Source: Salinisphaera hydrothermalis C41B8
Lineage (GTDB): Bacteria > Pseudomonadota > Gammaproteobacteria > Nevskiales > Salinisphaeraceae
DNA length: 64,000 bases
Reading direction: 5' to 3'
NCBI RefSeq assembly: GCF_000732535.1
Contig: NZ_APNK01000003.1
Span: 62,001-126,000 of the forward strand
Each line of letters starts with the position of its first letter. The first letter of the stretch is position 1. Under the pieces are notes generated by a model. The model was not told the origin of the DNA and did no database searches. It saw only the letters and a list, made by a program, of their open reading frames with translations. Positions 1-64,000 of the stretch are shown one piece after another. Both the position numbers and the translations under genes were made by a program.

Positions 1-256
1 GTTGCGGCATGTCCCGAACAACAAGAACGTCGTGCTCGGGCTGGTCTCGTCCAAGACGCCAGAACTGGAACCGATGGACGCCCTGGCCAAACGCATCGAC
101 GAAGCCGCGGCCTATGTCGATCTCGAGCAGCTCTGCCTGAGTCCGCAGTGCGGTTTCTCCAGCACCGTCGAAGGCAATGCGCTCACCGAGGACGACCAGT
201 GGGCCAAGCTCGAACGCGTGGTCGAGACCTCGCGCCAGGTCTGGGGCGACTCCTGA
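1..256 (+). CDS. MetE-like methionine synthase C-terminal part (partial)
   Basis: This is the C-terminal 84 residues of a cobalamin-independent methionine synthase-type protein; the gene begins left of the window. Family members transfer a methyl group to homocysteine (or a related thiol) at a zinc site in a TIM barrel. The visible part carries the late barrel strand with 'LGLVSSKTPELE' and the motif 'LSPQCGFSS', whose Cys matches the last zinc-ligand Cys of MetE C-terminal domains. It is more like the short, stand-alone MetE_C proteins (COG0620) than full E. coli MetE, but the missing N-terminus prevents a firm choice. A short hairpin follows at 310-325. Confidence 0.75.
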   Translation, partial: LRHVPNNKNVVLGLVSSKTPELEPMDALAKRIDEAAAYVDLEQLCLSPQCGFSSTVEGNALTEDDQWAKLERVVETSRQVWGDS

Positions 257-309
257 TTCGCGGCACTCACCAGACCCTGCATCCGGATCACGCCGAACAC
301 CGATTAAGC

Positions 310-325
310 GCCTATTGGCATAGGC
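310..325. terminator. Short hairpin downstream of the MetE-like gene
   Basis: GCCTAT and ATAGGC form a perfect 6-bp stem around the 4-base loop TGGC, followed by CCCAAAAC rather than a T tract. It lies 54 bp after the MetE-like stop and could be a weak terminator. Otherwise the stretch 257-428 holds nothing recognisable. Confidence 0.3.
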
Positions 326-428
326 CCCAAAACCGGAGCTCGACTACAGTCGACCTGGCCAAGGAAGGTGAGGCCCCGAATAGCAATCCGATGCAGGGCT
401 GTTTGCGCGAAAGCTTGCCGAGGCCGCG

Positions 429-635
429 CTAGGGTCTGTTGAGGTTTCGTGCGAGTCCGCGCCAAGCGCTGTTTTGCGGCAAGACGAGACGTAGCGAACG
501 TGGCGTAGTGGATCTACGCGAGAGAGCGACAACGCTGTATTGCCGCCTCACGGGCACGGGCCCTGCGGGTGAGGCCCGCCCACGGCGCCAAGCGGCGTTG
601 CATGCGGTGGCGTCTCTCGTGACGACACGCCCTAG
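429..635 (-). repeat. MITE-like palindromic repeat, shortened copy A
   Basis: Positions 429-548 match, in reverse orientation, about 120 bp of the right half of the copy at 12557-12830: the terminal CTAGGGTCTGTTGAGG, the 'GCGCCAAGCGCTG' block and the inner 'GTAGCGAACG' region. Beyond 548 the similarity decays, apart from a GGCGTTGC patch and the last bases ACACGCCCTAG at 625-635, which restore the opposite terminus. The far-end CTAG supplies the TAG stop codon (632-634) of the exonuclease gene. No coding capacity is seen. Confidence 0.7.
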
Positions 636-1261
636 ATCAACTGCCGCGCGGCCTCGTATTCGGCAATGACCGCCTGCGCCGGGCGGTGAGCCTCAGTCAG
701 CCAGTCGGTCACGCTCAGGCCGGTGGCGCGCACCGCGGCGGCGACCACTTGCCCGGCGGCCCGGGCGTCCTCGCCGGCGTCGTGATGGGCGAAGTCGAGT
801 TTGAGATGGCGTTTCAGGCTGGCCAGACCATGGCCGCCCCGGGTCTTGAGTTCCGGAAACGCCCGTCGTGCGACACGCACCGAGTCGAGCCACTGGGCAT
901 CGATGACGGGGCAACCGTGGGCAAGACAGGCCCGCGTGATCGCCGTGACATCGAACGCCGTGTGGGAAACGACGATCTGGCCGGCCATGACGTCGGCCAC
1001 GCGATCGTGGATCGCCGCCCAGTCCGGCGCGTGCGTGACGTCACCGGGGCGGATGCCGTGGATGGCAATATTGCCGGCCGAAAAATACGTCTGCGGATGT
1101 ACCAGCCAGGACCAGTTCTCGACCAGTTGCCCCTCGGCGAACCGGGCGAAACCGATCTGGCAGATACTTCCGGCATCGCCATTCGCGGTCTCCACATCGA
1201 CGGCCACGAAAGCATTCGGGTCGAGACGCAGCCCGTCCGGCGCGGCGATCGGGCGCGCCAT
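632..1261 (-). CDS. DnaQ-like DEDDh 3'-5' exonuclease
   Basis: A 209-residue exonuclease of the DnaQ/epsilon superfamily, which hydrolyses single-stranded nucleic acid from the 3' end with two metal ions. The acidic set is visible: D22 and E24 in 'VDVET', D104 in 'HTAFD', and H160/D165 in 'HHDAGED', so it is the DEDDh subtype. The 'NIAIHGI' segment near residue 65 is typical of this family. It is a stand-alone nuclease with no polymerase or helicase domain, so it is more likely an accessory repair or RNA-processing nuclease than the replicative epsilon subunit. Its TAG stop lies inside the end of repeat copy A. It is followed on the same strand by the LOG gene, 3 bp away. Confidence 0.85.
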   Translation of the reverse strand: MARPIAAPDGLRLDPNAFVAVDVETANGDAGSICQIGFARFAEGQLVENWSWLVHPQTYFSAGNIAIHGIRPGDVTHAPDWAAIHDRVADVMAGQIVVSHTAFDVTAITRACLAHGCPVIDAQWLDSVRVARRAFPELKTRGGHGLASLKRHLKLDFAHHDAGEDARAAGQVVAAAVRATGLSVTDWLTEAHRPAQAVIAEYEAARQLI

Positions 1262-1264
1262 GGT

Positions 1265-1843
1265 TCAGGCCGTACCGGCCAGTTTCGCCGCCATCTGCTC
1301 GACCAGGGCGTTGGCGGTTTCCGCCACGGCAATGCGCGCGACGTGCTCATCGCCCACGAACCCCTGATCGCGCATATGCTGCATACAATGGAGCAGCGGC
1401 TGGTAGAAGCCAGCGACATCGAGCAGCCCGGCGGGTTTATCGTGCCAGCCGATCTGGTGCCAGGTGAGCACTTCGAACAGCTCTTCCAGCGTGCCAAAAC
1501 CGCCGGGCATGGCGATGAAGCCATCGGCCGCCTCGATCATGGCAAGTTTGCGCTGATGCATGGTCTCGACTACGCGTAATTCGGTGAGCCCGTCGTGAGC
1601 GACTTCGCGCTTGGCCAGGCCCCGGGGGATCACGCCGAGAACGCGGCCGCCAGCGGCCAGCGCTGCGTCGGCAATCGCGCCCATCAGCCCGACGCGCGCG
1701 CCGCCGTAGACGAGGCCGATGCCGGTCGTCGCCAGGACAGTGCCGAGGGCTTCGGCGGCTTGGCGGTAACGCGGGTCGGTGCCCTCCCGCGAGCCGCAGT
1801 ACACACAGATCCAGCGATCAGTTTCGGGTCGGTCAGCGTTCAT
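1265..1843 (-). CDS. LOG family protein (TIGR00730-type phosphoribohydrolase)
   Basis: A 192-residue Rossmann-like protein of the 'lysine decarboxylase-like'/LOG family. Characterised members hydrolyse nucleoside 5'-monophosphates (cytokinin riboside monophosphates or AMP) to the base and ribose 5-phosphate. The signature 'PGGFGTLEE' is at residues 113-121, the conserved 'YGGARVGLMG' near residue 46, and the catalytic Arg in 'MHQRK' near residue 98. I chose the ATG at 1843 because the 192-residue product matches the usual family length; an upstream in-frame extension to 1954 has no family-like sequence. It reads toward the exonuclease gene with only 3 bp between them, so the two are probably co-transcribed. 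Confidence 0.85.
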   Translation of the reverse strand: MNADRPETDRWICVYCGSREGTDPRYRQAAEALGTVLATTGIGLVYGGARVGLMGAIADAALAAGGRVLGVIPRGLAKREVAHDGLTELRVVETMHQRKLAMIEAADGFIAMPGGFGTLEELFEVLTWHQIGWHDKPAGLLDVAGFYQPLLHCMQHMRDQGFVGDEHVARIAVAETANALVEQMAAKLAGTA

Positions 1844-1998
1844 GGCCCAGAGCATAAACCGCCAACGGCACGGCGAGAATCCCCGGGCGGCGAGATCGCC
1901 CGACATTAAGAAACCGTGACTGCAAACGCCAGGGCGCTCACGTAAGCTCGACACGCGCGCGGTTGGCGCGCTGGATTACGCTTTACAGAGATCCGGTT

Positions 1999-2967
1999 AT
2001 GGACGTACCCGTCTGGGTCTGGGCTGCCACCATCGCGGGTATCGCGGCCCTGCTTATCTTCGACTTCTTCGCCCATGTGCGCACGCCGCACGAGCCCTCG
2101 ATGAAAGAGGCCGGCGGCTGGTCAATCTTCTATGTCGTGATCGCACTGATCTTCGGCGCGGGCCTGTGGTTCGTCTGGGGCCACGACCACGGCGTGGAAT
2201 ATCTCGCGGGCTACGTGACCGAGAAGAGCCTGTCGGTCGACAACCTATTCGTCTTCGTCATCATCATGGCGGCATTCGACGTGCCTAAGGCCTATCAGCA
2301 GAAGGTGCTGCTGGTGGGCGTGATCATCGCGCTGATCCTGCGCGCGATCTTCATTGCCCTGGGCGCGGCGGCGATCGAACACTTCTCCTGGGTGTTCTAT
2401 ATCTTCGGGCTGTTCCTGCTGTACACGGCGTACACGCTGGCCACGTCGTCGCACGAGGAAAGCGAGGAATACGAACCCAACCTGCTGGTGCGGCTCGCCC
2501 AGAAATATTTGCCGGCCACGGACGAATACAACGAATCCAAACTGACGATCGTGCGCAACGGACAACGCATGATGACGCCCATGCTGATCGTGATGATCGC
2601 CATCGGCGCCACCGACATCCTGTTTGCGCTGGATTCGATCCCGGCGATCTACGGGCTTACCAAGGAGCCCTACATCGTCTTCACGGCCAATGCCTTTGCC
2701 CTGCTCGGGCTGATTCAGCTCTACTTCCTGCTCGGCGGCCTGCTCAACCGGCTGGTCTATCTATCGCTGGGGCTGGCCGTCATCCTCGGTTTCATCGGCA
2801 TTAAGCTGATCATCGAGGCACTGCACGGCAACGAACTGCCGTTCATCAATGGCGGGCAGCATGTGTCTGCCATCCCGGAAATTCCGATCTGGCTGTCGTT
2901 GTCGATTATCGTCGGCGTGCTCGTCATCACCACAGTGGCGAGCCTGATCCGGTCGGCGCGGGGTTGA
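1999..2967 (+). CDS. TerC family integral membrane protein (Alx-like)
   Basis: A 322-residue TerC-family protein with about seven to eight hydrophobic helices. The family includes Alx and YkoY/MeeF-type manganese exporters and tellurite-resistance TerC. The conserved acidic membrane motifs are present: 'EKSLSVDNLFVF' near residue 75 and 'ATDILFALDSIPA' near residue 205, which carry the proposed metal-binding Asp residues. The ATG at 1999 is used because it opens directly into the first membrane helix; the in-frame extension upstream is not conserved-looking. I looked for a yybP-ykoY manganese riboswitch in the leader and did not find a convincing one. Manganese efflux is an inference from the family. 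Confidence 0.85.
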   Translation: MDVPVWVWAATIAGIAALLIFDFFAHVRTPHEPSMKEAGGWSIFYVVIALIFGAGLWFVWGHDHGVEYLAGYVTEKSLSVDNLFVFVIIMAAFDVPKAYQQKVLLVGVIIALILRAIFIALGAAAIEHFSWVFYIFGLFLLYTAYTLATSSHEESEEYEPNLLVRLAQKYLPATDEYNESKLTIVRNGQRMMTPMLIVMIAIGATDILFALDSIPAIYGLTKEPYIVFTANAFALLGLIQLYFLLGGLLNRLVYLSLGLAVILGFIGIKLIIEALHGNELPFINGGQHVSAIPEIPIWLSLSIIVGVLVITTVASLIRSARG

Positions 2968-3063
2968 TCGCGGGTGGTGCGCGGTCAGGCACAGGGCGTG
3001 CCGTCGTGAGATACACCGCCGCGCCCGCCCCGGGGTGGCAAGACAAGGCATGGTGAGCTTGGC

Positions 3064-3112
3064 GTGGCCCGGCCACGGGCACGAACGATAACGCCGGATT
3101 GCCTGCCGGCGT
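3064..3112. terminator. Two hairpins in the convergent gap after the TerC gene
   Basis: GTGGCC-C-GGCCAC at 3064-3076 and ACGCCGG with CCGGCGT (8-base loop) at 3091-3112 lie between the convergent TerC and MarR genes. Neither has a T tract, so the terminator role is tentative. Confidence 0.3.
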
Positions 3113-3133
3113 CGGGCGCGTGGTTTGCCGATG

Positions 3134-3613
3134 TCACCAGAGGCGGTCCAATGCCTGAACGAGCAGGGCAGCGTCCCCCGCGCCCCTTTCCAGCACGAAT
3201 CGATGCTCCATCTCCGAGATCGCCTGCGCGACCTCGCGTTCGAGCTTTCGCCCTGGCTCGGTCAGCAACCAGAAACGCGAGCGGCCGTCCGAGGGATCCG
3301 GCCGACACTTAATGAGCTGGCGTTGCTCCAGCCCGCTCATCACGCCGACCATGTTCGACGGCGCCACGCCGAGGACTTCGCTGATCTGTTTGTGACGCAC
3401 CGCGTCATTGGTGGCGAGCAGAGCCAGAACCGAAAATTCCACCTGCCGGAGATTGAAAGTCTCGCCGATCTCGCGGGCAAAGGCCTGCTGCATGGCCAAA
3501 TCGGCGCGTCTGAGCTGATAGCCCAGGCGCATTCGCAGCCCGCCGTCGTCCAGACCGTGCCGGGCCGGCTCGGCAAAGTTCGCGGTGTTCGCTTGCGCGC
3601 TGGCGTGCTTCAC
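3134..3613 (-). CDS. MarR family transcriptional regulator of the hydroxycinnamate cluster
   Basis: A 159-residue MarR-type winged-helix regulator. The DNA-binding core spans about residues 50-115, with 'HKQISEVLGVAPSNMVGVMSGLEQRQLI' as the recognition region (quoted in part: key residues S84, N85, M86) and 'DPSDGRSRFWLLTEPG' as the wing. MarR-type regulators next to ferulate/coumarate genes (FerR, CouR and relatives) respond to hydroxycinnamoyl-CoA. The gene starts with GTG and overlaps the stop of the DUF3237 gene as GTGA (3610-3613), so the two are translationally coupled and divergent from ech. The inverted repeat at 4184-4200 is a likely operator. The regulator family is certain; the ligand is inferred from context. 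Confidence 0.8.
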   Translation of the reverse strand: MKHASAQANTANFAEPARHGLDDGGLRMRLGYQLRRADLAMQQAFAREIGETFNLRQVEFSVLALLATNDAVRHKQISEVLGVAPSNMVGVMSGLEQRQLIKCRPDPSDGRSRFWLLTEPGRKLEREVAQAISEMEHRFVLERGAGDAALLVQALDRLW

Positions 3614-4110
3614 GACTGGCCCTCTCTTTTATCGCAACTCAAAAGCCCGAGCGCGAACAGCTCGACGTCGACTTGATCGGCATGACGCTCGGCGCCGGCG
3701 ACGAAAAGTGTGCGCGTTAGCCAATCATACGGCCCGGCCGCCGCATTCAGACGCGCGCATGTCTGAAAGTAGTAGTCCGAAGGCGACACAGCCCGCCCCG
3801 CCGCGAGTTCGGCGGCAACGTCGGGCGGTGCATATCGCAGTCCGCTGTTATCCATCTCGATATACGTACCGCAGTCGAGTTCAAACGCGTATTGCGCTCT
3901 CAGATCCACGACGCCGTCCGGCCGGATGGTCTGCCAATCGCCTCCGCCCGGCAGCACGCGGCCCGATAGATAGGGACCACTCACCGTGCCGCCGGTAATC
4001 GGCACATATCGCCGGCGGCCAAGTGCGTTCACGCCAAAATCCACCGGCTCGCCCAGCGACACCTGTAAACGGCAAATGAACGTAAGCGCCGGCGCCTGGG
4101 GCTCGGTCAT
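3610..4110 (-). CDS. DUF3237 family protein
   Basis: A 166-residue protein recognised as DUF3237, a beta-barrel-like family of unknown function often found near aromatic-catabolism genes. Features include 'GGTVSGPYLSGRVLPGGGDW' near residue 40, 'YAFELDCGTYIEMDNSG' near residue 75 and the C-terminal 'DWLTRTLFVAGAERH'. The ATG at 4110 is preceded by a strong ribosome binding site (GGAGG, 5 bases upstream), so I prefer it over the in-frame ATG at 4170. It is coupled to the MarR gene by a 4-bp overlap and is divergent from the feruloyl-CoA hydratase/lyase gene. A role in hydroxycinnamate or vanillin metabolism is inferred from position only. Confidence 0.75.
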   Translation of the reverse strand: MTEPQAPALTFICRLQVSLGEPVDFGVNALGRRRYVPITGGTVSGPYLSGRVLPGGGDWQTIRPDGVVDLRAQYAFELDCGTYIEMDNSGLRYAPPDVAAELAAGRAVSPSDYYFQTCARLNAAAGPYDWLTRTLFVAGAERHADQVDVELFALGLLSCDKREGQS

Positions 4111-4183
4111 ATCGACCTCCGAATCGAGCAAAAGAGCCACAGCGTAGCGAGTCCATCGACGCCTGCCCATTCTACGACGTTTT

Positions 4184-4200
4184 AGTTATGTTCAATAACT
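4184..4200. promoter_or_regulatory. Inverted repeat, candidate MarR operator between DUF3237 and ech
   Basis: AGTTAT-GTTCA-ATAACT is a perfect 6-bp inverted repeat with a 5-base centre, in the AT-rich divergent gap 43 bp upstream of ech. Size and AT-rich arms fit a MarR dimer site, and the adjacent MarR gene makes it the obvious candidate. No other repeat of this quality is in the gap. Confidence 0.5.
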
Positions 4201-4243
4201 TTCTCGCATGGAATGATGACGCCACACCATCAGGAGAAGTTGC

Positions 4244-5077
4244 ATGACCGATTACGCCGACCGTTGGACCACGGTGCTCGTCGAGGTGGATGCCACCGGT
4301 ATTGCGTGGGTGACGCTGAACCGTCCCGACAAGCGCAATGCCATGAATCCGACGCTCAATCGCGAGATGATCGATGTGCTCGAGACGCTCGAACTCGACG
4401 AAGACGCTCGGGTCGTCGTGCTGACCGGCGCGGGCGAGTCCTGGACCGCCGGCATGGATCTCAAGGAATACTTCCGTGAGATCGATTCCCAGCCGGAGAT
4501 CGTGCAGGAGCGCATCCGTCGCGACTGCTCGCAGTGGCAGTGGAAACTGCTGCGCTTCTACGCCAAGCCGACCATCGCCATGGTCAACGGCTGGTGCTTC
4601 GGCGGCGGCTTTTCCCCGCTGGTCGCCTGCGATCTCGCAATCGCCGATGAGCAGGCGGTATTCGGCCTGTCGGAAATCAACTGGGGCATCCCGCCGGGCA
4701 ATCTGGTGAGCAAGGCCCTGGCCGACACGATCGGCCATCGCGAGGCGCTGTACTACATCATGACCGGCCAGACATTCACGGGCGCCGAAGCCGCGAGCAT
4801 GGGGCTGATCAATCGCGCCGTACCAACCGACCAATTGCGCGACGCCGTGACCGAACTGGCCGGCATGCTGGTCGACAAGAATCCGGTGGCGCTGCGTTAC
4901 GCCAAGAACGGGTTCAAACGCTGTCGCGAACTGACCTGGGAGCAGAACGAGGATTATCTGTACGCCAAGATCGACCAGTCGAATCATCGGGACCCGGAGC
5001 ACGGTCGCGAACAGGGGCTTAAACAGTTCCTCGACGACAAGACGATCAAGCCGGGGCTGCAGAGTTACAAACGCTGA
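4244..5077 (+). CDS. ech: 4-hydroxycinnamoyl-CoA (feruloyl-CoA) hydratase/lyase
   Basis: A 277-residue crotonase-fold enzyme that hydrates feruloyl-, caffeoyl- or 4-coumaroyl-CoA and then cleaves the product to the hydroxybenzaldehyde (vanillin) and acetyl-CoA. From memory it closely resembles the characterised Pseudomonas fluorescens HCHL over its whole length, including 'WTAGMDLKEYFREID', 'GWCFGGGFSPLVACD', 'LSEINWGIPPGN' and 'RCRELTWEQNEDYLYAK'. The HCHL active-site residues are retained: S124, E144 and Y240 (Ser123, Glu143 and Tyr239 in HCHL numbering). That distinguishes it from ordinary enoyl-CoA hydratases. The acyl-CoA synthetase that would make its substrate follows 92 bp downstream on the same strand. 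Confidence 0.93.
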   Translation: MTDYADRWTTVLVEVDATGIAWVTLNRPDKRNAMNPTLNREMIDVLETLELDEDARVVVLTGAGESWTAGMDLKEYFREIDSQPEIVQERIRRDCSQWQWKLLRFYAKPTIAMVNGWCFGGGFSPLVACDLAIADEQAVFGLSEINWGIPPGNLVSKALADTIGHREALYYIMTGQTFTGAEAASMGLINRAVPTDQLRDAVTELAGMLVDKNPVALRYAKNGFKRCRELTWEQNEDYLYAKIDQSNHRDPEHGREQGLKQFLDDKTIKPGLQSYKR

Positions 5078-5169
5078 CGCCGCCGCGCACCCACGGCTCA
5101 CAGGCGCATTCGGCGGGCGATCGCACCGGCCCGTCGAATCACCGTCGCTCCCGCCAAGGAAGACCGCTT

Positions 5170-6687
5170 ATGTCACGATGGAATCTGCCGGATCCGGTCG
5201 CATTGCATGCGTATGGCCAGCCGGAGCGCTTGGCATGTCATGACGTCGCCACCGGGCGGCGCTGGCGCTACGACGAATTCGATCGCGATATTCAGCGAAC
5301 GGTCGCCCTGCTGGCGGATCGATACGGCATCGTACACGGCGACCGTGTCGCCACGGTCGCCAATAACGGCGCCGATCTCTTGCTGCTGAACCTGGCCGCG
5401 GAACGGCTGGGCGCCATCTTCGTGCCACTCAACTATCGTCTGTCCACGCTTGAGTTGAACGCCATCCTCGACGACTGCCGGCCCGCACTGGTTGCCACCG
5501 ACCGATTCGATCGACTGCCAACGCCTTCGTCCGGTTACGCGGTCCACGTCGCCGATCTGGCGCGCGAGATCGCCGCCTGCGAACCCGCCGAGCACGGGCC
5601 ACGCCCACCGAACGACGAAACCAAGATCATCCTCTACACATCGGGTACGTCCGGCCGCCCGAAGGGCGTCATGATCACCGGGGACAACATCCGCGCCACC
5701 GCACTCAATTTCGGCGTGCCCGGCCGGGTCGCCTGGAACAGCGTATTTTTGTGCGATGCCCCGATGTTTCACGTGATCGGGCTGTTACCCAGCATGCGCG
5801 CGACGCTCATGTTCGGTGGCGCCCTGCACATCTCACCGGGCTTCGATCCCGAGCGCACCAATCGCCTGCTCGCCGATGCCGACATCGGCGTCACGCATTA
5901 TTTCTGCGTGCCCAAAATGGCCAGCATGCTCGCCGAGCAGGCCAATTTCGAGCCGTCGCGCTGGCAGCATCTGCAAGCGCTATTCACCGGCGGCTCGCCG
6001 ATTTCTCCCGCCGAAGTGAACGGGTGGCTCGAACGCGGCATCAAGGTCTCGAACGGTTTCGGCATGACGGAGGCCGGCACGATCATGCATGTGCCGCTGA
6101 ACCGCCAGCTCATGGCCGAAACCGCGGGCAGCGTTGGCTTGCCCGCGCCCTTTCTGGAGGTCCGACTGGTCGATGAACACGACAATGACGTAGCCGCCGG
6201 GGAGCCCGGCGAGATTCTGGTACGGGGTGCCAATGTCACCCCGGGTTACTGGAACCGCCCCGAAGAGACCGCCAAGGCGTTGACCGCCGATGGCTGGCTG
6301 CGCACCGGCGACATCGGCCAGGCCGACGTGCGCGGGCATATCACCCTCAAGGATCGCAAGAAGGACATGTTCATTTCCGGCGGGGAAAACGTCTTTCCTG
6401 CGGAGGTCGAAAACGCCCTGATGGATCACCCCGACGTGGTCGAGGCGGCCGTGGTCGGCGTGGCCGATCCCGGCTGGGGGGAAATCGGCCATGCCTATGT
6501 CGTGCTCCGGGCCGGATCGCCAGCCGACCCCGACACGCTGGCACAGCATTGCCAACAACGGCTGGCGGGTTACAAGACTCCGAAGCGTTTCGTCATCGTC
6601 GAAGAACTGCCCCGCAACGCGGCCGGCAAGCTCATGAAACAAGTGTTGAAGACCCCCGGGCACGGCCCGGACTCGTCCCCCGGCTGA
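5170..6687 (+). CDS. fcs: Hydroxycinnamate (feruloyl)-CoA synthetase, AMP-forming
   Basis: A 505-residue ANL-superfamily ligase that activates a carboxylate with ATP and CoA. Core motifs are all present: 'LYTSGTSGRPKGVM' (A3, near residue 157), 'NGFGMTEAG' (A5, near 296), 'WLRTGDIG' (A7), 'DRKKDMFISGGENVFPAEVE' (A8 hinge) and the C-terminal catalytic Lys in 'NAAGKLMK'. The fold alone would allow many acyl substrates; the ech neighbour makes ferulate, coumarate or caffeate the likely one, completing ferulate to vanillin. The ATG follows an AAGGA ribosome binding site. A strong hairpin at 6721-6753 ends the unit. Confidence 0.85.
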   Translation: MSRWNLPDPVALHAYGQPERLACHDVATGRRWRYDEFDRDIQRTVALLADRYGIVHGDRVATVANNGADLLLLNLAAERLGAIFVPLNYRLSTLELNAILDDCRPALVATDRFDRLPTPSSGYAVHVADLAREIAACEPAEHGPRPPNDETKIILYTSGTSGRPKGVMITGDNIRATALNFGVPGRVAWNSVFLCDAPMFHVIGLLPSMRATLMFGGALHISPGFDPERTNRLLADADIGVTHYFCVPKMASMLAEQANFEPSRWQHLQALFTGGSPISPAEVNGWLERGIKVSNGFGMTEAGTIMHVPLNRQLMAETAGSVGLPAPFLEVRLVDEHDNDVAAGEPGEILVRGANVTPGYWNRPEETAKALTADGWLRTGDIGQADVRGHITLKDRKKDMFISGGENVFPAEVENALMDHPDVVEAAVVGVADPGWGEIGHAYVVLRAGSPADPDTLAQHCQQRLAGYKTPKRFVIVEELPRNAAGKLMKQVLKTPGHGPDSSPG

Positions 6688-6720
6688 GCGCCGGAAACCG
6701 CCCGCCCCCACGATCATTGG

Positions 6721-6753
6721 GCCATGCCCGGTTCGCTTGACACCGGGCATGGC
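6721..6753. terminator. Perfect 12-bp hairpin after fcs
   Basis: GCCATGCCCGGT and ACCGGGCATGGC form a perfect 12-bp stem with a 9-base loop, 33 bp after the fcs stop. There is no T tract, as with several other hairpins in this window. It is the best terminator candidate for the ech-fcs unit. Confidence 0.5.
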
Positions 6754-7130
6754 GGCGGCGTACCGCGCACCCCACAGTTACTTGCCGGCATACGCGGGGC
6801 ACAGCCCGCAGCGCTGAACCAGCGCCTATTCCCACGAGACGTTGCCGGCCGCCCACGCCGTCACGCCATGCCCTCCCTGGGCCTGTATACAATCCATAGA
6901 ATCAGCCGCCCGAATCGGGCGTAGCGCTTCACGAGTCGAGCGGCACCGATGTCGCCAGCCTTGGCTTTCTGACCCCATCCCGCACACGTCCATCATTATT
7001 CAAATAAAACAATATATTAAAACTACTTAAAAACTATAAAAGCCGCTACGACTTTAGCCTATGAGACGAAAAGCTGACCGCGAAAAACGATAAGCTATTG
7101 ATTTATATGAGCGGCGAAATTACGGATTTT
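6754..7130. other. Non-coding, increasingly AT-rich stretch upstream of vanA
   Basis: No gene is supported here. After about 6985 the composition becomes strongly AT-rich (runs such as AAATAAAACAATATATTAAAA) compared with the rest of the window, which suits a promoter or protein-binding region. One TGTATACA palindrome lies at 6884-6891. Confidence 0.5.
6884..6891. promoter_or_regulatory. TGTATACA palindrome, distal candidate VanR site
   Basis: This is the same 8-base palindrome as at 7162-7169, 278 bp further upstream of vanA. FCD-type GntR regulators commonly bind TNGTNNNACNA-like palindromes. As a short site it could also be chance. Confidence 0.35.
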
Positions 7131-7169
7131 TTGCATCACGACGCTTTTGTTATCGATTATATGTATACA
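7131..7169 (+). promoter_or_regulatory. vanA promoter with overlapping VanR operator candidate
   Basis: TTGCAT (7131-7136) and GATTAT (7155-7160) with an 18-bp spacer form a plausible sigma-70 promoter. The palindrome TGTATACA at 7162-7169 lies just after the -10 box, where a repressor would block initiation. The adjacent vanR encodes an FCD-type GntR regulator whose relatives bind such sites. Promoter and operator are both inferred from sequence. Confidence 0.45.
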
Positions 7170-7211
7170 ACTTGAATACCAAGCCGGAACCGAGTCCGGA
7201 GGAGATCGACG

Positions 7212-8294
7212 ATGCCGACGACGGAACGCAGTTATCCCCGCAACGCCTGGTATGCCGCGGCCTGGAGCCATGAAATCGAACACGACCTGTCGGCCCGTAC
7301 CGTCTGCGACACCGATCTGGTGCTGTATCGCAAGAGCGATGGCGAGGTCACGGCCCTGGAAGACGCCTGCTGGCATCGGCTGCTGCCGCTGTCGATGGGC
7401 AAGCTCGATGGCGATCGCGTGATGTGTGGCTATCACGGCCTCAAGTTCGACAGCGACGGGCGCTGTGTCTACATGCCCTCGCAGGAAACCGTGAACCCGT
7501 CGGCCTGCGTGCGTCATTTCCCCACCGTCGAGCGGCATGCCCTGGTCTGGGTCTGGCCCGGCAACCCGGCCCTGGCCGATCCCGAGCTCGTGCCCGATTT
7601 CCATTGGAACGACGATCCGCAGCTGGCCGGCCGCGGCGGCACCTTCTACAGCCTTGGCTGCAACTATCGGCTGTTGGTCGACAATCTCATGGATCTGACC
7701 CACGAGACTTTCGTGCACGCGGGCAGCATCGGCCACGACTCCATTACCCGCACGCCGTTCGAAATCGAACACGACGACCGCTTCGTGACCATGTCCCGCT
7801 GGATGCTCAATCACGATGCCCCGCCGTTCTGGGCCTGGCAGCTCGGGCGCGACGTGGCCGTCGATCGCTGGCATCAGATCCGTTTCGAGGCCCCGTCGAC
7901 CGTGGTCGGCGATGTCGGTGTGGCCGAGATCGGCACCGGCGCGCCGGAGGGCGATCGCTCCCAGGGCGTGACCGGCTATTTTCTGGCCGCGATCACCCCG
8001 GAAACCGAAACCAGCTGCCACTACTTCTGGAACTTCGTGCGCGACCACCACATCGACGACCCTGAATGGACCGAGGCGCTGCATACCGCCCACGTCAACG
8101 GCGAATCGGGGGTCTACGAACAGGATGTCGAAGTGCTGGAAGCGCAGCAGGCGGCGATCGAGCGCCACAGCCGGATGCCGTTCTATCACTTGAACATCGA
8201 CGCCGGCGCCCTCTGGGCTCGCCGCCTGATCGAACAGCGCATCGCCGCCGAGCCTGATGCGCCGATCCGGCGTCTCGAAGCGGCGGCCGGCTGA
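7212..8294 (+). CDS. vanA: Vanillate O-demethylase, Rieske oxygenase subunit
   Basis: A 360-residue Rieske non-haem iron oxygenase that converts vanillate to protocatechuate and formaldehyde, using electrons from VanB. The Rieske ligands are visible: C53-x-H55 and C72-x2-H75. The mononuclear iron facial triad begins with H164 and H169 in 'DLTHETFVH'. The N-terminus 'RNAWYAAAWSHEI' and 'GCNYRLLVDNLMDLTHE' are typical of VanA. The ATG follows a clear GGAGG site. It heads a vanA-vanR-vanB operon downstream of ech/fcs, so ferulate would pass to vanillin and vanillate and then to protocatechuate. The vanillin dehydrogenase needed between the two is not in this window. Confidence 0.92.
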   Translation: MPTTERSYPRNAWYAAAWSHEIEHDLSARTVCDTDLVLYRKSDGEVTALEDACWHRLLPLSMGKLDGDRVMCGYHGLKFDSDGRCVYMPSQETVNPSACVRHFPTVERHALVWVWPGNPALADPELVPDFHWNDDPQLAGRGGTFYSLGCNYRLLVDNLMDLTHETFVHAGSIGHDSITRTPFEIEHDDRFVTMSRWMLNHDAPPFWAWQLGRDVAVDRWHQIRFEAPSTVVGDVGVAEIGTGAPEGDRSQGVTGYFLAAITPETETSCHYFWNFVRDHHIDDPEWTEALHTAHVNGESGVYEQDVEVLEAQQAAIERHSRMPFYHLNIDAGALWARRLIEQRIAAEPDAPIRRLEAAAG

Positions 8295-8316
8295 GCCGAA
8301 AGCACAGGATTCGACC

Positions 8317-9045
8317 ATGCAACAAAGCACCAAGGCCCTGCTGCGCCTGCGTCAGATGATCCTCGGCGGCGAACTCGACGTCGACGAGCGTCTGTCGGAA
8401 CCCAAACTGGTCGAGCGAATCGCGGTTTCGCGCACTCCGATCCGCGTGGCGCTGGTCAAGCTCGAGCATGAAGGGTTGATCGAAGCCCTGCCCTCCGGCG
8501 GCTACAAGATCCGGGTCTTCAACAAGCAGGACGTGTTCGACGCCATCGAACTGCGCGGCACCCTCGAAGGCCTCGCGGCCCGACGCGCCGCCGAGAATCG
8601 GCCGACGCGCCGGGCTCTGGCCGGGCTGGCGCGCGCCCTGACGGAACTCGACGACATCCTGTCCGGCGAAACACTCAGCGAGGACGATTTTTCGCGCTAC
8701 ATGAATGCCAACGCCACGTTCCACGACACCTTGCTGGATCTTGCCGCCAGCCCGGTGATGCGCGAGGCCCTGGCGCGGACCGTCGCTCTGCCGTTCGCCT
8801 CGCCCAGCGCGTTCGTCATGGCCCAGGCCGGCCTGCCCGAATCGCACCAGATCCTGCATATCGCCCAGTACCAGCACCACCGGCTGTACGAGGCCATCGA
8901 GGCCGGCGAATCCAGCCGTGCCGAGGATCTGGCCCGCGAACACGCGCGCCTGGCCAAGCGCAACCTCGAAATCGTGCTCGAGCAGGATCCGGCCGTACCG
9001 AACCTGCCCGGCCTGCAGCTGATCAAGGACGCCGGCGCGTTCTGA
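8317..9045 (+). CDS. vanR: GntR (FCD) regulator of vanillate genes
   Basis: A 242-residue FadR-subfamily GntR regulator. The N-terminal winged helix (about residues 5-70, with 'LSEPKLVERIAVSRTPIRVAL') is followed by an all-helical FCD ligand domain with the metal-binding His-rich segments 'NATFHDTLL' and 'YQHHRLYEAI'. VanR proteins of this family repress vanAB and are released by vanillate. The ATG at 8317 has an ACAGGA ribosome binding site and lies 22 bp after vanA; the in-frame ATG at 8257 inside vanA is less likely. Its position between vanA and vanB, rather than divergent from them, is uncommon. Confidence 0.88.
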   Translation: MQQSTKALLRLRQMILGGELDVDERLSEPKLVERIAVSRTPIRVALVKLEHEGLIEALPSGGYKIRVFNKQDVFDAIELRGTLEGLAARRAAENRPTRRALAGLARALTELDDILSGETLSEDDFSRYMNANATFHDTLLDLAASPVMREALARTVALPFASPSAFVMAQAGLPESHQILHIAQYQHHRLYEAIEAGESSRAEDLAREHARLAKRNLEIVLEQDPAVPNLPGLQLIKDAGAF

Positions 9046-9089
9046 AGATGGCACAGGACCGAGCGAACCCTCGTTACAGGAACACGCCC

Positions 9090-10088
9090 ATGGCAACCCA
9101 TCAGCATTTCAATCCGGCCCATATCGTGGCCACCCATGACGTGGCCGACGGCATTCGGCTGTTCGATATCCGCCCCGACGACGGCCTGCAGGCCCACGCG
9201 CCGGGCAGCCATATCGATGTCGAGGTCCTCGTCGAGGACCGGCCGCAGTATCGATCGTTCTCGTTGATCGGCGATGCCGCCGAAGCGGGAGCCTACCGCA
9301 TCGCGGTCAAGGATCGGCCGGACGGCCACGGCGGCTCGCGCTATCTATGGTCGCTTGAACCGGGCGACCGATTGCGCATCAGCGATCCCAAGGATCGCTT
9401 CCCCTTGTCCTATCGAGCCCCGAAAGTCGTACTGATCGCCGGTGGCATCGGCATCACCCCGCTCTACGGCATGGCGCGGGCGCTGGTGCAGAGCGCGCAT
9501 GACGTCCGGCTTCTATATACCGCGCGCACCCGCGAGGAGATGGCCTTCGTCGACGAACTCGCCGCCGAGCTCGGCGACCGGCTGGAACTGTACGTCACTG
9601 GCGAAGGCCAGCGGCTGGACCCGGCCGCGGTCATCCAAGACCTCCACCCCGAGGCCGAACTGTACATCTGTGGCCCGCAATCGCTACGCGAAGCATTTCT
9701 GAGCGTCTGGCTGGAACAGAACCGGCCGGCCGAACGATTCCGTTTCGAGACCTTCGCCAGCAGTGGACGCCTGCCGGACACGCCCTTTGACGTACGCGTC
9801 GCCAACCGCGATCTGGAGTTCACCGTCGCCCGCGACCAGTCCCTGCTCGACGCGCTGCAGGCTCACGGCGTGAACGACGTCCTCTACGACTGCGAACACG
9901 GCGAATGCGGCTTGTGCACGATCGACGTGGTCGAACACAGCGGCGAGCTGGATCATCGCGACGTGTTCTACAGCCCGCGCCAGAAGGCCGCCGGCACCCG
10001 AATGTGCGCCTGTGTGTCGCGCGTGCACGATGGCCACATCGTGATCGATACGTCGCGCCACGCGGTCGATACCGGGCACCCGGACTGA
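9090..10088 (+). CDS. vanB: Vanillate O-demethylase reductase subunit
   Basis: A 332-residue phthalate dioxygenase reductase-type flavoprotein that passes electrons from NAD(P)H through FMN to a plant-type [2Fe-2S] cluster and on to VanA. It has the flavin-binding 'RSFSLIG', the nicotinamide-binding 'VLIAGGIGITPLYGMARAL' (key residues G, G, G, I, T) and the C-terminal ferredoxin cysteines C268, C273, C276 and C306. The ATG at 9090 with an ACAGGAA site is preferred over an in-frame ATG at 9048. It is the last gene of the van operon, followed by a candidate terminator. Confidence 0.9.
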   Translation: MATHQHFNPAHIVATHDVADGIRLFDIRPDDGLQAHAPGSHIDVEVLVEDRPQYRSFSLIGDAAEAGAYRIAVKDRPDGHGGSRYLWSLEPGDRLRISDPKDRFPLSYRAPKVVLIAGGIGITPLYGMARALVQSAHDVRLLYTARTREEMAFVDELAAELGDRLELYVTGEGQRLDPAAVIQDLHPEAELYICGPQSLREAFLSVWLEQNRPAERFRFETFASSGRLPDTPFDVRVANRDLEFTVARDQSLLDALQAHGVNDVLYDCEHGECGLCTIDVVEHSGELDHRDVFYSPRQKAAGTRMCACVSRVHDGHIVIDTSRHAVDTGHPD

Positions 10089-10106
10089 GCCGGATTTGCC
10101 GGGGCG

Positions 10107-10147
10107 CCGGCGGTGTTCCCCTCGGCGATGCCTCGGCCGACCGCCGG
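10107..10147. terminator. Stem-loop after vanB
   Basis: CCGGCGGT (10107-10114) pairs with ACCGCCGG (10140-10147), with further pairing possible inside the 25-base loop (CGGC with GCCG). It starts 19 bp after the vanB stop; there is no T tract. Confidence 0.4.
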
Positions 10148-10521
10148 GAGGCCGGTTCGTCCCTGATCGACCGGTACCCGCTCCGCTGAATAACAGCAGA
10201 CGATGTGCTCGCCCTCGTCGCGGGCCTACCAACAATTTCCGTTCAAGTGTCGCGGTGACTCGCCCGACAAGGGCAAGCCCGTGCAAGTGGGCTTCAACTG
10301 GCCTGCTAACATCGCCACCGCGAACGACCCGCAAGGTCATGTAGCCGCCCATCAGCCGACAATACCAAGCTGGCTCAGGCCACGGCCGCGGCTATCCGCA
10401 AACTTGGCGCTAGCGATGCTGACGTGTGCTTGATACGACCCGGCGGCCAGGAACACCGGCGGCCGCCGCAGGATGCATTGACGGGCACTGGTCGCTGGCG
10501 ACCAGCGCCCGCACTCGGTCT
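10148..10521. other. Non-coding gap between vanB and the MFS gene
   Basis: A convergent gap with no supported gene. A small stem CTGGTCGC-TG-GCGACCAG at 10488-10505, 17 bp after the MFS stop, may help terminate the MFS transcript. Short open frames here show no recognisable domain. Confidence 0.4.
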
Positions 10522-11778
10522 TTAGGCTGCGGCCGGATCCCTGGCGACCTGATTCTTCACGTCAGCGGTTTCTCGCATGAACAGGGCGACCACGAATACC
10601 AGCATCGAGCCGGCGGCGGCCATCAGCAGCGGAATTGCCAGACCGAGAGACGGAAAGCTGTCGGCCATTTCGCCAGCCGCAGTCGGGGCAATCGCGCCGC
10701 CGACAATCTCGCCGAACAGGGTCACGATGCCGATCGCGGCCGCGGCCATGGTCGGCGGCGCGGTCTCGGTCGGCACCAGCACCATCACGATGGCCGCCAC
10801 CGCCTGCCCCGCCTGCGAAACGAACAGCACAGCGGCCAACAGCCAGAGGTGAGCGTACATCGGCGGCCAAAGCAGAATCAGCGGCAGAACCGTGCACAAC
10901 GGACCGGATATCAACAGTGTCGCGCGCCGTCCGATCACATCGGACACTGTCGCCACGAGGCAGCCGATAAAGAAACTGCCGAGGCCGGCCGCCCCCATCA
11001 GAAAGCCGGCCGTCGTCGCCGGTTCGCCGGCCACATGCACAATGTATAGCGGACAGAACGTATTGTAGAGGATCAGCCAGGCTACAAAGCCGCAGTTACC
11101 AATCGCCGCCAATTGGATATTGCGGTACTTCAACAAGGCCAGGAAATCACGTACGCCGGGCTTGGCAACCGGCGCTTCGCTGGCTTGTTCCGGCGTCTTA
11201 TCACGCGGCTCGCGCACAAACAGCCAGATCACCACGGCCAGGATCACGCCCGGAGCACCGGCGACCACGAACGCCCAGCGCCAGCCGAAGCGCGATGCGA
11301 TCTGGGTGGTCAGAACCGGGGCGACGGCGAAACCGATCAACGCCGCGGCAGACACCACGATGCCGGTATTGCGCCCGCGCCGCTTCGGGTGCGATCCCTT
11401 TTCGACCAATGTATTGACGATTGACCAGCACGGGCCCTCCGCCACCCCGATCGCGCCACGAAGCAGGAGCATGTCGAAAAAATTACGAGCCGCACCGCAC
11501 AGCCATGACAGACCGGCGAAGGCGAACACCGCCGGCACCAGCACGGGCTTGCGGCCGACGCGATCGGACACCGCACCGAGCACGAACGAGGAAAAAGCCC
11601 AAGTGATCGCCAGGATCGAGGCGAGCTCCCCGATTTGACCGGCATTGAGATGAAAGTCCTTGGCGATGAAAGGCGCCAGATACAGCTCGGCCATGCGATC
11701 CAGAAACACCGTGCCCCAGGTTAGAAACATCAGGCCGACGATGAAGGTTTCATATCGCGAATCGTGTCGGGTGCGCAT
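10522..11778 (-). CDS. MFS transporter, candidate aromatic acid permease
   Basis: A 418-residue major facilitator protein with 12 predicted helices. The family signature between helices 2 and 3 is 'GAVSDRVGRKPVL' (near residue 68), and the equivalent in the second half is 'VATVSDVIGRRATLL'. A cytosolic loop lies near residues 200-225. Its position beside the ferulate/vanillate genes, convergent with vanB, suggests uptake of hydroxycinnamate or vanillate (compare VanK and FerT types), but the sequence alone does not fix the substrate. Its promoter region contains TTTTGTTC and GAACAAAA arms at 11794-11835. Confidence 0.75.
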   Translation of the reverse strand: MRTRHDSRYETFIVGLMFLTWGTVFLDRMAELYLAPFIAKDFHLNAGQIGELASILAITWAFSSFVLGAVSDRVGRKPVLVPAVFAFAGLSWLCGAARNFFDMLLLRGAIGVAEGPCWSIVNTLVEKGSHPKRRGRNTGIVVSAAALIGFAVAPVLTTQIASRFGWRWAFVVAGAPGVILAVVIWLFVREPRDKTPEQASEAPVAKPGVRDFLALLKYRNIQLAAIGNCGFVAWLILYNTFCPLYIVHVAGEPATTAGFLMGAAGLGSFFIGCLVATVSDVIGRRATLLISGPLCTVLPLILLWPPMYAHLWLLAAVLFVSQAGQAVAAIVMVLVPTETAPPTMAAAAIGIVTLFGEIVGGAIAPTAAGEMADSFPSLGLAIPLLMAAAGSMLVFVVALFMRETADVKNQVARDPAAA

Positions 11779-11793
11779 ATCAACGATGCCTCT

Positions 11794-11835
11794 TTTTGTT
11801 CACAAGGCGCACATTCGTACGCTATGGGAACAAAA
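11794..11835. promoter_or_regulatory. Spaced inverted repeat upstream of the MFS gene
   Basis: TTTTGTTC at 11794-11801 and GAACAAAA at 11828-11835 are perfect inverted arms with a 26-bp spacer, starting 15 bp upstream of the MFS start. It could be a regulator site pair. A weak -10-like TATATT on the minus strand lies just beyond. Confidence 0.25.
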
Positions 11836-12515
11836 TATACGCGCTCCGGTTGGCATGCTGTACACGCAAAAGGTCGTAATCGCGCCGAGTCACCAACTTC
11901 GAAAGCACCGCTGTTCACACGGCCCAGGACGACAAGATAGACGCATCGATTCAGCCGCCCTGACTCGGCCGACCGGACGTTCGCGCGCAACAGCTCCTAA
12001 GCCGATAAAACCCATGTCGGCATGGCCCACGATCGTGACTTGGCAGCTATTCATCCCAGCGAGGCATGCGCTGCTCAGACCCATGAACGGGTGACCGGCT
12101 TCCATGTCGCGTTGGCTACGAACGACGCGCCAATGGCGCTTGGCTACAACCCCGTGCACCGCGGATGCGGGGTACTCGCGCCATCGCAAAGACGCGATCG
12201 GATGGCATTGCAGTCCCGGCCCGCGATTGACGGGCTCCGGAATGCCGCAAGCTGGGGCCGCGGCATGCCCCAACCAGACACGTTTAAGGTCTGCCACACG
12301 CTGTTTGGGCAAGGCTTGGAACAGAACGCCGCGACGGGGTGTGTCCGTTGCATCGTGTTCGGTTACAGCCTCGGCAGTTATCCGGCGTTCAGCGGATACA
12401 CGACCGCTCGAACCCTCGAGTGGTCGGCGGCAAACCGATGGTTTTCAGATGAGCTTCGAACGACGCCGCTTCAACCGAATCCTCCGGCCGGCGCCGTCCA
12501 ACCCATTCGGGCCTG
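11836..12515. other. Long stretch without a recognisable gene
   Basis: About 680 bp between the MFS promoter and the hairpin at 12516. An open frame of 164 codons (12022-12516, plus strand) ends exactly at that hairpin, but its product resembles nothing I know and has poor codon character. A small hairpin TGGGGC/GCCCCA lies at 12253-12272. It may be a decayed gene. Confidence 0.35.
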
Positions 12516-12543
12516 ATCATGGCCGGCCTGGGCCGGCCATGAT
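12516..12543. terminator. Perfect 13-bp hairpin, probably the displaced gdh terminator
   Basis: ATCATGGCCGGCC and GGCCGGCCATGAT form a 13-bp perfect stem with only TG between (in practice a 4-6 base loop). It lies 13 bp beyond repeat copy B. Removing the 274-bp repeat would put it about 30 bp after the glutamate dehydrogenase stop, so I read it as that gene's terminator separated by the insertion. Confidence 0.5.
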
Positions 12544-12556
12544 GGAAACGGGCTCG

Positions 12557-12830
12557 CTAGGGCGTGTTGAGGTTTCGTCCGAGCGCCGCGTTGGCGTCCG
12601 CAAATCGTGTCCGGCAAGGCGCGAGTCGCCGCGTCGTGGCGAGTCACGACCCAGACTCGCAACGCCGCCGGGCGGGATTTGCGGCCCAACCCGAAGGGAC
12701 AAGCGCTGTTTTGCGGCAATACAGCGTTGTAGTTCGCTCGCGTAGAACGACTACGCCACGCTCGCTACGCCTCGTCTTGCCGCAAAACAGCGCTTGGCGC
12801 GGACTCGCGCGAAACCTCAACACGCCCTAG
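12557..12830 (+). repeat. MITE-like palindromic repeat, full copy B (274 bp)
   Basis: It begins CTAGGGCGTGTTGAGGTTTC and ends with its reverse complement, giving a 21-bp perfect terminal inverted repeat. Internally there are two fold-back units. On the left, CCGCAAAT ... ATTTGCGG encloses GTCGTG/CACGAC. On the right, a 19-bp perfect repeat begins AAGCGCTGTTTTGCGG at 12701-12719 and returns at 12777-12795. The length equals copy C at 43811-44084, and most of the internal sequence is shared. It has no open frame with a plausible product. CTAG at both ends suggests a TA-centred target duplication. Confidence 0.8.
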
Positions 12831-12847
12831 ACCCGGAAAACAGTCGA

Positions 12848-14101
12848 CTATCGTCGACCGAAGAATTCGCTCGTTCCGGTCGCGGCCGTCGCTTTCTCGA
12901 TCTTTTCCAACGCCCGTATATAGGCGGCCGTACGCAGATCGACGTCGTCCTCTTCGGCGCGGTCGGCCACGGCGCGGGTGGCGTCGACCATACGGCTCTC
13001 GAGGCGCTCGGCGACGGTATCGGCATCCCAGTACCAAGCCTGGCGATTCTGGACCCACTCGAAATAGCTCACGGTCACGCCGCCGGCGTTGGCGAGGATG
13101 TCGGGCAATACGACCACGCCGTTGTCGATCAGCGTGCGATCGGCCTCGCTGGCGATCGGGCCGTTGGCGATCTCCACGATCACACCGGCCGCCACCTCAT
13201 CGGCATTGTCGGCGGTGATCACTGATTCCAGCGCGGCCGGTGCCAGTACATCGACATCCAGGGTGACGAGATCGGCGTTCGACAGCGTCTCGCCCTCGGC
13301 CTCGCTCACCGAGCCCTGCTCGTTCTTGATGCGAGTAACGGCATCGACATCCAGCCCGTCGGCGTTGTAGAGGCCGCCGGAAGAATCGCTTACCGCGACC
13401 ACTTTGTAGCCGGCATCGGCGGCGAGCTTGGCAAAGCGCTGACCGGCGTTGCCGAAGCCCTGGACCGCCACGGTGGTGCCTTCGGCGTCGCGTTCCCAAC
13501 GCTGCATCATGGTGGACAGCACATGAAACGCGCCGTCGCCGGTCGCCGTCGTGCGCCCGAGTGACCCGCCCATTTCTACCGGTTTGCCGGTGATCACGGC
13601 GGGTGTATGCGCCCGGGCAATGATGCGGTATTGATCCGCCATCCAGCCCATCACGCGCGGGTTGGTATTGACGTCCGGCGCCGGAATATCGCTGTCCGGC
13701 CCGATGAAATCGGCGATCTGGTCGATATAGGCCCGCGACAGCCGTTCCAGCTCGGCCGGCGACAGCTGCTTGGGATCGACCGCGACCCCGCCCTTGCCGC
13801 CGCCGAACGGCAGGCCCATGACGGCGCACTTCATGGTCATCCAGAACGCGAGCGTCGAGACCTCGTCGGCGTTCACGTCGGGGTGGAAGCGAATACCGCC
13901 CTTGGCGGGGCCGAGCGTGCTGTCGTAGCGCACGCGATAGCCGGAGAACACGGTCAGACGACCATCGTCGTGACGCAGCGGCACGCTGACTTTCAGCGCG
14001 GCGTCCGGCTGGGCCAGGCGCTGCGCCACATCCTGTGAAATCTCGATATGCTCGAGCGCGGCTTCGATGCGTGCGCTGGCACCGTCGAACAGACTGGGCA
14101 T
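12848..14101 (-). CDS. Glu/Leu/Phe/Val-type (glutamate) dehydrogenase
   Basis: A 417-residue enzyme of the hexameric glutamate dehydrogenase family, which interconverts glutamate and 2-oxoglutarate plus ammonia with NAD(P). Substrate-site residues are present: K67 in 'GPAKGGIRFHP', K91, the catalytic K103 in 'GGGKGG' and D143 in 'PAPDVNTN'. The Rossmann motif 'AVQGFGNAGQRFA' starts the second domain. I take the ATG at 14101 because it gives the family's usual length; the open frame continues upstream but without family-like sequence. It is divergent from the TSUP gene across a strong inverted repeat at 14205-14231. Glutamate rather than leucine or phenylalanine is the best guess from the residues seen. 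Confidence 0.88.
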   Translation of the reverse strand: MPSLFDGASARIEAALEHIEISQDVAQRLAQPDAALKVSVPLRHDDGRLTVFSGYRVRYDSTLGPAKGGIRFHPDVNADEVSTLAFWMTMKCAVMGLPFGGGKGGVAVDPKQLSPAELERLSRAYIDQIADFIGPDSDIPAPDVNTNPRVMGWMADQYRIIARAHTPAVITGKPVEMGGSLGRTTATGDGAFHVLSTMMQRWERDAEGTTVAVQGFGNAGQRFAKLAADAGYKVVAVSDSSGGLYNADGLDVDAVTRIKNEQGSVSEAEGETLSNADLVTLDVDVLAPAALESVITADNADEVAAGVIVEIANGPIASEADRTLIDNGVVVLPDILANAGGVTVSYFEWVQNRQAWYWDADTVAERLESRMVDATRAVADRAEEDDVDLRTAAYIRALEKIEKATAATGTSEFFGRR

Positions 14102-14204
14102 GATGTGAATTGCCTTGTGCAAAATTAATGCCCCAAGGCTGCCGCGCGGCACGTCGGCGACGTAATCCGTAATTTTGCGGTGGCGTTCGTTTTTTATGGC
14201 GTTA

Positions 14205-14231
14205 AAAACAGCTGATGGAGTCAGCTGTTTT
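14205..14231. promoter_or_regulatory. Perfect inverted repeat between gdh and the TSUP gene
   Basis: AAAACAGCTGA (14205-14215) and TCAGCTGTTTT (14221-14231) are perfect 11-bp arms around TGGAG, in the divergent gap. The position suits a shared operator for the two genes. It could also form an RNA hairpin, but termination between divergent starts makes little sense. Confidence 0.45.
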
Positions 14232-14261
14232 GATGCCGAATTAATAATCGTCCGGACGCTC

Positions 14262-15002
14262 ATGGACTGGATCATGCTCTTTGCCGCGGCCCTGGCCGCG
14301 GGCGCCATCAATGCCCTGGCCGGCGGAGGCAGCTTCATCACACTGCCGGCGTTGCTTTTCCATGGCCTGCCGGCCACCGCCGCAAACGCCACCAGTGCCA
14401 CGGCAGTGCTGCCGGGCTATGTAACCACGCTGACGCGCCTGCGCCGCGAAGTCGAAGCGCCGGCCGGGCTGAACCTGCCCACCATGATCGCGATCGCCGC
14501 GGCCGGCGGGGTGAGCGGCGCGGCCCTGCTGCTGGCCACGGGCGACCGGGCTTTCGCGGCAATCGTGCCCTGGCTGATGGCGGTGGCCACGCTCATCTTC
14601 GCCGCCGGGCCCTGGATCAAGCGGGCGACCCGGGGCCGGCGGGCACCGCGCAGCATTGCCATTCCCGCGCTGTATCTCACCTGCGCCTATGGCGGCTACT
14701 TCAACGGTGGCGTGGGCATCATCATGATTGCCGTGCTCGGCCTGCTGGGCCAGACGCGGTTGTTGTCGTCGGTCGCGATGAAGGCCGTGACCTCGGCCGT
14801 GCTGACCGCGATATCCGTGCTCGTTTATGCCGCCTTCGGGCTCGTGCACTGGCCGCTGGCCGCGCTGATGGCCGGCGGCGCCTTGATCGGCGGCTGGCTG
14901 GGTGCGGCAACCGGGCATGCCATCGACCCGCGCTGGCATCGCATCGGCATCGTGGTGATCGGCGTTGTGATGACCGCGCTGATGTTCGGGCGCGGTGCGT
15001 AG
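14262..15002 (+). CDS. TSUP (TauE/SafE) family membrane permease
   Basis: A 246-residue membrane protein of the TSUP family, whose characterised members export sulfite or sulfoacetate or move other small organosulfur anions. About eight hydrophobic helices are visible. The family's 'AGAINALAGGGSFITLPALL' opening is at residues 14-33, with its half-repeat 'YGGYFNGGVGIIMIAVLGLL' near residue 147. The ATG at 14262 starts directly into the first helix, so I prefer it over the upstream in-frame ATG. The substrate is unknown. A second TSUP gene lies in the sulfonate operon at 54574-55338. An end fragment of the MITE-like repeat follows at 15022-15054. Confidence 0.82.
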   Translation: MDWIMLFAAALAAGAINALAGGGSFITLPALLFHGLPATAANATSATAVLPGYVTTLTRLRREVEAPAGLNLPTMIAIAAAGGVSGAALLLATGDRAFAAIVPWLMAVATLIFAAGPWIKRATRGRRAPRSIAIPALYLTCAYGGYFNGGVGIIMIAVLGLLGQTRLLSSVAMKAVTSAVLTAISVLVYAAFGLVHWPLAALMAGGALIGGWLGAATGHAIDPRWHRIGIVVIGVVMTALMFGRGA

Positions 15003-15021
15003 CTTTCGCGCGGGCCGCCGG

Positions 15022-15054
15022 CTCGCGCTCGCACGAAACCTCAACAGCCCCTAG
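15022..15054 (-). repeat. MITE-like repeat end fragment D
   Basis: CTCGCGCTCGCACGAAACCT continues into CAACAGCCCCTAG, matching the right terminus of copies B and C. Only the end is left, 20 bp after the TSUP stop. Confidence 0.6.
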
Positions 15055-15087
15055 GATGACGAGCATCGTTCAAATCGGATGTTTTGC

Positions 15088-15837
15088 ATGGACAAAGTGA
15101 TGATCGTCACCGGCGGCAGCCGGGGCATTGGCGCGGCGACGTCGCTCATGGCGGCCAAATACGGCTATGCCGTCGCGGTGAACTACCGCGGCAATCGCGA
15201 AGCGGCCGAGGCCGTGGTCTCGGCCATCGAAAAAGACGGCGGCCGGGCGATCGCGGTTCAGGCCGATGTATCGAACGAGGCCGATGTCGTGGCCTTGTTC
15301 CAGGCGGTCGACGAGCATCTCGGCCCGGTCACCGCGCTGGTCAACAATGCGGGTATCGTCGACGAGCCATCGCCGGTGGCCGATATGAGCGCGGAACGCA
15401 TCGAGCGCATGATGAAGATCAACGTCGTGGGCCCGTTCCTCTGCGCGCGCGAGGCGATCCGGCGCATGGGCACCGAGCACGGCGGCGCCGGTGGCGTGAT
15501 CGTCAACGTGTCGTCTGCCGCCAGCCATGCCGGCGGCGGTGGCGGTGCGGGCACCTACATCGACTACGGCGCCTCGAAAGGCGCGATCGATACCTTCACC
15601 GAGGGCCTGGCACGGGAAGTCGCGGGCGAAAAGATTCGCGTCAACGCCGTGCGCCCGGGCGTGATCGATACCGAAATCCATGCCAGCGGCGGCCAGCCGG
15701 ACAAGCCCCAGCAAGCGCCGGCCAAGATTCCGCTCGGCCGGATCGGCACGCCGGAAGACATCGCCGAGGCGATCCTCTATCTGACCGAGGCCGAATTCAC
15801 GACCGGCGCCTTTCTGGACGTCGACGGCGGCGTCTGA
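15088..15837 (+). CDS. Short-chain dehydrogenase/reductase (FabG-like)
   Basis: A 249-residue classical SDR. It has the cofactor motif T8-G-G-S-R-G-I-G15, the 'NNAG' motif at 86-89, catalytic S142/S143 and the Y160-x3-K164 pair in 'YGASK'. The 'VNYRGN' after strand 2 suggests NADP(H). The C-terminal 'TGAFLDVDGGV' is typical. Family members reduce or oxidise many carbonyl/alcohol substrates, and nothing here fixes the substrate. The ATG at 15088 puts the first strand three residues in; an ATG three codons upstream is possible. It stands alone on its strand, between the TSUP gene and the SHOCT gene. Confidence 0.85.
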   Translation: MDKVMIVTGGSRGIGAATSLMAAKYGYAVAVNYRGNREAAEAVVSAIEKDGGRAIAVQADVSNEADVVALFQAVDEHLGPVTALVNNAGIVDEPSPVADMSAERIERMMKINVVGPFLCAREAIRRMGTEHGGAGGVIVNVSSAASHAGGGGGAGTYIDYGASKGAIDTFTEGLAREVAGEKIRVNAVRPGVIDTEIHASGGQPDKPQQAPAKIPLGRIGTPEDIAEAILYLTEAEFTTGAFLDVDGGV

Positions 15838-15935
15838 GCGCGTCCCAAAAAAACCAGGCGAGGCGCACCGCGCGTTCAGCGCGGCGCGCCCGGTCGGCCC
15901 TACACTGATGTCATCGACATTCCCGGGGACGCGCC

Positions 15936-16646
15936 ATGTCTCGCCTGAAACCGCATACCGAACAAATCGCCCAAGATCTGAGTCATCAGCACGGCTTCAG
16001 CATCGAGGCCGTGCGCCACATGATCCGCGCGATCGACGCCGGCTGGGGCCGCATGGCCTCCTTCGATCACCCCGAGTTCGGCGGCCAGGGCCAATGGATG
16101 CAGGGCGGGATGATCATGCTCGGCGAGCCGCTCAATCACAGTCTGCGCGCCCGGGTCGACGCGCTGTGTAGTGAGATCGCCCGCGCCCACGACGCCAGCG
16201 GCCCGCTGATCGAACACGGCTCGCAAACGGCGACGCCAACCTGGCCGGACTCGCTCGGCACGCCGAGCGCGACCGGCAGCCAGGGCGATCTGCACTACGC
16301 GTGGTTCGCCGATACCCGACGCCTGGCGCTGATGCGCCACGGCCAGTTACAGGTCTTCGACACCGGGGATCACCGTATTTCCGGCGTGTCGCAACAGCAG
16401 GGCAACACCTCGGGCAATATCAGCTTCACCAGCCAGAATGGCCCGATCGATCTGGCCTCGTTGACGCCGGTCGCCGATCCGGCAGCGCCGACCCACCGCG
16501 CCACGACCGCCGCTTCGCCCACGGCCCGATCAAACGGCGACGATGTGTTCACGGCCATCGAACGGCTCGGCGAACTGCGCGATCGCGGCCTGCTCACCGA
16601 CGAGGAGTTTCGCGCCAAGAAGACCGAGCTGCTGTCGCGCCTCTGA
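15936..16646 (+). CDS. Hypothetical protein with C-terminal SHOCT domain
   Basis: A 236-residue protein. The last 35 residues, 'AIERLGELRDRGLLTDEEF' onward to 'KKTELLSRL', form a SHOCT motif, a short helical oligomerisation module found at the ends of many bacterial proteins. The first 180 residues contain 'HMIRAIDAGWGRMASFDHPEFGG' and a Gln/Asn/Ser-rich stretch near 155-170, resembling uncharacterised proteins that carry SHOCT tails. No signal peptide or membrane helix is evident. The function is unknown. Confidence 0.75.
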   Translation: MSRLKPHTEQIAQDLSHQHGFSIEAVRHMIRAIDAGWGRMASFDHPEFGGQGQWMQGGMIMLGEPLNHSLRARVDALCSEIARAHDASGPLIEHGSQTATPTWPDSLGTPSATGSQGDLHYAWFADTRRLALMRHGQLQVFDTGDHRISGVSQQQGNTSGNISFTSQNGPIDLASLTPVADPAAPTHRATTAASPTARSNGDDVFTAIERLGELRDRGLLTDEEFRAKKTELLSRL

Positions 16647-16765
16647 GGTCTGCGCACCGCACTGGCTCGCGTCCGGTTACGCTCGCAAGCCCGCGGTGAA
16701 AACGACTGGACGCGAACGAAAAACGCCGCTTAGGCTGGTTGGCCGATCCCCGAACCGTGCTGTCC

Positions 16766-17530
16766 ATGGCTGTCCGTTTTCGCTGTCTTTTCGCATTGCT
16801 TGCGCTACTGGGCGCCGGCGCGGCCAGCGCTGCCGACTGGCCGGCCCCGATCCAGCAGATGGCGGACAAGGGCCTGACCATCGTCAAGCGCTTCGACGCG
16901 CCGGGCGGGCTCACGGGCTATGCGGCCCGTGCCGGGCATACGCCGGTCGCGCTGTATCTCACCCCGGACGGTCATCATGTGATCGTGGGCACCATGCTCG
17001 ACGAGCACGGCAACAACCTCAGCCAGAAAGCGCTCGATGCCATCATCAACAAACCCCAGCAGCAATCGGCCTGGGCGCAGCTGAAAGCGGCCACCTGGAT
17101 CGCCGACGGCGCCGACGACGCGCCGCGCACGATTTATGTCTTCACCGATCCGAACTGCCCCTATTGTCATCGCTTCTTCGAGAAAGCGCGGCCGTGGGTG
17201 AAAGCGGGCAAGGTACAGCTGCGTACCATTCTCGTGGGCGTGCTCAAGCCATCGAGCCCCGGCAAGGCGGCGGCGATTCTGGCCGCGAAGGACCCGGTCG
17301 CGGCATTTCGCCGTCACGAGGCGCACTACCGCACCGGCGGCATCAAGCCGCTCGCGAATATTCCGTCCAAACTGGCCGATGAACTGTCCGCCAACGATGC
17401 GCTCATGACCGCGCTGGCGATCCGGGGCACGCCCGGCATCGTCACGCGCGACGCTCAGGGCCATATTCATATCCACCAGGGCATGCCCCAGGGCGATGCG
17501 CTCACCGATATTCTCGGCCCGCGGCCGTGA
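16766..17530 (+). CDS. dsbG: Periplasmic thiol:disulfide isomerase/reductase, DsbG/DsbC type
   Basis: A 254-residue secreted thioredoxin-fold protein that repairs or protects Cys residues in periplasmic proteins. An N-terminal signal peptide ends about 'AGAASA-ADW' (residues 1-22). The DsbC/G dimerisation region follows, and the active site is C131-P-Y-C134, the CPYC version seen in E. coli DsbG (DsbC has CGYC). The cis-Pro loop 'RGTPGIV' lies near residue 227. The ATG at 16766 begins directly at the signal peptide; a TTG 27 bp upstream is less likely. Partner DsbD is not in this window. Confidence 0.85.
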   Translation: MAVRFRCLFALLALLGAGAASAADWPAPIQQMADKGLTIVKRFDAPGGLTGYAARAGHTPVALYLTPDGHHVIVGTMLDEHGNNLSQKALDAIINKPQQQSAWAQLKAATWIADGADDAPRTIYVFTDPNCPYCHRFFEKARPWVKAGKVQLRTILVGVLKPSSPGKAAAILAAKDPVAAFRRHEAHYRTGGIKPLANIPSKLADELSANDALMTALAIRGTPGIVTRDAQGHIHIHQGMPQGDALTDILGPRP

Positions 17531-17618
17531 TGGCGAATGTTCGTTGTGCCGCGGATCGAACATGTTACACCGTAACCATTTGGATGGCCGTGCCATCGGT
17601 CTTCGAGGGAAAGCATTG

Positions 17619-20336
17619 ATGTTGAAACGCGTTCTACCGGTCGCTGCCGCGGCCGTCGTTCTGGCCGGCGCGCCGGCCGCCTGGGCCGATTCATCCGCGC
17701 CGAGCGCGCAGCCGCCGGCCAAGGCGGCCGGCCATGCCAAGCCGTCCGACAAAGTCGTGCGCGAAACGCTCGACAACGGCCTGCAGGTGATTGTGGTCCC
17801 GGATCGCATGGCGCCGGTCGCAACCACAATGCTCACCTACAAGGTCGGCTCGCGCGAAGCGCCGAAAGGCTTTCCCGGCATGGCGCACGCCCAGGAGCAC
17901 ATGATGTTCCGCGGCGCGAAGGGCCTGTCCGCGCAGCAGATCGCCGGTATCGGCGCGGCGCTCGGCGGCCAGTCCAACGCGTTTACCACCAACGACTCGA
18001 CCACCTATTACTACACGGTGCCGTCGCAGTTCACCGACGTGGCCCTGCATCTCGAATCGGTACGCATGAAGAGCGTGCTCGACAAGCCCGCCGACTGGAA
18101 ACAGGAACGCGGCGCGATCGAGCAGGAAGTCAGCCAGGACATGTCGTCGCCGATCCAGGTCGCGATCAAGCGCATGCGCGAGGCGCTCTACAAGGGCACG
18201 CCGTATTCGCATGATGCGCTGGGCACGCGCGCGTCGTTCAACAAGACGACGGCCAAGATGCTCAAGCATTTCCACAACCAGTGGTATGCGCCGAACAACG
18301 CCGTGCTGGTGGTGGCCGGCAACGTCGATGCCGATCAGGTTCTGGCCCAGGCCAAGCAGCTGTTCGGCGGCATTCCCTCGCAGAAGCTGCCGCAGCGCAA
18401 GCCGGTCAAGCCCGGCAAGGTCGAATCCAAGACCATCCACATGCCGACCGACAGCGGCTATGGCTTTGCGTTGATCGGCTCACGCGCCCCGGGCAGCCGC
18501 GACGCCCAGGCCATGGCCACCACCGAGGTGCTGGCCAGCGTGCTCAACAACCCGCGTGGCCCGCTGTATACCCAGATGGTCGCCAGCGGCAAGAGCCTGG
18601 CCGCCCAGTACACCACCTTGCCTGCCGCCCTCGGCTCGATCGGCGTGAGCTATGTGGTGTTTCCGAAGGGCGCGGATGCCGATGCACTGGTCAAGCAGAT
18701 GCGCTCGATCCTCGGCGGCATCGCCAAGAAGGGCATCAGCCCGGATCAGGTCGCGGCGGCCAAGCGCCAGTTGATCACCCAGGATATGGCCGCGCGTGAT
18801 TCGATTTCGGGCCTGGCCCATCGCTGGACCCAGGCCGTGGCGGTCGATCACCTGCAGTCGCCGGCCGATCAGCTCGCCGCAATCAAGAACGTCACCGCCA
18901 AGGACGTGAACCAGATGCTCACGCAGCTGATCCAGCCGGATCAGAGCGTGCTCGCGATCCTCACGCCCGAAGGCTCGGGCGCACCGCAGACCGGCGGCGG
19001 CTACGGCGGCAGCGAATCGTTCGCGCCGAAGAACGTCAACCACGTGAAACTGCCGGAATGGGCGGCGAAACCGCTGGCCAAGATCACGACGCCCGAACCG
19101 TCACTCAAGCCGGTCGAAACCACGCTCGACAACGGCATGAAGCTGATTACCGTGGATTCGGACTCGTTCCACGCGGTGCATGTCTACGGACATATCCGCA
19201 ACGCGCCCGATCTGGAAACGCCGAAACATCAGGAAGGCGTGAGCGACGTGCTGTCGCAGCTGCTGGACTTCGGCACCACGAAGCACGACCGCAAGGCGTA
19301 TCAGGCCGCGCTCGACGCCATCGGCGCCCAGGCCTCGGCCGGCACCGACTTCTCGCTCACCGTGCTGCCCGAGCATTTCGACCGTGGGCTCGACCTGCTG
19401 GCCGAGAACGAGCTGCACCCGGCGCTGCCCAAGCACGCGTTCGAAATCCTCAAGCAACGCGCGGCGGCCTCGCAGGCCGGCACCATCGCCAGCCCGGACT
19501 TCAAGGCCGACCAGGCCATGCGCCGCGGCATCCTGCCCAAGGGCGATCCGTCGCTGCGGTTTGCCACGCCCAAGTCCATCTCGGGGCTGAGCTATGCGGA
19601 CGTGACCGACTACTACCACAAGGTGTTCCGTCCGGATCTGAGCACGATCGTGGTGGTCGGCGACATCACCCCGGCCGAGGCCAAAAAAGCCGTGACCGGC
19701 GCGTTTGGCGACTGGAAAGCCCAGGGCAACAAGCCCGACGTGAACCTGCCGAAGGTGCCGGACAACAAGGCCAGCTTCCATCACGTGCCAGACAAGTCGC
19801 AGTCGCAGGATACGGTGCAGCTGGCCGAATCCCTCGGCCTGACGGTCAACGCACCGGATTTCCGGGCCCTCAAGATGGCCAATCAGGTGCTCACCGGCGG
19901 CGCTTTTGCCAGCCGGCTGTATCGTGAACTGCGTGTACAGCGCGGGCTGGTCTATTACGTGTCCTCCGGGCTCGACGCATCGCGTACGCGCACCCAGCTC
20001 ACGTTCCAGTACGGCAGCGATCCGGACAAGGTGAAGGAAGCCGATAAGCTGGTCCGCCAGGCCCTGGTGCATCTGGCCCAGGTGCCGATCTCGAACGACG
20101 AACTGCATCGCGTGCGCGCCGGGCTGATCCGCCAGGTACCGCTCGGCGAAGCCGGCGCGGACTCGGTCGGCTACGGCCTGCTCTCGCGGGTCGAGCTGAA
20201 CCAGCCGCTCAACGAGCCGTATCGGGCGGCCAAGGCCTATCAGTCCATCGACGCCAAGCAAATTCAGGCGGCCGTGAAGAAGTGGTTCCGGCCGGACGAT
20301 CTGGTGCGCGTGGTCCAGGGGCCGAAGCCGAAATAG
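17619..20336 (+). CDS. M16 family zinc metallopeptidase, two-domain, secreted
   Basis: A 905-residue pitrilysin-family peptidase with a signal peptide (cleavage about 'AAWADS'). The inverted zinc motif H90-x2-E93-H94 is in 'MAHAQEH', with the third ligand probably E170. The second M16 half (about residue 480 onward) lacks HxxEH and holds the 'LYRELRVQRGLVYYV' region that helps bind substrate, as in other fused M16B proteins. Family members degrade short peptides and signal peptides. The ATG at 17619 follows a GAGGGA site. A perfect 11-bp hairpin follows the stop. The periplasmic location is predicted from the signal peptide. Confidence 0.88.
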   Translation: MLKRVLPVAAAAVVLAGAPAAWADSSAPSAQPPAKAAGHAKPSDKVVRETLDNGLQVIVVPDRMAPVATTMLTYKVGSREAPKGFPGMAHAQEHMMFRGAKGLSAQQIAGIGAALGGQSNAFTTNDSTTYYYTVPSQFTDVALHLESVRMKSVLDKPADWKQERGAIEQEVSQDMSSPIQVAIKRMREALYKGTPYSHDALGTRASFNKTTAKMLKHFHNQWYAPNNAVLVVAGNVDADQVLAQAKQLFGGIPSQKLPQRKPVKPGKVESKTIHMPTDSGYGFALIGSRAPGSRDAQAMATTEVLASVLNNPRGPLYTQMVASGKSLAAQYTTLPAALGSIGVSYVVFPKGADADALVKQMRSILGGIAKKGISPDQVAAAKRQLITQDMAARDSISGLAHRWTQAVAVDHLQSPADQLAAIKNVTAKDVNQMLTQLIQPDQSVLAILTPEGSGAPQTGGGYGGSESFAPKNVNHVKLPEWAAKPLAKITTPEPSLKPVETTLDNGMKLITVDSDSFHAVHVYGHIRNAPDLETPKHQEGVSDVLSQLLDFGTTKHDRKAYQAALDAIGAQASAGTDFSLTVLPEHFDRGLDLLAENELHPALPKHAFEILKQRAAASQAGTIASPDFKADQAMRRGILPKGDPSLRFATPKSISGLSYADVTDYYHKVFRPDLSTIVVVGDITPAEAKKAVTGAFGDWKAQGNKPDVNLPKVPDNKASFHHVPDKSQSQDTVQLAESLGLTVNAPDFRALKMANQVLTGGAFASRLYRELRVQRGLVYYVSSGLDASRTRTQLTFQYGSDPDKVKEADKLVRQALVHLAQVPISNDELHRVRAGLIRQVPLGEAGADSVGYGLLSRVELNQPLNEPYRAAKAYQSIDAKQIQAAVKKWFRPDDLVRVVQGPKPK

Positions 20337-20346
20337 CGCATGGCGG

Positions 20347-20372
20347 CCGGCCACGGCGTCTGCCGTGGCCGG
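20347..20372. terminator. Perfect 11-bp hairpin after the M16 peptidase
   Basis: CCGGCCACGGC and GCCGTGGCCGG pair around the loop GTCT, 10 bp after the stop codon. No T tract follows, but the stem is strong and GC-rich. Confidence 0.55.
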
Positions 20373-20490
20373 TCGGTCGCCACCGCGCATCGGCTCGGTC
20401 GAGGATTGCATCGCGCCAATCGGCTAAAGCCATTGCCGTATGCACCAGACGCGCTAGTCTGGTGCTCCCGGCACTCGGCAAAGGTGGCCC

Positions 20491-21234
20491 ATGCGCATCG
20501 GCCTGTTCGTCCCCTGCTTCATCGACGCGTTCTATCCCCAGGTCGGCATTGCGACGCTGGAACTGCTGGAGCGCTTCGGCTGCGACGTCGATTATCCGTT
20601 CGACCAGACCTGTTGCGGCCAGCCCATGGTCAACTCGGGCTGCCATGCCGAAGCGGCCGCTACCGAGCAGCTGTTCGTGGACAACTTCGCGGATTACGAC
20701 GTGATCGTGGCGCCGTCCGGCTCCTGCGTGCACCAGATCCGCGACAACCTCACCGCCGTCGAACAGACTGCGGCCGTCAAGCACGTGCGCGAGAACACGT
20801 TCGAGCTGGTCGAATATCTGCACGACGTGCTCAAGGTAGAGGCCTTCCCCTGGGCGAAATTCCCGCACCGGGTCGGCTACCACGATTCCTGCAATACGCT
20901 GCGCAACCTCGGCCACGGCAAACCGAGCGAACTGCGCGGGCCGGATTTTTCCAAGCCGCGCGCCTTGTTGCATAAGGTCGAGGGCATCGAACTGGTGAGC
21001 CCCTCGCGGCCGGATGAGTGTTGTGGTTTCGGCGGCACCTTCTCGGTCACCGAACCCGAAGTCTCGGGCCGTATGGGTCGCGACAAGATCGCCGATCATG
21101 GCCGGGCCGGCGCCGAATACATCGTCTCGGCCGATACGTCCTGCCTGATGCATCAGCAAGGCTGTGCCAAACGCATCGGCGCGCCGATCCAATTCAAGCA
21201 CATTGCCGAAGTGCTCAACGGGAGCGCGGCATGA
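20491..21234 (+). CDS. lutA: L-lactate utilisation protein LutA (LldE), CCG-domain Fe-S protein
   Basis: A 247-residue protein with two cysteine-rich CCG domains: 'FDQTCCGQPMVNSGC' near residues 37-51 and 'RPDECCGFGGTF' near 172-183, which bind Fe-S clusters. LutA works with LutB and LutC to oxidise L-lactate to pyruvate. The first gene of lutABC, its stop overlaps the lutB ATG as ATGA (21231-21234). No lactate permease gene (lutP/lldP) is adjacent. Confidence 0.9.
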   Translation: MRIGLFVPCFIDAFYPQVGIATLELLERFGCDVDYPFDQTCCGQPMVNSGCHAEAAATEQLFVDNFADYDVIVAPSGSCVHQIRDNLTAVEQTAAVKHVRENTFELVEYLHDVLKVEAFPWAKFPHRVGYHDSCNTLRNLGHGKPSELRGPDFSKPRALLHKVEGIELVSPSRPDECCGFGGTFSVTEPEVSGRMGRDKIADHGRAGAEYIVSADTSCLMHQQGCAKRIGAPIQFKHIAEVLNGSAA

Positions 21235-22721
21235 GTACGCCCGACCCGAGCCAGACGCAGAACTCGGCAGAAGCCGTGCGCGAAGCCCAGCCGAAACCGG
21301 CCAAGGCCCGCCCCGGCCAGCGGGTGAACCACGCCAGCGCGGCACGTGAATTCCTGCAATCGCCGATTCACGCGCAGTCGCACGACGAACGCGTCTGGGC
21401 CATGCGCCAGCGCCGCGACGCCGCGGCCGAAACGATTCCGGAATGGGAAGAACTGCGCGACCTGGCCAGCCAGATCAAGACGCATGCACTGACCCATCTC
21501 GACGAGTATCTGGAACAGTTCGCCGACAACGCCGCCGCGAACGGGGTGCATGTCCACTGGGCAGGCGACGCCGCCGATCACAACCGCATCGTGCACGAGA
21601 TCTTTGCCGATCACGGCGTGAAGAAAGTGATCAAGTCCAAGTCGATGCTGATGGAGGAATGCGGCTTCCGCCACTACATGGAAGGCGTGGGCATCGACAT
21701 CGTCGAAACCGACCTCGGCGAACGCATCCAGCAGCTGGACGCCGAAGACCCGAGCCATGTCGTGGTGCCGGCCGTGCACAAGATGCGCTCGGACGTCTCG
21801 CAGGTGTTCGCCAAAACGCTCGGCTCGGACCCCGACAACGACGACGCGCATTACCTCACCGAACAACAGCGCCAGGCCACCCGGCCGCTGATCCTGGATG
21901 CCGACGCCGGCATGACGGGTGCGAACTTCGCCGTCGCCGAAACCGGCGGCTTCGTGGTCTGTACCAACGAAGGCAACGCCGATCTCTCGGCCAACGTGCC
22001 GAACCTGCACGTCGCCTCCATCGGCATCGAAAAGATCGTACCGAAACTGTCCGACCTCGGCGTGTTCATCCGCCTGCTGTCGCGCTCCGCGCTCGGCTCG
22101 CCGATCACCCAGTACACCTCGCACTTCCGCGCGCCCAAACCCGGCGGCGAGATGCATATCGTGCTGGTCGATAACGGCCGCTCCAAGCGCCTGGCGGACG
22201 AGCGTTTCTGGTCGTCGCTGAAATGCATCCGCTGCGGGGCCTGCATGAACACCTGCCCGGTGTTCCGACGCTCCGGCGGCCTGAGCTATGGCGCCACCTA
22301 TACCGGCCCGCTCGGCCTGATTCTCGACCCGTCGATCGACGCGTATCGCTATTCCAACCTGCCGTTTGCCAGCACCTTGAACGGCAGTTGCACCAACGTC
22401 TGCCCGGTCAAGATCAATATCCACGAACAGATCTTCGAATGGCGCCAGGTCCTGGCCGAAGACGACATGATCCCGTGGACCAAGAAATCCACGCTCGCCG
22501 CCGCCGGACGCACGCTGGCTTCCCCGCGTGCCTATCGCGCCGCGATCAAATCCGCCCATTCGGCCCTCAAACACCTGCCCGACTGGGCGCTCTACAACAA
22601 GCTCAACGCCTGGGGCCAGGTCCGTGATCTGCCCGACGTGCCCGCCGAAGGCAGCTTCCACGACTGGTATCGCCAGCACCGTCTGAACAAAGAAGATCCC
22701 ACTGCCGGAGACCGCGAATGA
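21231..22721 (+). CDS. lutB: L-lactate utilisation protein LutB (LldF), ferredoxin-like
   Basis: A 496-residue iron-sulfur protein combining an N-terminal LUD (DUF162-like) domain with a C-terminal ferredoxin domain. The two [4Fe-4S] motifs are 'CIRCGACMNTCPVF' and 'CTNVCPVKI'. It is the electron-transfer core of the LutABC lactate oxidase system. The ATG at 21231 is coupled to the lutA stop; the longer open frame upstream is out-of-gene. Its own stop overlaps lutC by ATGA at 22718-22721. Confidence 0.9.
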   Translation: MSTPDPSQTQNSAEAVREAQPKPAKARPGQRVNHASAAREFLQSPIHAQSHDERVWAMRQRRDAAAETIPEWEELRDLASQIKTHALTHLDEYLEQFADNAAANGVHVHWAGDAADHNRIVHEIFADHGVKKVIKSKSMLMEECGFRHYMEGVGIDIVETDLGERIQQLDAEDPSHVVVPAVHKMRSDVSQVFAKTLGSDPDNDDAHYLTEQQRQATRPLILDADAGMTGANFAVAETGGFVVCTNEGNADLSANVPNLHVASIGIEKIVPKLSDLGVFIRLLSRSALGSPITQYTSHFRAPKPGGEMHIVLVDNGRSKRLADERFWSSLKCIRCGACMNTCPVFRRSGGLSYGATYTGPLGLILDPSIDAYRYSNLPFASTLNGSCTNVCPVKINIHEQIFEWRQVLAEDDMIPWTKKSTLAAAGRTLASPRAYRAAIKSAHSALKHLPDWALYNKLNAWGQVRDLPDVPAEGSFHDWYRQHRLNKEDPTAGDRE

Positions 22722-23332
22722 GAGGCCGCAACGACATCCTGGCCGACATCCGCGCCAACAAGCCGAAGTTCACCGCGCCCGCTCCGGCCGTTCCGAACTA
22801 CGACGACCACTACCCGAGCGACGCGGCCGGCCTGCAAGCCCGCTTCATCGAGGTGCTGGAAAAAATGGGCGGCGCCTGGGCCGAGCCGGAAGCGAACGAG
22901 TCGCTGGAGGCCACCATGCGCCGCGCGCTGGCCGACAAACTCGATGCGAACAGCCTCATCGCCTCGAACGTCCGCGAGATTAAGGGCAACCGCCGCGTCC
23001 ACGCCGACGACACCCCGGCCTCCCTGCACGACGTCGACGTCGCCGTCCTCCGCGCCCGGTTCGGCGTCGCCGAAACCGGCACCGTCTGCTTCACCGAAGC
23101 CGAACTCACCGTCAACGCCGTCGCCTACCTCGCCCAACACCTCGTCGTCCTGCTCGACCCGGCGACCATCGAAACCAACCTCCACCGCGCCTACCAGCGC
23201 GACGACTACAAAAACGCCCGCTACACCGTCTTCCACACCGGCCCGTCAGCGACGGCGGATATCGAAGGCGTGCTGGTACGCGGGGCGCAGGGGGTGCGGT
23301 CGTTGACGGTGATTCCAACTCCAACCGTATAG
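22718..23332 (+). CDS. lutC: L-lactate utilisation protein LutC (LldG), LUD domain
   Basis: A 204-residue LUD/DUF162 protein, the third component of the LutABC L-lactate oxidation system. It has the family's 'GVAETGTVCFTE' segment near residue 107 and 'YLAQHLVVLLDPATI' near 131, ending in 'IEGVLVRGAQGV'. It is translationally coupled to lutB. The stretch 22975-23220 is unusually rich in CGCC-type codons compared with the neighbouring Fic and hsd genes, which marks a sharp compositional boundary at the start of the defence island. Confidence 0.88.
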   Translation: MRGRNDILADIRANKPKFTAPAPAVPNYDDHYPSDAAGLQARFIEVLEKMGGAWAEPEANESLEATMRRALADKLDANSLIASNVREIKGNRRVHADDTPASLHDVDVAVLRARFGVAETGTVCFTEAELTVNAVAYLAQHLVVLLDPATIETNLHRAYQRDDYKNARYTVFHTGPSATADIEGVLVRGAQGVRSLTVIPTPTV

Positions 23333-23413
23333 ACCGGCAAGTCGGCGTACCGTCACCGCTCCTATGAACAACTAGCATTCCTTAGGTGTTCGCGAGACCA
23401 GTGTGACCGCAAC

Positions 23414-23430
23414 TACCGAGAAATTCTCGG
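23414..23430. promoter_or_regulatory. Palindrome upstream of the Fic gene (site 1)
   Basis: ACCGAGAA-A-TTCTCGGT is a perfect 8-bp inverted repeat with a 1-base centre, in the gap between lutC and fic. It looks like a dimeric regulator site; which regulator is not known. Confidence 0.4.
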
Positions 23431-23503
23431 TGGTTCACGCAGCTGGCGCAGGGCAAATGTGCTCCTTTACGAAAAGCGACCTGCATAAATTCAGGCCTCA
23501 ATC

Positions 23504-23529
23504 TATACACGTTACATCGAACGTGTATA
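23504..23529. promoter_or_regulatory. Inverted repeat upstream of the Fic gene (site 2)
   Basis: TATACACGTT-ACATCG-AACGTGTATA has perfect 10-bp arms and ends 33 bp before the fic ATG, in an AT-rich promoter-like stretch. It could be the site for autoregulation by the winged-helix tail of the Fic protein. Confidence 0.45.
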
Positions 23530-23562
23530 TTTATCGGCGAAAACTATACATTTTGTACAGCT

Positions 23563-24660
23563 ATGGCCGTGCCTCCGCTTCCACCTTTACGAGAGCTTAG
23601 TGCCGATCGTTTCGAAACGACCGCGATCCTCAAGCGGCTTAACGCAACGAGCCGCAAACTCGCCGAGCTCAAAGGCGTCGCATCGACGATTCCGAACCAA
23701 TCGATCCTGATCAATACGCTTGGCATCCAGGAAGCCAAGGATAGTTCCGCGATCGAAAACATCATCACGACACACGACGAACTCTTCCGCGATGATGCAA
23801 CCGAGCCAACGGGGTCATTGCAGGCGAAGGAAGTGCACCGTTATAGAGAAGCGCTTTTCGCCGGTTACGACGCTGTTCGTAAAGACGAACTGCTGACCAA
23901 CCGTCATATCCTGAAAATACAGGCAACGCTCGAACGTAACGAAGCGGGCTTCAGACGTGTGCCCGGCACGCTATTACAAAACGCGTATGGGGAAACCGTC
24001 TACACCCCGCCCTCACCGGAGCAGGTGCCGGCTCTCATGGCCGATCTCGAATCCTTCATCAACAATGATGCGCTGTTCGATGCCGATCCTCTAGTCAAAA
24101 TGGCGCTGATTCATTACCAGTTCGAGAGCATTCACCCGTTCTATGACGGCAACGGCCGAACCGGCCGCATTATCAATGTGCTCTATCTAGTAAAGCGAGC
24201 GCTACTGGGCATTCCCGTGCTCTACATGAGCCGACACATCGTACGCACGAAAGACGAATACTACCGTCGGCTGCAGGCCGTTCGAGACGATAACGCCTGG
24301 GAGGCCTGGGTGGAATACATGCTCGCCGCAGTCGAACAGACTGCCGGCGAGACCATCGAAACCATTCAGGCGATCAGGCAGGCGCTCCAGCATTACAAGC
24401 ACCAGATTCGCGAACGCCACAAATTCTATAGCCAAGACCTCATCAACAACCTGTTCATGCACCCGTATACGAAGATCGCTTTCGTGGAAGACGAGCTTCG
24501 GGTTTCCCGTATCACCGCGACGAAGTATCTGGATACGCTCGTCGACGACGGCTTTCTCCGCAAAGAGCGGGTCGGACGTGCGAACTTCTACATCAACATT
24601 GCACTAAACGATATCCTGACAGGCGAGCGGATGACGGACGGCGTCCCCGTGAGCTTCTAA
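23563..24660 (+). CDS. Fic family protein (AMPylator) with N-terminal inhibitory helix and C-terminal winged helix
   Basis: A 365-residue Fic enzyme, predicted to transfer AMP (or another phosphate-containing group) to a protein Ser/Thr/Tyr. The N-terminal Fic_N region carries S61-x3-E65-N66, the (S/T)xxxE(G/N) inhibitory motif that blocks ATP binding, so it belongs to the class with intramolecular inhibition. The catalytic motif 'HPFYDGNGRTGR' (191-202) is complete, so it should be active once released. The C-terminus (about 310-350, 'ELRVSRITATKYLDTLVDDG') is a winged helix that may bind DNA. Two inverted repeats lie upstream. It stands directly before hsdRMS on the same strand, as in other defence islands. 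Confidence 0.9.
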   Translation: MAVPPLPPLRELSADRFETTAILKRLNATSRKLAELKGVASTIPNQSILINTLGIQEAKDSSAIENIITTHDELFRDDATEPTGSLQAKEVHRYREALFAGYDAVRKDELLTNRHILKIQATLERNEAGFRRVPGTLLQNAYGETVYTPPSPEQVPALMADLESFINNDALFDADPLVKMALIHYQFESIHPFYDGNGRTGRIINVLYLVKRALLGIPVLYMSRHIVRTKDEYYRRLQAVRDDNAWEAWVEYMLAAVEQTAGETIETIQAIRQALQHYKHQIRERHKFYSQDLINNLFMHPYTKIAFVEDELRVSRITATKYLDTLVDDGFLRKERVGRANFYINIALNDILTGERMTDGVPVSF

Positions 24661-24818
24661 TCACCAGCACGCAATTTAAAATAGAAAGCTACTCGCTGGT
24701 AGAGCTTGGCGCGCACATCGTTTCTATGGCTAGTACACCCGGAGACAACGCGGGCTTACCACTTACTCGTGCCGAGTTAGGCTGATCGAGAATAAGAACA
24801 ATTCAGACAGAGACCTGT

Positions 24819-27800
24819 ATGGCGGCTTTCAACGAGGACACACGAGTCAAGATCCCTGCGTTAACGCATCTCACGCGGCTGGGCTACCAATATCTGTCGC
24901 TAAAAGACGCACAACCCGACGTACGCACCAATATTTTCCCCGGTCTTTTCGAGCGAGCCATCGCTTGGATAAACCCTGAATGTTCCGCAGCCGAGATTCG
25001 ACGCGAACTAGAAGAGATCACACTCGCCCTGCAGAACGAGGATGTTGGCGAGGCTTTCTATCGCATGCTTACGCGCCGCTCCGGCATCCGGCTGCTCGAT
25101 TTCGAAAACTTCGATAACAACAGCTTTCATTGCGTTACGGAGCTTCCCTACGAGAACGGTGACGAATCGTTTCGGCCAGATATCACGCTGTTGATCAACG
25201 GCATGCCGCTCGTAATCATCGAGGTAAAAAAACGCATGAACCGTGGCGGCGTGCTACAGGAACGCGCTCGCATGAACCGGCGCCATGCCAATCGCAATTT
25301 TCGGCACTTCTTCAACCTGACCCAATTGATGATCTTCTCCAACAACATGGAGTACGACCCGTCATCGATTGAGCCGATACAAGGCGCGTTCTACGCGACC
25401 TCCACCTACGGCAAAGCGCATTTCAACTACTTCCGCGAAGAACAGGAAGAAGAGCTCGCGGCCGCAGTGGCGCCGCTTGATGAAGCCGCAGAGCACGAAA
25501 TATTAATCGACACCAACCATGTCGCTATTAAAGCCGGACCGGAATACGCACGTAACAAGTCGGCGGATACGCCCACAAACCGAATCTGCACATCTCTGCT
25601 GGGCCGCAACCGGCTCGCATTCCTCTTGCGCTATGCCTTCGCTTACGTGGATGTGGAAGGCGAAAAGCAAAAACACGTCATGCGTTACCCGCAGCTTTTT
25701 GCTACACACGCCATAGCAAGAGAACTAGACAACGGCGCTCGCAAAGGCATCATCTGGCACACGCAGGGAAGCGGCAAGACGGCGCTCGCCTACTACAACG
25801 TCGCTTTCCTGACCGATCACTTCCAGGCTCGCGGCATCATTCCGCGGTTCTATTTCATAGTGGACCGATTGGACCTGCTGGAGCAGGCGAAAAGCGAATT
25901 CGTCATGCGCGGCTTGAATGTCTATCTCATCGAGTCGCGCGAAGCGTTCGCTCGAGATATCAAACAGCCAGGCGTGATGCAGAACGACCGCGGCAAACTT
26001 GAAATCACGCTGGTCAATATCCAGAAATTTGCCGACGATCCCAACGTAGCCACGGCCGACGACTACAACCTCAACGTACAGCGCGTTTACTTCCTCGACG
26101 AAGTGCACCGCAGCTATAACCCCAGGGGCAGCTTCCTCGCCAACCTGGAGCAATCGGATCGGGACGCCATCAAGATCGGCCTGACCGGCACACCGCTTAT
26201 CGGCAAGGACGCAAACTCACGCGCGCTGTTCGGCGACTATCTACATACCTACTACTACAACCAATCCATTGCCGATGGATACACGCTGCGCCTTATCCGC
26301 GAGGCCATAGAGACAAGCTATAAGCTGCAGTTGCAGCAAGCGCTCGAGAATATTCAGATACAACAGGGCGGAATCGAGCGAAGAGCCCTCTACGCACACC
26401 CGCGGTTCGTCGAGCCAATGCTCGATTACATCCTCGACGATTTTCAGAAATCGCGCGTGCTGCACGGCGACGCCAGCATCGGCGGCATGGTGATCTGCGA
26501 CTCGTCCGAACAAGCGCGCGAACTCTTTGCCCAATTCTCCGAGCGCTTTCGAGACCGCACCGAACGCAAGACCCTTACGACGCATTCAAAACCCGTCGAC
26601 CTCCCGCTTGCCGCCGAAGAGCGCGGCGGCGGACATGCACGGCTGTCTGCCGCGCTCATCCTGCATGACGAAGGAACCAAGCAAGAGCGCAAGGACAAGG
26701 TCCGCGATTACAAGGCCGGCAAGACCGACCTGCTGTTCGTCTACAACATGCTCATCACCGGCTTCGACGCGCCACGACTGAAAAAACTCTACCTCGGCCG
26801 CATCATCAAGGACCACAACCTGCTGCAGGCACTGACGCGTGTGAACCGTCGCTACGGGGCTTTCACCTACGGCTACGTGGTGGACTTTGCCAACATCGAG
26901 CAAGAGTTCAACAAGACCAACCAAGCGTATTTCGAAGAACTCAACGCCGAGCTGGGCGACGAATACAAACACTACAGCCAGCTGTTCAAGTCGGCAGACG
27001 AAATCGCAGCGGACGTCGAGCGTATTCGCAGTACGCTGTTTCGCTACGCGCTGGACGACGACGAACTGTTTTCCCAGCAAGTTGGCGAGTTGACCGATCG
27101 CAGCGAACTGCTCGCCGTCGTCAAGGCGCTTGGCGACGCCCGGGAACTACACAACATCATTCGCCTGACCGGCCAGGATGCGCTTCGCGACCTGCTCGAT
27201 TTCGCTCGTCTGCAGAGGCTGCACACCGAGGCACAGAACGCCCTCGCCAATCTTAATCTCAAGCACCAGATGGCCGAGGCGCACGATACGCGAAGCCTGC
27301 TCAACGAAGCGCTGGAAGATGTCATCTTCAAGTTCGAGAAGGTCGGCGAGAGTGAACTCAAGCTGGCCGACGAGTTGAAAGATACGTTGCGACGCACGCG
27401 CGAAACACTCGCCCAGACTCAGGATCCCCAAGACCCGGCCTGGATTTCGCTACGTCAGGAGTTGGAACGGCTCTTCAAGAACAAAAAGCTCAGCGAAGTG
27501 AGCCAGCAAGAGATGCAAGCGAACATCAAGGCACTCACGGCTGTAGAACAAAAAGCCAAAGCCCTGAATGCCAAAGACCGCAACCTCCAGAACCGCTACG
27601 CAGGCGACGCCAAGCTGATGCGCGTACACAAGCGCTTGCTGGAAAACGGTGCGCTGGGCGCCAGCGAAATCCAGTTACACGATGCCCTGTCCGGCATCAA
27701 GCACTCCACGGACACCGCCGTGCTCGGCAATAGCGCACTGTTGGGCAACGAACGCTACTTTGAAAAACAGCTCATGCCGGTCATCATCCGCGAGTTCCAA

Positions 27801-27902
27801 CGTGTCGGGCCAACCGGCCCGGATGCCGACACCTGTCGGCGCATCAATCGATTACTTGCCCGCGAATATCTCGACGAGTCGCAAGGCAAGCTACCGTTCT
27901 AG
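24819..27902 (+). CDS. hsdR: Type I restriction enzyme, R (endonuclease/translocase) subunit
   Basis: A 1027-residue HsdR that pulls DNA past the bound complex with ATP and cuts unmethylated DNA at a distance. The PD-(D/E)xK nuclease is at the N-terminus: D121 in 'RPDITLL' and E135-V-K137 in 'IIEVKK'. The helicase core follows with Walker A 'GSGKT' (317-321), the DEAD-like 'DEVH' (427-430) and late motif VI 'QALTRVNRRYG'. The C-terminal region, rich in charged helices (about 830-960), would contact HsdM/HsdS. All catalytic motifs look intact. It starts 158 bp after fic and is followed by hsdM after 16 bp. The system's target sequence cannot be read from here. Confidence 0.95.
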   Translation: MAAFNEDTRVKIPALTHLTRLGYQYLSLKDAQPDVRTNIFPGLFERAIAWINPECSAAEIRRELEEITLALQNEDVGEAFYRMLTRRSGIRLLDFENFDNNSFHCVTELPYENGDESFRPDITLLINGMPLVIIEVKKRMNRGGVLQERARMNRRHANRNFRHFFNLTQLMIFSNNMEYDPSSIEPIQGAFYATSTYGKAHFNYFREEQEEELAAAVAPLDEAAEHEILIDTNHVAIKAGPEYARNKSADTPTNRICTSLLGRNRLAFLLRYAFAYVDVEGEKQKHVMRYPQLFATHAIARELDNGARKGIIWHTQGSGKTALAYYNVAFLTDHFQARGIIPRFYFIVDRLDLLEQAKSEFVMRGLNVYLIESREAFARDIKQPGVMQNDRGKLEITLVNIQKFADDPNVATADDYNLNVQRVYFLDEVHRSYNPRGSFLANLEQSDRDAIKIGLTGTPLIGKDANSRALFGDYLHTYYYNQSIADGYTLRLIREAIETSYKLQLQQALENIQIQQGGIERRALYAHPRFVEPMLDYILDDFQKSRVLHGDASIGGMVICDSSEQARELFAQFSERFRDRTERKTLTTHSKPVDLPLAAEERGGGHARLSAALILHDEGTKQERKDKVRDYKAGKTDLLFVYNMLITGFDAPRLKKLYLGRIIKDHNLLQALTRVNRRYGAFTYGYVVDFANIEQEFNKTNQAYFEELNAELGDEYKHYSQLFKSADEIAADVERIRSTLFRYALDDDELFSQQVGELTDRSELLAVVKALGDARELHNIIRLTGQDALRDLLDFARLQRLHTEAQNALANLNLKHQMAEAHDTRSLLNEALEDVIFKFEKVGESELKLADELKDTLRRTRETLAQTQDPQDPAWISLRQELERLFKNKKLSEVSQQEMQANIKALTAVEQKAKALNAKDRNLQNRYAGDAKLMRVHKRLLENGALGASEIQLHDALSGIKHSTDTAVLGNSALLGNERYFEKQLMPVIIREFQRVGPTGPDADTCRRINRLLAREYLDESQGKLPF

Positions 27903-27918
27903 CCCATAGAAAAGGCCA

Positions 27919-29565
27919 ATGTCCGAACTCTCTTTTCAACAACAAACCCGCGATCTCATCGATGGTCTTAAGGCCGTATGTGCCAGCTACGGCCTCGGTA
28001 ACGATGGCAACGAATACAAGATTATAGTCCAGTGCTTTCTGTATAAGCTGCTTTGCGACAAGTTCGCCTACGAGCTGAAAGCGCTCGATCCCGAGCTAGC
28101 CCAAGCGGACGACTGGATTGCCCGGTGGCAAGACAAGCCCGAGAACGAGCGCGACATGCTGACCATGCAGCTCGGCGCCGACGTGCCGGTCATCACCGCC
28201 GAACAACTGCTGCCCGCCTTGTTCCACCGCCAGAACAGGGCGGATTTCGCGCACGACTTCGACGACACGCTGCGCGACATCGCCGCCGCCAATAACGACA
28301 TCTTCGCCGTTCACGCGGGCGGTGGCGCAAAAATCACGCTATTCGATCGTCTCAGCGAGTTCATCTCCGATACCAGCCGCCGCGACGACTTCTGCCGCGC
28401 GCTCGTCAACAAGCTGGTGGGCGTCAGCTTCGAGCGACTATTCCAACAGAAGTACGATTTCTATGCCGCTCTGTTCGAATACCTGATCTCGGACTACAAC
28501 AAGGACAACGGCGGCAAATACGCCGAGTACTACACGCCACACGCGGTCGCCACCATCATGGCCGAAATTCTGGTGCCGACCGACCAGCGCGGCGAGGTCC
28601 GCAACGTCAGCTGCTATGACCCATCATCGGGCTCCGGCACGCTACTCATGGCACTGGCCCATGCGATCGGCGAAAACAACTGCAGCATCTGGGCACAGGA
28701 TATTTCGCAGAAATCCTCGGCCCTGATTCGGCTCAACCTGGTGCTCAACAAACTGGTCCACAGCATCCCGCATATCGTGCAGGGCAATACCATTCTGCGC
28801 CCCGGCCATCGCCGCAAGGATTCGCCCAGCCAGCTCCAGCAGTTCGACTACATCGTCTCCAATCCGCCGTTCAAGATGGATTTCTCCGACTTCCGGGACG
28901 ATCTGGATACCGACGCCAACAAGCCTCGTTTCTTTGCCGGCATTCCCAACGTGCCGAAAAAAGCAAAAGACAAGATGGCCATCTATCTGCTGTTCCTGCA
29001 GCACATCCTGGCCAGCCTCAAACCGGGCGGCAAAGCCGCCGTGGTCGTGCCTACCGGCTTCATTACGGCACAGGCCGGGATCGACAAGCGGATTCGCAAG
29101 AAGCTGGTAGACGAGAAGATGATCGCCGGGGTGGTCTCCATGCCCAGCAATATCTTTGCGACCACCGGTACCAACGTCTCTATTCTGTTCATCGACAAGT
29201 CCCGCCGTGACGACGTGGTGTTGATTGATGCCTCAAACCTCGGCACCAAGGTCAAGGAAGGCAAGAATCAGAAGACGGTGTTGAGCGGAGAGGAAGAGCA
29301 GCGGATTATTGCGACATTCAACGCGCGTGAAGCCACCAATGATTTGTCCGTAGTTGTTAGCTATGAAGACATTGCTGCGAAGAATTATTCTTTAAGTGCG
29401 GGCCAGTTTTTTATCCCAAAGGTTGAGTACTCTGATCTATCGCCCCAGGAGTTTAAAGAGCGACTACTTGAATACGAATCAACCTTGGAAAAGTTATTCA
29501 AAGACGGCGCCGCATTAGATGTAAGCATCAAAGACAATCTATCCAAGCTGATTCATGAATCTTAA
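27919..29565 (+). CDS. hsdM: Type I DNA methyltransferase, M subunit
   Basis: A 548-residue N6-adenine methyltransferase subunit. After an N-terminal helical domain, the SAM-binding motif I region 'DPSSGSGT' is at 234-241 and the catalytic motif IV 'NPPF' at 315-318. It methylates adenine in both strands of the target with HsdS. The last 75 codons (from about 29330) are much more AT-rich than the rest and share composition with the start of hsdS. Its stop overlaps hsdS by 11 bp (29555-29565). Confidence 0.95.
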   Translation: MSELSFQQQTRDLIDGLKAVCASYGLGNDGNEYKIIVQCFLYKLLCDKFAYELKALDPELAQADDWIARWQDKPENERDMLTMQLGADVPVITAEQLLPALFHRQNRADFAHDFDDTLRDIAAANNDIFAVHAGGGAKITLFDRLSEFISDTSRRDDFCRALVNKLVGVSFERLFQQKYDFYAALFEYLISDYNKDNGGKYAEYYTPHAVATIMAEILVPTDQRGEVRNVSCYDPSSGSGTLLMALAHAIGENNCSIWAQDISQKSSALIRLNLVLNKLVHSIPHIVQGNTILRPGHRRKDSPSQLQQFDYIVSNPPFKMDFSDFRDDLDTDANKPRFFAGIPNVPKKAKDKMAIYLLFLQHILASLKPGGKAAVVVPTGFITAQAGIDKRIRKKLVDEKMIAGVVSMPSNIFATTGTNVSILFIDKSRRDDVVLIDASNLGTKVKEGKNQKTVLSGEEEQRIIATFNAREATNDLSVVVSYEDIAAKNYSLSAGQFFIPKVEYSDLSPQEFKERLLEYESTLEKLFKDGAALDVSIKDNLSKLIHES

Positions 29566-30823
29566 TCAATCCATTCATAACGCCGATTGGGATGAAAAAG
29601 CGCTTTCAGACTTGGGCACTTTCAGTAGAGGTAAGTCTAGACACCGACCAAGAAATGATCCTGCCCTTTATGCTGATGGCGGGTATCCACTGATTCAGAC
29701 CGGCGAGATTAGAGCGGCTAACCTCAAAATCTCGGACCATATCGCTGAATACAACAGGGTTGGGCTTGCTCAAAGCAAGTTATGGCCAGAAGGAACGCTC
29801 TGCATCACGATTGCAGCAAATATCGCAGAGACGGCTTTGCTTGAGTATCCCATGTGTTTCCCAGATAGCGTCGTCGGCTTTACAGCTAATGCTGACGAGT
29901 CAAGCGAAATATTCATGCATTACGTATTTAGGTATATCCGTAATGCGATACAGAAATCTGTAACTGGAAGCATACAAGATAATATAAACATTGAGTATTT
30001 GACGAATCTTGAATTTAAGATTCCGAAAAAGTGGTATCAAGATAAAATTGCATCAGTTCTTGCTGCTCTGGATGAAAAAATCGAACTCAACCAGCGCATC
30101 AACGCCAAGCTGGAGGCGTTGGCCAAAACCATCTACGACTACTGGTTCGTGCAGTTTGATTTTCCCGACGAGAACGGCCGCCCCTATAAAAGCAGCGGCG
30201 GCGCGATGGAATGGAACGAAGATCTCAAACGCAACGTACCAAAGGGCTGGAAAGCACGCGACATTTCGAGTGTTGCGGATGTGCTGGGTGGCGGCACCCC
30301 TAGCAAGAACAACAACGACTATTGGGGCGTAGGCTTCCCGTTTTTTACGCCGAGTGACGCCGGTAGCGATGTGTTCCGCCACGAAACTGAACATTCTATT
30401 ACGCAGTTGGGCTTGGACAGGTGCAGTACAAGAGCCTTCCCTAGAGGAACCGTTTTCATTACCGCACGGGGTTCTGTGGGCAAGATTGTGATCGCTGGCC
30501 GGCCAATGGCAATGAACCAATCATGTTACGCGCTCCGACCCGCCGATTTAGAGTGCTTCCCTTTTGTTTACGAGCATGCAAAGACGCTTGTGAATTATCT
30601 TAAAGTGAAGTCGACAGGCTCGATTTTTAAGTCGATCATCTCGAGCGATATCCATCTGACGCCGCTAGTGGAACCACCAGACTCGCTGGTAAAGGATTTC
30701 AGTAAAAAACTGCGGCCCGCCTTTGAACGTATGGCTGCAGGAGTAGCGGAGAATCAAAAACTTACCCAGCTACGCGACTGGCTACTCCCGATGCTCATGA
30801 ATGGCCAGGTTCGAGTGGGCTAA
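29555..30823 (+). CDS. hsdS: Type I restriction-modification specificity subunit
   Basis: A 422-residue specificity protein with two target-recognition domains (about 1-160 and 215-370), each followed by a conserved helical spacer: 'LAALDEKIELNQRINAKLEALA' region near 170-190 and the C-terminal 'AAGVAENQKLTQLRDWLLPMLMNGQV' region. These set the two half-sites and their spacing. The first recognition domain is AT-rich, while the central spacer abruptly returns to high GC at about 30085, a mosaic pattern expected from domain swapping between systems. Both domains look intact. Confidence 0.93.
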   Translation: MNLNQSIHNADWDEKALSDLGTFSRGKSRHRPRNDPALYADGGYPLIQTGEIRAANLKISDHIAEYNRVGLAQSKLWPEGTLCITIAANIAETALLEYPMCFPDSVVGFTANADESSEIFMHYVFRYIRNAIQKSVTGSIQDNINIEYLTNLEFKIPKKWYQDKIASVLAALDEKIELNQRINAKLEALAKTIYDYWFVQFDFPDENGRPYKSSGGAMEWNEDLKRNVPKGWKARDISSVADVLGGGTPSKNNNDYWGVGFPFFTPSDAGSDVFRHETEHSITQLGLDRCSTRAFPRGTVFITARGSVGKIVIAGRPMAMNQSCYALRPADLECFPFVYEHAKTLVNYLKVKSTGSIFKSIISSDIHLTPLVEPPDSLVKDFSKKLRPAFERMAAGVAENQKLTQLRDWLLPMLMNGQVRVG

Positions 30824-30829
30824 GTCATT

Positions 30830-31588
30830 GTGGCGTTCAGCGATTACATCATCTATGTCGACGAGAGCGGCGATCACAGCCTGACGGCGATCGATCCGAA
30901 CTATCCGGTCTTCGTGCTGGCCTTTTGTATCTTCCACAAGCGGTACTATTCGGAGACCGTGGTTTCTGCGTTACAGAAGTTCAAATTCAAGCATTTCGGC
31001 CACGATATCGTCGTGCTTCACGAGCGCGATATTCGCAAGGAAAAAGGCGACTTCAATATCTTTCGCAGCGTAACCGAGCGCCATGCCTTCATGGACGAGC
31101 TCACAACGCTGATCGATGAAAGCAACTTCATTCTTATTGCCTGCGTGATCGACAAACCCGCATTCAAGACGCGTGGCGAAGTGGCAGTGGACAATCCCTA
31201 TCACTACGCCTTGCGATACGGACTGGAACAGCTGGCCGGGTTCATAGATGAGAAGGGCCAGTCGGATCGAGACACGCACGTCATAGTTGAATGCCGCGGT
31301 AAAAAAGAAGATCGCGATCTGGAGCTGGAATTCCGGCGTATCTGTGACGGTGCCAACGGCTTGAACCGCGAGCTGCCCTTCGTTGTCGAGTTCGCGAGCA
31401 AGCAGGTCAATTCGTCCGGCTTGCAGCTATCGGACCTCGTGGCTCGACCGATCGGCCTGCGCGTGCTGCGGCCTGAGCAGCAAAACCGAGCATTCGACAT
31501 ACTCACCCGCAAGTTCTACTGCGAAGGCGGCCGACAACACGTTGGCGAAGGGTATGAAGGCGTCGGTCTGAAGCGGCTGCCCGACTAA
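30830..31588 (+). CDS. DUF3800 protein linked to the type I system
   Basis: A 252-residue DUF3800 protein. The family signature is present: D11-E-S-G-D in 'VDESGD' at the N-terminus and 'LQLSDLVARPIG' near the C-terminus, a pattern proposed to form an RNase H-like metal site. Family members are frequent in mobile elements and defence islands but lack an agreed function. It starts with GTG, 6 bp after the hsdS stop, so it is almost certainly part of the hsd operon. An accessory nuclease or anti-phage role is inferred from the context. Confidence 0.8.
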   Translation: MAFSDYIIYVDESGDHSLTAIDPNYPVFVLAFCIFHKRYYSETVVSALQKFKFKHFGHDIVVLHERDIRKEKGDFNIFRSVTERHAFMDELTTLIDESNFILIACVIDKPAFKTRGEVAVDNPYHYALRYGLEQLAGFIDEKGQSDRDTHVIVECRGKKEDRDLELEFRRICDGANGLNRELPFVVEFASKQVNSSGLQLSDLVARPIGLRVLRPEQQNRAFDILTRKFYCEGGRQHVGEGYEGVGLKRLPD

Positions 31589-31625
31589 TCGCCGAGCAGA
31601 GAATTGCAACTCCAGAAAGCGAAAA

Positions 31626-31647
31626 GCCCCGGTGAACCCACCGAGGC
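31626..31647. terminator. Hairpin after the DUF3800 gene
   Basis: GCCCCGGTG and CACCGAGGC form a 9-bp stem with one mismatch and a 4-base loop, 37 bp after the stop. It probably ends the defence operon. The rest of the gap to glpD (31648-31871) holds no supported gene. Confidence 0.4.
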
Positions 31648-31871
31648 ATAGACGCCGACCGGGCACCCCCGATCCATTTGATAGTGGATACTAGCTGCGA
31701 GAACGCAACAACGCAACGATCAAAGCTCAAGGCGTTAAACCACAACACGTTATTAGCCAACCGACGCCAACGAGCGCTTGTAGCGCGCTCAATAACGAGA
31801 AAGCGTACCCAGCTTATTGATCGCAAAACCAGTAAAACGGCTTTACTAAAGCTCCCAGTGTTTTTAGACGA

Positions 31872-33605
31872 TCACCAGTTCAACGTCTCAAACCCATGCT
31901 CGCGCTCGCGGGCTGAGTCGGCCGCTTCGGTCGCCTCCGGTGCATCATCGGCTGCAGCCTGGCCTGAGGACGGGTCTTTGGCGATGCCGTTGGTAACCGG
32001 GTGCTCGCGGAAGTATTCGTCGAAGCGCTTTTTCGCGTCGTCGCCGAACAGAATTTCACAAGCTTCGAGCAGACCAGCAGAGTTCTTGATGGTTTCCTGG
32101 CGGGAGACGAGGCTGATCTTGGAGCGGCGGCGCAGGAAGTCCTCGAGCTTGGTGATCATCTCGCGCCGTGCGGCCTGGCGGACTTCGGCGCGGATGTATT
32201 CGGTGCCTTCGATGAGGATTTCAGCCTGGCGCGGGTCTTCACGGATGTTTTCCAGAATGCCGATGGCATGGCCAGCGTAGCGGCGCCACAGCCGGGTGGA
32301 TAGTGGCTCGGACGAGGCGGGATCGGTGTAGTCGTCGAGGTTCATCAGGCGGGCCTGATGGAAGAATTCGTCGCGCACGGAATCCACCGGCTCGCCGTAC
32401 CAGCGATATTTCGGGTAGCGGACTTCGATGCCCATCTGTTTAACCAGATCGGTGATTTCGTTGCCGACGTTCACGCAGTCGGTGAGCTTGCCGCCGAAGA
32501 TGCTGATGTAGCCCTGCTCGATATCGGAATCGATCTCGTGCTTGCGGGAGAGTTGCAGGAAGTCGCGATCCTGGCCGCCGGTGTTCTCCACGGCCAGCGG
32601 GCGTACGCCGCAGCGGGTGGCGATGATGTCGTCGCGATCCAGCGGTTTGTCGAGCGCGAGCCGGGCGTTGATGTTGTCCAGCACGAAGTCGATGTCTTCG
32701 TCGGTGATCGCGGCGTGCGGGTCGTCGGTGCGCGTGTCGGTGGTGCCGATGCAGGTGCGGTTGCCCATCGGGATGGCGAAGAAAAGGCGTCCGTCCTGGT
32801 CGAAGAAGGCCAGCACGCGCTTGTTCGGCGTGACCTGGTCGACAATGAGATGGATGCCCTTGGACAGCACGTGGCTGTGCTCGGTTTTCTTCTCGGTCAG
32901 CCGGTTGTATTGATCGGCCAGCGGGCCGCAGGCGTTGATGAGCGTTCGGGTTTTCGCGGTGAATTCGCGGCCGGTCATCACGTCGCGCAGCTGGACGGTC
33001 CAGATGCCGTTCTCGCGGGTGGCGCCGGTGGATTCGACGTAGTTGGCGGCCGCGCAGCCGCTGTTCATGGCCAGGCGCACGAAGTTGAAGACAAAGCGGG
33101 CGTCGTTGTCGTGCAGAAACGCATCGGAATATTCGAAGCAGCCGACGGCCGGCTGGGTATCGATGACCGGTTCTTCCTGATTCACCTGCTTGAGCGACGG
33201 CAGCCGCGGGATCCTGGTGAAGCAGTTGCCGAAGAACCAGTACAGCCAGGTGCCGGCCCAGAGCACGAGCGGATGCCAGCGAAAGCCCTTGGTGATCGTG
33301 GTCAGGAAGCGGATTTCCTGGACGGTGGACGGATAGTGCTTGATCAGGTGGTTGCGGGAGACGCACAGCTCGCGCACGAGCTTGAAGTCGTACGACTCCA
33401 TGTACTTGATGCCGCCCCAGATGAGGTTGGACGACCACATGCTGGTCATGCCGGCAAAATCGCCCTGGTCGATCAACGCGGTTTTGACGCCCTTGCCGGC
33501 GAGCGCCGCCGCACTCACCGCACCGTTGATGCCGCCGCCGACGATCAACGCGTCGTAGACATCTTCGCTGGCAAGTCTTTCGATATTGCTTTCGCGTAGC
33601 TGCAT
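31872..33605 (-). CDS. glpD: FAD-dependent glycerol-3-phosphate dehydrogenase (GlpD-like)
   Basis: A 577-residue flavoprotein of the GlpA/GlpD family, which oxidises sn-glycerol 3-phosphate to dihydroxyacetone phosphate and passes electrons to quinone. The FAD-binding dinucleotide fold is 'LIVGGGINGAVSAAALAGKG' (key G residues near 22-27). The substrate-side 'SSNLIWGGIKYMESYDFKLVREL' and 'AIPMGNRTCIGTTDT' are recognisable but diverged from E. coli GlpD, and the protein is about 75 residues longer, with an acidic, Ala-rich tail. The ATG follows a CTGGAG site. No glpF, glpK or glpR is adjacent, so a variant substrate is possible. Confidence 0.8.
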   Translation of the reverse strand: MQLRESNIERLASEDVYDALIVGGGINGAVSAAALAGKGVKTALIDQGDFAGMTSMWSSNLIWGGIKYMESYDFKLVRELCVSRNHLIKHYPSTVQEIRFLTTITKGFRWHPLVLWAGTWLYWFFGNCFTRIPRLPSLKQVNQEEPVIDTQPAVGCFEYSDAFLHDNDARFVFNFVRLAMNSGCAAANYVESTGATRENGIWTVQLRDVMTGREFTAKTRTLINACGPLADQYNRLTEKKTEHSHVLSKGIHLIVDQVTPNKRVLAFFDQDGRLFFAIPMGNRTCIGTTDTRTDDPHAAITDEDIDFVLDNINARLALDKPLDRDDIIATRCGVRPLAVENTGGQDRDFLQLSRKHEIDSDIEQGYISIFGGKLTDCVNVGNEITDLVKQMGIEVRYPKYRWYGEPVDSVRDEFFHQARLMNLDDYTDPASSEPLSTRLWRRYAGHAIGILENIREDPRQAEILIEGTEYIRAEVRQAARREMITKLEDFLRRRSKISLVSRQETIKNSAGLLEACEILFGDDAKKRFDEYFREHPVTNGIAKDPSSGQAAADDAPEATEAADSAREREHGFETLNW

Positions 33606-33802
33606 GGTGTGTCGAACTCCAGAATGAGCGACGCCGGCGTCCGTCCAAGACAGATGCGATTCACCGGCTTGGGTCTACCTACCATACCTTGGAGACACCA
33701 TTCTCGATGCAGCGATTCGCCAGGGCCATGCCCGCCCATTCATCGCTTAACGCCATTACGCGGCATACTGGCGGGTAAGAGTCGACCAAGAGACTGTGCC
33801 CA

Positions 33803-34426
33803 GTGTCTTTCCTAGCCCTTGTCGCCGGCTTGTGGCTGCTCGCCGCGATATCGCCCGGTCCGAATTTTGTTCTGGTGGTGCGCAATGCATCGCGCCACGG
33901 GTTAGGACCAGCGCTGTGGACGACGGCCGGCATCGCCACGGCGACACTCGTCTGGGGGCTGGCCGGCGCGTTGGGGATTCGCGCCCTGTTCATTGCCGCG
34001 CCGTGGGCCTACACCGGCCTGAAAGTCATCGGCGGTGCTTATCTGATCTGGCTCGGGCTGCGCTTGTTGCGCCCCGGGGCCGGGCGACGAGCGGCTGTCG
34101 ATGCCGATCGTCAAAGTGGGGCGCCCTCGGGCACGGCGGCTTGGGCCACCGGACTCGGCACTAACCTTGCTAACCCGAAGACAGCGGTGTTCGTCTCCAG
34201 CCTGTTCGCCACCACGATGCCGGCGCATGCGCCCGTCTATGACACCCTGGCGGCGGTCGGTTTGATGGGTGCCGTATCGGCGATGTGGTACAGCATTGTG
34301 GCGGTCGCGCTCAGCCGGCCGCGGGCACGCCGCACCTTCGAACGCGTGCGCCATGTTTTCGATCGGTTGGTCGGCGCGGTGCTTGCCGGCTTCGGGCTCG
34401 ATCTAGTGGTCTCGAACGCGCGTTGA
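33803..34426 (+). CDS. LysE/RhtB family amino acid exporter
   Basis: A 207-residue membrane protein with five to six helices. The family opening 'AAISPGPNFVLVVRNASRHG' is at residues 14-33, followed by 'GGAYLIWLGLRLLR' and 'GLGTNLANPKTAVFV', all typical of RhtB/LysE exporters of amino acids or derivatives. It starts with GTG. It is divergent from glpD and convergent with a LysR gene. The substrate is unknown. Confidence 0.82.
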   Translation: MSFLALVAGLWLLAAISPGPNFVLVVRNASRHGLGPALWTTAGIATATLVWGLAGALGIRALFIAAPWAYTGLKVIGGAYLIWLGLRLLRPGAGRRAAVDADRQSGAPSGTAAWATGLGTNLANPKTAVFVSSLFATTMPAHAPVYDTLAAVGLMGAVSAMWYSIVAVALSRPRARRTFERVRHVFDRLVGAVLAGFGLDLVVSNAR

Positions 34427-34441
34427 TGCGGTTATCCGGCG

Positions 34442-35353
34442 TCACGGCGCCACAAAGTCGCTCTCGCCGACGGATTCCGCCAGAAAATCCAGCAGCGCCC
34501 GGACGGCCGGCAATTGGCCGCGGCGTGATGCAAAGACGGCGTGCAACAGTTTCTCCGGCGGCGTCCAGCCGGGCATGACTTCGACCAGTCGGCCGGCCGC
34601 GAGGTCGTCGCCCACGAACAGCATTGGCAGTTGCACGATGCCCAGACCGTCGAGCGCGGCCTGGCGTAGTGTGGGCATGTCGTCGGTGACGAGCCGCGGC
34701 CGGCAGGCGATGTCGCGGCGTGCGCCGTTGGCGTCCTGCAGCGTCCAGACATAACGCCCGTCGGGGCGGCTTTCGCTGAGCGCCGGCCAGTCGACCGATG
34801 ACGATGGAGCGCCCAGCTCCGCCAACGATGCGACCAACCCGGGGGCACCGACCAGCCGATGTGGGCTCGCGGCAATCGCGCGCATGTTGAGATCGCTGTC
34901 GGCCAACGGCGTGGGTCGCACGCGCAGCGCCAGATCGAACCCTTCGCGCACTGGGTCCACCGGTCGGCCAACCGCCTCGATGTCCAGATGCACTTCCGGG
35001 TAGCGCGCCAGAAAGCCCGAGATCAACGGCGCGAGCCGCAGATGCAACAGTCCGGGCGGGCAGCTCAGGCGCACCGTGCCGCGCGGCTGGGCCTGGCTCT
35101 GTTCGACGGTTTCAAAAGCCGAGCGCGCCGCGTCAAGCATGGTGCGGCAATGCGCATGGAAGGCTTCGCCGATCGGCGTGAGCGAGATGCCGCGGGTATC
35201 GCGGTTCACGAGCCGTACGCCCAGCCGCGCCTCGAGGCTGGCAACGCGCCGGCTGAGCTTGGATTTGGGTTGCTTGAGCACCCGGGCCGCGGCCGAAAAT
35301 CCGCCGTGCTCGACTACGCTCGAGAAATAGAACAGATCATCAAGATCCTGCAC
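34442..35353 (-). CDS. LysR family transcriptional regulator
   Basis: A 303-residue LysR regulator: winged helix-turn-helix at about 1-60 ('GFSAAARVLKQPKSKLSRRVASLE' region), a linker helix, then the periplasmic-binding-protein-like effector domain. The 'KQPKSKLSRRVA' recognition helix resembles the subgroup that controls short-chain dehydrogenases, pirins and DoxX-type genes. It starts with GTG after a GAGGAACGAG stretch and is divergent from the DoxX gene at 35482, which it probably controls. Confidence 0.87.
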   Translation of the reverse strand: MQDLDDLFYFSSVVEHGGFSAAARVLKQPKSKLSRRVASLEARLGVRLVNRDTRGISLTPIGEAFHAHCRTMLDAARSAFETVEQSQAQPRGTVRLSCPPGLLHLRLAPLISGFLARYPEVHLDIEAVGRPVDPVREGFDLALRVRPTPLADSDLNMRAIAASPHRLVGAPGLVASLAELGAPSSSVDWPALSESRPDGRYVWTLQDANGARRDIACRPRLVTDDMPTLRQAALDGLGIVQLPMLFVGDDLAAGRLVEVMPGWTPPEKLLHAVFASRRGQLPAVRALLDFLAESVGESDFVAP

Positions 35354-35481
35354 GCCTCGTTCCTCTAATAGAACGCCGTGTTGAAATTATGCCGGCTTCC
35401 GGACCGGGCGTCCTGCGCCTAACTTGAACAACAAGAGCCGGCGCTGCCGGCCCCATTCATCCCACCACGACGAGGCTCGTC

Positions 35482-35946
35482 ATGTTCGACTCGCTGCTGC
35501 ACAAATCTTATTTCCAGGATCCGCTGCTACTCGCCGCCCGCGTACTGATCGCCTGGCTGTTCCTTCTTTTCGGCTGGGGCAAGCTGATCGGTTTCGCCGG
35601 CACGGTGGCCTATATGCAGCACACCGGCGCGCCGGTACCCGTGCTCGCCGCCGCCATCGCCGTCATCATGGAAGTGCCGGTCGCGCTCGCCATTGCCTTG
35701 GGCCTGGCCACCCGTCCCCTGGCGTTGTTGATGGCGCTCTATACGCTGGGCACGGCGCTGATCGGCCATCCGTACTGGACGCTGACCGGCGCCGAGCAGT
35801 ACGCCAACCAAATCAACTTTTATAAGAACATCGCCATCATCGGTGGCCTGCTGGCGCTGTATGTCGCCGGGCCGGGCCGATTCGCCGTAGATGCCTGGCT
35901 TGGTCGGCGAACCGGCTCGTCGCGGCGGACGGCGCACGCGGCCTGA
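35482..35946 (+). CDS. DoxX family membrane protein
   Basis: A 154-residue DoxX/DoxD-type protein with four membrane helices: 'LLLAARVLIAWLFLLFGWGK' (about 15-34), then 'GKLIGFAGTVAYM', 'AAIAVIMEVPVALAIALG' and 'NIAIIGGLLALYVAGPG'. DoxX proteins occur in thiol or oxidative stress complexes and as quinone-linked membrane subunits, but most members are uncharacterised. The divergent LysR gene is probably its regulator. A perfect 10-bp hairpin follows. Confidence 0.82.
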   Translation: MFDSLLHKSYFQDPLLLAARVLIAWLFLLFGWGKLIGFAGTVAYMQHTGAPVPVLAAAIAVIMEVPVALAIALGLATRPLALLMALYTLGTALIGHPYWTLTGAEQYANQINFYKNIAIIGGLLALYVAGPGRFAVDAWLGRRTGSSRRTAHAA

Positions 35947-35969
35947 ACCGAATGCCCTCGATTGCACTC

Positions 35970-35996
35970 GCCGTGCGGGCGACCAACCCGCACGGC
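35970..35996. terminator. Perfect 10-bp hairpin after the DoxX gene
   Basis: GCCGTGCGGG and CCCGCACGGC pair around a 7-base loop, 24 bp after the stop codon. Confidence 0.55.
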
Positions 35997-36060
35997 ATTG
36001 CACGATCCCGGCACATAGCCTAGAACCCGGAGTGACGTTCACGACATTCGGAGTTCGCCC

Positions 36061-36804
36061 ATGAGCCGCGCCCTAAATATCCAAGCCGCCGACGGCACGA
36101 TCGACGCCCATATCTTCACGCCCGACGATGCCGACGGCGCCCTGCCGGCCGTCGTGTTGTTTACCGACATTGGCGGCCTGCGGCCCTGCTACCACGACAA
36201 GGCCCAGACCATCGCCGATGACGGCTACGCCGTGCTCATGCCGAATATCTATTATCGCGATCAGGCCGGGCCGGTCGTCCCCGAGGGCAAATCGTTTCGC
36301 GATAGCGACGTGCGGCCGACGCTGTTCGAATATGCCGGCCATCTTACGCCAGACGCCCAGGCGCGCGATTTCGAGGCATTGATAGGCGCGATCGATGCCG
36401 AAGCCGAATTCGACGGCGCGAAGATCGGCGTGGTCGGCTATTGCATGACCGGGGCGTTCGCTCTGCGCATGGCCGCACGCCACGCCGAGCGCGTGGTCGC
36501 CGCCGCCGGCTTCCACTCAGCGCGGCTAGCCGCCGAGGACGACGAGCACAGCCCGCTCGGTCTGGTGGACATGATCAAAGCCCGGGTATTTCTCGGCCAT
36601 GCCGACGGCGACGAGCTCATGCCGCCGGAACAGATCGGCCGGCTCGATGCGGCCCTGGCCAAGGCCGGCGTGGCGTTCACGACCGAGCTGTTTGCCGGGG
36701 CCGGGCATGGCTTCACCGCCTTCGATGCGCCGGTCTATGACGAGGCAGCCGATGCCCGGCATTACAAGCGGCTCTCCACGCTGTTCGAGGAAACGCTGCG
36801 CTGA
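36061..36804 (+). CDS. Dienelactone hydrolase family protein
   Basis: A 247-residue alpha/beta-hydrolase of the dienelactone hydrolase family. The Cys nucleophile elbow 'GYCMTG' (C128) is the family's hallmark, with the acid in 'GHADGDE' near residue 181 and the His in 'GAGHGF' near 219. Classical members open dienelactones in chloroaromatic degradation, but many homologues have other ester or lactone substrates. The gene stands alone, convergent with an SDR gene across a shared hairpin at 36816-36836. Confidence 0.85.
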   Translation: MSRALNIQAADGTIDAHIFTPDDADGALPAVVLFTDIGGLRPCYHDKAQTIADDGYAVLMPNIYYRDQAGPVVPEGKSFRDSDVRPTLFEYAGHLTPDAQARDFEALIGAIDAEAEFDGAKIGVVGYCMTGAFALRMAARHAERVVAAAGFHSARLAAEDDEHSPLGLVDMIKARVFLGHADGDELMPPEQIGRLDAALAKAGVAFTTELFAGAGHGFTAFDAPVYDEAADARHYKRLSTLFEETLR

Positions 36805-36815
36805 GCCAGCCGACA

Positions 36816-36836
36816 GGCGGTGTGAATCACGCCGCC
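36816..36836. terminator. Bidirectional hairpin between convergent genes
   Basis: GGCGGTGTG and CACGCCGCC pair with one G-T wobble around AAT, between the dienelactone hydrolase and SDR stops. It could end transcripts from both sides. Confidence 0.5.
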
Positions 36837-36852
36837 CGCCAAGCCAAGGCCA

Positions 36853-37611
36853 TCAGACCATGCCACCGTTGACGTGGATGGTCTGGCCATTCACCCAGGC
36901 GCCCGAATCGCTGGCCAGCATGGCGATCACGGCCGCGATTTCGTCCGGCTGGCCGAGCCGCTCAAGCGGCGACAGGCGGGCGATTTCGTCGACTAGCGCG
37001 TCCGACTTGCCGTCGAAGAACAGCTCGGTCGCGGTCGGCCCCGGGGCCACGGCGTTGACGCGAATATCGCGCCCGCGCATTTCCTTGGTGAGCACGCCGG
37101 TCAAGGCCTCCACCGCGGCCTTGCTCGCGGCATAGGCACCGTAGCCCGGCCGCAGCAGGCGGGTCACGCCGGTCGACAGATTGATGATCCGCCCGCCCGG
37201 CCGCAATCGCCGCGAGGCCTCGCGCAAGGTGTTGAACGTGCCCTTGAGATTGATGGCCACGATGCGATCGAAATCGGCATCGCTCATCTCGCCGATCGGC
37301 GCCAGCTCGATCACGCCAGCGGAATTGACCAGCACATCCAGCCCGCCGAATTCCGCCTCTGCCGCGTCGAACAGGCGCGCCACGTCGGCCGGCACGGACA
37401 CATCACCCTGCACCGCCACGGCATGCCCACCGGCCTGCCGAATCGTGGCCACGACATCGTCCGCCTTGTCGGCCCGGCCGGCATAGTTGACCAGCACCGC
37501 GAAACCATCAGCGCCCAGGCGGCGCGCGGTCGCCGCACCAATGCCGCGCGAACCGCCGGTGACCAGCGCCACCCGCCTCGCCGCCTCGTTCTTAGTCTGT
37601 GTATCCGTCAT
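36853..37611 (-). CDS. Short-chain dehydrogenase/reductase
   Basis: A 252-residue classical SDR with 'VTGGSRGIG' near residues 16-24, 'VNSAG' in place of NNAG near residue 93, catalytic Ser in 'INLSTG', and the 'YGAYAASK' Tyr/Lys pair near 160. The 'VNYAGRADK' region suggests NADP(H). The ATG at 37611 follows a GGGAG site; the in-frame extension to 37680 looks non-coding. It is divergent from a LysR gene (37763) that probably controls it. The substrate is unknown. Confidence 0.85.
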   Translation of the reverse strand: MTDTQTKNEAARRVALVTGGSRGIGAATARRLGADGFAVLVNYAGRADKADDVVATIRQAGGHAVAVQGDVSVPADVARLFDAAEAEFGGLDVLVNSAGVIELAPIGEMSDADFDRIVAINLKGTFNTLREASRRLRPGGRIINLSTGVTRLLRPGYGAYAASKAAVEALTGVLTKEMRGRDIRVNAVAPGPTATELFFDGKSDALVDEIARLSPLERLGQPDEIAAVIAMLASDSGAWVNGQTIHVNGGMV

Positions 37612-37762
37612 GTCGAACTCCCGTTGAAATGAAGACATGACGTACTCTAGGCATGCTGGGTCACGGGATAATCGACCCATCTGCGACCATGCTGTTCGCT
37701 GCGAACGAACAATCGACCGACGGTCGCCCAGCCCTACTCACCCAAGGCACGCCCGGACGAAC

Positions 37763-38656
37763 ATGGACCGAATCGATGTCATGCAGCTGTTCGTGCGGAT
37801 CGTGGAACGGCGCAGCTTTACCGCAGCCGCGAACGATCTCGATATGTCGCGCTCCGCGGCCTCCGAGGCCATCGCCGGGCTGGAACGCCGGATCGGCCGG
37901 CGCCTGCTGCAACGCACGACCCGACACGTCGCGCCAACGCCGGAAGGCGAAGCCTATTATCAACGCTGCGCGGATATCCTGGCCGAGATCGAGGCCGCGG
38001 AAAGCGCAGCTGCCGATGCCACCCCGCGCGGCCTGCTGACGGTCGATCTGCACTGCACGCTGGCCCGGCATTTCCTGTTGCCACGCTTGCCGGCATTTCT
38101 GCAGCGCTATCCGGAACTCAAGCTGCACATCGGCGAGGGCGATCGGCTGGTGGATCTGGTGCGCGAGGGCGTGGACTGCGTCGTACGCGCCGGCACACCG
38201 CGGGATTCCGACCTCATCGCCCGGCGTGTGGGCCTGCTGCCGGAAGCACTCGTGGCCAGCCCTGCCTATCTCGCCGACCGCCCCCGACCGACACGGCCGG
38301 CCGAACTCGCGGCCCATGCGTTGATCGGTTTTGTGTCATCCGCCACCGGGCAGGTGTTGCCGCTGGAATTCCGCGACGCCGGGCGCGTGGTCGAAGTGCG
38401 CCCCAGCACGCGGCTGACCGTAGCCAGCGCCGACACCGCCGCCGAACTGGCCCGGCTCGGCCTCGGTCTGGTGCAGGCTCCGCGTTATCGTTTCGAAGCC
38501 GATCTCGCCGCCGGCCGGCTGATAGAGCTGTTGCCGGAATTCGCGCCTGACCCGACGCCGGTGTCGGTGCTTTATCCCGAACGCCGCCAACTTTCGCCGC
38601 GTGTTCGTGTATTCGCGGACTGGGTGGCCGAGTGCTTCGCGAGCCCGGAGATATGA
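37763..38656 (+). CDS. LysR family transcriptional regulator
   Basis: A 297-residue LysR regulator. The N-terminal helix-turn-helix has 'RSFTAAANDLDMSRSAASEAIAGLE' character and is followed by 'RRLLQRTTRHVAPTPEG'. The effector domain includes 'TVDLHCTLARHFLLPRLPAF'. The ATG at 37763 begins the standard 'MDRIDVMQLFVRIVE' opening of this subgroup. It is divergent from the SDR gene at 36853-37611, the usual LysR/target arrangement. Confidence 0.88.
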   Translation: MDRIDVMQLFVRIVERRSFTAAANDLDMSRSAASEAIAGLERRIGRRLLQRTTRHVAPTPEGEAYYQRCADILAEIEAAESAAADATPRGLLTVDLHCTLARHFLLPRLPAFLQRYPELKLHIGEGDRLVDLVREGVDCVVRAGTPRDSDLIARRVGLLPEALVASPAYLADRPRPTRPAELAAHALIGFVSSATGQVLPLEFRDAGRVVEVRPSTRLTVASADTAAELARLGLGLVQAPRYRFEADLAAGRLIELLPEFAPDPTPVSVLYPERRQLSPRVRVFADWVAECFASPEI

Positions 38657-38865
38657 TCCGGCGGCCTCATAGTCGCCCCGAAAATGAGCGGCGATATTCG
38701 GCGCTCACCGCCCTCAACCCGTACGTCCGAGGCGCTCGCCCAACTAACGCCAATCCGGCAACGAAAATAAAGCGTGCCTTTTGTCGCGGAACAGTATTAA
38801 CTATGCGGCCCCGGAGCCGTTATTACGCACGATTGACGGCTTTGTGCGGGTTCTCCGAGGCAGTA

Positions 38866-39222
38866 ATGACAAGCGTATTGGTGGTGATCGGCGTTCTGAT
38901 CGCGTCGAGGTTCCTCATGGTTCGGCATCGCCGCGCGACCCGGGTAAAGCAATTGCGCGAAAACGCCGCGCGATTGACGTACGACGAGGCCCGTGAGCTT
39001 TATCAATCGCACTGTCGCAATATCGGCTCAAGTGCAATCGGTTCGCCCCAGCGGCCTCGCCTGCGCGACGCCAAAGCCGAAATCGAGCAGGCCGAGTTCT
39101 ATTACGAGCGCATGATCGAACTGGAAACCGGCCATGCCGGGCCGGCCGTGCGTCTCTCGATCCGCCCCACCTTGCTGGGGCTGTATAAGTCGGACACCGC
39201 ACGGCGCCTGCCTCAAGCTTGA
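38866..39222 (+). CDS. Small membrane-anchored protein of unknown function
   Basis: A 118-residue protein I do not recognise. The ATG at 38866 follows CCGAGG at a suitable distance and opens into one membrane helix ('MTSVLVVIGVLIASRFLMV'), followed by a basic stretch (RHRRATRVK) and a soluble tail of charged helices. 'YDEARELYQSHC' and 'EIEQAEFYYERMIELE' suggest a coiled-coil-like cytoplasmic part. Positive residues after the helix predict a cytoplasmic C-terminus. The longer in-frame extension upstream is probably not coding. Confidence 0.55.
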   Translation: MTSVLVVIGVLIASRFLMVRHRRATRVKQLRENAARLTYDEARELYQSHCRNIGSSAIGSPQRPRLRDAKAEIEQAEFYYERMIELETGHAGPAVRLSIRPTLLGLYKSDTARRLPQA

Positions 39223-39268
39223 TATTGTCCGCCCCACGCCCCGCCGCCCAAGCGGGCGCGGGCAGCCG

Positions 39269-40036
39269 CTATCGCCCGCCTGACACGGTCACGCATTCGC
39301 CGGTCACGAACGAGGCGCGCTCGGACACCAGCCAAGCCACGGCATCGGCGATTTCCTCGGGCTTGCCGAGCCGGCGCATGGGCACGACATTTTCGGCGGC
39401 CTCGCGCAGCTCGTCCGGCGGCATGTCGGTATCGATGATCCCGGGAGCTACACCGTTGACGCGAATGCCTTCGTCGGCGACTTCCTTGCCGAGCCCGAGG
39501 ATGAAGGTTTCCATCGCGCCCTTGCTGGCGCCGTAGGTCGCCATCCCGCCGGCACCGCCGGTTCGCGCGGCCACCGAGGACATGATCACGATCGAGCCGC
39601 CCGATCCGCCGTGTCGGGTCGACAAACGCCGCACCGCGGCCTTCGCACAGACGATCGGCGCCAGCGCATTCACGCGGAACACCGATTCGATGTTGTCGAG
39701 GCTCTGCTCATCGACGCGCGCGGTATCGCCGGTGATCCCGGCATTGGCGACGAGCACGGCCAGCCGGCCGAGCGCGCGCTCCGCCTCGGCTATCCGATCA
39801 TCCAGCGCGTCCAGCTCGTTGACATCGATATGAAACGCCTCGGCCCTGCCGCCCGCCGCGCGGATATCGGCCACCACGGCCTGCGCCGCTTCGGCGTTGC
39901 GGCCATAGCCCACGGCCACGGCATGACCTTCCTCCGCAAGCCGGCGGCAGATCGCGGCACCGATGCCCCGCGAACCGCCGGTGACCAGCGCCATGCCTTT
40001 TGCGCGCTCAATATCGCGCGTGTCGTCGTTGCTCAT
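39269..40036 (-). CDS. Short-chain dehydrogenase/reductase (FabG-like)
   Basis: A 255-residue SDR with 'VTGGSRGIG' near residues 18-26, an Asn-Ala-Gly motif ('VANAGI'), catalytic Ser in 'VIMSSVAARTGG' and the 'YGASK' Tyr/Lys pair near 170. It closely parallels the SDR at 15088-15837, including the 'RTGGAGGMATYGASK' region and the C-terminal 'GECVTVSGG'. Two ATGs nine bases apart (40036 and 40045) both have a GGGA-type site, so the exact start is uncertain. A left-end fragment of the MITE-like repeat lies at 40078-40109, just upstream. Confidence 0.82.
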   Translation of the reverse strand: MSNDDTRDIERAKGMALVTGGSRGIGAAICRRLAEEGHAVAVGYGRNAEAAQAVVADIRAAGGRAEAFHIDVNELDALDDRIAEAERALGRLAVLVANAGITGDTARVDEQSLDNIESVFRVNALAPIVCAKAAVRRLSTRHGGSGGSIVIMSSVAARTGGAGGMATYGASKGAMETFILGLGKEVADEGIRVNGVAPGIIDTDMPPDELREAAENVVPMRRLGKPEEIADAVAWLVSERASFVTGECVTVSGGR

Positions 40037-40077
40037 GACCCGCATTCCCGATCCCTGTTGAGTGGACGATTCGGAGC

Positions 40078-40109
40078 TTAGGGCCTGTTGCCGTTTCGTG
40101 CGAGTCCGT
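40078..40109 (+). repeat. MITE-like repeat end fragment E
   Basis: TTAGGGCCTGTTGCCGTTTC continuing to GTGCGAGTCCGT matches the termini of copies A and C. No partner end is found nearby, so it is a truncated remnant upstream of the SDR gene. Confidence 0.55.
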
Positions 40110-40236
40110 ATGAAGAACAACCCAACGGCGTACCCCGCGCCCGCCGTAAACGCATCGCCCACATCCGTCGAGCTCGGTGCCACCCGCGCATGGGCTGGCG
40201 TAGAATCGAACCCAGGCACTCGCCAGTGAGGAGAAC

Positions 40237-40659
40237 ATGAGCGAATCCAATCAGCCGACCTGCCGGGTCGTTCGCGCCGGCGAAACCATCACCGGCAAAC
40301 AGGCGCTGGACTACAACGTCGGCATTTCGGCCGAGTCGGTGGGCGCGACGGGGATTCACATGCAGATCGTGACCATCCCGCCGGGCGCGCGCGCCAAGGC
40401 GCACAAGCACGAGGCCCACGAGACCGCGATCTATGCGCTGACCGGCGTCTCGCATTGCTACTACGGCGAAAATCTCGAATATTGTGCCGTCGTGGAGCCG
40501 GGGGATTTCTTCTATATCCCGGCCAACATGCCACATCTGCCCTACAACCCCAGCGACACCGAAACCGCCACCGCGGTCATCGCCCGTACCGATCCGAACG
40601 AGCAGGAAAGCGTTGTGTTGCTGCCCGAGCTGGAAAAACAGGACGTCGCGACGAGCTGA
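40237..40659 (+). CDS. Cupin domain protein
   Basis: A 140-residue single-domain cupin. The metal-site motif 1 is seen as 'KAHKHEAHETAIYALTG' (His55, His57, Glu61 region) and motif 2 as 'PGDFFYIPANMPHLPYN'. Cupins of this size act as small dioxygenases, isomerases or sensors; nothing here fixes the function. The following metallo-beta-lactamase-fold gene starts 132 bp downstream on the same strand and may be co-transcribed. Confidence 0.8.
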   Translation: MSESNQPTCRVVRAGETITGKQALDYNVGISAESVGATGIHMQIVTIPPGARAKAHKHEAHETAIYALTGVSHCYYGENLEYCAVVEPGDFFYIPANMPHLPYNPSDTETATAVIARTDPNEQESVVLLPELEKQDVATS

Positions 40660-40790
40660 TCGCAGGCGTCCCGCCCGGCGATCGGCAGCGCCTGGGTCGA
40701 GCCCTACGCCATGACGTCGCCGCGTTTGCCGATCGTAGACTGCCCATGGTGTACCGTGGGCAACCTAATCTTTCGCGATCGATTTTCGAG

Positions 40791-41657
40791 ATGACGCAAT
40801 CGACCCAACCCGCCAATGTGCATCAGCTGCGCATCGGCGATTTCATGCTCACCACGCTGCTCGACGCCCAGATGGAAGCCAGCTTCGCGCTGCCGCAGAA
40901 CATCGATGAAGCCGAGGCCCGCCGCTTGCACCAGCAAAGCCGGCGCCCGACGCCCCCGCGCATCACGCTCAATGTCTATCTGCTGGATACCGGCGATCGG
41001 AAGATCCTGATCGACACCGGGCTCGGCGGGCTGGCCGGCGATACCGGGCCGTATCTGCTGGAGAATCTGGCGACGATCGGCGTAGCGCCGGCCGATATCG
41101 ACACGGTGCTGATCACGCATGTCCACCCCGACCATGTCGGCGGACTGATCGACGCCGACGACAACGCCATCTTCCCGCAGGCCACCGTGTTGGTGCCGGC
41201 CGGCGAGCTGGACTACTGGGGCGGCGAGATTCCGGACGACGTGTCCGACGCCCAGAAGGGCCAGTTCCAGGCCGCACACCGGGTGATCGCCGCGGTCGGC
41301 TCGCAGATGCAGCATCTGGAAGGCACCGAGGTCTTGCCCGGCATCACCCGCGTGCCGCTGCCCGGGCATACGCCGGATCATTCCGGCTATCGCATCGAGT
41401 CGGGACACGAGCGCATCCTGCTCTGGACCGACGTGGTGCACATGCCGCAGATCCAGTTCCCCTGCCCGGACGCCGGCGTGGCTTTCGACACCGACATCGC
41501 GCAGGCGCGCGAAACCCGCCACGCGATCATGGCCGAGCTGGCAGAATCCGGCGAAATGGTGGGCGGACATCACCTGGATTTCCCCGGCATCGGCTATGTC
41601 GAGGCCGACGGCGACGGTTATCGTTTTCTGCCGCATGTCTGGCAGCCGACGGTCTGA
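40791..41657 (+). CDS. Metallo-beta-lactamase fold hydrolase
   Basis: A 288-residue MBL-fold protein with the metal motif H110-x-H112-x-D114-H115 ('THVHPDHVGG'), a further His in 'LPGHTPDHSGY' and the last His in 'GGHHLDFPGIG'. The family includes lactonases (AHL lactonase-like), glyoxalase II and sulfatases; the 'LIDTGLGG' opening and length fit the lactonase/quorum-quenching-like group, but the substrate is unknown. The ATG at 40791 starts a family-length protein; the open frame upstream is not conserved-looking. The beta-hydroxyacid dehydrogenase follows 64 bp later. Confidence 0.83.
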   Translation: MTQSTQPANVHQLRIGDFMLTTLLDAQMEASFALPQNIDEAEARRLHQQSRRPTPPRITLNVYLLDTGDRKILIDTGLGGLAGDTGPYLLENLATIGVAPADIDTVLITHVHPDHVGGLIDADDNAIFPQATVLVPAGELDYWGGEIPDDVSDAQKGQFQAAHRVIAAVGSQMQHLEGTEVLPGITRVPLPGHTPDHSGYRIESGHERILLWTDVVHMPQIQFPCPDAGVAFDTDIAQARETRHAIMAELAESGEMVGGHHLDFPGIGYVEADGDGYRFLPHVWQPTV

Positions 41658-41721
41658 AGACGCGCCGTCCTCATTCATCCCGGGACGCGCGCGGCGCGTC
41701 CCCGCGACACAGGATTAAATC

Positions 41722-42603
41722 ATGAAGATCGGATTCATCGGACTCGGCGCCATGGGACGGGCCATGGCGACCAATCTCGTCAATGCGGATTTCGACGTCA
41801 TCGTCTGGAACCGCAGCGCCGACAAATGCAAGGCGCTGGTCGAGGCGGGCGCCAAGCAGGCCGACACGCCGGCCGACTGCGCCGCCGCCGACGTGCTCAT
41901 CACCATGCTCGCCGACGACGCGGCACTGGCTGCCGTGGTCGACGAACACGGCCTGATCGAGGCCCTCGGCGAGCACACCGTGCACGTGAACATGGCCACC
42001 GTTTCGATCAACACCGCGCGCGACATGGCCCGGCGCCATGCCGACGCGGGCAAGGCCTACGTCGCCGCGCCGGTGCTCGGCCGGCCGGATATGGCCAAGG
42101 CGGCCAAGCTACAGGTGCTGGCCGCCGGGCCAAACGCGGCCATCGAGACCGCGCGCCCGGCGCTGGAGACGATGGGCGCCAAGGTTTGGCCCGCCGGTGA
42201 AGAGGCCGAGCGCGCCAACGTCATCAAACTGGCGACCAACTACATGCTGGTAGCAGCCGTGGAAACCATGGGCGAAGCCGCCTCGATGACGGCCAAATAC
42301 GGCGTCGAACCCGGCGATTTCCTCGAAATCATCACACAGTCGGTCTTCGCCAGTCCGGCGTACCAGGGCTATGCCCCGGCGATGAAGGCACGCGACTACG
42401 ACAATCCGGAAGGCTTCAAGCTCGCGCTCGGCGCCAAGGACATGGATCTGGCGCTGGCGGCCGCCGCGGCCGAAAACGTGCCGATGCCGATGGGCGCGGC
42501 CGCGCGCCAGCGCTTGTCGGAAGCCATGGCGGCGGGCACCGGTGATCAGGATCTGTCGGCGCTGGCCGAAGTCTCCCGGCGCGGCGCGCATCTGGACGAT
42601 TAG
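41722..42603 (+). CDS. Beta-hydroxyacid dehydrogenase family oxidoreductase
   Basis: A 293-residue NAD(P)-dependent enzyme of the 3-hydroxyisobutyrate/6-phosphogluconate dehydrogenase superfamily. The cofactor motif 'GFIGLGAMGRAMATNL' is at 4-19 and the catalytic Lys lies in 'ANVIKLATNYM' near residue 171. In place of the usual DAPVSGG it has 'APVLGRPDMAKAAKL', as in one uncharacterised subgroup. Relatives reduce tartronate semialdehyde (GarR/GlxR), succinate semialdehyde or sulfolactaldehyde (YihU). It is convergent with the tartrate dehydratase homologue, 18 bp away, so a hydroxyacid or sulfo-aldehyde substrate is an attractive guess only. Confidence 0.82.
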   Translation: MKIGFIGLGAMGRAMATNLVNADFDVIVWNRSADKCKALVEAGAKQADTPADCAAADVLITMLADDAALAAVVDEHGLIEALGEHTVHVNMATVSINTARDMARRHADAGKAYVAAPVLGRPDMAKAAKLQVLAAGPNAAIETARPALETMGAKVWPAGEEAERANVIKLATNYMLVAAVETMGEAASMTAKYGVEPGDFLEIITQSVFASPAYQGYAPAMKARDYDNPEGFKLALGAKDMDLALAAAAAENVPMPMGAAARQRLSEAMAAGTGDQDLSALAEVSRRGAHLDD

Positions 42604-42621
42604 CGGGCGGGCTCAACCCGC

Positions 42622-43797
42622 TCAGTCGGCCAGTTCGAGCGCTTTTCGCAGAGCCTCGAACATCACCAGTTTGCGCTCCATGCCGATACCGGGCGCGTCC
42701 GGCAGCCGGACGCGCCCATCGATGATCGGAATATCGTCGGCAAAGCCGCCGTAGGGCTGGAATACCGCCGGATAGGATTCGGTGCCGCCGATCTGCAGTC
42801 CCGCGGCGATGTTCAGCGCCAGCTGATGGCCGCCGTGCGGCATCAACCGGCGGCGCGGCCAGCCGAGCTGCTCGGTCGCCTCGATCAGGTTGAGATATTC
42901 GGTCAGGCCGTAGGCCAGCGCGGGATCGGCCTGGATCCAGTCACGATCGGGTCGCATGCCGCCAAACCGTATGAGATTGCAGACATCCTGCGTCGAGAAC
43001 AGGTTCTCGCCGGTGGCCATCGACCCCTCGTAGTGGCCGGCCAGTTCGGCCTGCAACGCATAGTCGATCGGATCGCCCGGTTCTTCGTACCAGAACAGAT
43101 CGTAGGGCTCGAGCATATGGGCATAGTCGATCGCGGTTGGCAGATCGAACTTGCCATTGGCATCGACAGCCAGGCGCTGGCCCTCGCCCAGTACCTCGAG
43201 CGCGCCTTCGATGCGCGCCTGGTCGATGGCGATATCCGCACCGCCGATCTTCATCTTCGCGACGCGATAGCCGGCTTCGTCGTAGTGCCGCATCTCGTCC
43301 TTGAGACCGGTCACTTCCTTGCCCGGATAGTAATAGCCGCCGCCGGGGTAGACCACGATCTCCTCGTCGTGCCGGCCGTCGTTGTAGCGATCGGACAACA
43401 GCCGCCACAGCGGTTGCTCCGCCACTTTGGCGACGACATCCCACACCGCCATATCCAGCGCCCCGGCCGCCACGGCCCGATCGCCGTGCCCGCCGGGCTT
43501 TTCGTTGTGCATGAAGGCCTGCCAGATGGTCTTGGGATCGAAATTCCCGCCTGTTTCATCCAGCAGACTGTCGGGGTCGGCCTCCAGCAGCCGCGGGATC
43601 AGACGCGAGCGGAGAATGCCCTGCTGTGCATAACGGCCGTTGGAATGAAAGCCATAGCCGATCACCGGCTCGCCGTTTCGCTGCACGTCGGTCACGATCG
43701 CGATGACGCTGATCGTCATCTTGGAAAAATCGATGAACGCGTTGCGAATGGGCGATGCGATAGGCGCTACCGCGTCGCGGATTTCCAGAATGCGCAT
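42622..43797 (-). CDS. D(-)-tartrate dehydratase homologue (enolase superfamily)
   Basis: A 391-residue enolase-superfamily acid-sugar dehydratase. From memory it matches Bradyrhizobium D-tartrate dehydratase (TarD) along its whole length: 'ISSPIRNA'-like start, 'GYGFHSNGRY', 'NEKPGGHGDRAVA', 'GGYYYPGK', 'MKIGGADI' and 'MPHGGHQLALNIAAGL'. Catalytic and metal residues are present: K183 of K-M-K, D212, E238, E264 and H321. The reaction would be D-tartrate to oxaloacetate. The ATG at 43797 has a GAGGAG site. It is the last gene of the long operon but is separated from tctB by repeat copy C, which would lie in its mRNA leader. Confidence 0.82.
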   Translation of the reverse strand: MRILEIRDAVAPIASPIRNAFIDFSKMTISVIAIVTDVQRNGEPVIGYGFHSNGRYAQQGILRSRLIPRLLEADPDSLLDETGGNFDPKTIWQAFMHNEKPGGHGDRAVAAGALDMAVWDVVAKVAEQPLWRLLSDRYNDGRHDEEIVVYPGGGYYYPGKEVTGLKDEMRHYDEAGYRVAKMKIGGADIAIDQARIEGALEVLGEGQRLAVDANGKFDLPTAIDYAHMLEPYDLFWYEEPGDPIDYALQAELAGHYEGSMATGENLFSTQDVCNLIRFGGMRPDRDWIQADPALAYGLTEYLNLIEATEQLGWPRRRLMPHGGHQLALNIAAGLQIGGTESYPAVFQPYGGFADDIPIIDGRVRLPDAPGIGMERKLVMFEALRKALELAD

Positions 43798-43810
43798 GTA
43801 TTCTCCTCGG

Positions 43811-44084
43811 TTAGGGCCTGTTGATGTTTCGTACGAGCGCCGCGTTGGCGTCCGCAAATAGTGTCCTGCAAGGCGTGAGTCGCCGCGTCGTGGCGTGCCA
43901 CGACCCAGACTTGCAACGCCGCAGGGCGCAATTTGCGGCCCAACCCTTCGGGACAAGCGCTGTTTTGCGGCAATCCAGCGTTCTAGCACGCTTGTGCAGA
44001 GTGACTGCACGGCGCGCACTACGCCTCGTCTTGCCGCAAAACAGCGCTTGGCGCGGACTCGTACGAAACATCAGCAGGCCCTAA
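43811..44084 (+). repeat. MITE-like palindromic repeat, full copy C (274 bp)
   Basis: It starts TTAGGGCCTGTTGATGTTTC and ends with the reverse complement apart from one base, a 27-bp near-perfect terminal inverted repeat. The inner 19-bp repeat (AAGCGCTGTTTTGCGG...) is at 43955-43973 and 44031-44049. Length and layout are identical to copy B, but bases in the outer arms differ from copy B in matched pairs. One end gives the TAG stop of tctB (44081-44083); the other lies 13 bp before the tartrate dehydratase start, next to its ribosome binding site. Confidence 0.8.
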
Positions 44085-44575
44085 AACAGCGAGCCGAACA
44101 CCGACGGATCGGGTAGCGGCACCTGGAACACGTATTTGAAGATGAAGTAGAAACCCAGCACTACGATCACGCCGGACGCGGGATAAAGGCATAGCCGCAT
44201 CAACGTCCAGCGCTCGTACATCGCGATCGCCATGATCGCGATGTAGGCCACGAGCACGGCGATGACGAAGCCGAGATACGGCATGGCCAGGGTGGCGGCG
44301 ATCATGACCACGATCAGCAGTACACGCCGGGTGACCGAGCCGGGCGAGCCGGCCGGCTCGGGCGAGGCGTAGCCCAGCAGATTCCTCAGGATGAGCAGGG
44401 CACTGAAGACCACCATCAACCCGATGACGGTCTGCGGGAACACCGACGCCTGCGGCGAAGGCGTCTGGCTGATATCCCACCAACACACGCCGCCGATCGC
44501 GACGAAAATCAAGGCGCCGATGGTCCCCCGCAGGTCACGGGTGTCGCGCGAGGTTTGCTTAGAGACTGCGGGCAT
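44081..44575 (-). CDS. tctB: TTT transporter small membrane subunit (TctB)
   Basis: A 164-residue four-helix membrane protein, the small subunit of a tripartite tricarboxylate-type transporter. Helices are visible near 17-37 ('TIGALIFVAIGGVCWWDI'), 47-65, 85-120 and 135-155. Two ATGs in a row are available; AAGGAG lies 7 bases before the second (44575), which I use. It overlaps tctA by 17 bp. Its TAG stop is contributed by the end of repeat copy C, so the C-terminus may have been altered by that insertion. In SlcHFG-type sulfolactate transporters the same three subunits occur. Confidence 0.8.
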   Translation of the reverse strand: MPAVSKQTSRDTRDLRGTIGALIFVAIGGVCWWDISQTPSPQASVFPQTVIGLMVVFSALLILRNLLGYASPEPAGSPGSVTRRVLLIVVMIAATLAMPYLGFVIAVLVAYIAIMAIAMYERWTLMRLCLYPASGVIVVLGFYFIFKYVFQVPLPDPSVFGSLF

Positions 44576-46076
44576 CATCGGACTCCTTGGCACCCCGGGT
44601 GAGACGACCGGCGATGATCGGGTAGAACAGCGAGGCCAGGATCAACACGAAAATCCCGATCGCGAGTGGCCCGGAGAAAAAGATCGACAACGGGTCGCCG
44701 GTGGCGCCGCCGATCATCCAGCCCTGGACGAAGCCCTGTTCGGCGATCGGGCCGAGGATCAGGCCGAGCACGATCGGCGACGGCTGGAAGCCCAGACGCT
44801 CGAGCACCCAGCCCACGATACCCAGCACGATCATCACCATGACGTCCGAGATCGAATTATTGATCGCATAGGTGCCGATGATGGTCATGAAAGCCACGAT
44901 CGGCACCAACACCGCCTTGGGGAAAGTCACGATCGACTTGAAGGCATAGCGGCCGATCAGCAGGCCGATGGGCAGCATCAGAATCGTGGCGATGAACAGC
45001 CCGTAGATGAAGGTATAGACGATCGAGCTGTGCCCGGAGAACATCGCCGGCCCCGGCTGGATGCCTTGCACCAGCAGCGCGCCGAGAATCACCGCATCCG
45101 GCGGTGTGCCCGGGATGCCGAGCACCAACGTAGGCACCATGCCGCCGCCGACCGTCGCGTTGTTGGCCGATTCGCTGGCCTGGATACCACGCGGTTCGCC
45201 CTTACCGAAGCGCTCGGGCGTTTTCGAAGCACGGCGTGCCTCGGAATACGACACCAGCCCGGAAATCGACCCGCCGGCGCCCGGCAGAATACCCACGAAC
45301 GCCCCGATCAACGAAGAGCGGATCAGGTTGATCCCACCGGAAAAACACAGCCGGATCGCCTCGGGCAGCCGAAAGCCACGTGAGGCCTCCTGGATTTCCA
45401 GATGACGCTCCGGCCGGGCTACCAGATTGATGAGCACGGGAATGCAGTACAACCCGATCAGCCCGGAGACGACATCGATCCCGCCGAGCAACGTGGTCGA
45501 ATCGAAGGTGAAGCGCGGACTGCCGGAGATCGGCGCCACGCCCACACAGGACAGCAGCAGACCGAAGCTCGCGCCGATCAGCCCCTTCAGCAGAGCACCG
45601 GACGAGATCGCCGAGATCAGGGTCAGGCCGAAGATCGCCAGCCAGAAGTATTCGACCGGCCCGAACGCGAGCGCCACATTCGCCAGCGGCGGCGCCAGGA
45701 ACAGCAGTACGGCCGCGCCCACCAGCCCACCGAATACGCTGGACAGACAGGCGATGGTGACGGCCAGGTCGCCATCGCCGCGCTTGGCCATCGGATAGCC
45801 GTCGAAAGTGGTGGCGATCGCCGAGGGCGTGCCCGGCGTATTCAGCAGGATGGCTGCATAGGCCCCGCCATAGATCGCCCCCGTGTAGATCGCCCCCATC
45901 AGCAGCAGTGCCGTGGTCGGATCCATCGAAAACGTCAGCGGAACCAGCACGGCGATCGCCATGGTGGCCGTCAGGCCGGGGATGGCACCCAGAATGGTGC
46001 CAGCGGCCACGCCGAGCACGGCCAGGGCCAAGTGCAGTGGCGTCAACGCGGCCAAGATGTCGTTGATATGACTCAT
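44559..46076 (-). CDS. tctA: TTT transporter large membrane subunit (TctA)
   Basis: A 505-residue protein with about 12 helices, the main transport subunit of a tripartite tricarboxylate-type transporter. Family motifs include 'GAIPGLTATMAIAVLVPLTF' near 30-49, 'YGGAYAAILLNTPGTPSAIATTFDGYPMAK' region near 68-97 and the second-half copies 'GAFVGILPGAGGSISGLVSY' and 'VLGIPGTPPDAVILGALL'. The ATG at 46076 is used; a GTG two codons upstream is possible. With tctC and tctB it would import a C3-C6 dicarboxylate or tricarboxylate, or a sulfonated analogue such as sulfolactate, judging from the neighbours. Confidence 0.9.
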   Translation of the reverse strand: MSHINDILAALTPLHLALAVLGVAAGTILGAIPGLTATMAIAVLVPLTFSMDPTTALLLMGAIYTGAIYGGAYAAILLNTPGTPSAIATTFDGYPMAKRGDGDLAVTIACLSSVFGGLVGAAVLLFLAPPLANVALAFGPVEYFWLAIFGLTLISAISSGALLKGLIGASFGLLLSCVGVAPISGSPRFTFDSTTLLGGIDVVSGLIGLYCIPVLINLVARPERHLEIQEASRGFRLPEAIRLCFSGGINLIRSSLIGAFVGILPGAGGSISGLVSYSEARRASKTPERFGKGEPRGIQASESANNATVGGGMVPTLVLGIPGTPPDAVILGALLVQGIQPGPAMFSGHSSIVYTFIYGLFIATILMLPIGLLIGRYAFKSIVTFPKAVLVPIVAFMTIIGTYAINNSISDVMVMIVLGIVGWVLERLGFQPSPIVLGLILGPIAEQGFVQGWMIGGATGDPLSIFFSGPLAIGIFVLILASLFYPIIAGRLTRGAKESDDARSL

Positions 46077-46132
46077 CGTCACTCAGACTCCGAAAAAGCC
46101 GCCCGACCCGGCATCCCGAACCGGGCTGCGTA

Positions 46133-47107
46133 TCAGTGCACTAGGCCGGCTTTCTTAACGAGTTCGGTATACTTGGCCGTCTGCTTTTTCATGAACGCGT
46201 CCATCTTGTCGTATGGCACGTTCAGTTCGACGAAGCCACGCTTGGCAAGCGACTTTTTGAATTGCGGATCGGCATTGATCTTGCCAATCAGATCCGACAG
46301 CTTCTTGCGGATCGGCTCGGATGTGGATTTGGGCACCGCCACACCGCGATAGGCACCGCCAACCATATCGATCTTCTTTTCCTTGAAGGTCGGCACCTTG
46401 GGAAAGATCTCCATGCGCTTGTCGGTGGCGACGGCCAGCATGCGAACTTCGCCCGGATGGTTGGCCGCCACCGTCGAATAACCCCACTCAGCCTTAACCT
46501 GCCCGCCGCGCAACGCAGTGTAGGCCGCCCCCGTCCCCTTGAAAGGGATATAGGTGGTCTTGGCCCCGGTGATGTTGTCAAAGCGCACGTTCGCCAGATG
46601 ATTCGCCGTACCGCTGCCCGAACCGGACATCGTAAGCATGCCGGGATGTTTCTTGGCATAGGCGATCAGATCGTCGAGTGTCTTGAACGGGCTGTCTTTG
46701 GCGACGAGGATCGCGTCCGGCGTGTACTCGAACATGTACACATTAGTGATGTCCTTGGTCTTGAAGCCGACGTTGCCCATCATCGGCTTGACGATGATAT
46801 GCGGCAGATTGGTGCCCATGATCGTATAGCCGTCGCCCTTCATCGAATTGAGCTGCGACCAGCCGACGGCACCACCGCCACCGGATTTGTATTCGATGAT
46901 CATGTTCTGACCGGTCATCTTCTGGAAGATGGGCTGCTGCAGTCGGGCCGTGATGTCCGACTCGCCGCCCGGACCGAACGGAATGACGTAGTGCACGGGC
47001 CGCGATGGATAATTCGAGGCATCAGCCGCGTGTGTGACCTTGATCAGGTTCGGCACGACGAGCGTGCCCGCCAGCACCAGGGTGGCTACCATGGTTCTGT
47101 TTCTCAT
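46133..47107 (-). CDS. tctC: TTT transporter periplasmic binding protein (TctC)
   Basis: A 324-residue extracytoplasmic binding protein of the Bug/TctC family with a signal peptide (cleavage about 'THAADA', residue 27). The family's substrate loop 'PFGPGGESDITARL' is at 43-56, followed by 'ENMIIEYKSGGGGAVG'-like sequence and 'YPTDAILV'-type strand. It captures carboxylate substrates for TctAB. A GGAGGAAC site precedes the ATG. The 97-bp gap before it contains an AT-rich stretch (AATAATTTTAAAC) that could be an internal promoter. Confidence 0.88.
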   Translation of the reverse strand: MRNRTMVATLVLAGTLVVPNLIKVTHAADASNYPSRPVHYVIPFGPGGESDITARLQQPIFQKMTGQNMIIEYKSGGGGAVGWSQLNSMKGDGYTIMGTNLPHIIVKPMMGNVGFKTKDITNVYMFEYTPDAILVAKDSPFKTLDDLIAYAKKHPGMLTMSGSGSGTANHLANVRFDNITGAKTTYIPFKGTGAAYTALRGGQVKAEWGYSTVAANHPGEVRMLAVATDKRMEIFPKVPTFKEKKIDMVGGAYRGVAVPKSTSEPIRKKLSDLIGKINADPQFKKSLAKRGFVELNVPYDKMDAFMKKQTAKYTELVKKAGLVH

Positions 47108-47204
47108 GTGTTCCTCCGTTTCGCTTTTTCGCGTTGTTTAAAATTATTTCGCAGTGCGACCGCTCTCTGAGTGGAGCTTTTGTGGCCGGGGCGTGGGTTA
47201 TCAC

Positions 47205-48212
47205 CTATTCATGTAGCCCCGCACGCCGCCGGATCTCTGCGATCAGGCTATCGGCGATTTCGACACCCTTCTGCTCGTTAGCGGCCCTCAGCTCGTGGCG
47301 CCGCACACCAGGGAGACGCGCGCCAGACTGATTGGCAATAGCGGCAAACAGCACCTCGAGCCGCGCGGCAAACTCCGCGCCCGCCAGGCGGCTGGGATCG
47401 ATCAGCCAGAAGCATTGCCCGATATTGGGCGGCGGGCCGTCGGCGTTGAAAAAAGAGCTGGCCTCGAAGGCATAGCTCGAGCCGGTGAGCGTGGCCGACA
47501 GAATCTCGACCATCAGCGCCAAAGCCGCACCCTTGGCCCCGCCGGCAGGCACCATCGTGCCGCCGAGCGCGGCTGCCGCCTCGGTGGTCGGCTTGCCGGC
47601 TTCGTCGAGCGCCCAGCCTTCGGGGATCGACTCGCCGCGCTGATTGGCGAGCATGACCTTGCCGCGCGCCACGCCGCTCAACGACAGATCGATCACCATC
47701 GGCGGCGCGCCGCTGCGTGGTACCGCACAGGCAATCGGATTGGTGCCGAACACCCCCTTCGAGCCGCCCCACGGCGCCATCGCCGCCGGCGAGTTGGAGA
47801 AACCGAGGGCGACGAAGCCGTTTTCGGCCGCGGCTTCCACGTGGTGGCCGAGTACGCCAGCGTGATGCGAATGCCCGATGGCCACCGTGCAACTGCCGGC
47901 CTCGCGTGCCCGCGCCATGCCGTGCTCGATGCCGAAGCCAATCGCCGGGAAGGCAAAACCATGGCCCGCGTCCACCGACAGCGCCGCCGGCGCGTCGAGC
48001 CGGATCCGCGGCTTGGCGTAGCCATCCACCTTGCCCGCCATTGCCTGATCGGCATATGCCAACAGCCGCGACAGGCCGTGCGAGGCCAGCCCATCCAGTT
48101 CCGCGGCCACCAGCGCACGCGCGACCGCATTAGCATTGGACTGGCTGACAGCGTTGTTGCACAACACGGCGCTGGCCAGTTCGCGCGCCTTTTGCGCAGT
48201 GACCAGGCTCAT
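47205..48212 (-). CDS. comC: Ldh2/MDH2-family dehydrogenase, candidate (R)-sulfolactate dehydrogenase
   Basis: A 335-residue NAD(P)-dependent dehydrogenase of the malate/L-lactate/L-sulfolactate dehydrogenase (Ldh2) family. It has 'ELDGLASHGLSRL' (39-51, catalytic His), 'GHSHHAGVLGHHVE' near 113-126 and 'GFSNSPAAMAPWGG' near 138. ComC of this family interconverts (R)-sulfolactate and sulfopyruvate. It is coupled by ATGA to the SlcC-like gene, and the TTT transporter genes follow, as in the sulfolactate cluster of Chromohalobacter. That context is why I prefer sulfolactate over malate or ureidoglycolate. The symbol is provisional. Confidence 0.65.
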   Translation of the reverse strand: MSLVTAQKARELASAVLCNNAVSQSNANAVARALVAAELDGLASHGLSRLLAYADQAMAGKVDGYAKPRIRLDAPAALSVDAGHGFAFPAIGFGIEHGMARAREAGSCTVAIGHSHHAGVLGHHVEAAAENGFVALGFSNSPAAMAPWGGSKGVFGTNPIACAVPRSGAPPMVIDLSLSGVARGKVMLANQRGESIPEGWALDEAGKPTTEAAAALGGTMVPAGGAKGAALALMVEILSATLTGSSYAFEASSFFNADGPPPNIGQCFWLIDPSRLAGAEFAARLEVLFAAIANQSGARLPGVRRHELRAANEQKGVEIADSLIAEIRRRAGLHE

Positions 48213-49144
48213 GCCGTGGCCTCTTCGAGCGCAGCCAGCACATTGTCGACCGTCACCTGGCTGACACGCACGTTCGACTGCACCGTCACCCCGGCGATAT
48301 GCGGCGTGAGTAGTACATTGTCGAGACTGGCATAGACCGAGCCCGCGGGCAGCGGTTCGTCCTCGAACACGTCGAGCGCGGCTGCCGCGATCGTGCCCTC
48401 GGCCAGAGCGTCGGCGAGAGCGGCATCATCGATCACACCGCCGCGCGCACTGTTGACGATCACCGCACTCGATTTCATGCGTGCCAGCGCCGCCGCATCG
48501 ATCAGGTGCCGGGTGCCGGCCACGAGCGGCACATGCAGGCTGATCACATCCGACTCGGCCACCAGCGACTTGAAATCCATCGGCTCGGCGTCGTATTCGG
48601 CCCAGCATTCGTCGTGCGGCGACAGATTGGGATCGTGGGCGATCACACGCATGCCGAGCGCTTTCGCGCGAACGGCCACCTTGCGCGCGATGCCGCCGAA
48701 ACCGACCAGACCCATTGTGGCGCCGGACACTTCCAGCCCGATCAACGCCGAACGGGGCCAGTCGCCCGCCTGCATCGAAGCCCGGTGTTCGTAGGCGCCG
48801 CGGCGCAGCATCAGCGCCGCCGCGATCACGTACTCCGCCACGGCCACATCGTTGGCCCCGGTGGCTGGCAGGACGCGCACATCGCGTGTCTTGCATGCGT
48901 CCAGGTCGATATTGTCCAGCCCGACGCCCAGCCGACCGACCGCGCGCAGCTGCGGCGCCGCCTGCAGCAGTTCGCCATCCACCTGCGTGCGATTGCGCAC
49001 GATGATCGCCCGGGCTTGGGCCACGGCGTTCAGCAGGGCCGGCCGGTCGTCGACCAGCGTCGGTTCGAAACGCACCGAATACCGTTCGCGCAGTGCCGCA
49101 AGCGGCGCTTCGTCCATGAATTCGGTGATGATGATGTCGCTCAC
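48209..49144 (-). CDS. slcC: D-isomer 2-hydroxyacid dehydrogenase, candidate (S)-sulfolactate dehydrogenase
   Basis: A 311-residue SerA-like 2-hydroxyacid dehydrogenase. The cofactor motif 'GLVGFGGIARKVA' is near 141-153. The catalytic set is Arg in 'NSARGGVIDD', Glu in 'DVFEDEPLP' and His in 'LLTPHIAG'. SlcC, from this family, oxidises (S)-sulfolactate to sulfopyruvate and, paired with ComC, inverts the stereocentre so that SuyAB can act. I choose the GTG at 49144, which has AGGGAG upstream and overlaps the lyase stop as GTGA; an ATG at 49165 is possible. Phosphoglycerate or other hydroxyacids remain possible substrates. Confidence 0.68.
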   Translation of the reverse strand: MSDIIITEFMDEAPLAALRERYSVRFEPTLVDDRPALLNAVAQARAIIVRNRTQVDGELLQAAPQLRAVGRLGVGLDNIDLDACKTRDVRVLPATGANDVAVAEYVIAAALMLRRGAYEHRASMQAGDWPRSALIGLEVSGATMGLVGFGGIARKVAVRAKALGMRVIAHDPNLSPHDECWAEYDAEPMDFKSLVAESDVISLHVPLVAGTRHLIDAAALARMKSSAVIVNSARGGVIDDAALADALAEGTIAAAALDVFEDEPLPAGSVYASLDNVLLTPHIAGVTVQSNVRVSQVTVDNVLAALEEATA

Positions 49145-50655
49145 GCCACTCTCCCTTGAAGCCATTGTTCGACGGCGGTGTTCAGTGTGGTATCGGCCGT
49201 ATCGAGCCCGTCGGCCAAGGCATCGACGCGCTCTCGATCGGCCCGGGCGCGTTCGCCGGCCTCGGCCAATGCGGCCTGCAGCGGCTCGCGCGCCGGCCCA
49301 CCCTTGACGGTATGCGACTGAACGAAGCTCTCCGGGTCCAGCGCGCCGCTGACCATGGCATCGTCGAGCGGCAGGTCCCGGCCCAGCACATCCTGTGCGG
49401 ACTCGTTGACCAGCGCGGCATCGACCTGGGTGGCGTCCTTGCCCTGGCGGATCGCACGCAGCACGAGATTGCCGACGATCCGATGGGCACTGCGAAACGA
49501 CAGATCCGTGGCGCGATGGATGACCGCCGCCAGCTCGGTGCAGCTGGCGAAATGACGGGCGGCCTGGCGCTTCATCGCCTCGGCGTCGACCTCGACGGTC
49601 GAGAACACGCCGGTCAGCAGATCGAGAATCGCCGTGGTCTCGCTCAGCGCGCGGAACACCGGCGGCGCCAGGCCTTCCTCGACGTCCTTGGTGTCCTGGT
49701 AGTTGACGTTGTGCAGGCTCGCGAACGCCCCGGTCATCTCGCCGATCACATGGGTGGCGGTGAAACGCGAATATTCGAACGGATAGGGATTCTTCTTCTG
49801 CGGCATCATGCTCGACGAGCCGGAATAATCGTCGCCGATGCTGATGTAGCCGAATTCCTGGGTATGCCAGATATAGAAGTCCTGGCAGAGCCGGCTGACG
49901 GTGGTCATCAGGTTGGCCAGCGCGGCCACCGATTCGAGCATGTAGTCGCCGGCGCCCACACAGTCGTTGGTGTTCTCGATGAGCCCTTCGAAACCGAGCA
50001 GTTCGGCCACGCGATCGCGGTCGATATCGTAGGACGAGCCCGCCAGCGCGCCGCAGCCGAGGGTACAGAAGTTGCAGCGGTGCCAGGCCGCGAGCAGCCG
50101 GTCCAGATCGCGCTCCAAGGCGTTGATCATGCCCACCAGATAATGGCCGAGCGTGGTGATCTGGGCATGCTGCATGTGCGTGCCGAGCGGCATGACGGTA
50201 TCGCGATGCGCCTCGGCCAGTGCGAGCAACTGTTCGCGCAGCGCCAGCACGCCGCGCATGGTCTCGATCAGGCGATCGCGCATGACGATACGCACCAGCG
50301 GCTCGGGCCGGGTCCGGCCGATGTTGATGTCGCCGGCAATCGTCTCGCCGACACGGGCGATCAGATAGCGCTCCATGGTCGAATAGAAATACTCGACCTG
50401 GGGATCGAACTCGCCCATGCCGTCGCGACCGTCGGCTTCCAGCGAACGGATCGCGTCGAGCAGCCCGGCGGCGGTATCCTCCGGGATGATGTCGCGCTCG
50501 GCGAGCATCACGGTCCAGGCCTTGTTGGCCTGAATCAGCCCTTCGAAATAATGCTCGAGCATGAAGTCGTAGCTCGGCTTCAGGATCGTGCGGGTATAGA
50601 TCTCGCCCGGGTGGCCTTCAAGGCGTTCGCGGGAAATACGGCGGTCTTCGGACAT
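49141..50655 (-). CDS. Argininosuccinate lyase/fumarase-superfamily enzyme in the sulfonate operon
   Basis: A 504-residue member of the aspartase/fumarase superfamily, closest in look to argininosuccinate and EDDS lyases. The signature with the catalytic Ser is 'GSSSMMPQKKNP' (279-290), the second conserved region is 'GTHMQHAQ' (158-165) and the first 'GDINIGRTRPEP' (108-119). The superfamily adds or removes a group beta to a carboxylate, giving fumarate-like products. The arginine-pathway context is absent, and it sits between a complex-II-like oxidoreductase and sulfolactate dehydrogenases. I infer either hydration of a sulfoacrylate-type intermediate or C-N/C-S cleavage of a succinyl adduct. 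The ATG at 50655 follows GAGGAG. Confidence 0.75.
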   Translation of the reverse strand: MSEDRRISRERLEGHPGEIYTRTILKPSYDFMLEHYFEGLIQANKAWTVMLAERDIIPEDTAAGLLDAIRSLEADGRDGMGEFDPQVEYFYSTMERYLIARVGETIAGDINIGRTRPEPLVRIVMRDRLIETMRGVLALREQLLALAEAHRDTVMPLGTHMQHAQITTLGHYLVGMINALERDLDRLLAAWHRCNFCTLGCGALAGSSYDIDRDRVAELLGFEGLIENTNDCVGAGDYMLESVAALANLMTTVSRLCQDFYIWHTQEFGYISIGDDYSGSSSMMPQKKNPYPFEYSRFTATHVIGEMTGAFASLHNVNYQDTKDVEEGLAPPVFRALSETTAILDLLTGVFSTVEVDAEAMKRQAARHFASCTELAAVIHRATDLSFRSAHRIVGNLVLRAIRQGKDATQVDAALVNESAQDVLGRDLPLDDAMVSGALDPESFVQSHTVKGGPAREPLQAALAEAGERARADRERVDALADGLDTADTTLNTAVEQWLQGRVA

Positions 50656-50677
50656 GGTCTCCTCCAATGATCTTGAA

Positions 50678-52453
50678 TCAGGCCGTACTGGTACCGGGTC
50701 CCGGTGCATCGGCCAGCGGCATGGGTTCGTCGGCGGTGGCGTCCTCGACGAGCAGGCTCTCGCCGGGCATGAGACGCGTGTATTGCACCGGCTCGCGGCC
50801 CGCGACCAGGCGTTCGCCCTCGGCGCGGACCACGGTGAACGTCTTCGCCTGATCTTCGTCCATCTCGGGGAAATCGCTTCGGAAATGCGCGCCGCGCGAT
50901 TCACGCCGGGCGAGCGCGGCCTCGGTGATCGCCCGGCTTACGGTGATCAGGCTCGCCAGGTTGAGCCAGTCGTGCCAGGTCACATTGTAGGCGCGGCTGG
51001 ACGCGTCCACACCCACCCCGCGCAGGCGCCCGGCCAGCACGTCGAGCTCGTCCAGCGCGGCGTGCATGGCCGTTTCTTCGCGCGCGATGCCGACTTTCTC
51101 CCACATCAGGTCGTAGAGCGCTTCGCGAATCGGCTGCAGCGATTCGCTGCTGTGCTGGAACGGGCGCTCGCAGTGCGCGACCGCCGCTTCGAGCTCGGCC
51201 TGGCTCGGCTCGGCCAACGGCGCGGCACGATCCACCCAGGCGGCCATGGTGTCGCCGGCAATGCCGCCGAACACCGTGGAGTTGGCCACGCCGTTGCCGC
51301 CGAGCCGATTCGCGCCGTGCACGCCGCCGGCATCCTCGCCGGCCACGAACAGACCGGGGAGCGAGGTGAAACAGCGTTCGTCGAAGACCACCCCGCCCAT
51401 CATGTAATGCGCGGTCGGAATCACTTCCACGCGCTCGCCGGCCAGATCGAAACCGCAGTCGGCACAGCGCTTGACCATGCCCTTGAACTGGGCGCGAACC
51501 TTGTCCGGCCCGAGATGCGCCATGTAGATGTACGCGCCGCCGTTCGGCGTGGCCCGACCCGCCTGGATCTCGCTGAAGATGCCGCGGCTGACGATATCGC
51601 GGGTGGCGCGCTCGCCGCGTTCGTCGTAGCGCTCCATGAAGCGCTCGCCGTCGCCGTTGAACAGATAGCCGCCGGCGCCGCGCAGCCCTTCCTCGAGCAC
51701 GGTGCCAGTCATGCGCGTGTGCTCGCCGGCCAGCAGGCCGGTGGGATGGAACTGCACCATCTCCATGTCGCGCAGGGCGAGCCCGGCGGCCAGCGCCATC
51801 GCCAGCCCGTCGCAGGATTTGTCGCCGGACGGCGTATGGTATTTGTACATGGTCGGTCCGCCGCCGGTGCCGAGCATGACGGCCCGGGCCCGGCAGAACA
51901 CGTATTCGCCGCTGCGGATATCGATCATCAACACGCCGGCGAGCGCATCGCCGGACTCGTTTCTGATCAGGGCCACCGCCCGGTGTTCTTCCAGGCGATC
52001 CACCCCGGTGGCCCAGGTCTGCTCGGCCAGCCGACTGATGATCTCGATGCCGGTGAGATCGCCGCGGTGCACGGTGCGATCGAAAGTCTGGCCGGCAAAG
52101 GCTTTCTGATGCACCGTGCCGTCGGCGTTGCGATCAAAGAAACAGCCGTAGACGTTTTCCAGTTCGCGGATCCGGACCTGCGCCTGCTCGACCAGCGTCC
52201 AGGCAACGTCCTGGTTGTTGAGCCACTTGCCGCCGTTGAGCGTGTCCATGAAATGACGCTCGGTGGAGTCGGTTGGCGCGAGTGCCACGTTGTAGCCGCC
52301 CTGGACCATGCGCGTACAGCCACATTTGCCGAGCAGGCCCTTCACCGCGATCGTCACCGACAGATCGGGTGCGGCCTGCTTGGCATGCAGCGCCGCCAAC
52401 AACCCGGCGCCGCCGCTGCCGAGTACGAGAATATCGGTCGTGATCTCTTTCAT
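50678..52453 (-). CDS. Complex-II-like flavoprotein subunit (SdhA/FrdA family)
   Basis: A 591-residue flavoprotein of the succinate dehydrogenase/fumarate reductase/L-aspartate oxidase family. FAD motif 'LVLGSGGAGLLAALHA' is at 9-24. Dicarboxylate-site elements are present: 'FHPTGLL', 'EEGLRGAGGYLFN' with the catalytic Arg, 'IPTAHYMMGG' and 'HGANRLGGN'. The His that carries covalent FAD in SdhA (in 'RSHTVSAQGG') is replaced by C46 in 'GCTRMVQGG', so FAD is probably non-covalent. It comes last in a B-D-C-A order, unlike housekeeping sdhCDAB. A dicarboxylate-like or sulfocarboxylate substrate is inferred. ATG at 52453 with a GAAGG site. Confidence 0.8.
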   Translation of the reverse strand: MKEITTDILVLGSGGAGLLAALHAKQAAPDLSVTIAVKGLLGKCGCTRMVQGGYNVALAPTDSTERHFMDTLNGGKWLNNQDVAWTLVEQAQVRIRELENVYGCFFDRNADGTVHQKAFAGQTFDRTVHRGDLTGIEIISRLAEQTWATGVDRLEEHRAVALIRNESGDALAGVLMIDIRSGEYVFCRARAVMLGTGGGPTMYKYHTPSGDKSCDGLAMALAAGLALRDMEMVQFHPTGLLAGEHTRMTGTVLEEGLRGAGGYLFNGDGERFMERYDERGERATRDIVSRGIFSEIQAGRATPNGGAYIYMAHLGPDKVRAQFKGMVKRCADCGFDLAGERVEVIPTAHYMMGGVVFDERCFTSLPGLFVAGEDAGGVHGANRLGGNGVANSTVFGGIAGDTMAAWVDRAAPLAEPSQAELEAAVAHCERPFQHSSESLQPIREALYDLMWEKVGIAREETAMHAALDELDVLAGRLRGVGVDASSRAYNVTWHDWLNLASLITVSRAITEAALARRESRGAHFRSDFPEMDEDQAKTFTVVRAEGERLVAGREPVQYTRLMPGESLLVEDATADEPMPLADAPGPGTSTA

Positions 52454-52469
52454 GACGTTACCTTCGTAC

Positions 52470-52814
52470 TCAGAACGCACGCAGCAGATAAGCCAGCCCG
52501 CAGGCCAGCGCCACCCCGAAACTGACCGCGACCAGATTCTTCTGGGCCGCCCTCCAGCCCAGCATCTCGAGCGCCAGAATCCGCAGGCCGCTGGCCAGAT
52601 GCACGGCCAGCAGGACGACCAGCCCGGTTTCGGCGAACCGCACCAGCGGCAGATCGGTCCAGCCGATGAAGCCCTGCAGGCTGGCGGCCCCGCGCAGCGA
52701 CAGGCCGAGCGCCCAGAAATGCACCGGCAGGAACAAGGCGAGCAACAGGCCCGACACGCGATGCGCGACGAACCCCCAGTACGGCAGATGCTGGCGTGGC
52801 CCGTCGGCGATCAT
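52470..52814 (-). CDS. Complex-II-like cytochrome b subunit (SdhC-like)
   Basis: A 114-residue membrane protein with three helices, resembling SdhC. The N-terminal 'FVAHRVSGLLLALFLPVH' matches the SdhC 'HRxSG' quinone-site motif, and 'LLAVHLASGLRIL' near residue 84 carries the candidate haem-b His. It starts with an ATGA overlap on the preceding small membrane subunit and is followed after 16 bp by the flavoprotein gene. It should anchor the complex and pass electrons to quinone. Confidence 0.75.
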   Translation of the reverse strand: MIADGPRQHLPYWGFVAHRVSGLLLALFLPVHFWALGLSLRGAASLQGFIGWTDLPLVRFAETGLVVLLAVHLASGLRILALEMLGWRAAQKNLVAVSFGVALACGLAYLLRAF

Positions 52815-53149
52815 GCGAACAACCCCTGCACGGCGCGCAGGCCGAGCCATAACGACAGAACACAGAACACGGCCGCGGCGATGGTCAGGCTGTTGCCGCG
52901 CCAGGCGGTGTGCTCGCGCACGATGTTGCGCAGCCCGATCGAGCCATGAATGGCAGCGACGACCACGAACACGCTGTAGAACACGAGCCAAGCGACCGAT
53001 CCACGCGTGCGCGCGAGAATCTCTTCGGCGCTCAGACCATTACGGATCACCACGATCATCGTGATCAGGTGCACCAGGACCGCGAAGGCCAACACCATCG
53101 AGGTCAGCCGCATGACCGCCCACAGGCGGACTTCGTTGGCGCGGTTCAT
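52811..53149 (-). CDS. Complex-II-like membrane anchor subunit (SdhD-like)
   Basis: A 112-residue three-helix membrane protein. 'VMRLTSMVLAFAVLVHLITM' forms the first helix and 'AAIHGSIGLRNIVREH' resembles the SdhD 'HAxxGxxxI' haem/quinone region. Both ends overlap neighbours by ATGA, so it is tightly coupled to the Fe-S subunit before it and the SdhC-like subunit after it. The assignment is based on pattern and position, because these anchors are poorly conserved. Confidence 0.7.
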   Translation of the reverse strand: MNRANEVRLWAVMRLTSMVLAFAVLVHLITMIVVIRNGLSAEEILARTRGSVAWLVFYSVFVVVAAIHGSIGLRNIVREHTAWRGNSLTIAAAVFCVLSLWLGLRAVQGLFA

Positions 53150-53868
53150 AGCTTGCCTCGCAGCGCGGCCTTGAAGCTCAGGCGCTTCAGGCCGGCAATC
53201 GACGACGCCGGATCGAGTTCCATCGGACAGCGCAGCGTGCAGCTCTGCTGGCTGTGACAGGCATGACAGCCGGCGTCGCCCGAGACCGCACGCAGGCGTG
53301 CGGGACGGCCGCCGTCACGTTCGTCGTTCATCTGTACCCAGGCGCGATTGAGCGCAGCCGGGCCGAGATACTCCGGATTCCAGGACACCACGTCGCAGCT
53401 GCTGTAGCACACGCCACAGCCGATGCATTCCTGGGCGGCGTCGGCCCAGGAGCGCTGCTTGCCGGCCGGCTCGACGACGGCGAAATCGTCATCGGCCGGG
53501 CGCGTTTCCGACGGCACGAACGGGCCCTCGGCGCGCTCCCATTTATCAAAGAACGGCGCCATGTCGGTGACCAGATCCTTGACGATCGGCAGATTGGCCA
53601 GCGGCTGGATGGTCAGCCGGCCGTCGCGCGCGACCTTGTCGACATGGGTGCGACAGGTCCAGCGCGATACGCCGTTGACCCGCATCGCACAAGAACCGCA
53701 CATGCCGACGCGGCAGGCGAAACGATAGGACAGCGCGGGATCGAGCTCTCGCTGGATATGGCTGACCACGTCCAGCACGGTCTGGTTGGCACGCTGGGGT
53801 ACGTCGTGTTCCACGAAGCCGCCGTCGGCGTCGCCTTTCCAGACGGCGACGGTCAGGGTTGCAGTCAT
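53146..53868 (-). CDS. Complex-II-like iron-sulfur subunit (SdhB/FrdB family)
   Basis: A 240-residue three-cluster iron-sulfur protein. The [2Fe-2S] ligands are C52, C57, C60 and C72. C148, C151 and C154 of 'CIGCGVC' bind the [4Fe-4S], and C158, C204 and C210 or nearby ('CHACHSQQSC', 'LRCPMELDP') the third cluster. All are intact, so electron transfer from flavin to quinone is expected. It is the first of the four complex genes and starts by ATGA overlap with the HAD gene. Confidence 0.85.
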   Translation of the reverse strand: MTATLTVAVWKGDADGGFVEHDVPQRANQTVLDVVSHIQRELDPALSYRFACRVGMCGSCAMRVNGVSRWTCRTHVDKVARDGRLTIQPLANLPIVKDLVTDMAPFFDKWERAEGPFVPSETRPADDDFAVVEPAGKQRSWADAAQECIGCGVCYSSCDVVSWNPEYLGPAALNRAWVQMNDERDGGRPARLRAVSGDAGCHACHSQQSCTLRCPMELDPASSIAGLKRLSFKAALRGKL

Positions 53869-54581
53869 GAACGAGCCTCCGTCGACGAGATCGCCGAGAG
53901 TGCGGCCGGCAGCCCGGACAGATCGGCCACGGTGAATGAGGGGGCGAACTGCGGATGGAGCAGTACGTCGTCGAAGCGATTCGACCAGCCACAGAGCAGG
54001 CCGGCCGAGCGCGCGCCCATCACGTCGGTGGACGAGCCGGCCACGTGCAGCAGGCCGTCGCGGTCGATGACCAACGCCTCGAGCGCGTAGGTATAGACGC
54101 GCGGCTGCGGCTTGTAGGCACCGGCACGCTCGGCCGAGATCACGGCATCAATGCCGGGCAGACGCGCGGCGAGCGCTTCGAGCATGTCCTGATCGCCGTT
54201 GGACAGCAGCGCCAGCCGGTAGCCGCCGCGGCGCAGCGCGGCGAGCGCGGCCGGGGCTTCCGGCCACGGCTCGAGCGCATCCCAGGCCGCGACCAGCGCG
54301 CATCGCGCTCGTTCGCCCAGATCGAGCCCGCAGTGGGCCAGCGCATAGTCGAGCGCCAGGCGCGTGGCGCGCCGAAACGACAGATGACCGCGCTCGAGCA
54401 TGGCGTGATGCTGGGCGAGCGCAAGCTGCTGGCGCCGCCAGAGTTCCAGTACGCGCTCGCCCTCGCCCCGGTCCGTTGCAGCGAACGCCTCGTGGATATG
54501 CGGCAGCAGACTGGTCCGGAAATCGAACAGCGCCGAATAGACATCGAAGCTGATCCACTCGATGGCATGTCGTTCAGGCAT
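53865..54581 (-). CDS. HAD superfamily hydrolase, type II haloacid dehalogenase-like
   Basis: A 238-residue HAD enzyme. The nucleophile is D13 in 'SFDVYSALFD'. Motif II is in 'LLSNGDQ', the Lys of motif III in 'AYKPQPRVY', and the acidic motif IV in 'GSSTDVMGARSAG', with 'CGWSNR' as in (S)-2-haloacid dehalogenases. Those enzymes replace a 2-halogen on a carboxylate with OH. Embedded by overlaps between the TSUP and the SdhB-like genes, it may process a halo- or phospho-substituted analogue entering the pathway. The true substrate is unknown. Confidence 0.78.
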   Translation of the reverse strand: MPERHAIEWISFDVYSALFDFRTSLLPHIHEAFAATDRGEGERVLELWRRQQLALAQHHAMLERGHLSFRRATRLALDYALAHCGLDLGERARCALVAAWDALEPWPEAPAALAALRRGGYRLALLSNGDQDMLEALAARLPGIDAVISAERAGAYKPQPRVYTYALEALVIDRDGLLHVAGSSTDVMGARSAGLLCGWSNRFDDVLLHPQFAPSFTVADLSGLPAALSAISSTEARS

Positions 54582-55338
54582 ACAACCCCCGACGAATCAG
54601 ATTCGCGCCGAGCAGCATCAGCAACACCAGCAGCACGCGCCGGAACACCTCGGGCTGGATATGACGGCGCAGGCGCCGGCCCAGCCAGAGCCCGGCGAAC
54701 ACCGGCAGCAGGGCCAGCGTCGACCAATACGCTTCCGTCGCGCCGAACACGCCGGTATAGGCATAGGTGGCCGCCAGCGGCACCGCGCCGGCGAGCGCGA
54801 TGACGCCGTAGGCGCCGACGAATTCCTCGCGGTCGAGCCCGCAGGCCACGAGATACATGAGCAGCGGCGGCCCGTTGACGGTCGACAGCCCGTTCACGAC
54901 ACCGGTGGAGCCGCCGACCACCGCACCGACCCAGTTGCGGTGACGTGCTGCCAGGCGCAGGTCGGGCTTGATCAGATTGACGAGCGCGAACGCGATCGCG
55001 ATGACGCCGAGAATCGTCAGCAGCCGGGCCGGATCGATCCGCGCCATCCAGTAGCCGCCGATCGCGGTGCCGATGGCGAAACAAACGATCATCGGCCAGA
55101 ACCGCCGACAGGCCGTGCGCCAATAGCCGCTCTGCAGCGCCTGCCATAGATTGGAAGCCAGCACCGGCACCACCATCAGTGCGAGTACGGCATGCGGATC
55201 GAGCAGGCCGCCCAGCAGCGATACGCTGAAGACCGGCATGCCGAGGCCGAGCGTGCCCTTGACCGCGGCAGCGACCACCAGGATGGTGGCCACGACCAGC
55301 AGCCCGATAGCGGGCGACAGCCCCGCGATCGCGATCAT
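54574..55338 (-). CDS. TSUP (TauE/SafE) family exporter, candidate sulfite exporter
   Basis: A 254-residue TSUP membrane protein with about eight helices. The half-repeat motifs 'VKGTLGLGMPVFSVSLLGGLL' (27-46 region) and 'GGSTGVVNGLSTVNGPPLLMYL' (142-163 region) are characteristic. TSUP members export sulfite released during taurine, cysteate or sulfolactate degradation. The ATG at 55338 overlaps the ABC permease stop as ATGA, and its own stop overlaps the HAD gene by 8 bp. Export of sulfite made by SuyAB is the natural reading. Confidence 0.8.
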   Translation of the reverse strand: MIAIAGLSPAIGLLVVATILVVAAAVKGTLGLGMPVFSVSLLGGLLDPHAVLALMVVPVLASNLWQALQSGYWRTACRRFWPMIVCFAIGTAIGGYWMARIDPARLLTILGVIAIAFALVNLIKPDLRLAARHRNWVGAVVGGSTGVVNGLSTVNGPPLLMYLVACGLDREEFVGAYGVIALAGAVPLAATYAYTGVFGATEAYWSTLALLPVFAGLWLGRRLRRHIQPEVFRRVLLVLLMLLGANLIRRGLYA

Positions 55339-56237
55339 CGCGTCATGCCCCACTTGCGCACGGTGTGCACTTCGATGGTCCGGAACACCAGGCCCTCGAC
55401 CAGCAGCCCGATCAGGATCACCGTGAACAGACCGGCGAACACCGAAGCGGTCTGCAGTTCGTTGCGGTTCTCGAAGATGAACCAGCCGATGCCGCCGCCG
55501 CTGGAGGTGGCGCCGAACACCAGCTCGGCCGCGATCTGGGTGCGCCAGGCGAACATCCAGCCGATCTTCAGGCCCGACAGAATGGTCGGGAATGCCGCCG
55601 GCATTAGCAACTTGGCCACGTAACGCCAGCCCTTCAGGCCGTAGTTGCGCCCGGCCATGCGCAGCGTCTCGCTCACCGAGATGAAGCCGGACAGCATGTT
55701 GAGCGCGACCGCCCACAGCACCGCGTGAATCAGCACGAACACGATGCTGCCCGCGCCGAGGCCGAACCACATGAGCGCCAGCGGCAGCAGCGCGATTGCC
55801 GGCAGCGGGCTGAACATGGCCGTCAGCACCCCGAGCAGATCGGAACCGAACCGCGTGAGCACCGCGAACATGGTGAGCAGTGTCGCCAGCACCACGCCGC
55901 TCACATAGCCGATCAGCAGGATCGATATCGAGTTCCAGGCCCGGATCAGCAACGGCCCGTGCACGGTCGAATCCCAGAGCGCCTGAATGGTCGCGGTGAA
56001 GGTCGGGAACAACAGCGGGCTGTTGGCCCACATGGCATAGATCTGCCAGATCAGCCCGAGCACCACCAGAATGAATAGGTTGCGAGCCAGCGAGTTGTCG
56101 CGCAGCCGCTGCCATGGGCTCAGGCTGCGGGAAATCTCGCCGATCTCGCCGATGGACCGCGGCTCGCGCTCGAATTCATCTCGCACCGGGGGCTCGATTC
56201 GCGCGGCGGGCACTGCCTCATCTGCCTTATTCGCCAT
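55335..56237 (-). CDS. ABC transporter permease, nitrate/sulfonate/taurine type
   Basis: A 300-residue permease of the SsuC/TauC family with about six helices after a charged N-terminal tail of roughly 45 residues. The coupling-helix region 'AGRNYGLKGWRYVAKLLMPAAFP' (about 205-227) has the EAA-like loop that contacts the ATPase. The ATG at 56237 overlaps the ATPase gene by 11 bp. It would form the channel for the sulfonate-type binding protein encoded upstream. Confidence 0.85.
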   Translation of the reverse strand: MANKADEAVPAARIEPPVRDEFEREPRSIGEIGEISRSLSPWQRLRDNSLARNLFILVVLGLIWQIYAMWANSPLLFPTFTATIQALWDSTVHGPLLIRAWNSISILLIGYVSGVVLATLLTMFAVLTRFGSDLLGVLTAMFSPLPAIALLPLALMWFGLGAGSIVFVLIHAVLWAVALNMLSGFISVSETLRMAGRNYGLKGWRYVAKLLMPAAFPTILSGLKIGWMFAWRTQIAAELVFGATSSGGGIGWFIFENRNELQTASVFAGLFTVILIGLLVEGLVFRTIEVHTVRKWGMTR

Positions 56238-57066
56238 GATGTTGCCCCATCGCATCGATCCGCTCGGCAAACAGCATGTCGTGGATGCGTTGCTGCAAGG
56301 CATGGAACTCGGCGCAGTCCTGATTGGCGTGATTGAACTGCTGGGCATTGAGTTCGGCGCGAACCTGCCCCGGGTGCGGCGAGAGCACCAGAATGCGCGA
56401 GCCGATGATGACCGCTTCCTGGATGGAATGGGTCACAAACAACACTGTGAAGCGCAATTCCTCCCAGAGCTCGAGCAATTCCTCCTGCATCTTCAAGCGG
56501 GTGAGCGCATCCAGTGCGGCGAACGGTTCGTCCATCAGCAGAATGGCCGGGCCCATCGCCATGCCACGCGCGATGGAGGCGCGCTGCTTCATGCCGCCCG
56601 AGAGCTGGTGCGGGTAGGCATCGAAGAACTTCGTGAGGTTCACTTTCTCCAGATAGCGCTTGGCCCGGTCGACGGCCTCGGCCCGTGCGTACTTGCCGCT
56701 GGTGACCATCGGGAAGACCACGTTCTCCAGCACCGTCTTCCAGGGCAGCAGCTGCTCGAACTCCTGGAACACCATCATCCGGTCCGGGCCGGGGGCATGC
56801 ACCGGCTTGCCGTTGAGATTGATCTCGCCCTCGACCGGCGACATGAACCCGCCGACGCCCTTGAGCAGCGTCGACTTGCCGCAGCCCGACGGCCCCAGCA
56901 GCACAAATCGGTCGCCCGGGAAGACCTGGAAATCCACTTGGTAGCTGGCGGTGACGATCTGTTTCTTGGTCTTGTACTGCAGCGTCACGCCCTTGACGTC
57001 GAGCAGCGGCGTGGCGCCCGGCGCTACCGATTCGGTTTCGGTTCGATTGATAGTTGCGGTCGGCAT
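56227..57066 (-). CDS. ABC transporter ATPase, nitrate/sulfonate/taurine type
   Basis: A 279-residue ATP-binding subunit of the SsuB/TauB family. Walker A 'GPSGCGKST', Q-loop in 'VFQEFEQLLPW', signature 'LSGGMKQRA', Walker B 'ILLMDEP' and the switch His in 'FVTHSIQEA' are all intact. The ATG at 57066 follows GGAGGAG. The N-terminal 20 residues before the ABC domain are a short extension. It is 62 bp after the binding protein and overlaps the permease. Confidence 0.88.
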   Translation of the reverse strand: MPTATINRTETESVAPGATPLLDVKGVTLQYKTKKQIVTASYQVDFQVFPGDRFVLLGPSGCGKSTLLKGVGGFMSPVEGEINLNGKPVHAPGPDRMMVFQEFEQLLPWKTVLENVVFPMVTSGKYARAEAVDRAKRYLEKVNLTKFFDAYPHQLSGGMKQRASIARGMAMGPAILLMDEPFAALDALTRLKMQEELLELWEELRFTVLFVTHSIQEAVIIGSRILVLSPHPGQVRAELNAQQFNHANQDCAEFHALQQRIHDMLFAERIDAMGQHHGE

Positions 57067-57128
57067 GGCATCTCCTCCGATAGCCTTATTCACCCGGCCC
57101 GTGTTGGCGACCGATTGTTCTCATCCGC

Positions 57129-58160
57129 TCAGCTGCCCTTGTCCTGACTCAGATTGTCGAAAAACACGTCCTTCCAGGATTTCGGCATGTGGTCGATCGA
57201 CCCGGTCTTGTGCATGAACTGTGCGTACTTCATGACGTTCTTCGGGGTGACCGTGAACTCGATGGCCGGGTCGGTGATGATCTTGTAGATGAGCGACTCC
57301 GGCAGCTTGGAGCTCGCCTGCTCGATATAGATCTGTGCCGCCTGCCTGGGATGCGCCTTGATAAAGGCCATCGCCTGCTGGAGCGCCGCAAACACGGCGG
57401 CATATACCTTCGGATTCTTCTGTCGATAGCCCTGGGTCGCCCAAATCGTGTTGAACGTCGACTTGCCGCCCAACACGTCGTACGACGAGAGAATCTTATG
57501 CACGCCCGGCTTTTCCAACTCTTCCTGGTAGTAGGGCGGCGAACCGAAATGGGCGTCGACGTTGCTCTTGCTGAGCATCGCGGCCATCGCGTCCGGGTGC
57601 TTCATGGATACGGTCAGGTGATCGAGCTTGTCGTAGGACTTGATGCCCCACTGCTTGGCCGCGGCCATTTGCAAGGTCACTGCCTGAATGGACACCTTGA
57701 CCGCCGGCAGGCCGATCCGGTCCGCATTGCTCAGGTCCTTGATGCTGTGCACATTGGGATTGATCGTTGTCAGCACGATCGGCATCGAATTGAGCGAGGC
57801 GACGCCGCGGACGTTGCTGCTGCCCTTGGTCTTGTCCCAGATCTTGAGCAGCGGGCCCACGCCGCTAGCCGCAAAGTCGAGGCTGCCCGAGAGCAACGCC
57901 GCGCTCGCCGAATCGCCGCCGCCGAGCGTCTTCCACTCGACCTTGAGATTCTTGATGCCGCGTTTGGCCGCCTGTTTCTCGACCAGCTGCTGCTGCTGCA
58001 TGACCATCAGCGGGAGATAGCCGATCCCGTACTGCTGGGATATGCGAACCGTGCCAGGGCTGCTGTGCGAGCAGGCTGCCAGCGCGGTGACGACGGTCAT
58101 CACCGCGCCGAGCGCGACGGCCCGCCAGTTCCACCGCCGATAAGCTGTGTGGTGCGACAT
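57129..58160 (-). CDS. ABC transporter substrate-binding lipoprotein, SsuA/TauA-like
   Basis: A 343-residue periplasmic binding protein of the NMT1/SsuA family. The signal ends in a lipobox ('TALAAC', Cys near residue 30), so it should be a lipoprotein. 'RISQQYGIGYLPLMVMQQQQLVEK' is the typical opening strand-helix, and 'KTLGGGDSASAALLSGSLDFAASG' the ligand-loop region. Relatives bind alkanesulfonates, taurine, nitrate or thiamine precursors. With suyAB next door, a sulfonate ligand is the best guess. ATG at 58160 with a GAGGAGAACC site. Confidence 0.85.
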   Translation of the reverse strand: MSHHTAYRRWNWRAVALGAVMTVVTALAACSHSSPGTVRISQQYGIGYLPLMVMQQQQLVEKQAAKRGIKNLKVEWKTLGGGDSASAALLSGSLDFAASGVGPLLKIWDKTKGSSNVRGVASLNSMPIVLTTINPNVHSIKDLSNADRIGLPAVKVSIQAVTLQMAAAKQWGIKSYDKLDHLTVSMKHPDAMAAMLSKSNVDAHFGSPPYYQEELEKPGVHKILSSYDVLGGKSTFNTIWATQGYRQKNPKVYAAVFAALQQAMAFIKAHPRQAAQIYIEQASSKLPESLIYKIITDPAIEFTVTPKNVMKYAQFMHKTGSIDHMPKSWKDVFFDNLSQDKGS

Positions 58161-58228
58161 GGTTCTCCTCCGCTTCGCGGCCCGCATTCGTTATTGATGT
58201 GTGCGGGTCCGCTTTGGTGTGGGTGATG

Positions 58229-58267
58229 GGCGTGCGGCCGCTGAGTCAGAGCCGGCCGCCGCACGCC
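58229..58267 (-). terminator. Stem-loop between suyB and the ABC binding-protein gene
   Basis: GGCGTGCGGCCG (58229-58240) pairs with CGGCCGCCGCACGCC (58253-58267), with a 3-base bulge and a 12-base loop. It sits in the 114-bp gap downstream of suyB. It may act as a partial terminator or mRNA end protector, giving suyAB a different expression level from the genes after it. Confidence 0.45.
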
Positions 58268-58274
58268 AGTGGCA

Positions 58275-59441
58275 TCAGGCGCTCCGATACAGTTTGGTCA
58301 GCACGAACTCCCGGTGGCCGAGCGCTTCGGCGGCGGTCAGTCGACCACTGCTGGTCTCGAGCACGGAATCGATCAATGCATCGCCGGCCTGATCGAAATC
58401 CATCTCGCGGCGCAGGATTCCTGACACATCGAGATCCACATGCTCGGACATGGTGCGCACGGTGCGCGGGTTGGCCGACAGCTTGATCACGGGCTCGATC
58501 GGGTTGCCGATGATGTTGCCCTGCCCGGTCGGGAACAGATGAACCACGTATCCAGCGGCGGCCATCAAGGTCACGCACTCGGCGGCGGCCGATGAGGTAT
58601 CCATGAAATACAGCCCCGGCCCCTTCGACGGTTCTTCCGCCGGTTCGAGTACGTCGATATACGACGTCTTGTGACCGATCTTGGCCAGGTTGCCGAAGGC
58701 TTTTTCCTCGATGGTCGACAGACCGCCTTCGATATTGCCCTTGGTCGGCTGTGACTCGGACAGATCGTTGGTCTTGTGGCGGTTGATGAAATCGTTGTAG
58801 CTGCCCCAGGTATCCAGGAACTTCTGCTTGGTCGCCTCATCGGCCGCGCGCTCGGCACACACCATTTCGGCGCCGGTGATTTCGGAGGTCTCGCCGAAAC
58901 ACATCGTCGCGCCCTCGGCGATCAGCTTGTCCATCAGGTTGCCGACCGTCGGGCACGAGGCCAGGCCCGAGGTGGTATCGGATTCACCGCACTTGGTGGA
59001 AATCCACAGCTCATCGATGCCGCACTCTTCGCGCTGCTTCATCGAAGCGTCCTGCACGAATTTCTTGGCCGTCCATGAGGCGCGAGCAATGGTATTGATA
59101 TCGCCATGCTGTTCGATCGCGAAACCTTCGACCGGCTTGCCGGTCTTGGCGATGCCGTCGACCACGCGCTGGGTCCAGCCCGGCTCGATGCCGATGACCA
59201 CCACAGAGGCGACGTTCGGGTTCGAACCGGTACCAATCAGGGTGCGGAAGTGCAGATCCAAATCCGCGCCAAACTGCAACCGTCCGTACGGATGCGGAAT
59301 GGCCATGGTGCCCTTGATGTTATTGGCCACCGCTTCGCAGGCCGCGTTCGAAATATCGTCGAGCGGGAGGATGATGACGTGGTTGCGCACGCCCACGCGT
59401 CCATTCTCACGCCGATATCCCAGAAAACTGCGCTTCGTCAT
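58275..59441 (-). CDS. suyB: (2R)-sulfolactate sulfo-lyase, large subunit
   Basis: A 388-residue protein of the UxaA/altronate dehydratase large-subunit family, the SuyB branch. SuyAB cleaves (R)-3-sulfolactate to pyruvate and sulfite and needs iron. Family features include '[19 protein letters not shown]' near residue 8, '[20 protein letters not shown]' near 88, '[13 protein letters not shown]' near 145 and '[19 protein letters not shown]' near 300. The SuyB assignment rather than altronate or galactarate dehydratase rests on the paired SuyA-type small subunit and the sulfonate context. The ATG at 59441 is preferred; a GTG at 59450 overlaps suyA. Confidence 0.82.
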
Positions 59442-59443
59442 GG

Positions 59444-59728
59444 CTACCACCGCTTGGTCTTGATGTTGTGGACGTGCACGTGATCGCCCTTGGCGATATC
59501 GGCCACCGCGCGGCCGATGTCGTGTTCGTATTCGATGATCGTGTCTTCGTTGCCGATATCGGCGAGCGCGATCTTGTGGCCGATCGGGATGTCGTGATTG
59601 GCCTTGATCTCGATCGTCTCGTCGCCTTCCATCAGCCAGCCGGTGAGCGTTTCGCCCGCGCTGATGCCTTCGACAACCACAACCCCGACCTTGTCGGCTT
59701 TGTTGTGGACCAGGAAGTGGGTCTTCAT
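59444..59728 (-). CDS. suyA: (2R)-sulfolactate sulfo-lyase, small subunit
   Basis: A 94-residue SAF-domain protein, the SuyA small subunit. '[19 protein letters not shown]' at the start, '[13 protein letters not shown]' in the middle and the C-terminal '[10 protein letters not shown]' match SuyA proteins as I remember them (altronate dehydratase small domains end differently). The ATG at 59728 follows GAGGAGAAT. It is the first gene of the long operon, with a strong promoter and operator at 59775-59801 upstream. Confidence 0.85.
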
Positions 59729-59774
59729 CCGATTCTCCTCCGTGTATCGCGTTAAGCCCTGCGGCATACTCCTT

Positions 59775-59801
59775 GTATTATGTCTTATATAAGACTGTCA
59801 A
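59775..59801 (-). promoter_or_regulatory. suyA promoter with a GntR operator in the spacer
   Basis: On the minus strand a perfect -35 TTGACA (59796-59801) and a -10-like TAATAC (59775-59780) flank a 15-bp spacer filled by the perfect palindrome GTCTTATATAAGAC (59782-59795). The palindrome resembles HutC-type GntR sites (GT-N-TATA-N-AC). A bound repressor would block polymerase directly. The divergent GntR gene begins 55 bp away, so it may also be autoregulated through this site. Confidence 0.65.
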
Positions 59802-59849
59802 CATTAGACTATCGTTTATGATGGGCTGGTGAACGAGGCACAGGAACCT

Positions 59850-60581
59850 ATGAGCGAAGCACGTGGGCTGAACTACAGGCCGCTTTACGAGCAGATAAAA
59901 ACCTTACTTGTCAGGCGTTTAGGGAACAACGAATGGCCGCCCGGCACGGCACTGCCCAGCGAAATCGCGTTGGCGCAGGAATACGACGTCAGCCAGGGCA
60001 CGGTGCGCAAGGCCCTCAACGTAATGGAAAAGGAACATCTCGTGGAACGCCGCCAGGGGCGCGGTACGTTCGCGGCTCGTCACAGTCAGCAACGCTCGCT
60101 GTTCCAGTTCTTCCACCTAGTCAACGACAACGGCGAACGTGAACTCCCGGTCAGCCGTGCCACGAGTTGCCGCCAGAGCAAGGCGAGCGCAGCCGAAGCG
60201 CGCGCGCTGGAGCTCCCCGAGCGCGCTAGTGTGATCCGAATCGAGCGGGTGCGAGAGCTCAACGGCACGCCGGCCATTCACGAACGTATCAGCATTCCGA
60301 GCAGTCTGTTCCCGGGTCTAGCCAGCTGGCCGCCCGAGAATCTGCCGAATACGCTATATGAATTCTACGAGACGGAATACGGTGTGATGGTGGTACACGC
60401 GAGCGAAAAAGTTCGCGCAGCTGCCGCGTCGGCCACCGAAGCCAAAGTGCTGGGCGTGGCGCCGGCTTCGCCGTTGTTATCGGTCGAACGGCGCGCTCTC
60501 AATATTCGTAACGAGCCGGTGGAATGGCGACGCAGTCTGTGTCGCACCGATCAGCATTACTATTTCAACGAACTCGACTGA
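59850..60581 (+). CDS. GntR family (HutC/UTRA) regulator of the sulfonate operon
   Basis: A 243-residue regulator. The N-terminal GntR winged helix has 'LPSEIALAQEYDVSQGTVRKAL' character (about 35-56) and 'RRQGRGTFAA' as the wing. The C-terminal UTRA ligand domain covers about 90-240, with 'FHLVNDNGERELPVS' and 'PAIHERISIPSSLFPGL'. HutC-type regulators bind effector metabolites and release palindromic operators. The ATG at 59850 with a CAGGAA site is used; a GTG at 59829 is possible. Divergent orientation and the palindrome in between make it the likely regulator of the suy operon. Confidence 0.85.
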   Translation: MSEARGLNYRPLYEQIKTLLVRRLGNNEWPPGTALPSEIALAQEYDVSQGTVRKALNVMEKEHLVERRQGRGTFAARHSQQRSLFQFFHLVNDNGERELPVSRATSCRQSKASAAEARALELPERASVIRIERVRELNGTPAIHERISIPSSLFPGLASWPPENLPNTLYEFYETEYGVMVVHASEKVRAAAASATEAKVLGVAPASPLLSVERRALNIRNEPVEWRRSLCRTDQHYYFNELD

Positions 60582-60678
60582 CGACATCGGCAGGCACGTC
60601 CCACTGCGCTGGCTGTGCCCGGCAGCACAAGTAAGTAAACTCACGATAAGCCATCCGCTCGACATCGCGACTATATCC

Positions 60679-61368
60679 ATGGATATCACCAAATCGAGCC
60701 CGCTATCGCGGCTGTTCCGCGGCGGCTCGCCGTTCGAGGCATTGTCGGAGCATATTCGGCAGGTGGACCGCGGCGCCGATCTGTTGATCAATTTCTTCCA
60801 GGCGAGTTCGGATGGGGACTGGAACCGCGCCCAGACGCTGTATCGCGAAATTTCCGACTGCGAGCACACCGCGGACGACCTCAAGGATCGGATCCGGCTG
60901 AATCTGCCCAACACGCTGTTCCTGCCGATCTCGCGCTCGGACCTCCTGGAGCTGGTCGAGGCGCAGGACAAGATCATCAACAAGATCAAGGACATCGCCG
61001 GGCTGATGACGGGCCGGCGGATGCAGTTCCCGGCCACGCTGCTGGAACCGATCAACAAGTACATCCAGGTCACCATCGATACCGTGCATCAGGCGCGCAA
61101 GGTACTGGAGGAACTCGACGAACTATTGGAATCCGGGTTCGGCCGCAATATCTCCGAGGTGATCGAGGACATGGTCGTCGAGCTCGGCAAGCTGGAAAAA
61201 CGCGCCGACGAGGAACAGGTCGCGATCCGGCACCGTCTGCTCGAGCAGGAGTCCGAACTGCCGCCGCTGGAAGTGATGTTCCTCTACCAGATCATCGACT
61301 GGATCGGCACCGTCTCGGATCGCGCCGAGCGCGTCGGGTCGCGTCTTCAGATCATGATGGCGCGCTGA
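60679..61368 (+). CDS. DUF47/PhoU-like accessory protein of a PiT transporter
   Basis: A 229-residue all-helical protein of the DUF47 (TIGR00153, PhoU-like) family. 'VDRGADLLINFFQA' near 28-41, 'CEHTADDLKDRIRLNLPNTLFLPISRSDLLELV' region near 60-95 and 'QDKIINKIKDIAG' carry the acidic helix faces that bind metals in PhoU folds. Such genes are very often paired with PiT permeases, and this one is followed by a PiT gene after 104 bp. It probably tunes phosphate uptake. Confidence 0.87.
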   Translation: MDITKSSPLSRLFRGGSPFEALSEHIRQVDRGADLLINFFQASSDGDWNRAQTLYREISDCEHTADDLKDRIRLNLPNTLFLPISRSDLLELVEAQDKIINKIKDIAGLMTGRRMQFPATLLEPINKYIQVTIDTVHQARKVLEELDELLESGFGRNISEVIEDMVVELGKLEKRADEEQVAIRHRLLEQESELPPLEVMFLYQIIDWIGTVSDRAERVGSRLQIMMAR

Positions 61369-61472
61369 GCGGCGTCATTCGGCGTTCGCGTGGCGGCATG
61401 GATCGCGAGCGCGCCCAAGGGCTACACTGCCCGTCCGCAGCCCGCCGCGCGCCTCAAGTCTCAGGGAATTGA

Positions 61473-62738
61473 ATGTCGATGATCGCTCAGCATGCCGAGC
61501 TCTATCTGGCTCTGGCGTGCATTTTCGGCTTTTTCATGGCGTGGGGGATCGGGGCCAACGACGTCGCCAACGCCATGGGCACATCGGTCGGTTCCGGCGC
61601 CGTCAAGCTCTGGCAGGCCGTGCTCATTGCCGGCATCTTCGAATTCCTCGGCGCCTGGCTGGCCGGCGGCCAGGTCACCCAGACCATCAGCAAGGGCTTG
61701 ATCCGGCCCGAAATCTTCGCCGCCGATCCACATATTCTGGCGACCGGCATGCTGGCCGCCCTGCTCGGCGCGGCCACATTCCTGGTATTCGCTTCGCTGC
61801 GCGGGCTGCCGGTGTCGACCGGACAATCGATTATCGGCGGCATTCTGGGTTTTGCCCTGGTGGCCGCGGGCGCAAAGCCTGTGAACTGGGGTGAGATCGT
61901 CTCGATCGTGCTCAGCTGGATCACCTCGCCGATCATTGCCGGGCTGATCGCGTTCGTCATGTTCGAATCGATCCGCCGGCTGATCCTGTCGCACGACAAT
62001 CCCGCGGAAGGCGCGCGCCGCTATATGGCGTATTACGTCTTCCTGGCCGCGTTCGTGATCTGCCTGGTCACGCTGGAAAAAGGCCTGTCGCATATCGGGC
62101 TCGATCTGTCGCTGGCCCAGAGCATCGGCGGCGCGTTCGTGTTCGCGTTGGCAGTCGCCGTGGTCAGTCGCCTACTGCTGCAACGCATCGATCTCATGCC
62201 CGAGGCGGCCATCGCCGATCGTTATCGCAACGTCGAGCGTGTATTCGGCTATGCCCAGATCTTCACCGCCGCGACCATGGCGTTCGCCCATGGCTCCAAC
62301 GATGTAGCCAATGCGATCGGCCCGGTGGCCGCCGTGGTCAATGTGGTCGAAGACCCGCAGCACATCGGCGGCCAGTCGGAACTGGCCAGCTGGGTGCTGA
62401 TTCTCGGCGGCGCCGGCATTGTGTTCGGCCTGGCCACCTACGGGCACCGGGTCATGCGTACGATCGGCGCCGGCATCACCGAACTGACGCCGACGCGCGG
62501 TTTTTCTGCCGAACTGTCCGCGGCCACGACGGTGGTCATCGCGACCTGGTTCGGTATTCCGGTGTCCACCACGCAGACGCTGGTGGGCGCCGTGCTCGGC
62601 GTCGGCCTGGCTCGCGGCATGCGGGCACTGGATCTGTCGGTGCTCGGCAGCGTTTTCACCGGCTGGATTCTGACCGTGCCGGGCGCCGCGGTATTCGCGG
62701 CCGTGTACTACTTCATTCTGCGGGCGCTGATCGGCTAG
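61473..62738 (+). CDS. PiT family inorganic phosphate transporter
   Basis: A 421-residue membrane permease with about ten helices, importing phosphate (as metal-phosphate) with protons or sodium. Both copies of the family signature are present: 'GANDVANAMG' near 28-37 and 'GSNDVANAIG' near 272-281. 'GLPVSTGQSIIGG' and 'GIPVSTTQTLVGAVLG' are the paired re-entrant motifs. Some homologues carry sulfate (CysP), so with a sulfonate operon next door sulfate or sulfite cannot be excluded, but the DUF47 partner favours phosphate. Its 3' end overlaps the convergent Ldh2 gene by 26 bp. Confidence 0.87.
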   Translation: MSMIAQHAELYLALACIFGFFMAWGIGANDVANAMGTSVGSGAVKLWQAVLIAGIFEFLGAWLAGGQVTQTISKGLIRPEIFAADPHILATGMLAALLGAATFLVFASLRGLPVSTGQSIIGGILGFALVAAGAKPVNWGEIVSIVLSWITSPIIAGLIAFVMFESIRRLILSHDNPAEGARRYMAYYVFLAAFVICLVTLEKGLSHIGLDLSLAQSIGGAFVFALAVAVVSRLLLQRIDLMPEAAIADRYRNVERVFGYAQIFTAATMAFAHGSNDVANAIGPVAAVVNVVEDPQHIGGQSELASWVLILGGAGIVFGLATYGHRVMRTIGAGITELTPTRGFSAELSAATTVVIATWFGIPVSTTQTLVGAVLGVGLARGMRALDLSVLGSVFTGWILTVPGAAVFAAVYYFILRALIG

Positions 62739-63720
62739 TGAGCGCTCTCAGGCGCGCCTCGAGTTCCGCCGATATAGCGACGCCCTGACGACGAACGCTC
62801 TCGCGCGCCACCTCGCCCCGCGCGGCCCGGCGGCAAACCGCCGGCCCGCCGGGTACCGTCTGCAACAGCGACTCCAGCCGCGGCCCGAAATCCTCGCCGC
62901 CCAGCCGATTCGGATCGATCAGGAACAGGACCGGCCCGGATTCGGGCATCAGCTCGACATCGTCGGGCCCGGCACTCGAGGCGACTGGCGCAACCCGAGC
63001 GGTCAACGCCGCCGCGACGATTTCGATCACCAGGGACAGCGCCGCGCCTTGCTGAGCCGCCCCGGCGATGCGCGCATCGGCCTCCTGGCCGGCCTGGACG
63101 TCCTTGAGCTCTCGCTGCGGCGCGGTCTCACCGTACTGGGCCGCCAGCATGGCGTGGCCTTGCGCGACCGTGGTCATCGACAGGTCGATCACCAACGGTG
63201 GCGCGTTGCTGCGCGGTACGGCCAACGCCAGAGGGCGGCTATCCGTCACCAGCCCACGCTCCCCCTGGACGCCCGGCGCCGCTGAGCCGCCGGCGAAAGC
63301 CAGACCGATCTGGCCGGACTCGGCGATCCGCTCGACGTACGGCCCGAGCCGGCCGGCCCGACATGCGTGCGCGACGGCGAGTACGCAACAGCCCGTTGTC
63401 GCAGCACACGGCACGGCCTCGCCCAAACCGAGATCGATCGCGGCATGGGCGAAACCGGAGTGGGCGTCGATCGTGATCGCTGAGGGCGCGCGTTGCACGA
63501 TTTCGGGCATCGCTCGGCCGTCGATCTCGCCCGCGGCGAGCTGGCCGGCATATACGGGAATCTGTGCCAGCCCTTGGCTCGACCGACTGTCCAGCTCCGC
63601 AGCAATCACCGCCTCCGCCACCCGGTCGGCATGGCGCGGCGCGGCGCCCGCCGCGATCAGTGCATCGCGCGCGAGCCGAAAAGCGTCATCGATCGATAGG
63701 CGAACCGGCTCATCCGCCAT
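62713..63720 (-). CDS. Second Ldh2/MDH2-family dehydrogenase
   Basis: A 335-residue dehydrogenase of the same family as the ComC-like protein at 47205-48212, and the same length, but more diverged. It has 'ELDSRSSQGLAQIP' where the family usually shows a catalytic His in 'DxxGHxSHG'; here the aligned position is Gln, so catalysis may be altered. 'AVAHACRAGRLGPYVERIAE' replaces the usual 'GHSHHAG' segment, again without the His pair. The ATG at 63720 is used (GTG at 63729 possible). It follows an alpha/beta-hydrolase gene on the same strand with a short overlap. Confidence 0.72.
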   Translation of the reverse strand: MADEPVRLSIDDAFRLARDALIAAGAAPRHADRVAEAVIAAELDSRSSQGLAQIPVYAGQLAAGEIDGRAMPEIVQRAPSAITIDAHSGFAHAAIDLGLGEAVPCAATTGCCVLAVAHACRAGRLGPYVERIAESGQIGLAFAGGSAAPGVQGERGLVTDSRPLALAVPRSNAPPLVIDLSMTTVAQGHAMLAAQYGETAPQRELKDVQAGQEADARIAGAAQQGAALSLVIEIVAAALTARVAPVASSAGPDDVELMPESGPVLFLIDPNRLGGEDFGPRLESLLQTVPGGPAVCRRAARGEVARESVRRQGVAISAELEARLRALTSRSAPAE

Positions 63721-64000
63721 GGGCGCCACCCGCGCCGTCCGATTTCAGAAAGGCCGACACCTGATCGAACAAGGCGTGGCGCCGATGTTCGAGCAGCGCG
63801 AAGTGACTGGCATGGGCGATCTCGACATAGGCCTTGTCGCGCGCTCCAAGCGCATCCAGCAGCGCCAGCGCATCGGCACGTGTGGCGGTGGTATCGGCGC
63901 CGCCGCGGATCACCAACGTAGGCATCGAGATACGGGCCGCGTCATAGCGCGGCCGCCCGTTGAACGCCGACCAGAGATCGAGCAAAACGCCGTTGGGCGC
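63710..64000 (-). CDS. Alpha/beta-hydrolase, C-terminal part (partial at window edge)
   Basis: About 96 residues from the C-terminus of an alpha/beta-hydrolase fold protein; the start lies beyond the right edge. 'MPTLVIRGGADTTAT' holds the catalytic-acid strand (Asp) and 'EIAHASHFALLEH' the catalytic His. The nucleophile elbow is outside the window. The stop overlaps the Ldh2-type gene, so the two are probably co-transcribed. The substrate is unknown. Confidence 0.75.
   Translation of the reverse strand, partial: APNGVLLDLWSAFNGRPRYDAARISMPTLVIRGGADTTATRADALALLDALGARDKAYVEIAHASHFALLEHRRHALFDQVSAFLKSDGAGGAHGG

Follow-up and report, generated by a model that had tools for sequence, protein, structure and literature searches.

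The window, a 64,000-nucleotide stretch of the genome of Salinisphaera hydrothermalis C41B8, contains two full copies (B and C) of a 272-bp foldback repeat, which the data below identify as a MITE, together with a shorter mosaic relative and two solo end fragments. The features are as follows, with copy C divided into its parts (IS, insertion sequence).

430 to 634, plus strand: mosaic relative, 205 bp; left end of the TAGGGTCTGTTGAGG type and right end of the TAGGGCGTGTCGTC type, resembling a broken IS on contig C6
12558 to 12829, plus strand: MITE copy B, 272 bp, CG..AGG ends, target CTAG
15025 to 15053, minus strand: solo end fragment, TAGGGGCTGTTGAGG
40078 to 40108, plus strand: solo end fragment, TAGGGCCTGTTGCCG
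43812 to 44083, plus strand: MITE copy C, 272 bp from TA to TA; with the flanking T and A, target YTAR
43812 to 43837, plus strand: left terminal inverted repeat of copy C, CC..ATG type; its first 19-20 nt are the counterpart of the IS terminal repeat
43812 to 43845, unstranded: 5' side of the copy C outer stem, 32 bp with partner 44051-44083 in the single-sequence fold
43846 to 43942, unstranded: inner hairpin 1 of copy C, from fold and covariation
43944 to 43952, unstranded: mini hairpin CCC-TTC-GGG of copy C, within a conserved central motif
43954 to 44050, unstranded: inner hairpin 2 of copy C, approximately the reverse complement of hairpin 1 (72-75% over about 97 nt)
44058 to 44083, minus strand: right terminal inverted repeat of copy C, CC..ATG type with one T to C change

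The arms of copy C (43811-43837 and 44058-44084) are 27 nt long, 96% complementary and 220 nt apart; the first base of arms delimited in this way (C in copy B, T in copy C) is the target base and lies outside the element. Copy B ends in TAGGGCGTGTTGAGG on both arms, and copy C in TAGGGCCTGTTGATG on one arm and TAGGGCCTGCTGATG on the other, with GTACGAG present in both. The initial annotation described the same base changes on both arms of copies B and C, and we find them there, apart from the first base and from the place of GTACGAG, where the arms of copy B are themselves mismatched (GTCCGAG vs. GCGCGAG). The end pattern occurs seven times in the window with at most one mismatch, compared with 0.10 occurrences expected from shuffles; the repeat pattern described for copies B and C is thus correct and far from chance. 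In the mosaic at 430-634 the interior is rearranged between its two unlike end types. Putative frames running through copy C reach at most 87 aa. Copy C is adjoined by a 170-aa minus-strand frame (44081-44593) that ends at the element's own TAG (44081-44083) and that may be a tctB-like gene.

Both copies are predicted to be almost fully paired, with fold energies of -178.6 (copy C) and -176.3 kcal/mol (copy B). The median over 183 extracted rows, which include four second readings of a copy, is -173.5 kcal/mol, compared with a shuffle mean of -112 (15 shuffles per row; median z of -12). The three-way junction with two inner hairpins that had been proposed for the fold stands as a prediction, to which a 3-bp mini hairpin between the two arms is added.

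Copy number, spread and a partner insertion sequence

When copy C was used as the query against its own genome (4.28 Mb, 91 contigs), at least 53 matches were obtained, at least 40 of them near full length among the best 40 of 156 candidates scored; the remaining matches were arm or hairpin self-matches or fragments. At least 58 full-length, well-aligned copies are present in this genome, no two of which have both flanks in common. The element is thus short (272 bp) and dispersed and contains no transposase gene, as is characteristic of MITEs. Two of the copies, L005 on contig C40 and L013 on contig C15, have one flank in common and the other not, a pattern like that left by recombination at the element or by duplication of a segment there. 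Matches were found in 14 of 14 genomes searched in the genus, those in genome G006 being weak only. Among the matches listed, a 20-nt core is held by at least 78 stretches, and the named contigs are nearly all Salinisphaera; the three odd names are 'Endozoicomonas' G2_2, Lysobacterales SP48 and one MAG labelled Christensenella (L195, DBWI01000008.1). In other genomes of the order, 19 of 47 gave a match at E ≤0.001, many of them weak or partial (best 12 candidates scored per genome). Four plasmid records (Azotobacter, Halomonas and Pseudomonas aeruginosa) hold an element with the same predicted architecture, one of them without the right end, while no phage record matched an order-level copy. 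With the best 40 candidates scored per genome (12 for the order genomes), the copy set is a lower bound. A filter on identity to copy B (>75%) and on gap number (no more than 12) removed 11 of 183 rows, four of them reverse readings of retained copies, and left 172.

The own genome also carries two 864-bp insertion sequences with TAGGGCGTGTTGAGGTTTC at both ends. The 267-aa protein of one of them matches NF033580 at 257.7 bits, above the curated cut-off of 110, as well as Pfam DUF4096 and DDE_Tnp_1, and is therefore an IS5-family DDE transposase; the second TAGGGCGTGTTGAGGTTTC-ended copy has an internal stop codon. A third IS copy, also with a stop, ends in TAGGGTCTGTTGAGG and TAGGACGTGTTGAGG. 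Going by its size, the 864-bp IS is a putative member of the IS427 group. The MITE ends are the first 19-20 bp of this IS, so that the two have their terminal repeats in common. Indeed, 36 of the 58 own-genome MITEs are of the CG..AGG type, like the two IS copies, and 9 of 58 are TC..AGG, like one end of the third; the MITE end types overlap. Elsewhere in the genus, IS ends are TAGGGCGTGTTGCCG in genomes G006 and G008, while the 864-bp IS of G010 has one AGG and one ATG end and an IS fragment in G010 likewise has an ATG end, the end type of copy C.

G010 is the telling case, because here pairing is lost where the IS itself has unlike ends. AGG|ATG MITEs make up 5 of 16 copies in G010 vs. 1 of 156 elsewhere (p=2e-5), and MITEs with ends of unlike type 12 of 16 vs. 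19 of 156 (p=2e-7). With both the IS and many of the MITEs unlike-ended in this genome, end matching follows the transposase ends and not pairing itself. The compensatory change that had been read as a sign of selection must accordingly be divided: pairing is kept by matched changes (see below), but the end changes that distinguish B from C are end types common to IS5-family insertion sequences. G008 provides a counter-example, as its sole MITE in the set (CC..AGG) is unlike its IS (CG..CCG). Moreover, the NF033580 search gave no hit in G001, G005, G007, G011 and G013, though MITE matches are present there, hits only below the cut-off in G009, and none over the cut-off in G040 and G036; in MITE genomes of this sort the mover may be another one or may have been lost.

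C or T precedes the element (-1 base) in 165 of 172 copies and G or A follows it (+1 base) in 159 of 172, giving a YTAR target, mostly CTAG; TA is present at both ends in 115 of 172. Searches for empty sites found none, so the putative TA duplication is read from the flanks. At L105 (own-genome contig C6) the tip of a 287-bp MITE abuts that of a broken IS5-family element whose end type is different (GTCGTCACGAGA), the target bases being common to both. At L331 in G002, compared with L332 in G003, about 1.2 kb of extra DNA lies at the left tip of the MITE, probably another insertion at the same target bases.

Pairing in propagating and in resident copies

For analysis of covariation we assembled alignment A1, comprising 32 sequences: 20 Salinisphaera rows of length 266-275, chosen greedily from the 172 such that each is <90% identical to earlier picks, and 12 of 14 order-level stretches, with L411 (which has N) and L412 (truncated) excluded. 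The 12 copies, from other genera of the order, are 268-272 nt long in 11 cases and 284 nt in one. RNAalifold recovered the junction from this alignment alone (85 pairs, 51 with two-sided change), whereas on reference columns it gave a weak consensus for the 183 rows and likewise for the 172 filtered rows (59 pairs). In A1, 66 of 116 pairs show two-sided change and the covariation is 0.346, compared with 0.147 when shuffled (none of 500 shuffles reached the observed value) and 0.054-0.067 when the partners are slid, although the 116-pair structure came from folding these 32 sequences themselves, which gives the observed pairing an advantage relative to the controls. On the tree, there are 119 matched double changes on the same branch, against a null mean of 3 and a maximum of 15 in 300 nulls. 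All long stems show covariation above controls. At 32 of 110 pairs, more than one Watson-Crick type occurs, each type being present in two copies or more. That pairing is kept by matched changes, as first suggested from copies B and C, is thus borne out well beyond these two copies.

The conservation extends deep into the inner hairpins. In the order-level copies (n=12), 31-39% of the inner columns differ from copy B, yet a mean of 94.0% of inner pairs is kept; simulated independent drift from copy B retains a mean of 60.4% and a maximum of 72.3% (240 runs). The inner segments of these copies fold at -110 to -148 kcal/mol, whereas the simulated ones average -87 and go no lower than -107. Such deep inner conservation requires a force acting in the propagating lineage. 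It is not absolute: 34 copies have a one-arm 15-nt insert after position 118, forming longer subfamilies that multiplied, and eight copies in which the base of hairpin 1 is replaced have multiplied as well, so inner pairing is not strictly needed.

Copies already in place behave differently. Among the fetched stretches, 20 insertions are shared by G002 and G003, five of them with only one full flank aligned; many are old, diverged copies. They contain 182 changed pairs. From Watson-Crick pairs in G002, 70 became other mismatches, 38 became G-T and 38 became A-C; the rest comprise 29 that are G-T in G002, four matched doubles and three unmatched doubles. The four matched doubles compare with roughly 1.6 expected by chance, as estimated from rates. 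Substitution rates are 5.0% at paired sites, 6.7% at unpaired sites and 4.2% in flanks, or 313/9,733 (3.2%) in flanks when L331 and L359, whose left flanks are unalignable, are excluded; paired sites thus change slightly less than unpaired ones (p=0.013), but pairing is not kept in the manner of a structured RNA. Counting pairs that were Watson-Crick to begin with and then either changed in one arm only or became matched doubles, the matched share is 4 of 150 in resident copies, compared on the tree with 60 of 200 for the 20-bp ends (p=2e-12); the contrast with the inner hairpins on the tree (43 of 595; p=0.039) is less clear. Hence it is chiefly the propagating lineage that maintains the fold, whereas the arms of resident copies drift largely independently. 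Independent drift of the two arms, which the initial annotation had named as evidence against its reading, is therefore seen in resident copies and not in the propagating lineage.

The matched changes might instead arise by mutation alone. Template switching during replication (quasipalindrome correction) could copy changes from one arm to the other and so maintain pairing with no selection on the fold, and template switching is described for RNA genes in PMC8794818. Of the 81 branches with matched doubles, 25 have only 2-5 changes overall, and many of the doubles are transversions without a wobble intermediate, which, like the lack of an overall strand bias (next section), is what arm copying would give. 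Arm copying should, however, work in resident copies too, where matched doubles are few; the inner matched doubles are mostly isolated pairs and not tracts, and internal loops look conserved at the order level by eye. We regard this explanation as rather unlikely to suffice, while conversion between arms, one of the options originally raised, may be a mutational route for the matched changes. A further reading, that gene conversion replaced bodies between dispersed copies and left the ends in place, would give ends and bodies different histories. It accommodates the recurrence of identical matched end changes on many branches and the behavior of a tree built from inner columns only, on which matched outer doubles rise from 75 to 137 (inner hairpins, 20 and 22). 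The isolated inner matched pairs and the turnover of pairs at the order level are left unaccounted for by body conversion, and we consider it unlikely.

Strand balance and gene ends

Selection on an RNA would be a third source of pairing. Elements lying in 3' untranslated regions could fold as processing, stability or termination signals, roles which PMC10969869 and PMC2229807 report for NEMIS and ERIC. The predicted fold is very stable, the elements often lie at gene ends, and the slightly lower change at paired sites in resident copies would fit. Single-arm changes from Watson-Crick pairs on the tree led to G-T in 226 cases and to A-C in 196, and the two are equal in the shared insertions, so that strand-specific tolerance of G-U over A-C is not seen in either set. 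Within the element, G-T changes outnumber A-C changes in hairpin 1 (119 to 39), the reverse holds in hairpin 2 (55 to 84), and the outer stem has no G-T excess. The hairpin 1 excess lies at element positions 52-70 with 97-116. Much of the hairpin 2 A-C excess lies in five pairs whose changes tend in part to occur together: 22 copies have A-C at four or more of them, and 40 at any. As hairpin 2 approximates the reverse complement of hairpin 1, these mirrored excesses could be inherent in each half of the element. A plus-strand RNA, considered on the strength of frequent G-T cells in hairpin 1, was dropped, as the event counts fail for the whole element; G-T cell counts in A1 were left out, its structure having come from plus-strand energies.

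Gene ends likewise indicate no strand. We tested 142 element ends. At 72 of them the longest upstream frame reaches 100 codons or more, and in 44 of these 72 the frame is closed by the element's own terminal TAG (one third expected, p=2e-6; own genome alone, 11 of 23). Insertion at YTAG probably regenerates TAG stops. The left end closes a long gene frame in 20 of 70 cases and the right end in 24 of 72, with no side preference. Rfam returned no match in the window at gathering score, and with relaxed thresholds copy C and three order-level loci gave only miRNA hits at noise level. Overall, then, a one-strand RNA or single-stranded DNA function, which had been suggested from the arms of B and C, is not indicated, the hairpin 1 excess being the point on the other side. 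The decay of pairing in place weighs in the same direction, and we judge selection for a host RNA signal to be quite improbable.

Transposition and known foldback elements

Taken together, the shared ends, target preference, copy number, family spread, covariation and resident drift make it likely that the repeats are foldback non-autonomous elements (MITEs) moved in trans by IS5-family, IS427-like transposases, with pairing kept in the propagating lineage. That IS5-family transposases do the moving we infer from sequence. The transposase would act on about 19-20 bp at each MITE end and insert at YTAR. The matched end differences would then be end types, as mobility presumably needs both ends to be acceptable to the resident transposase; successful lineages would thus carry the end types of the local IS. 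In the propagating lineage both inner hairpins and the part of the outer stem inward of the transposase site are kept as well, and the foldback may aid propagation through DNA hairpin or cruciform formation or through host tolerance, with double changes possibly supplied by arm-to-arm template switching. Once inserted, a copy would be freed from constraint and its arms would drift largely independently. More tentatively, the whole branched foldback, and not the ends alone, may underlie mobility, its structure being selected or renewed from one arm in each round of transposition; this we regard as a possibility clearly short of an even chance. If true, an architecture of 270 nt is conserved by a MITE family in several gammaproteobacterial orders, even though decay sets in for each copy once it has inserted.

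The element is of a known kind, that of MITEs thought to be moved in trans by an IS (MITEAba12/ISAba12) and of foldback repeats (ERIC, NEMIS). Of the IS427-group elements tabulated for the Paracoccus set in PMC3281130, those considered here are 832-865 bp long with 2-bp repeats, except for one of 4. The partner IS resembles this group in its length of 864 bp, its ends of about 19 bp, its single NF033580 DDE transposase and its probable 2-bp duplication, whereas the MITE has only end sequence in common with the IS. In Acinetobacter, according to the available part of PMC6382973, MITEAba12 and ISAba12 also have only terminal repeats in common, unlike ends of the MITE match unlike ends of the IS there as well, and MITEAba12 was captured as a new insertion. 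In contrast to our MITE, MITEAba12 is 113 bp, AT-rich and flanked by 9-bp duplications, and a branched fold or covariation is not among the features reported in that part of the account. The portions of PMC10969869, PMC2229807 and PMC3049150 drawn on describe ERIC, NEMIS/Correia, RUP and BOX as foldback elements with highly paired predicted transcripts, with TA ends in ERIC, NEMIS and RUP; in pneumococcus, BOX supplies the stop codon, as the MITE does here, in 36 of 58 overlapping genes (PMC3049150). The MITE differs from these in its two long hairpins with a central mini hairpin, its basic length of 268-272 nt and its measured covariation that lapses in resident copies. In our literature search, we recognised no description of this Salinisphaera element and found no paper combining Salinisphaera and 'miniature inverted'.

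What is unusual is the combination of a branched architecture conserved across orders, covariation in every long stem and the lapse of covariation in resident copies. Covariation commonly counts as proof that an RNA is functional, and this MITE family passes such a test strongly. Yet resident copies maintain pairing little; the propagating lineage must therefore supply most of the signal, which calls for caution in RNA discovery within repeats. The family also offers a natural system in which to ask if foldback structure promotes the movement of a DDE-transposase MITE or if the arms are recopied from each other.

Two variations on the architecture were also observed. AT-rich inserts of 12-15 nt recur at element positions 118, 150 and 226 in the own genome and others; those at 118 and 150 are complementary by eye, which suggests an alternative central stem in a 299-nt subfamily. 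In G040 (L399-L407), outer-stem positions 15-28 fall into several unlike sequence types within one genome, each nonetheless matched between its arms.
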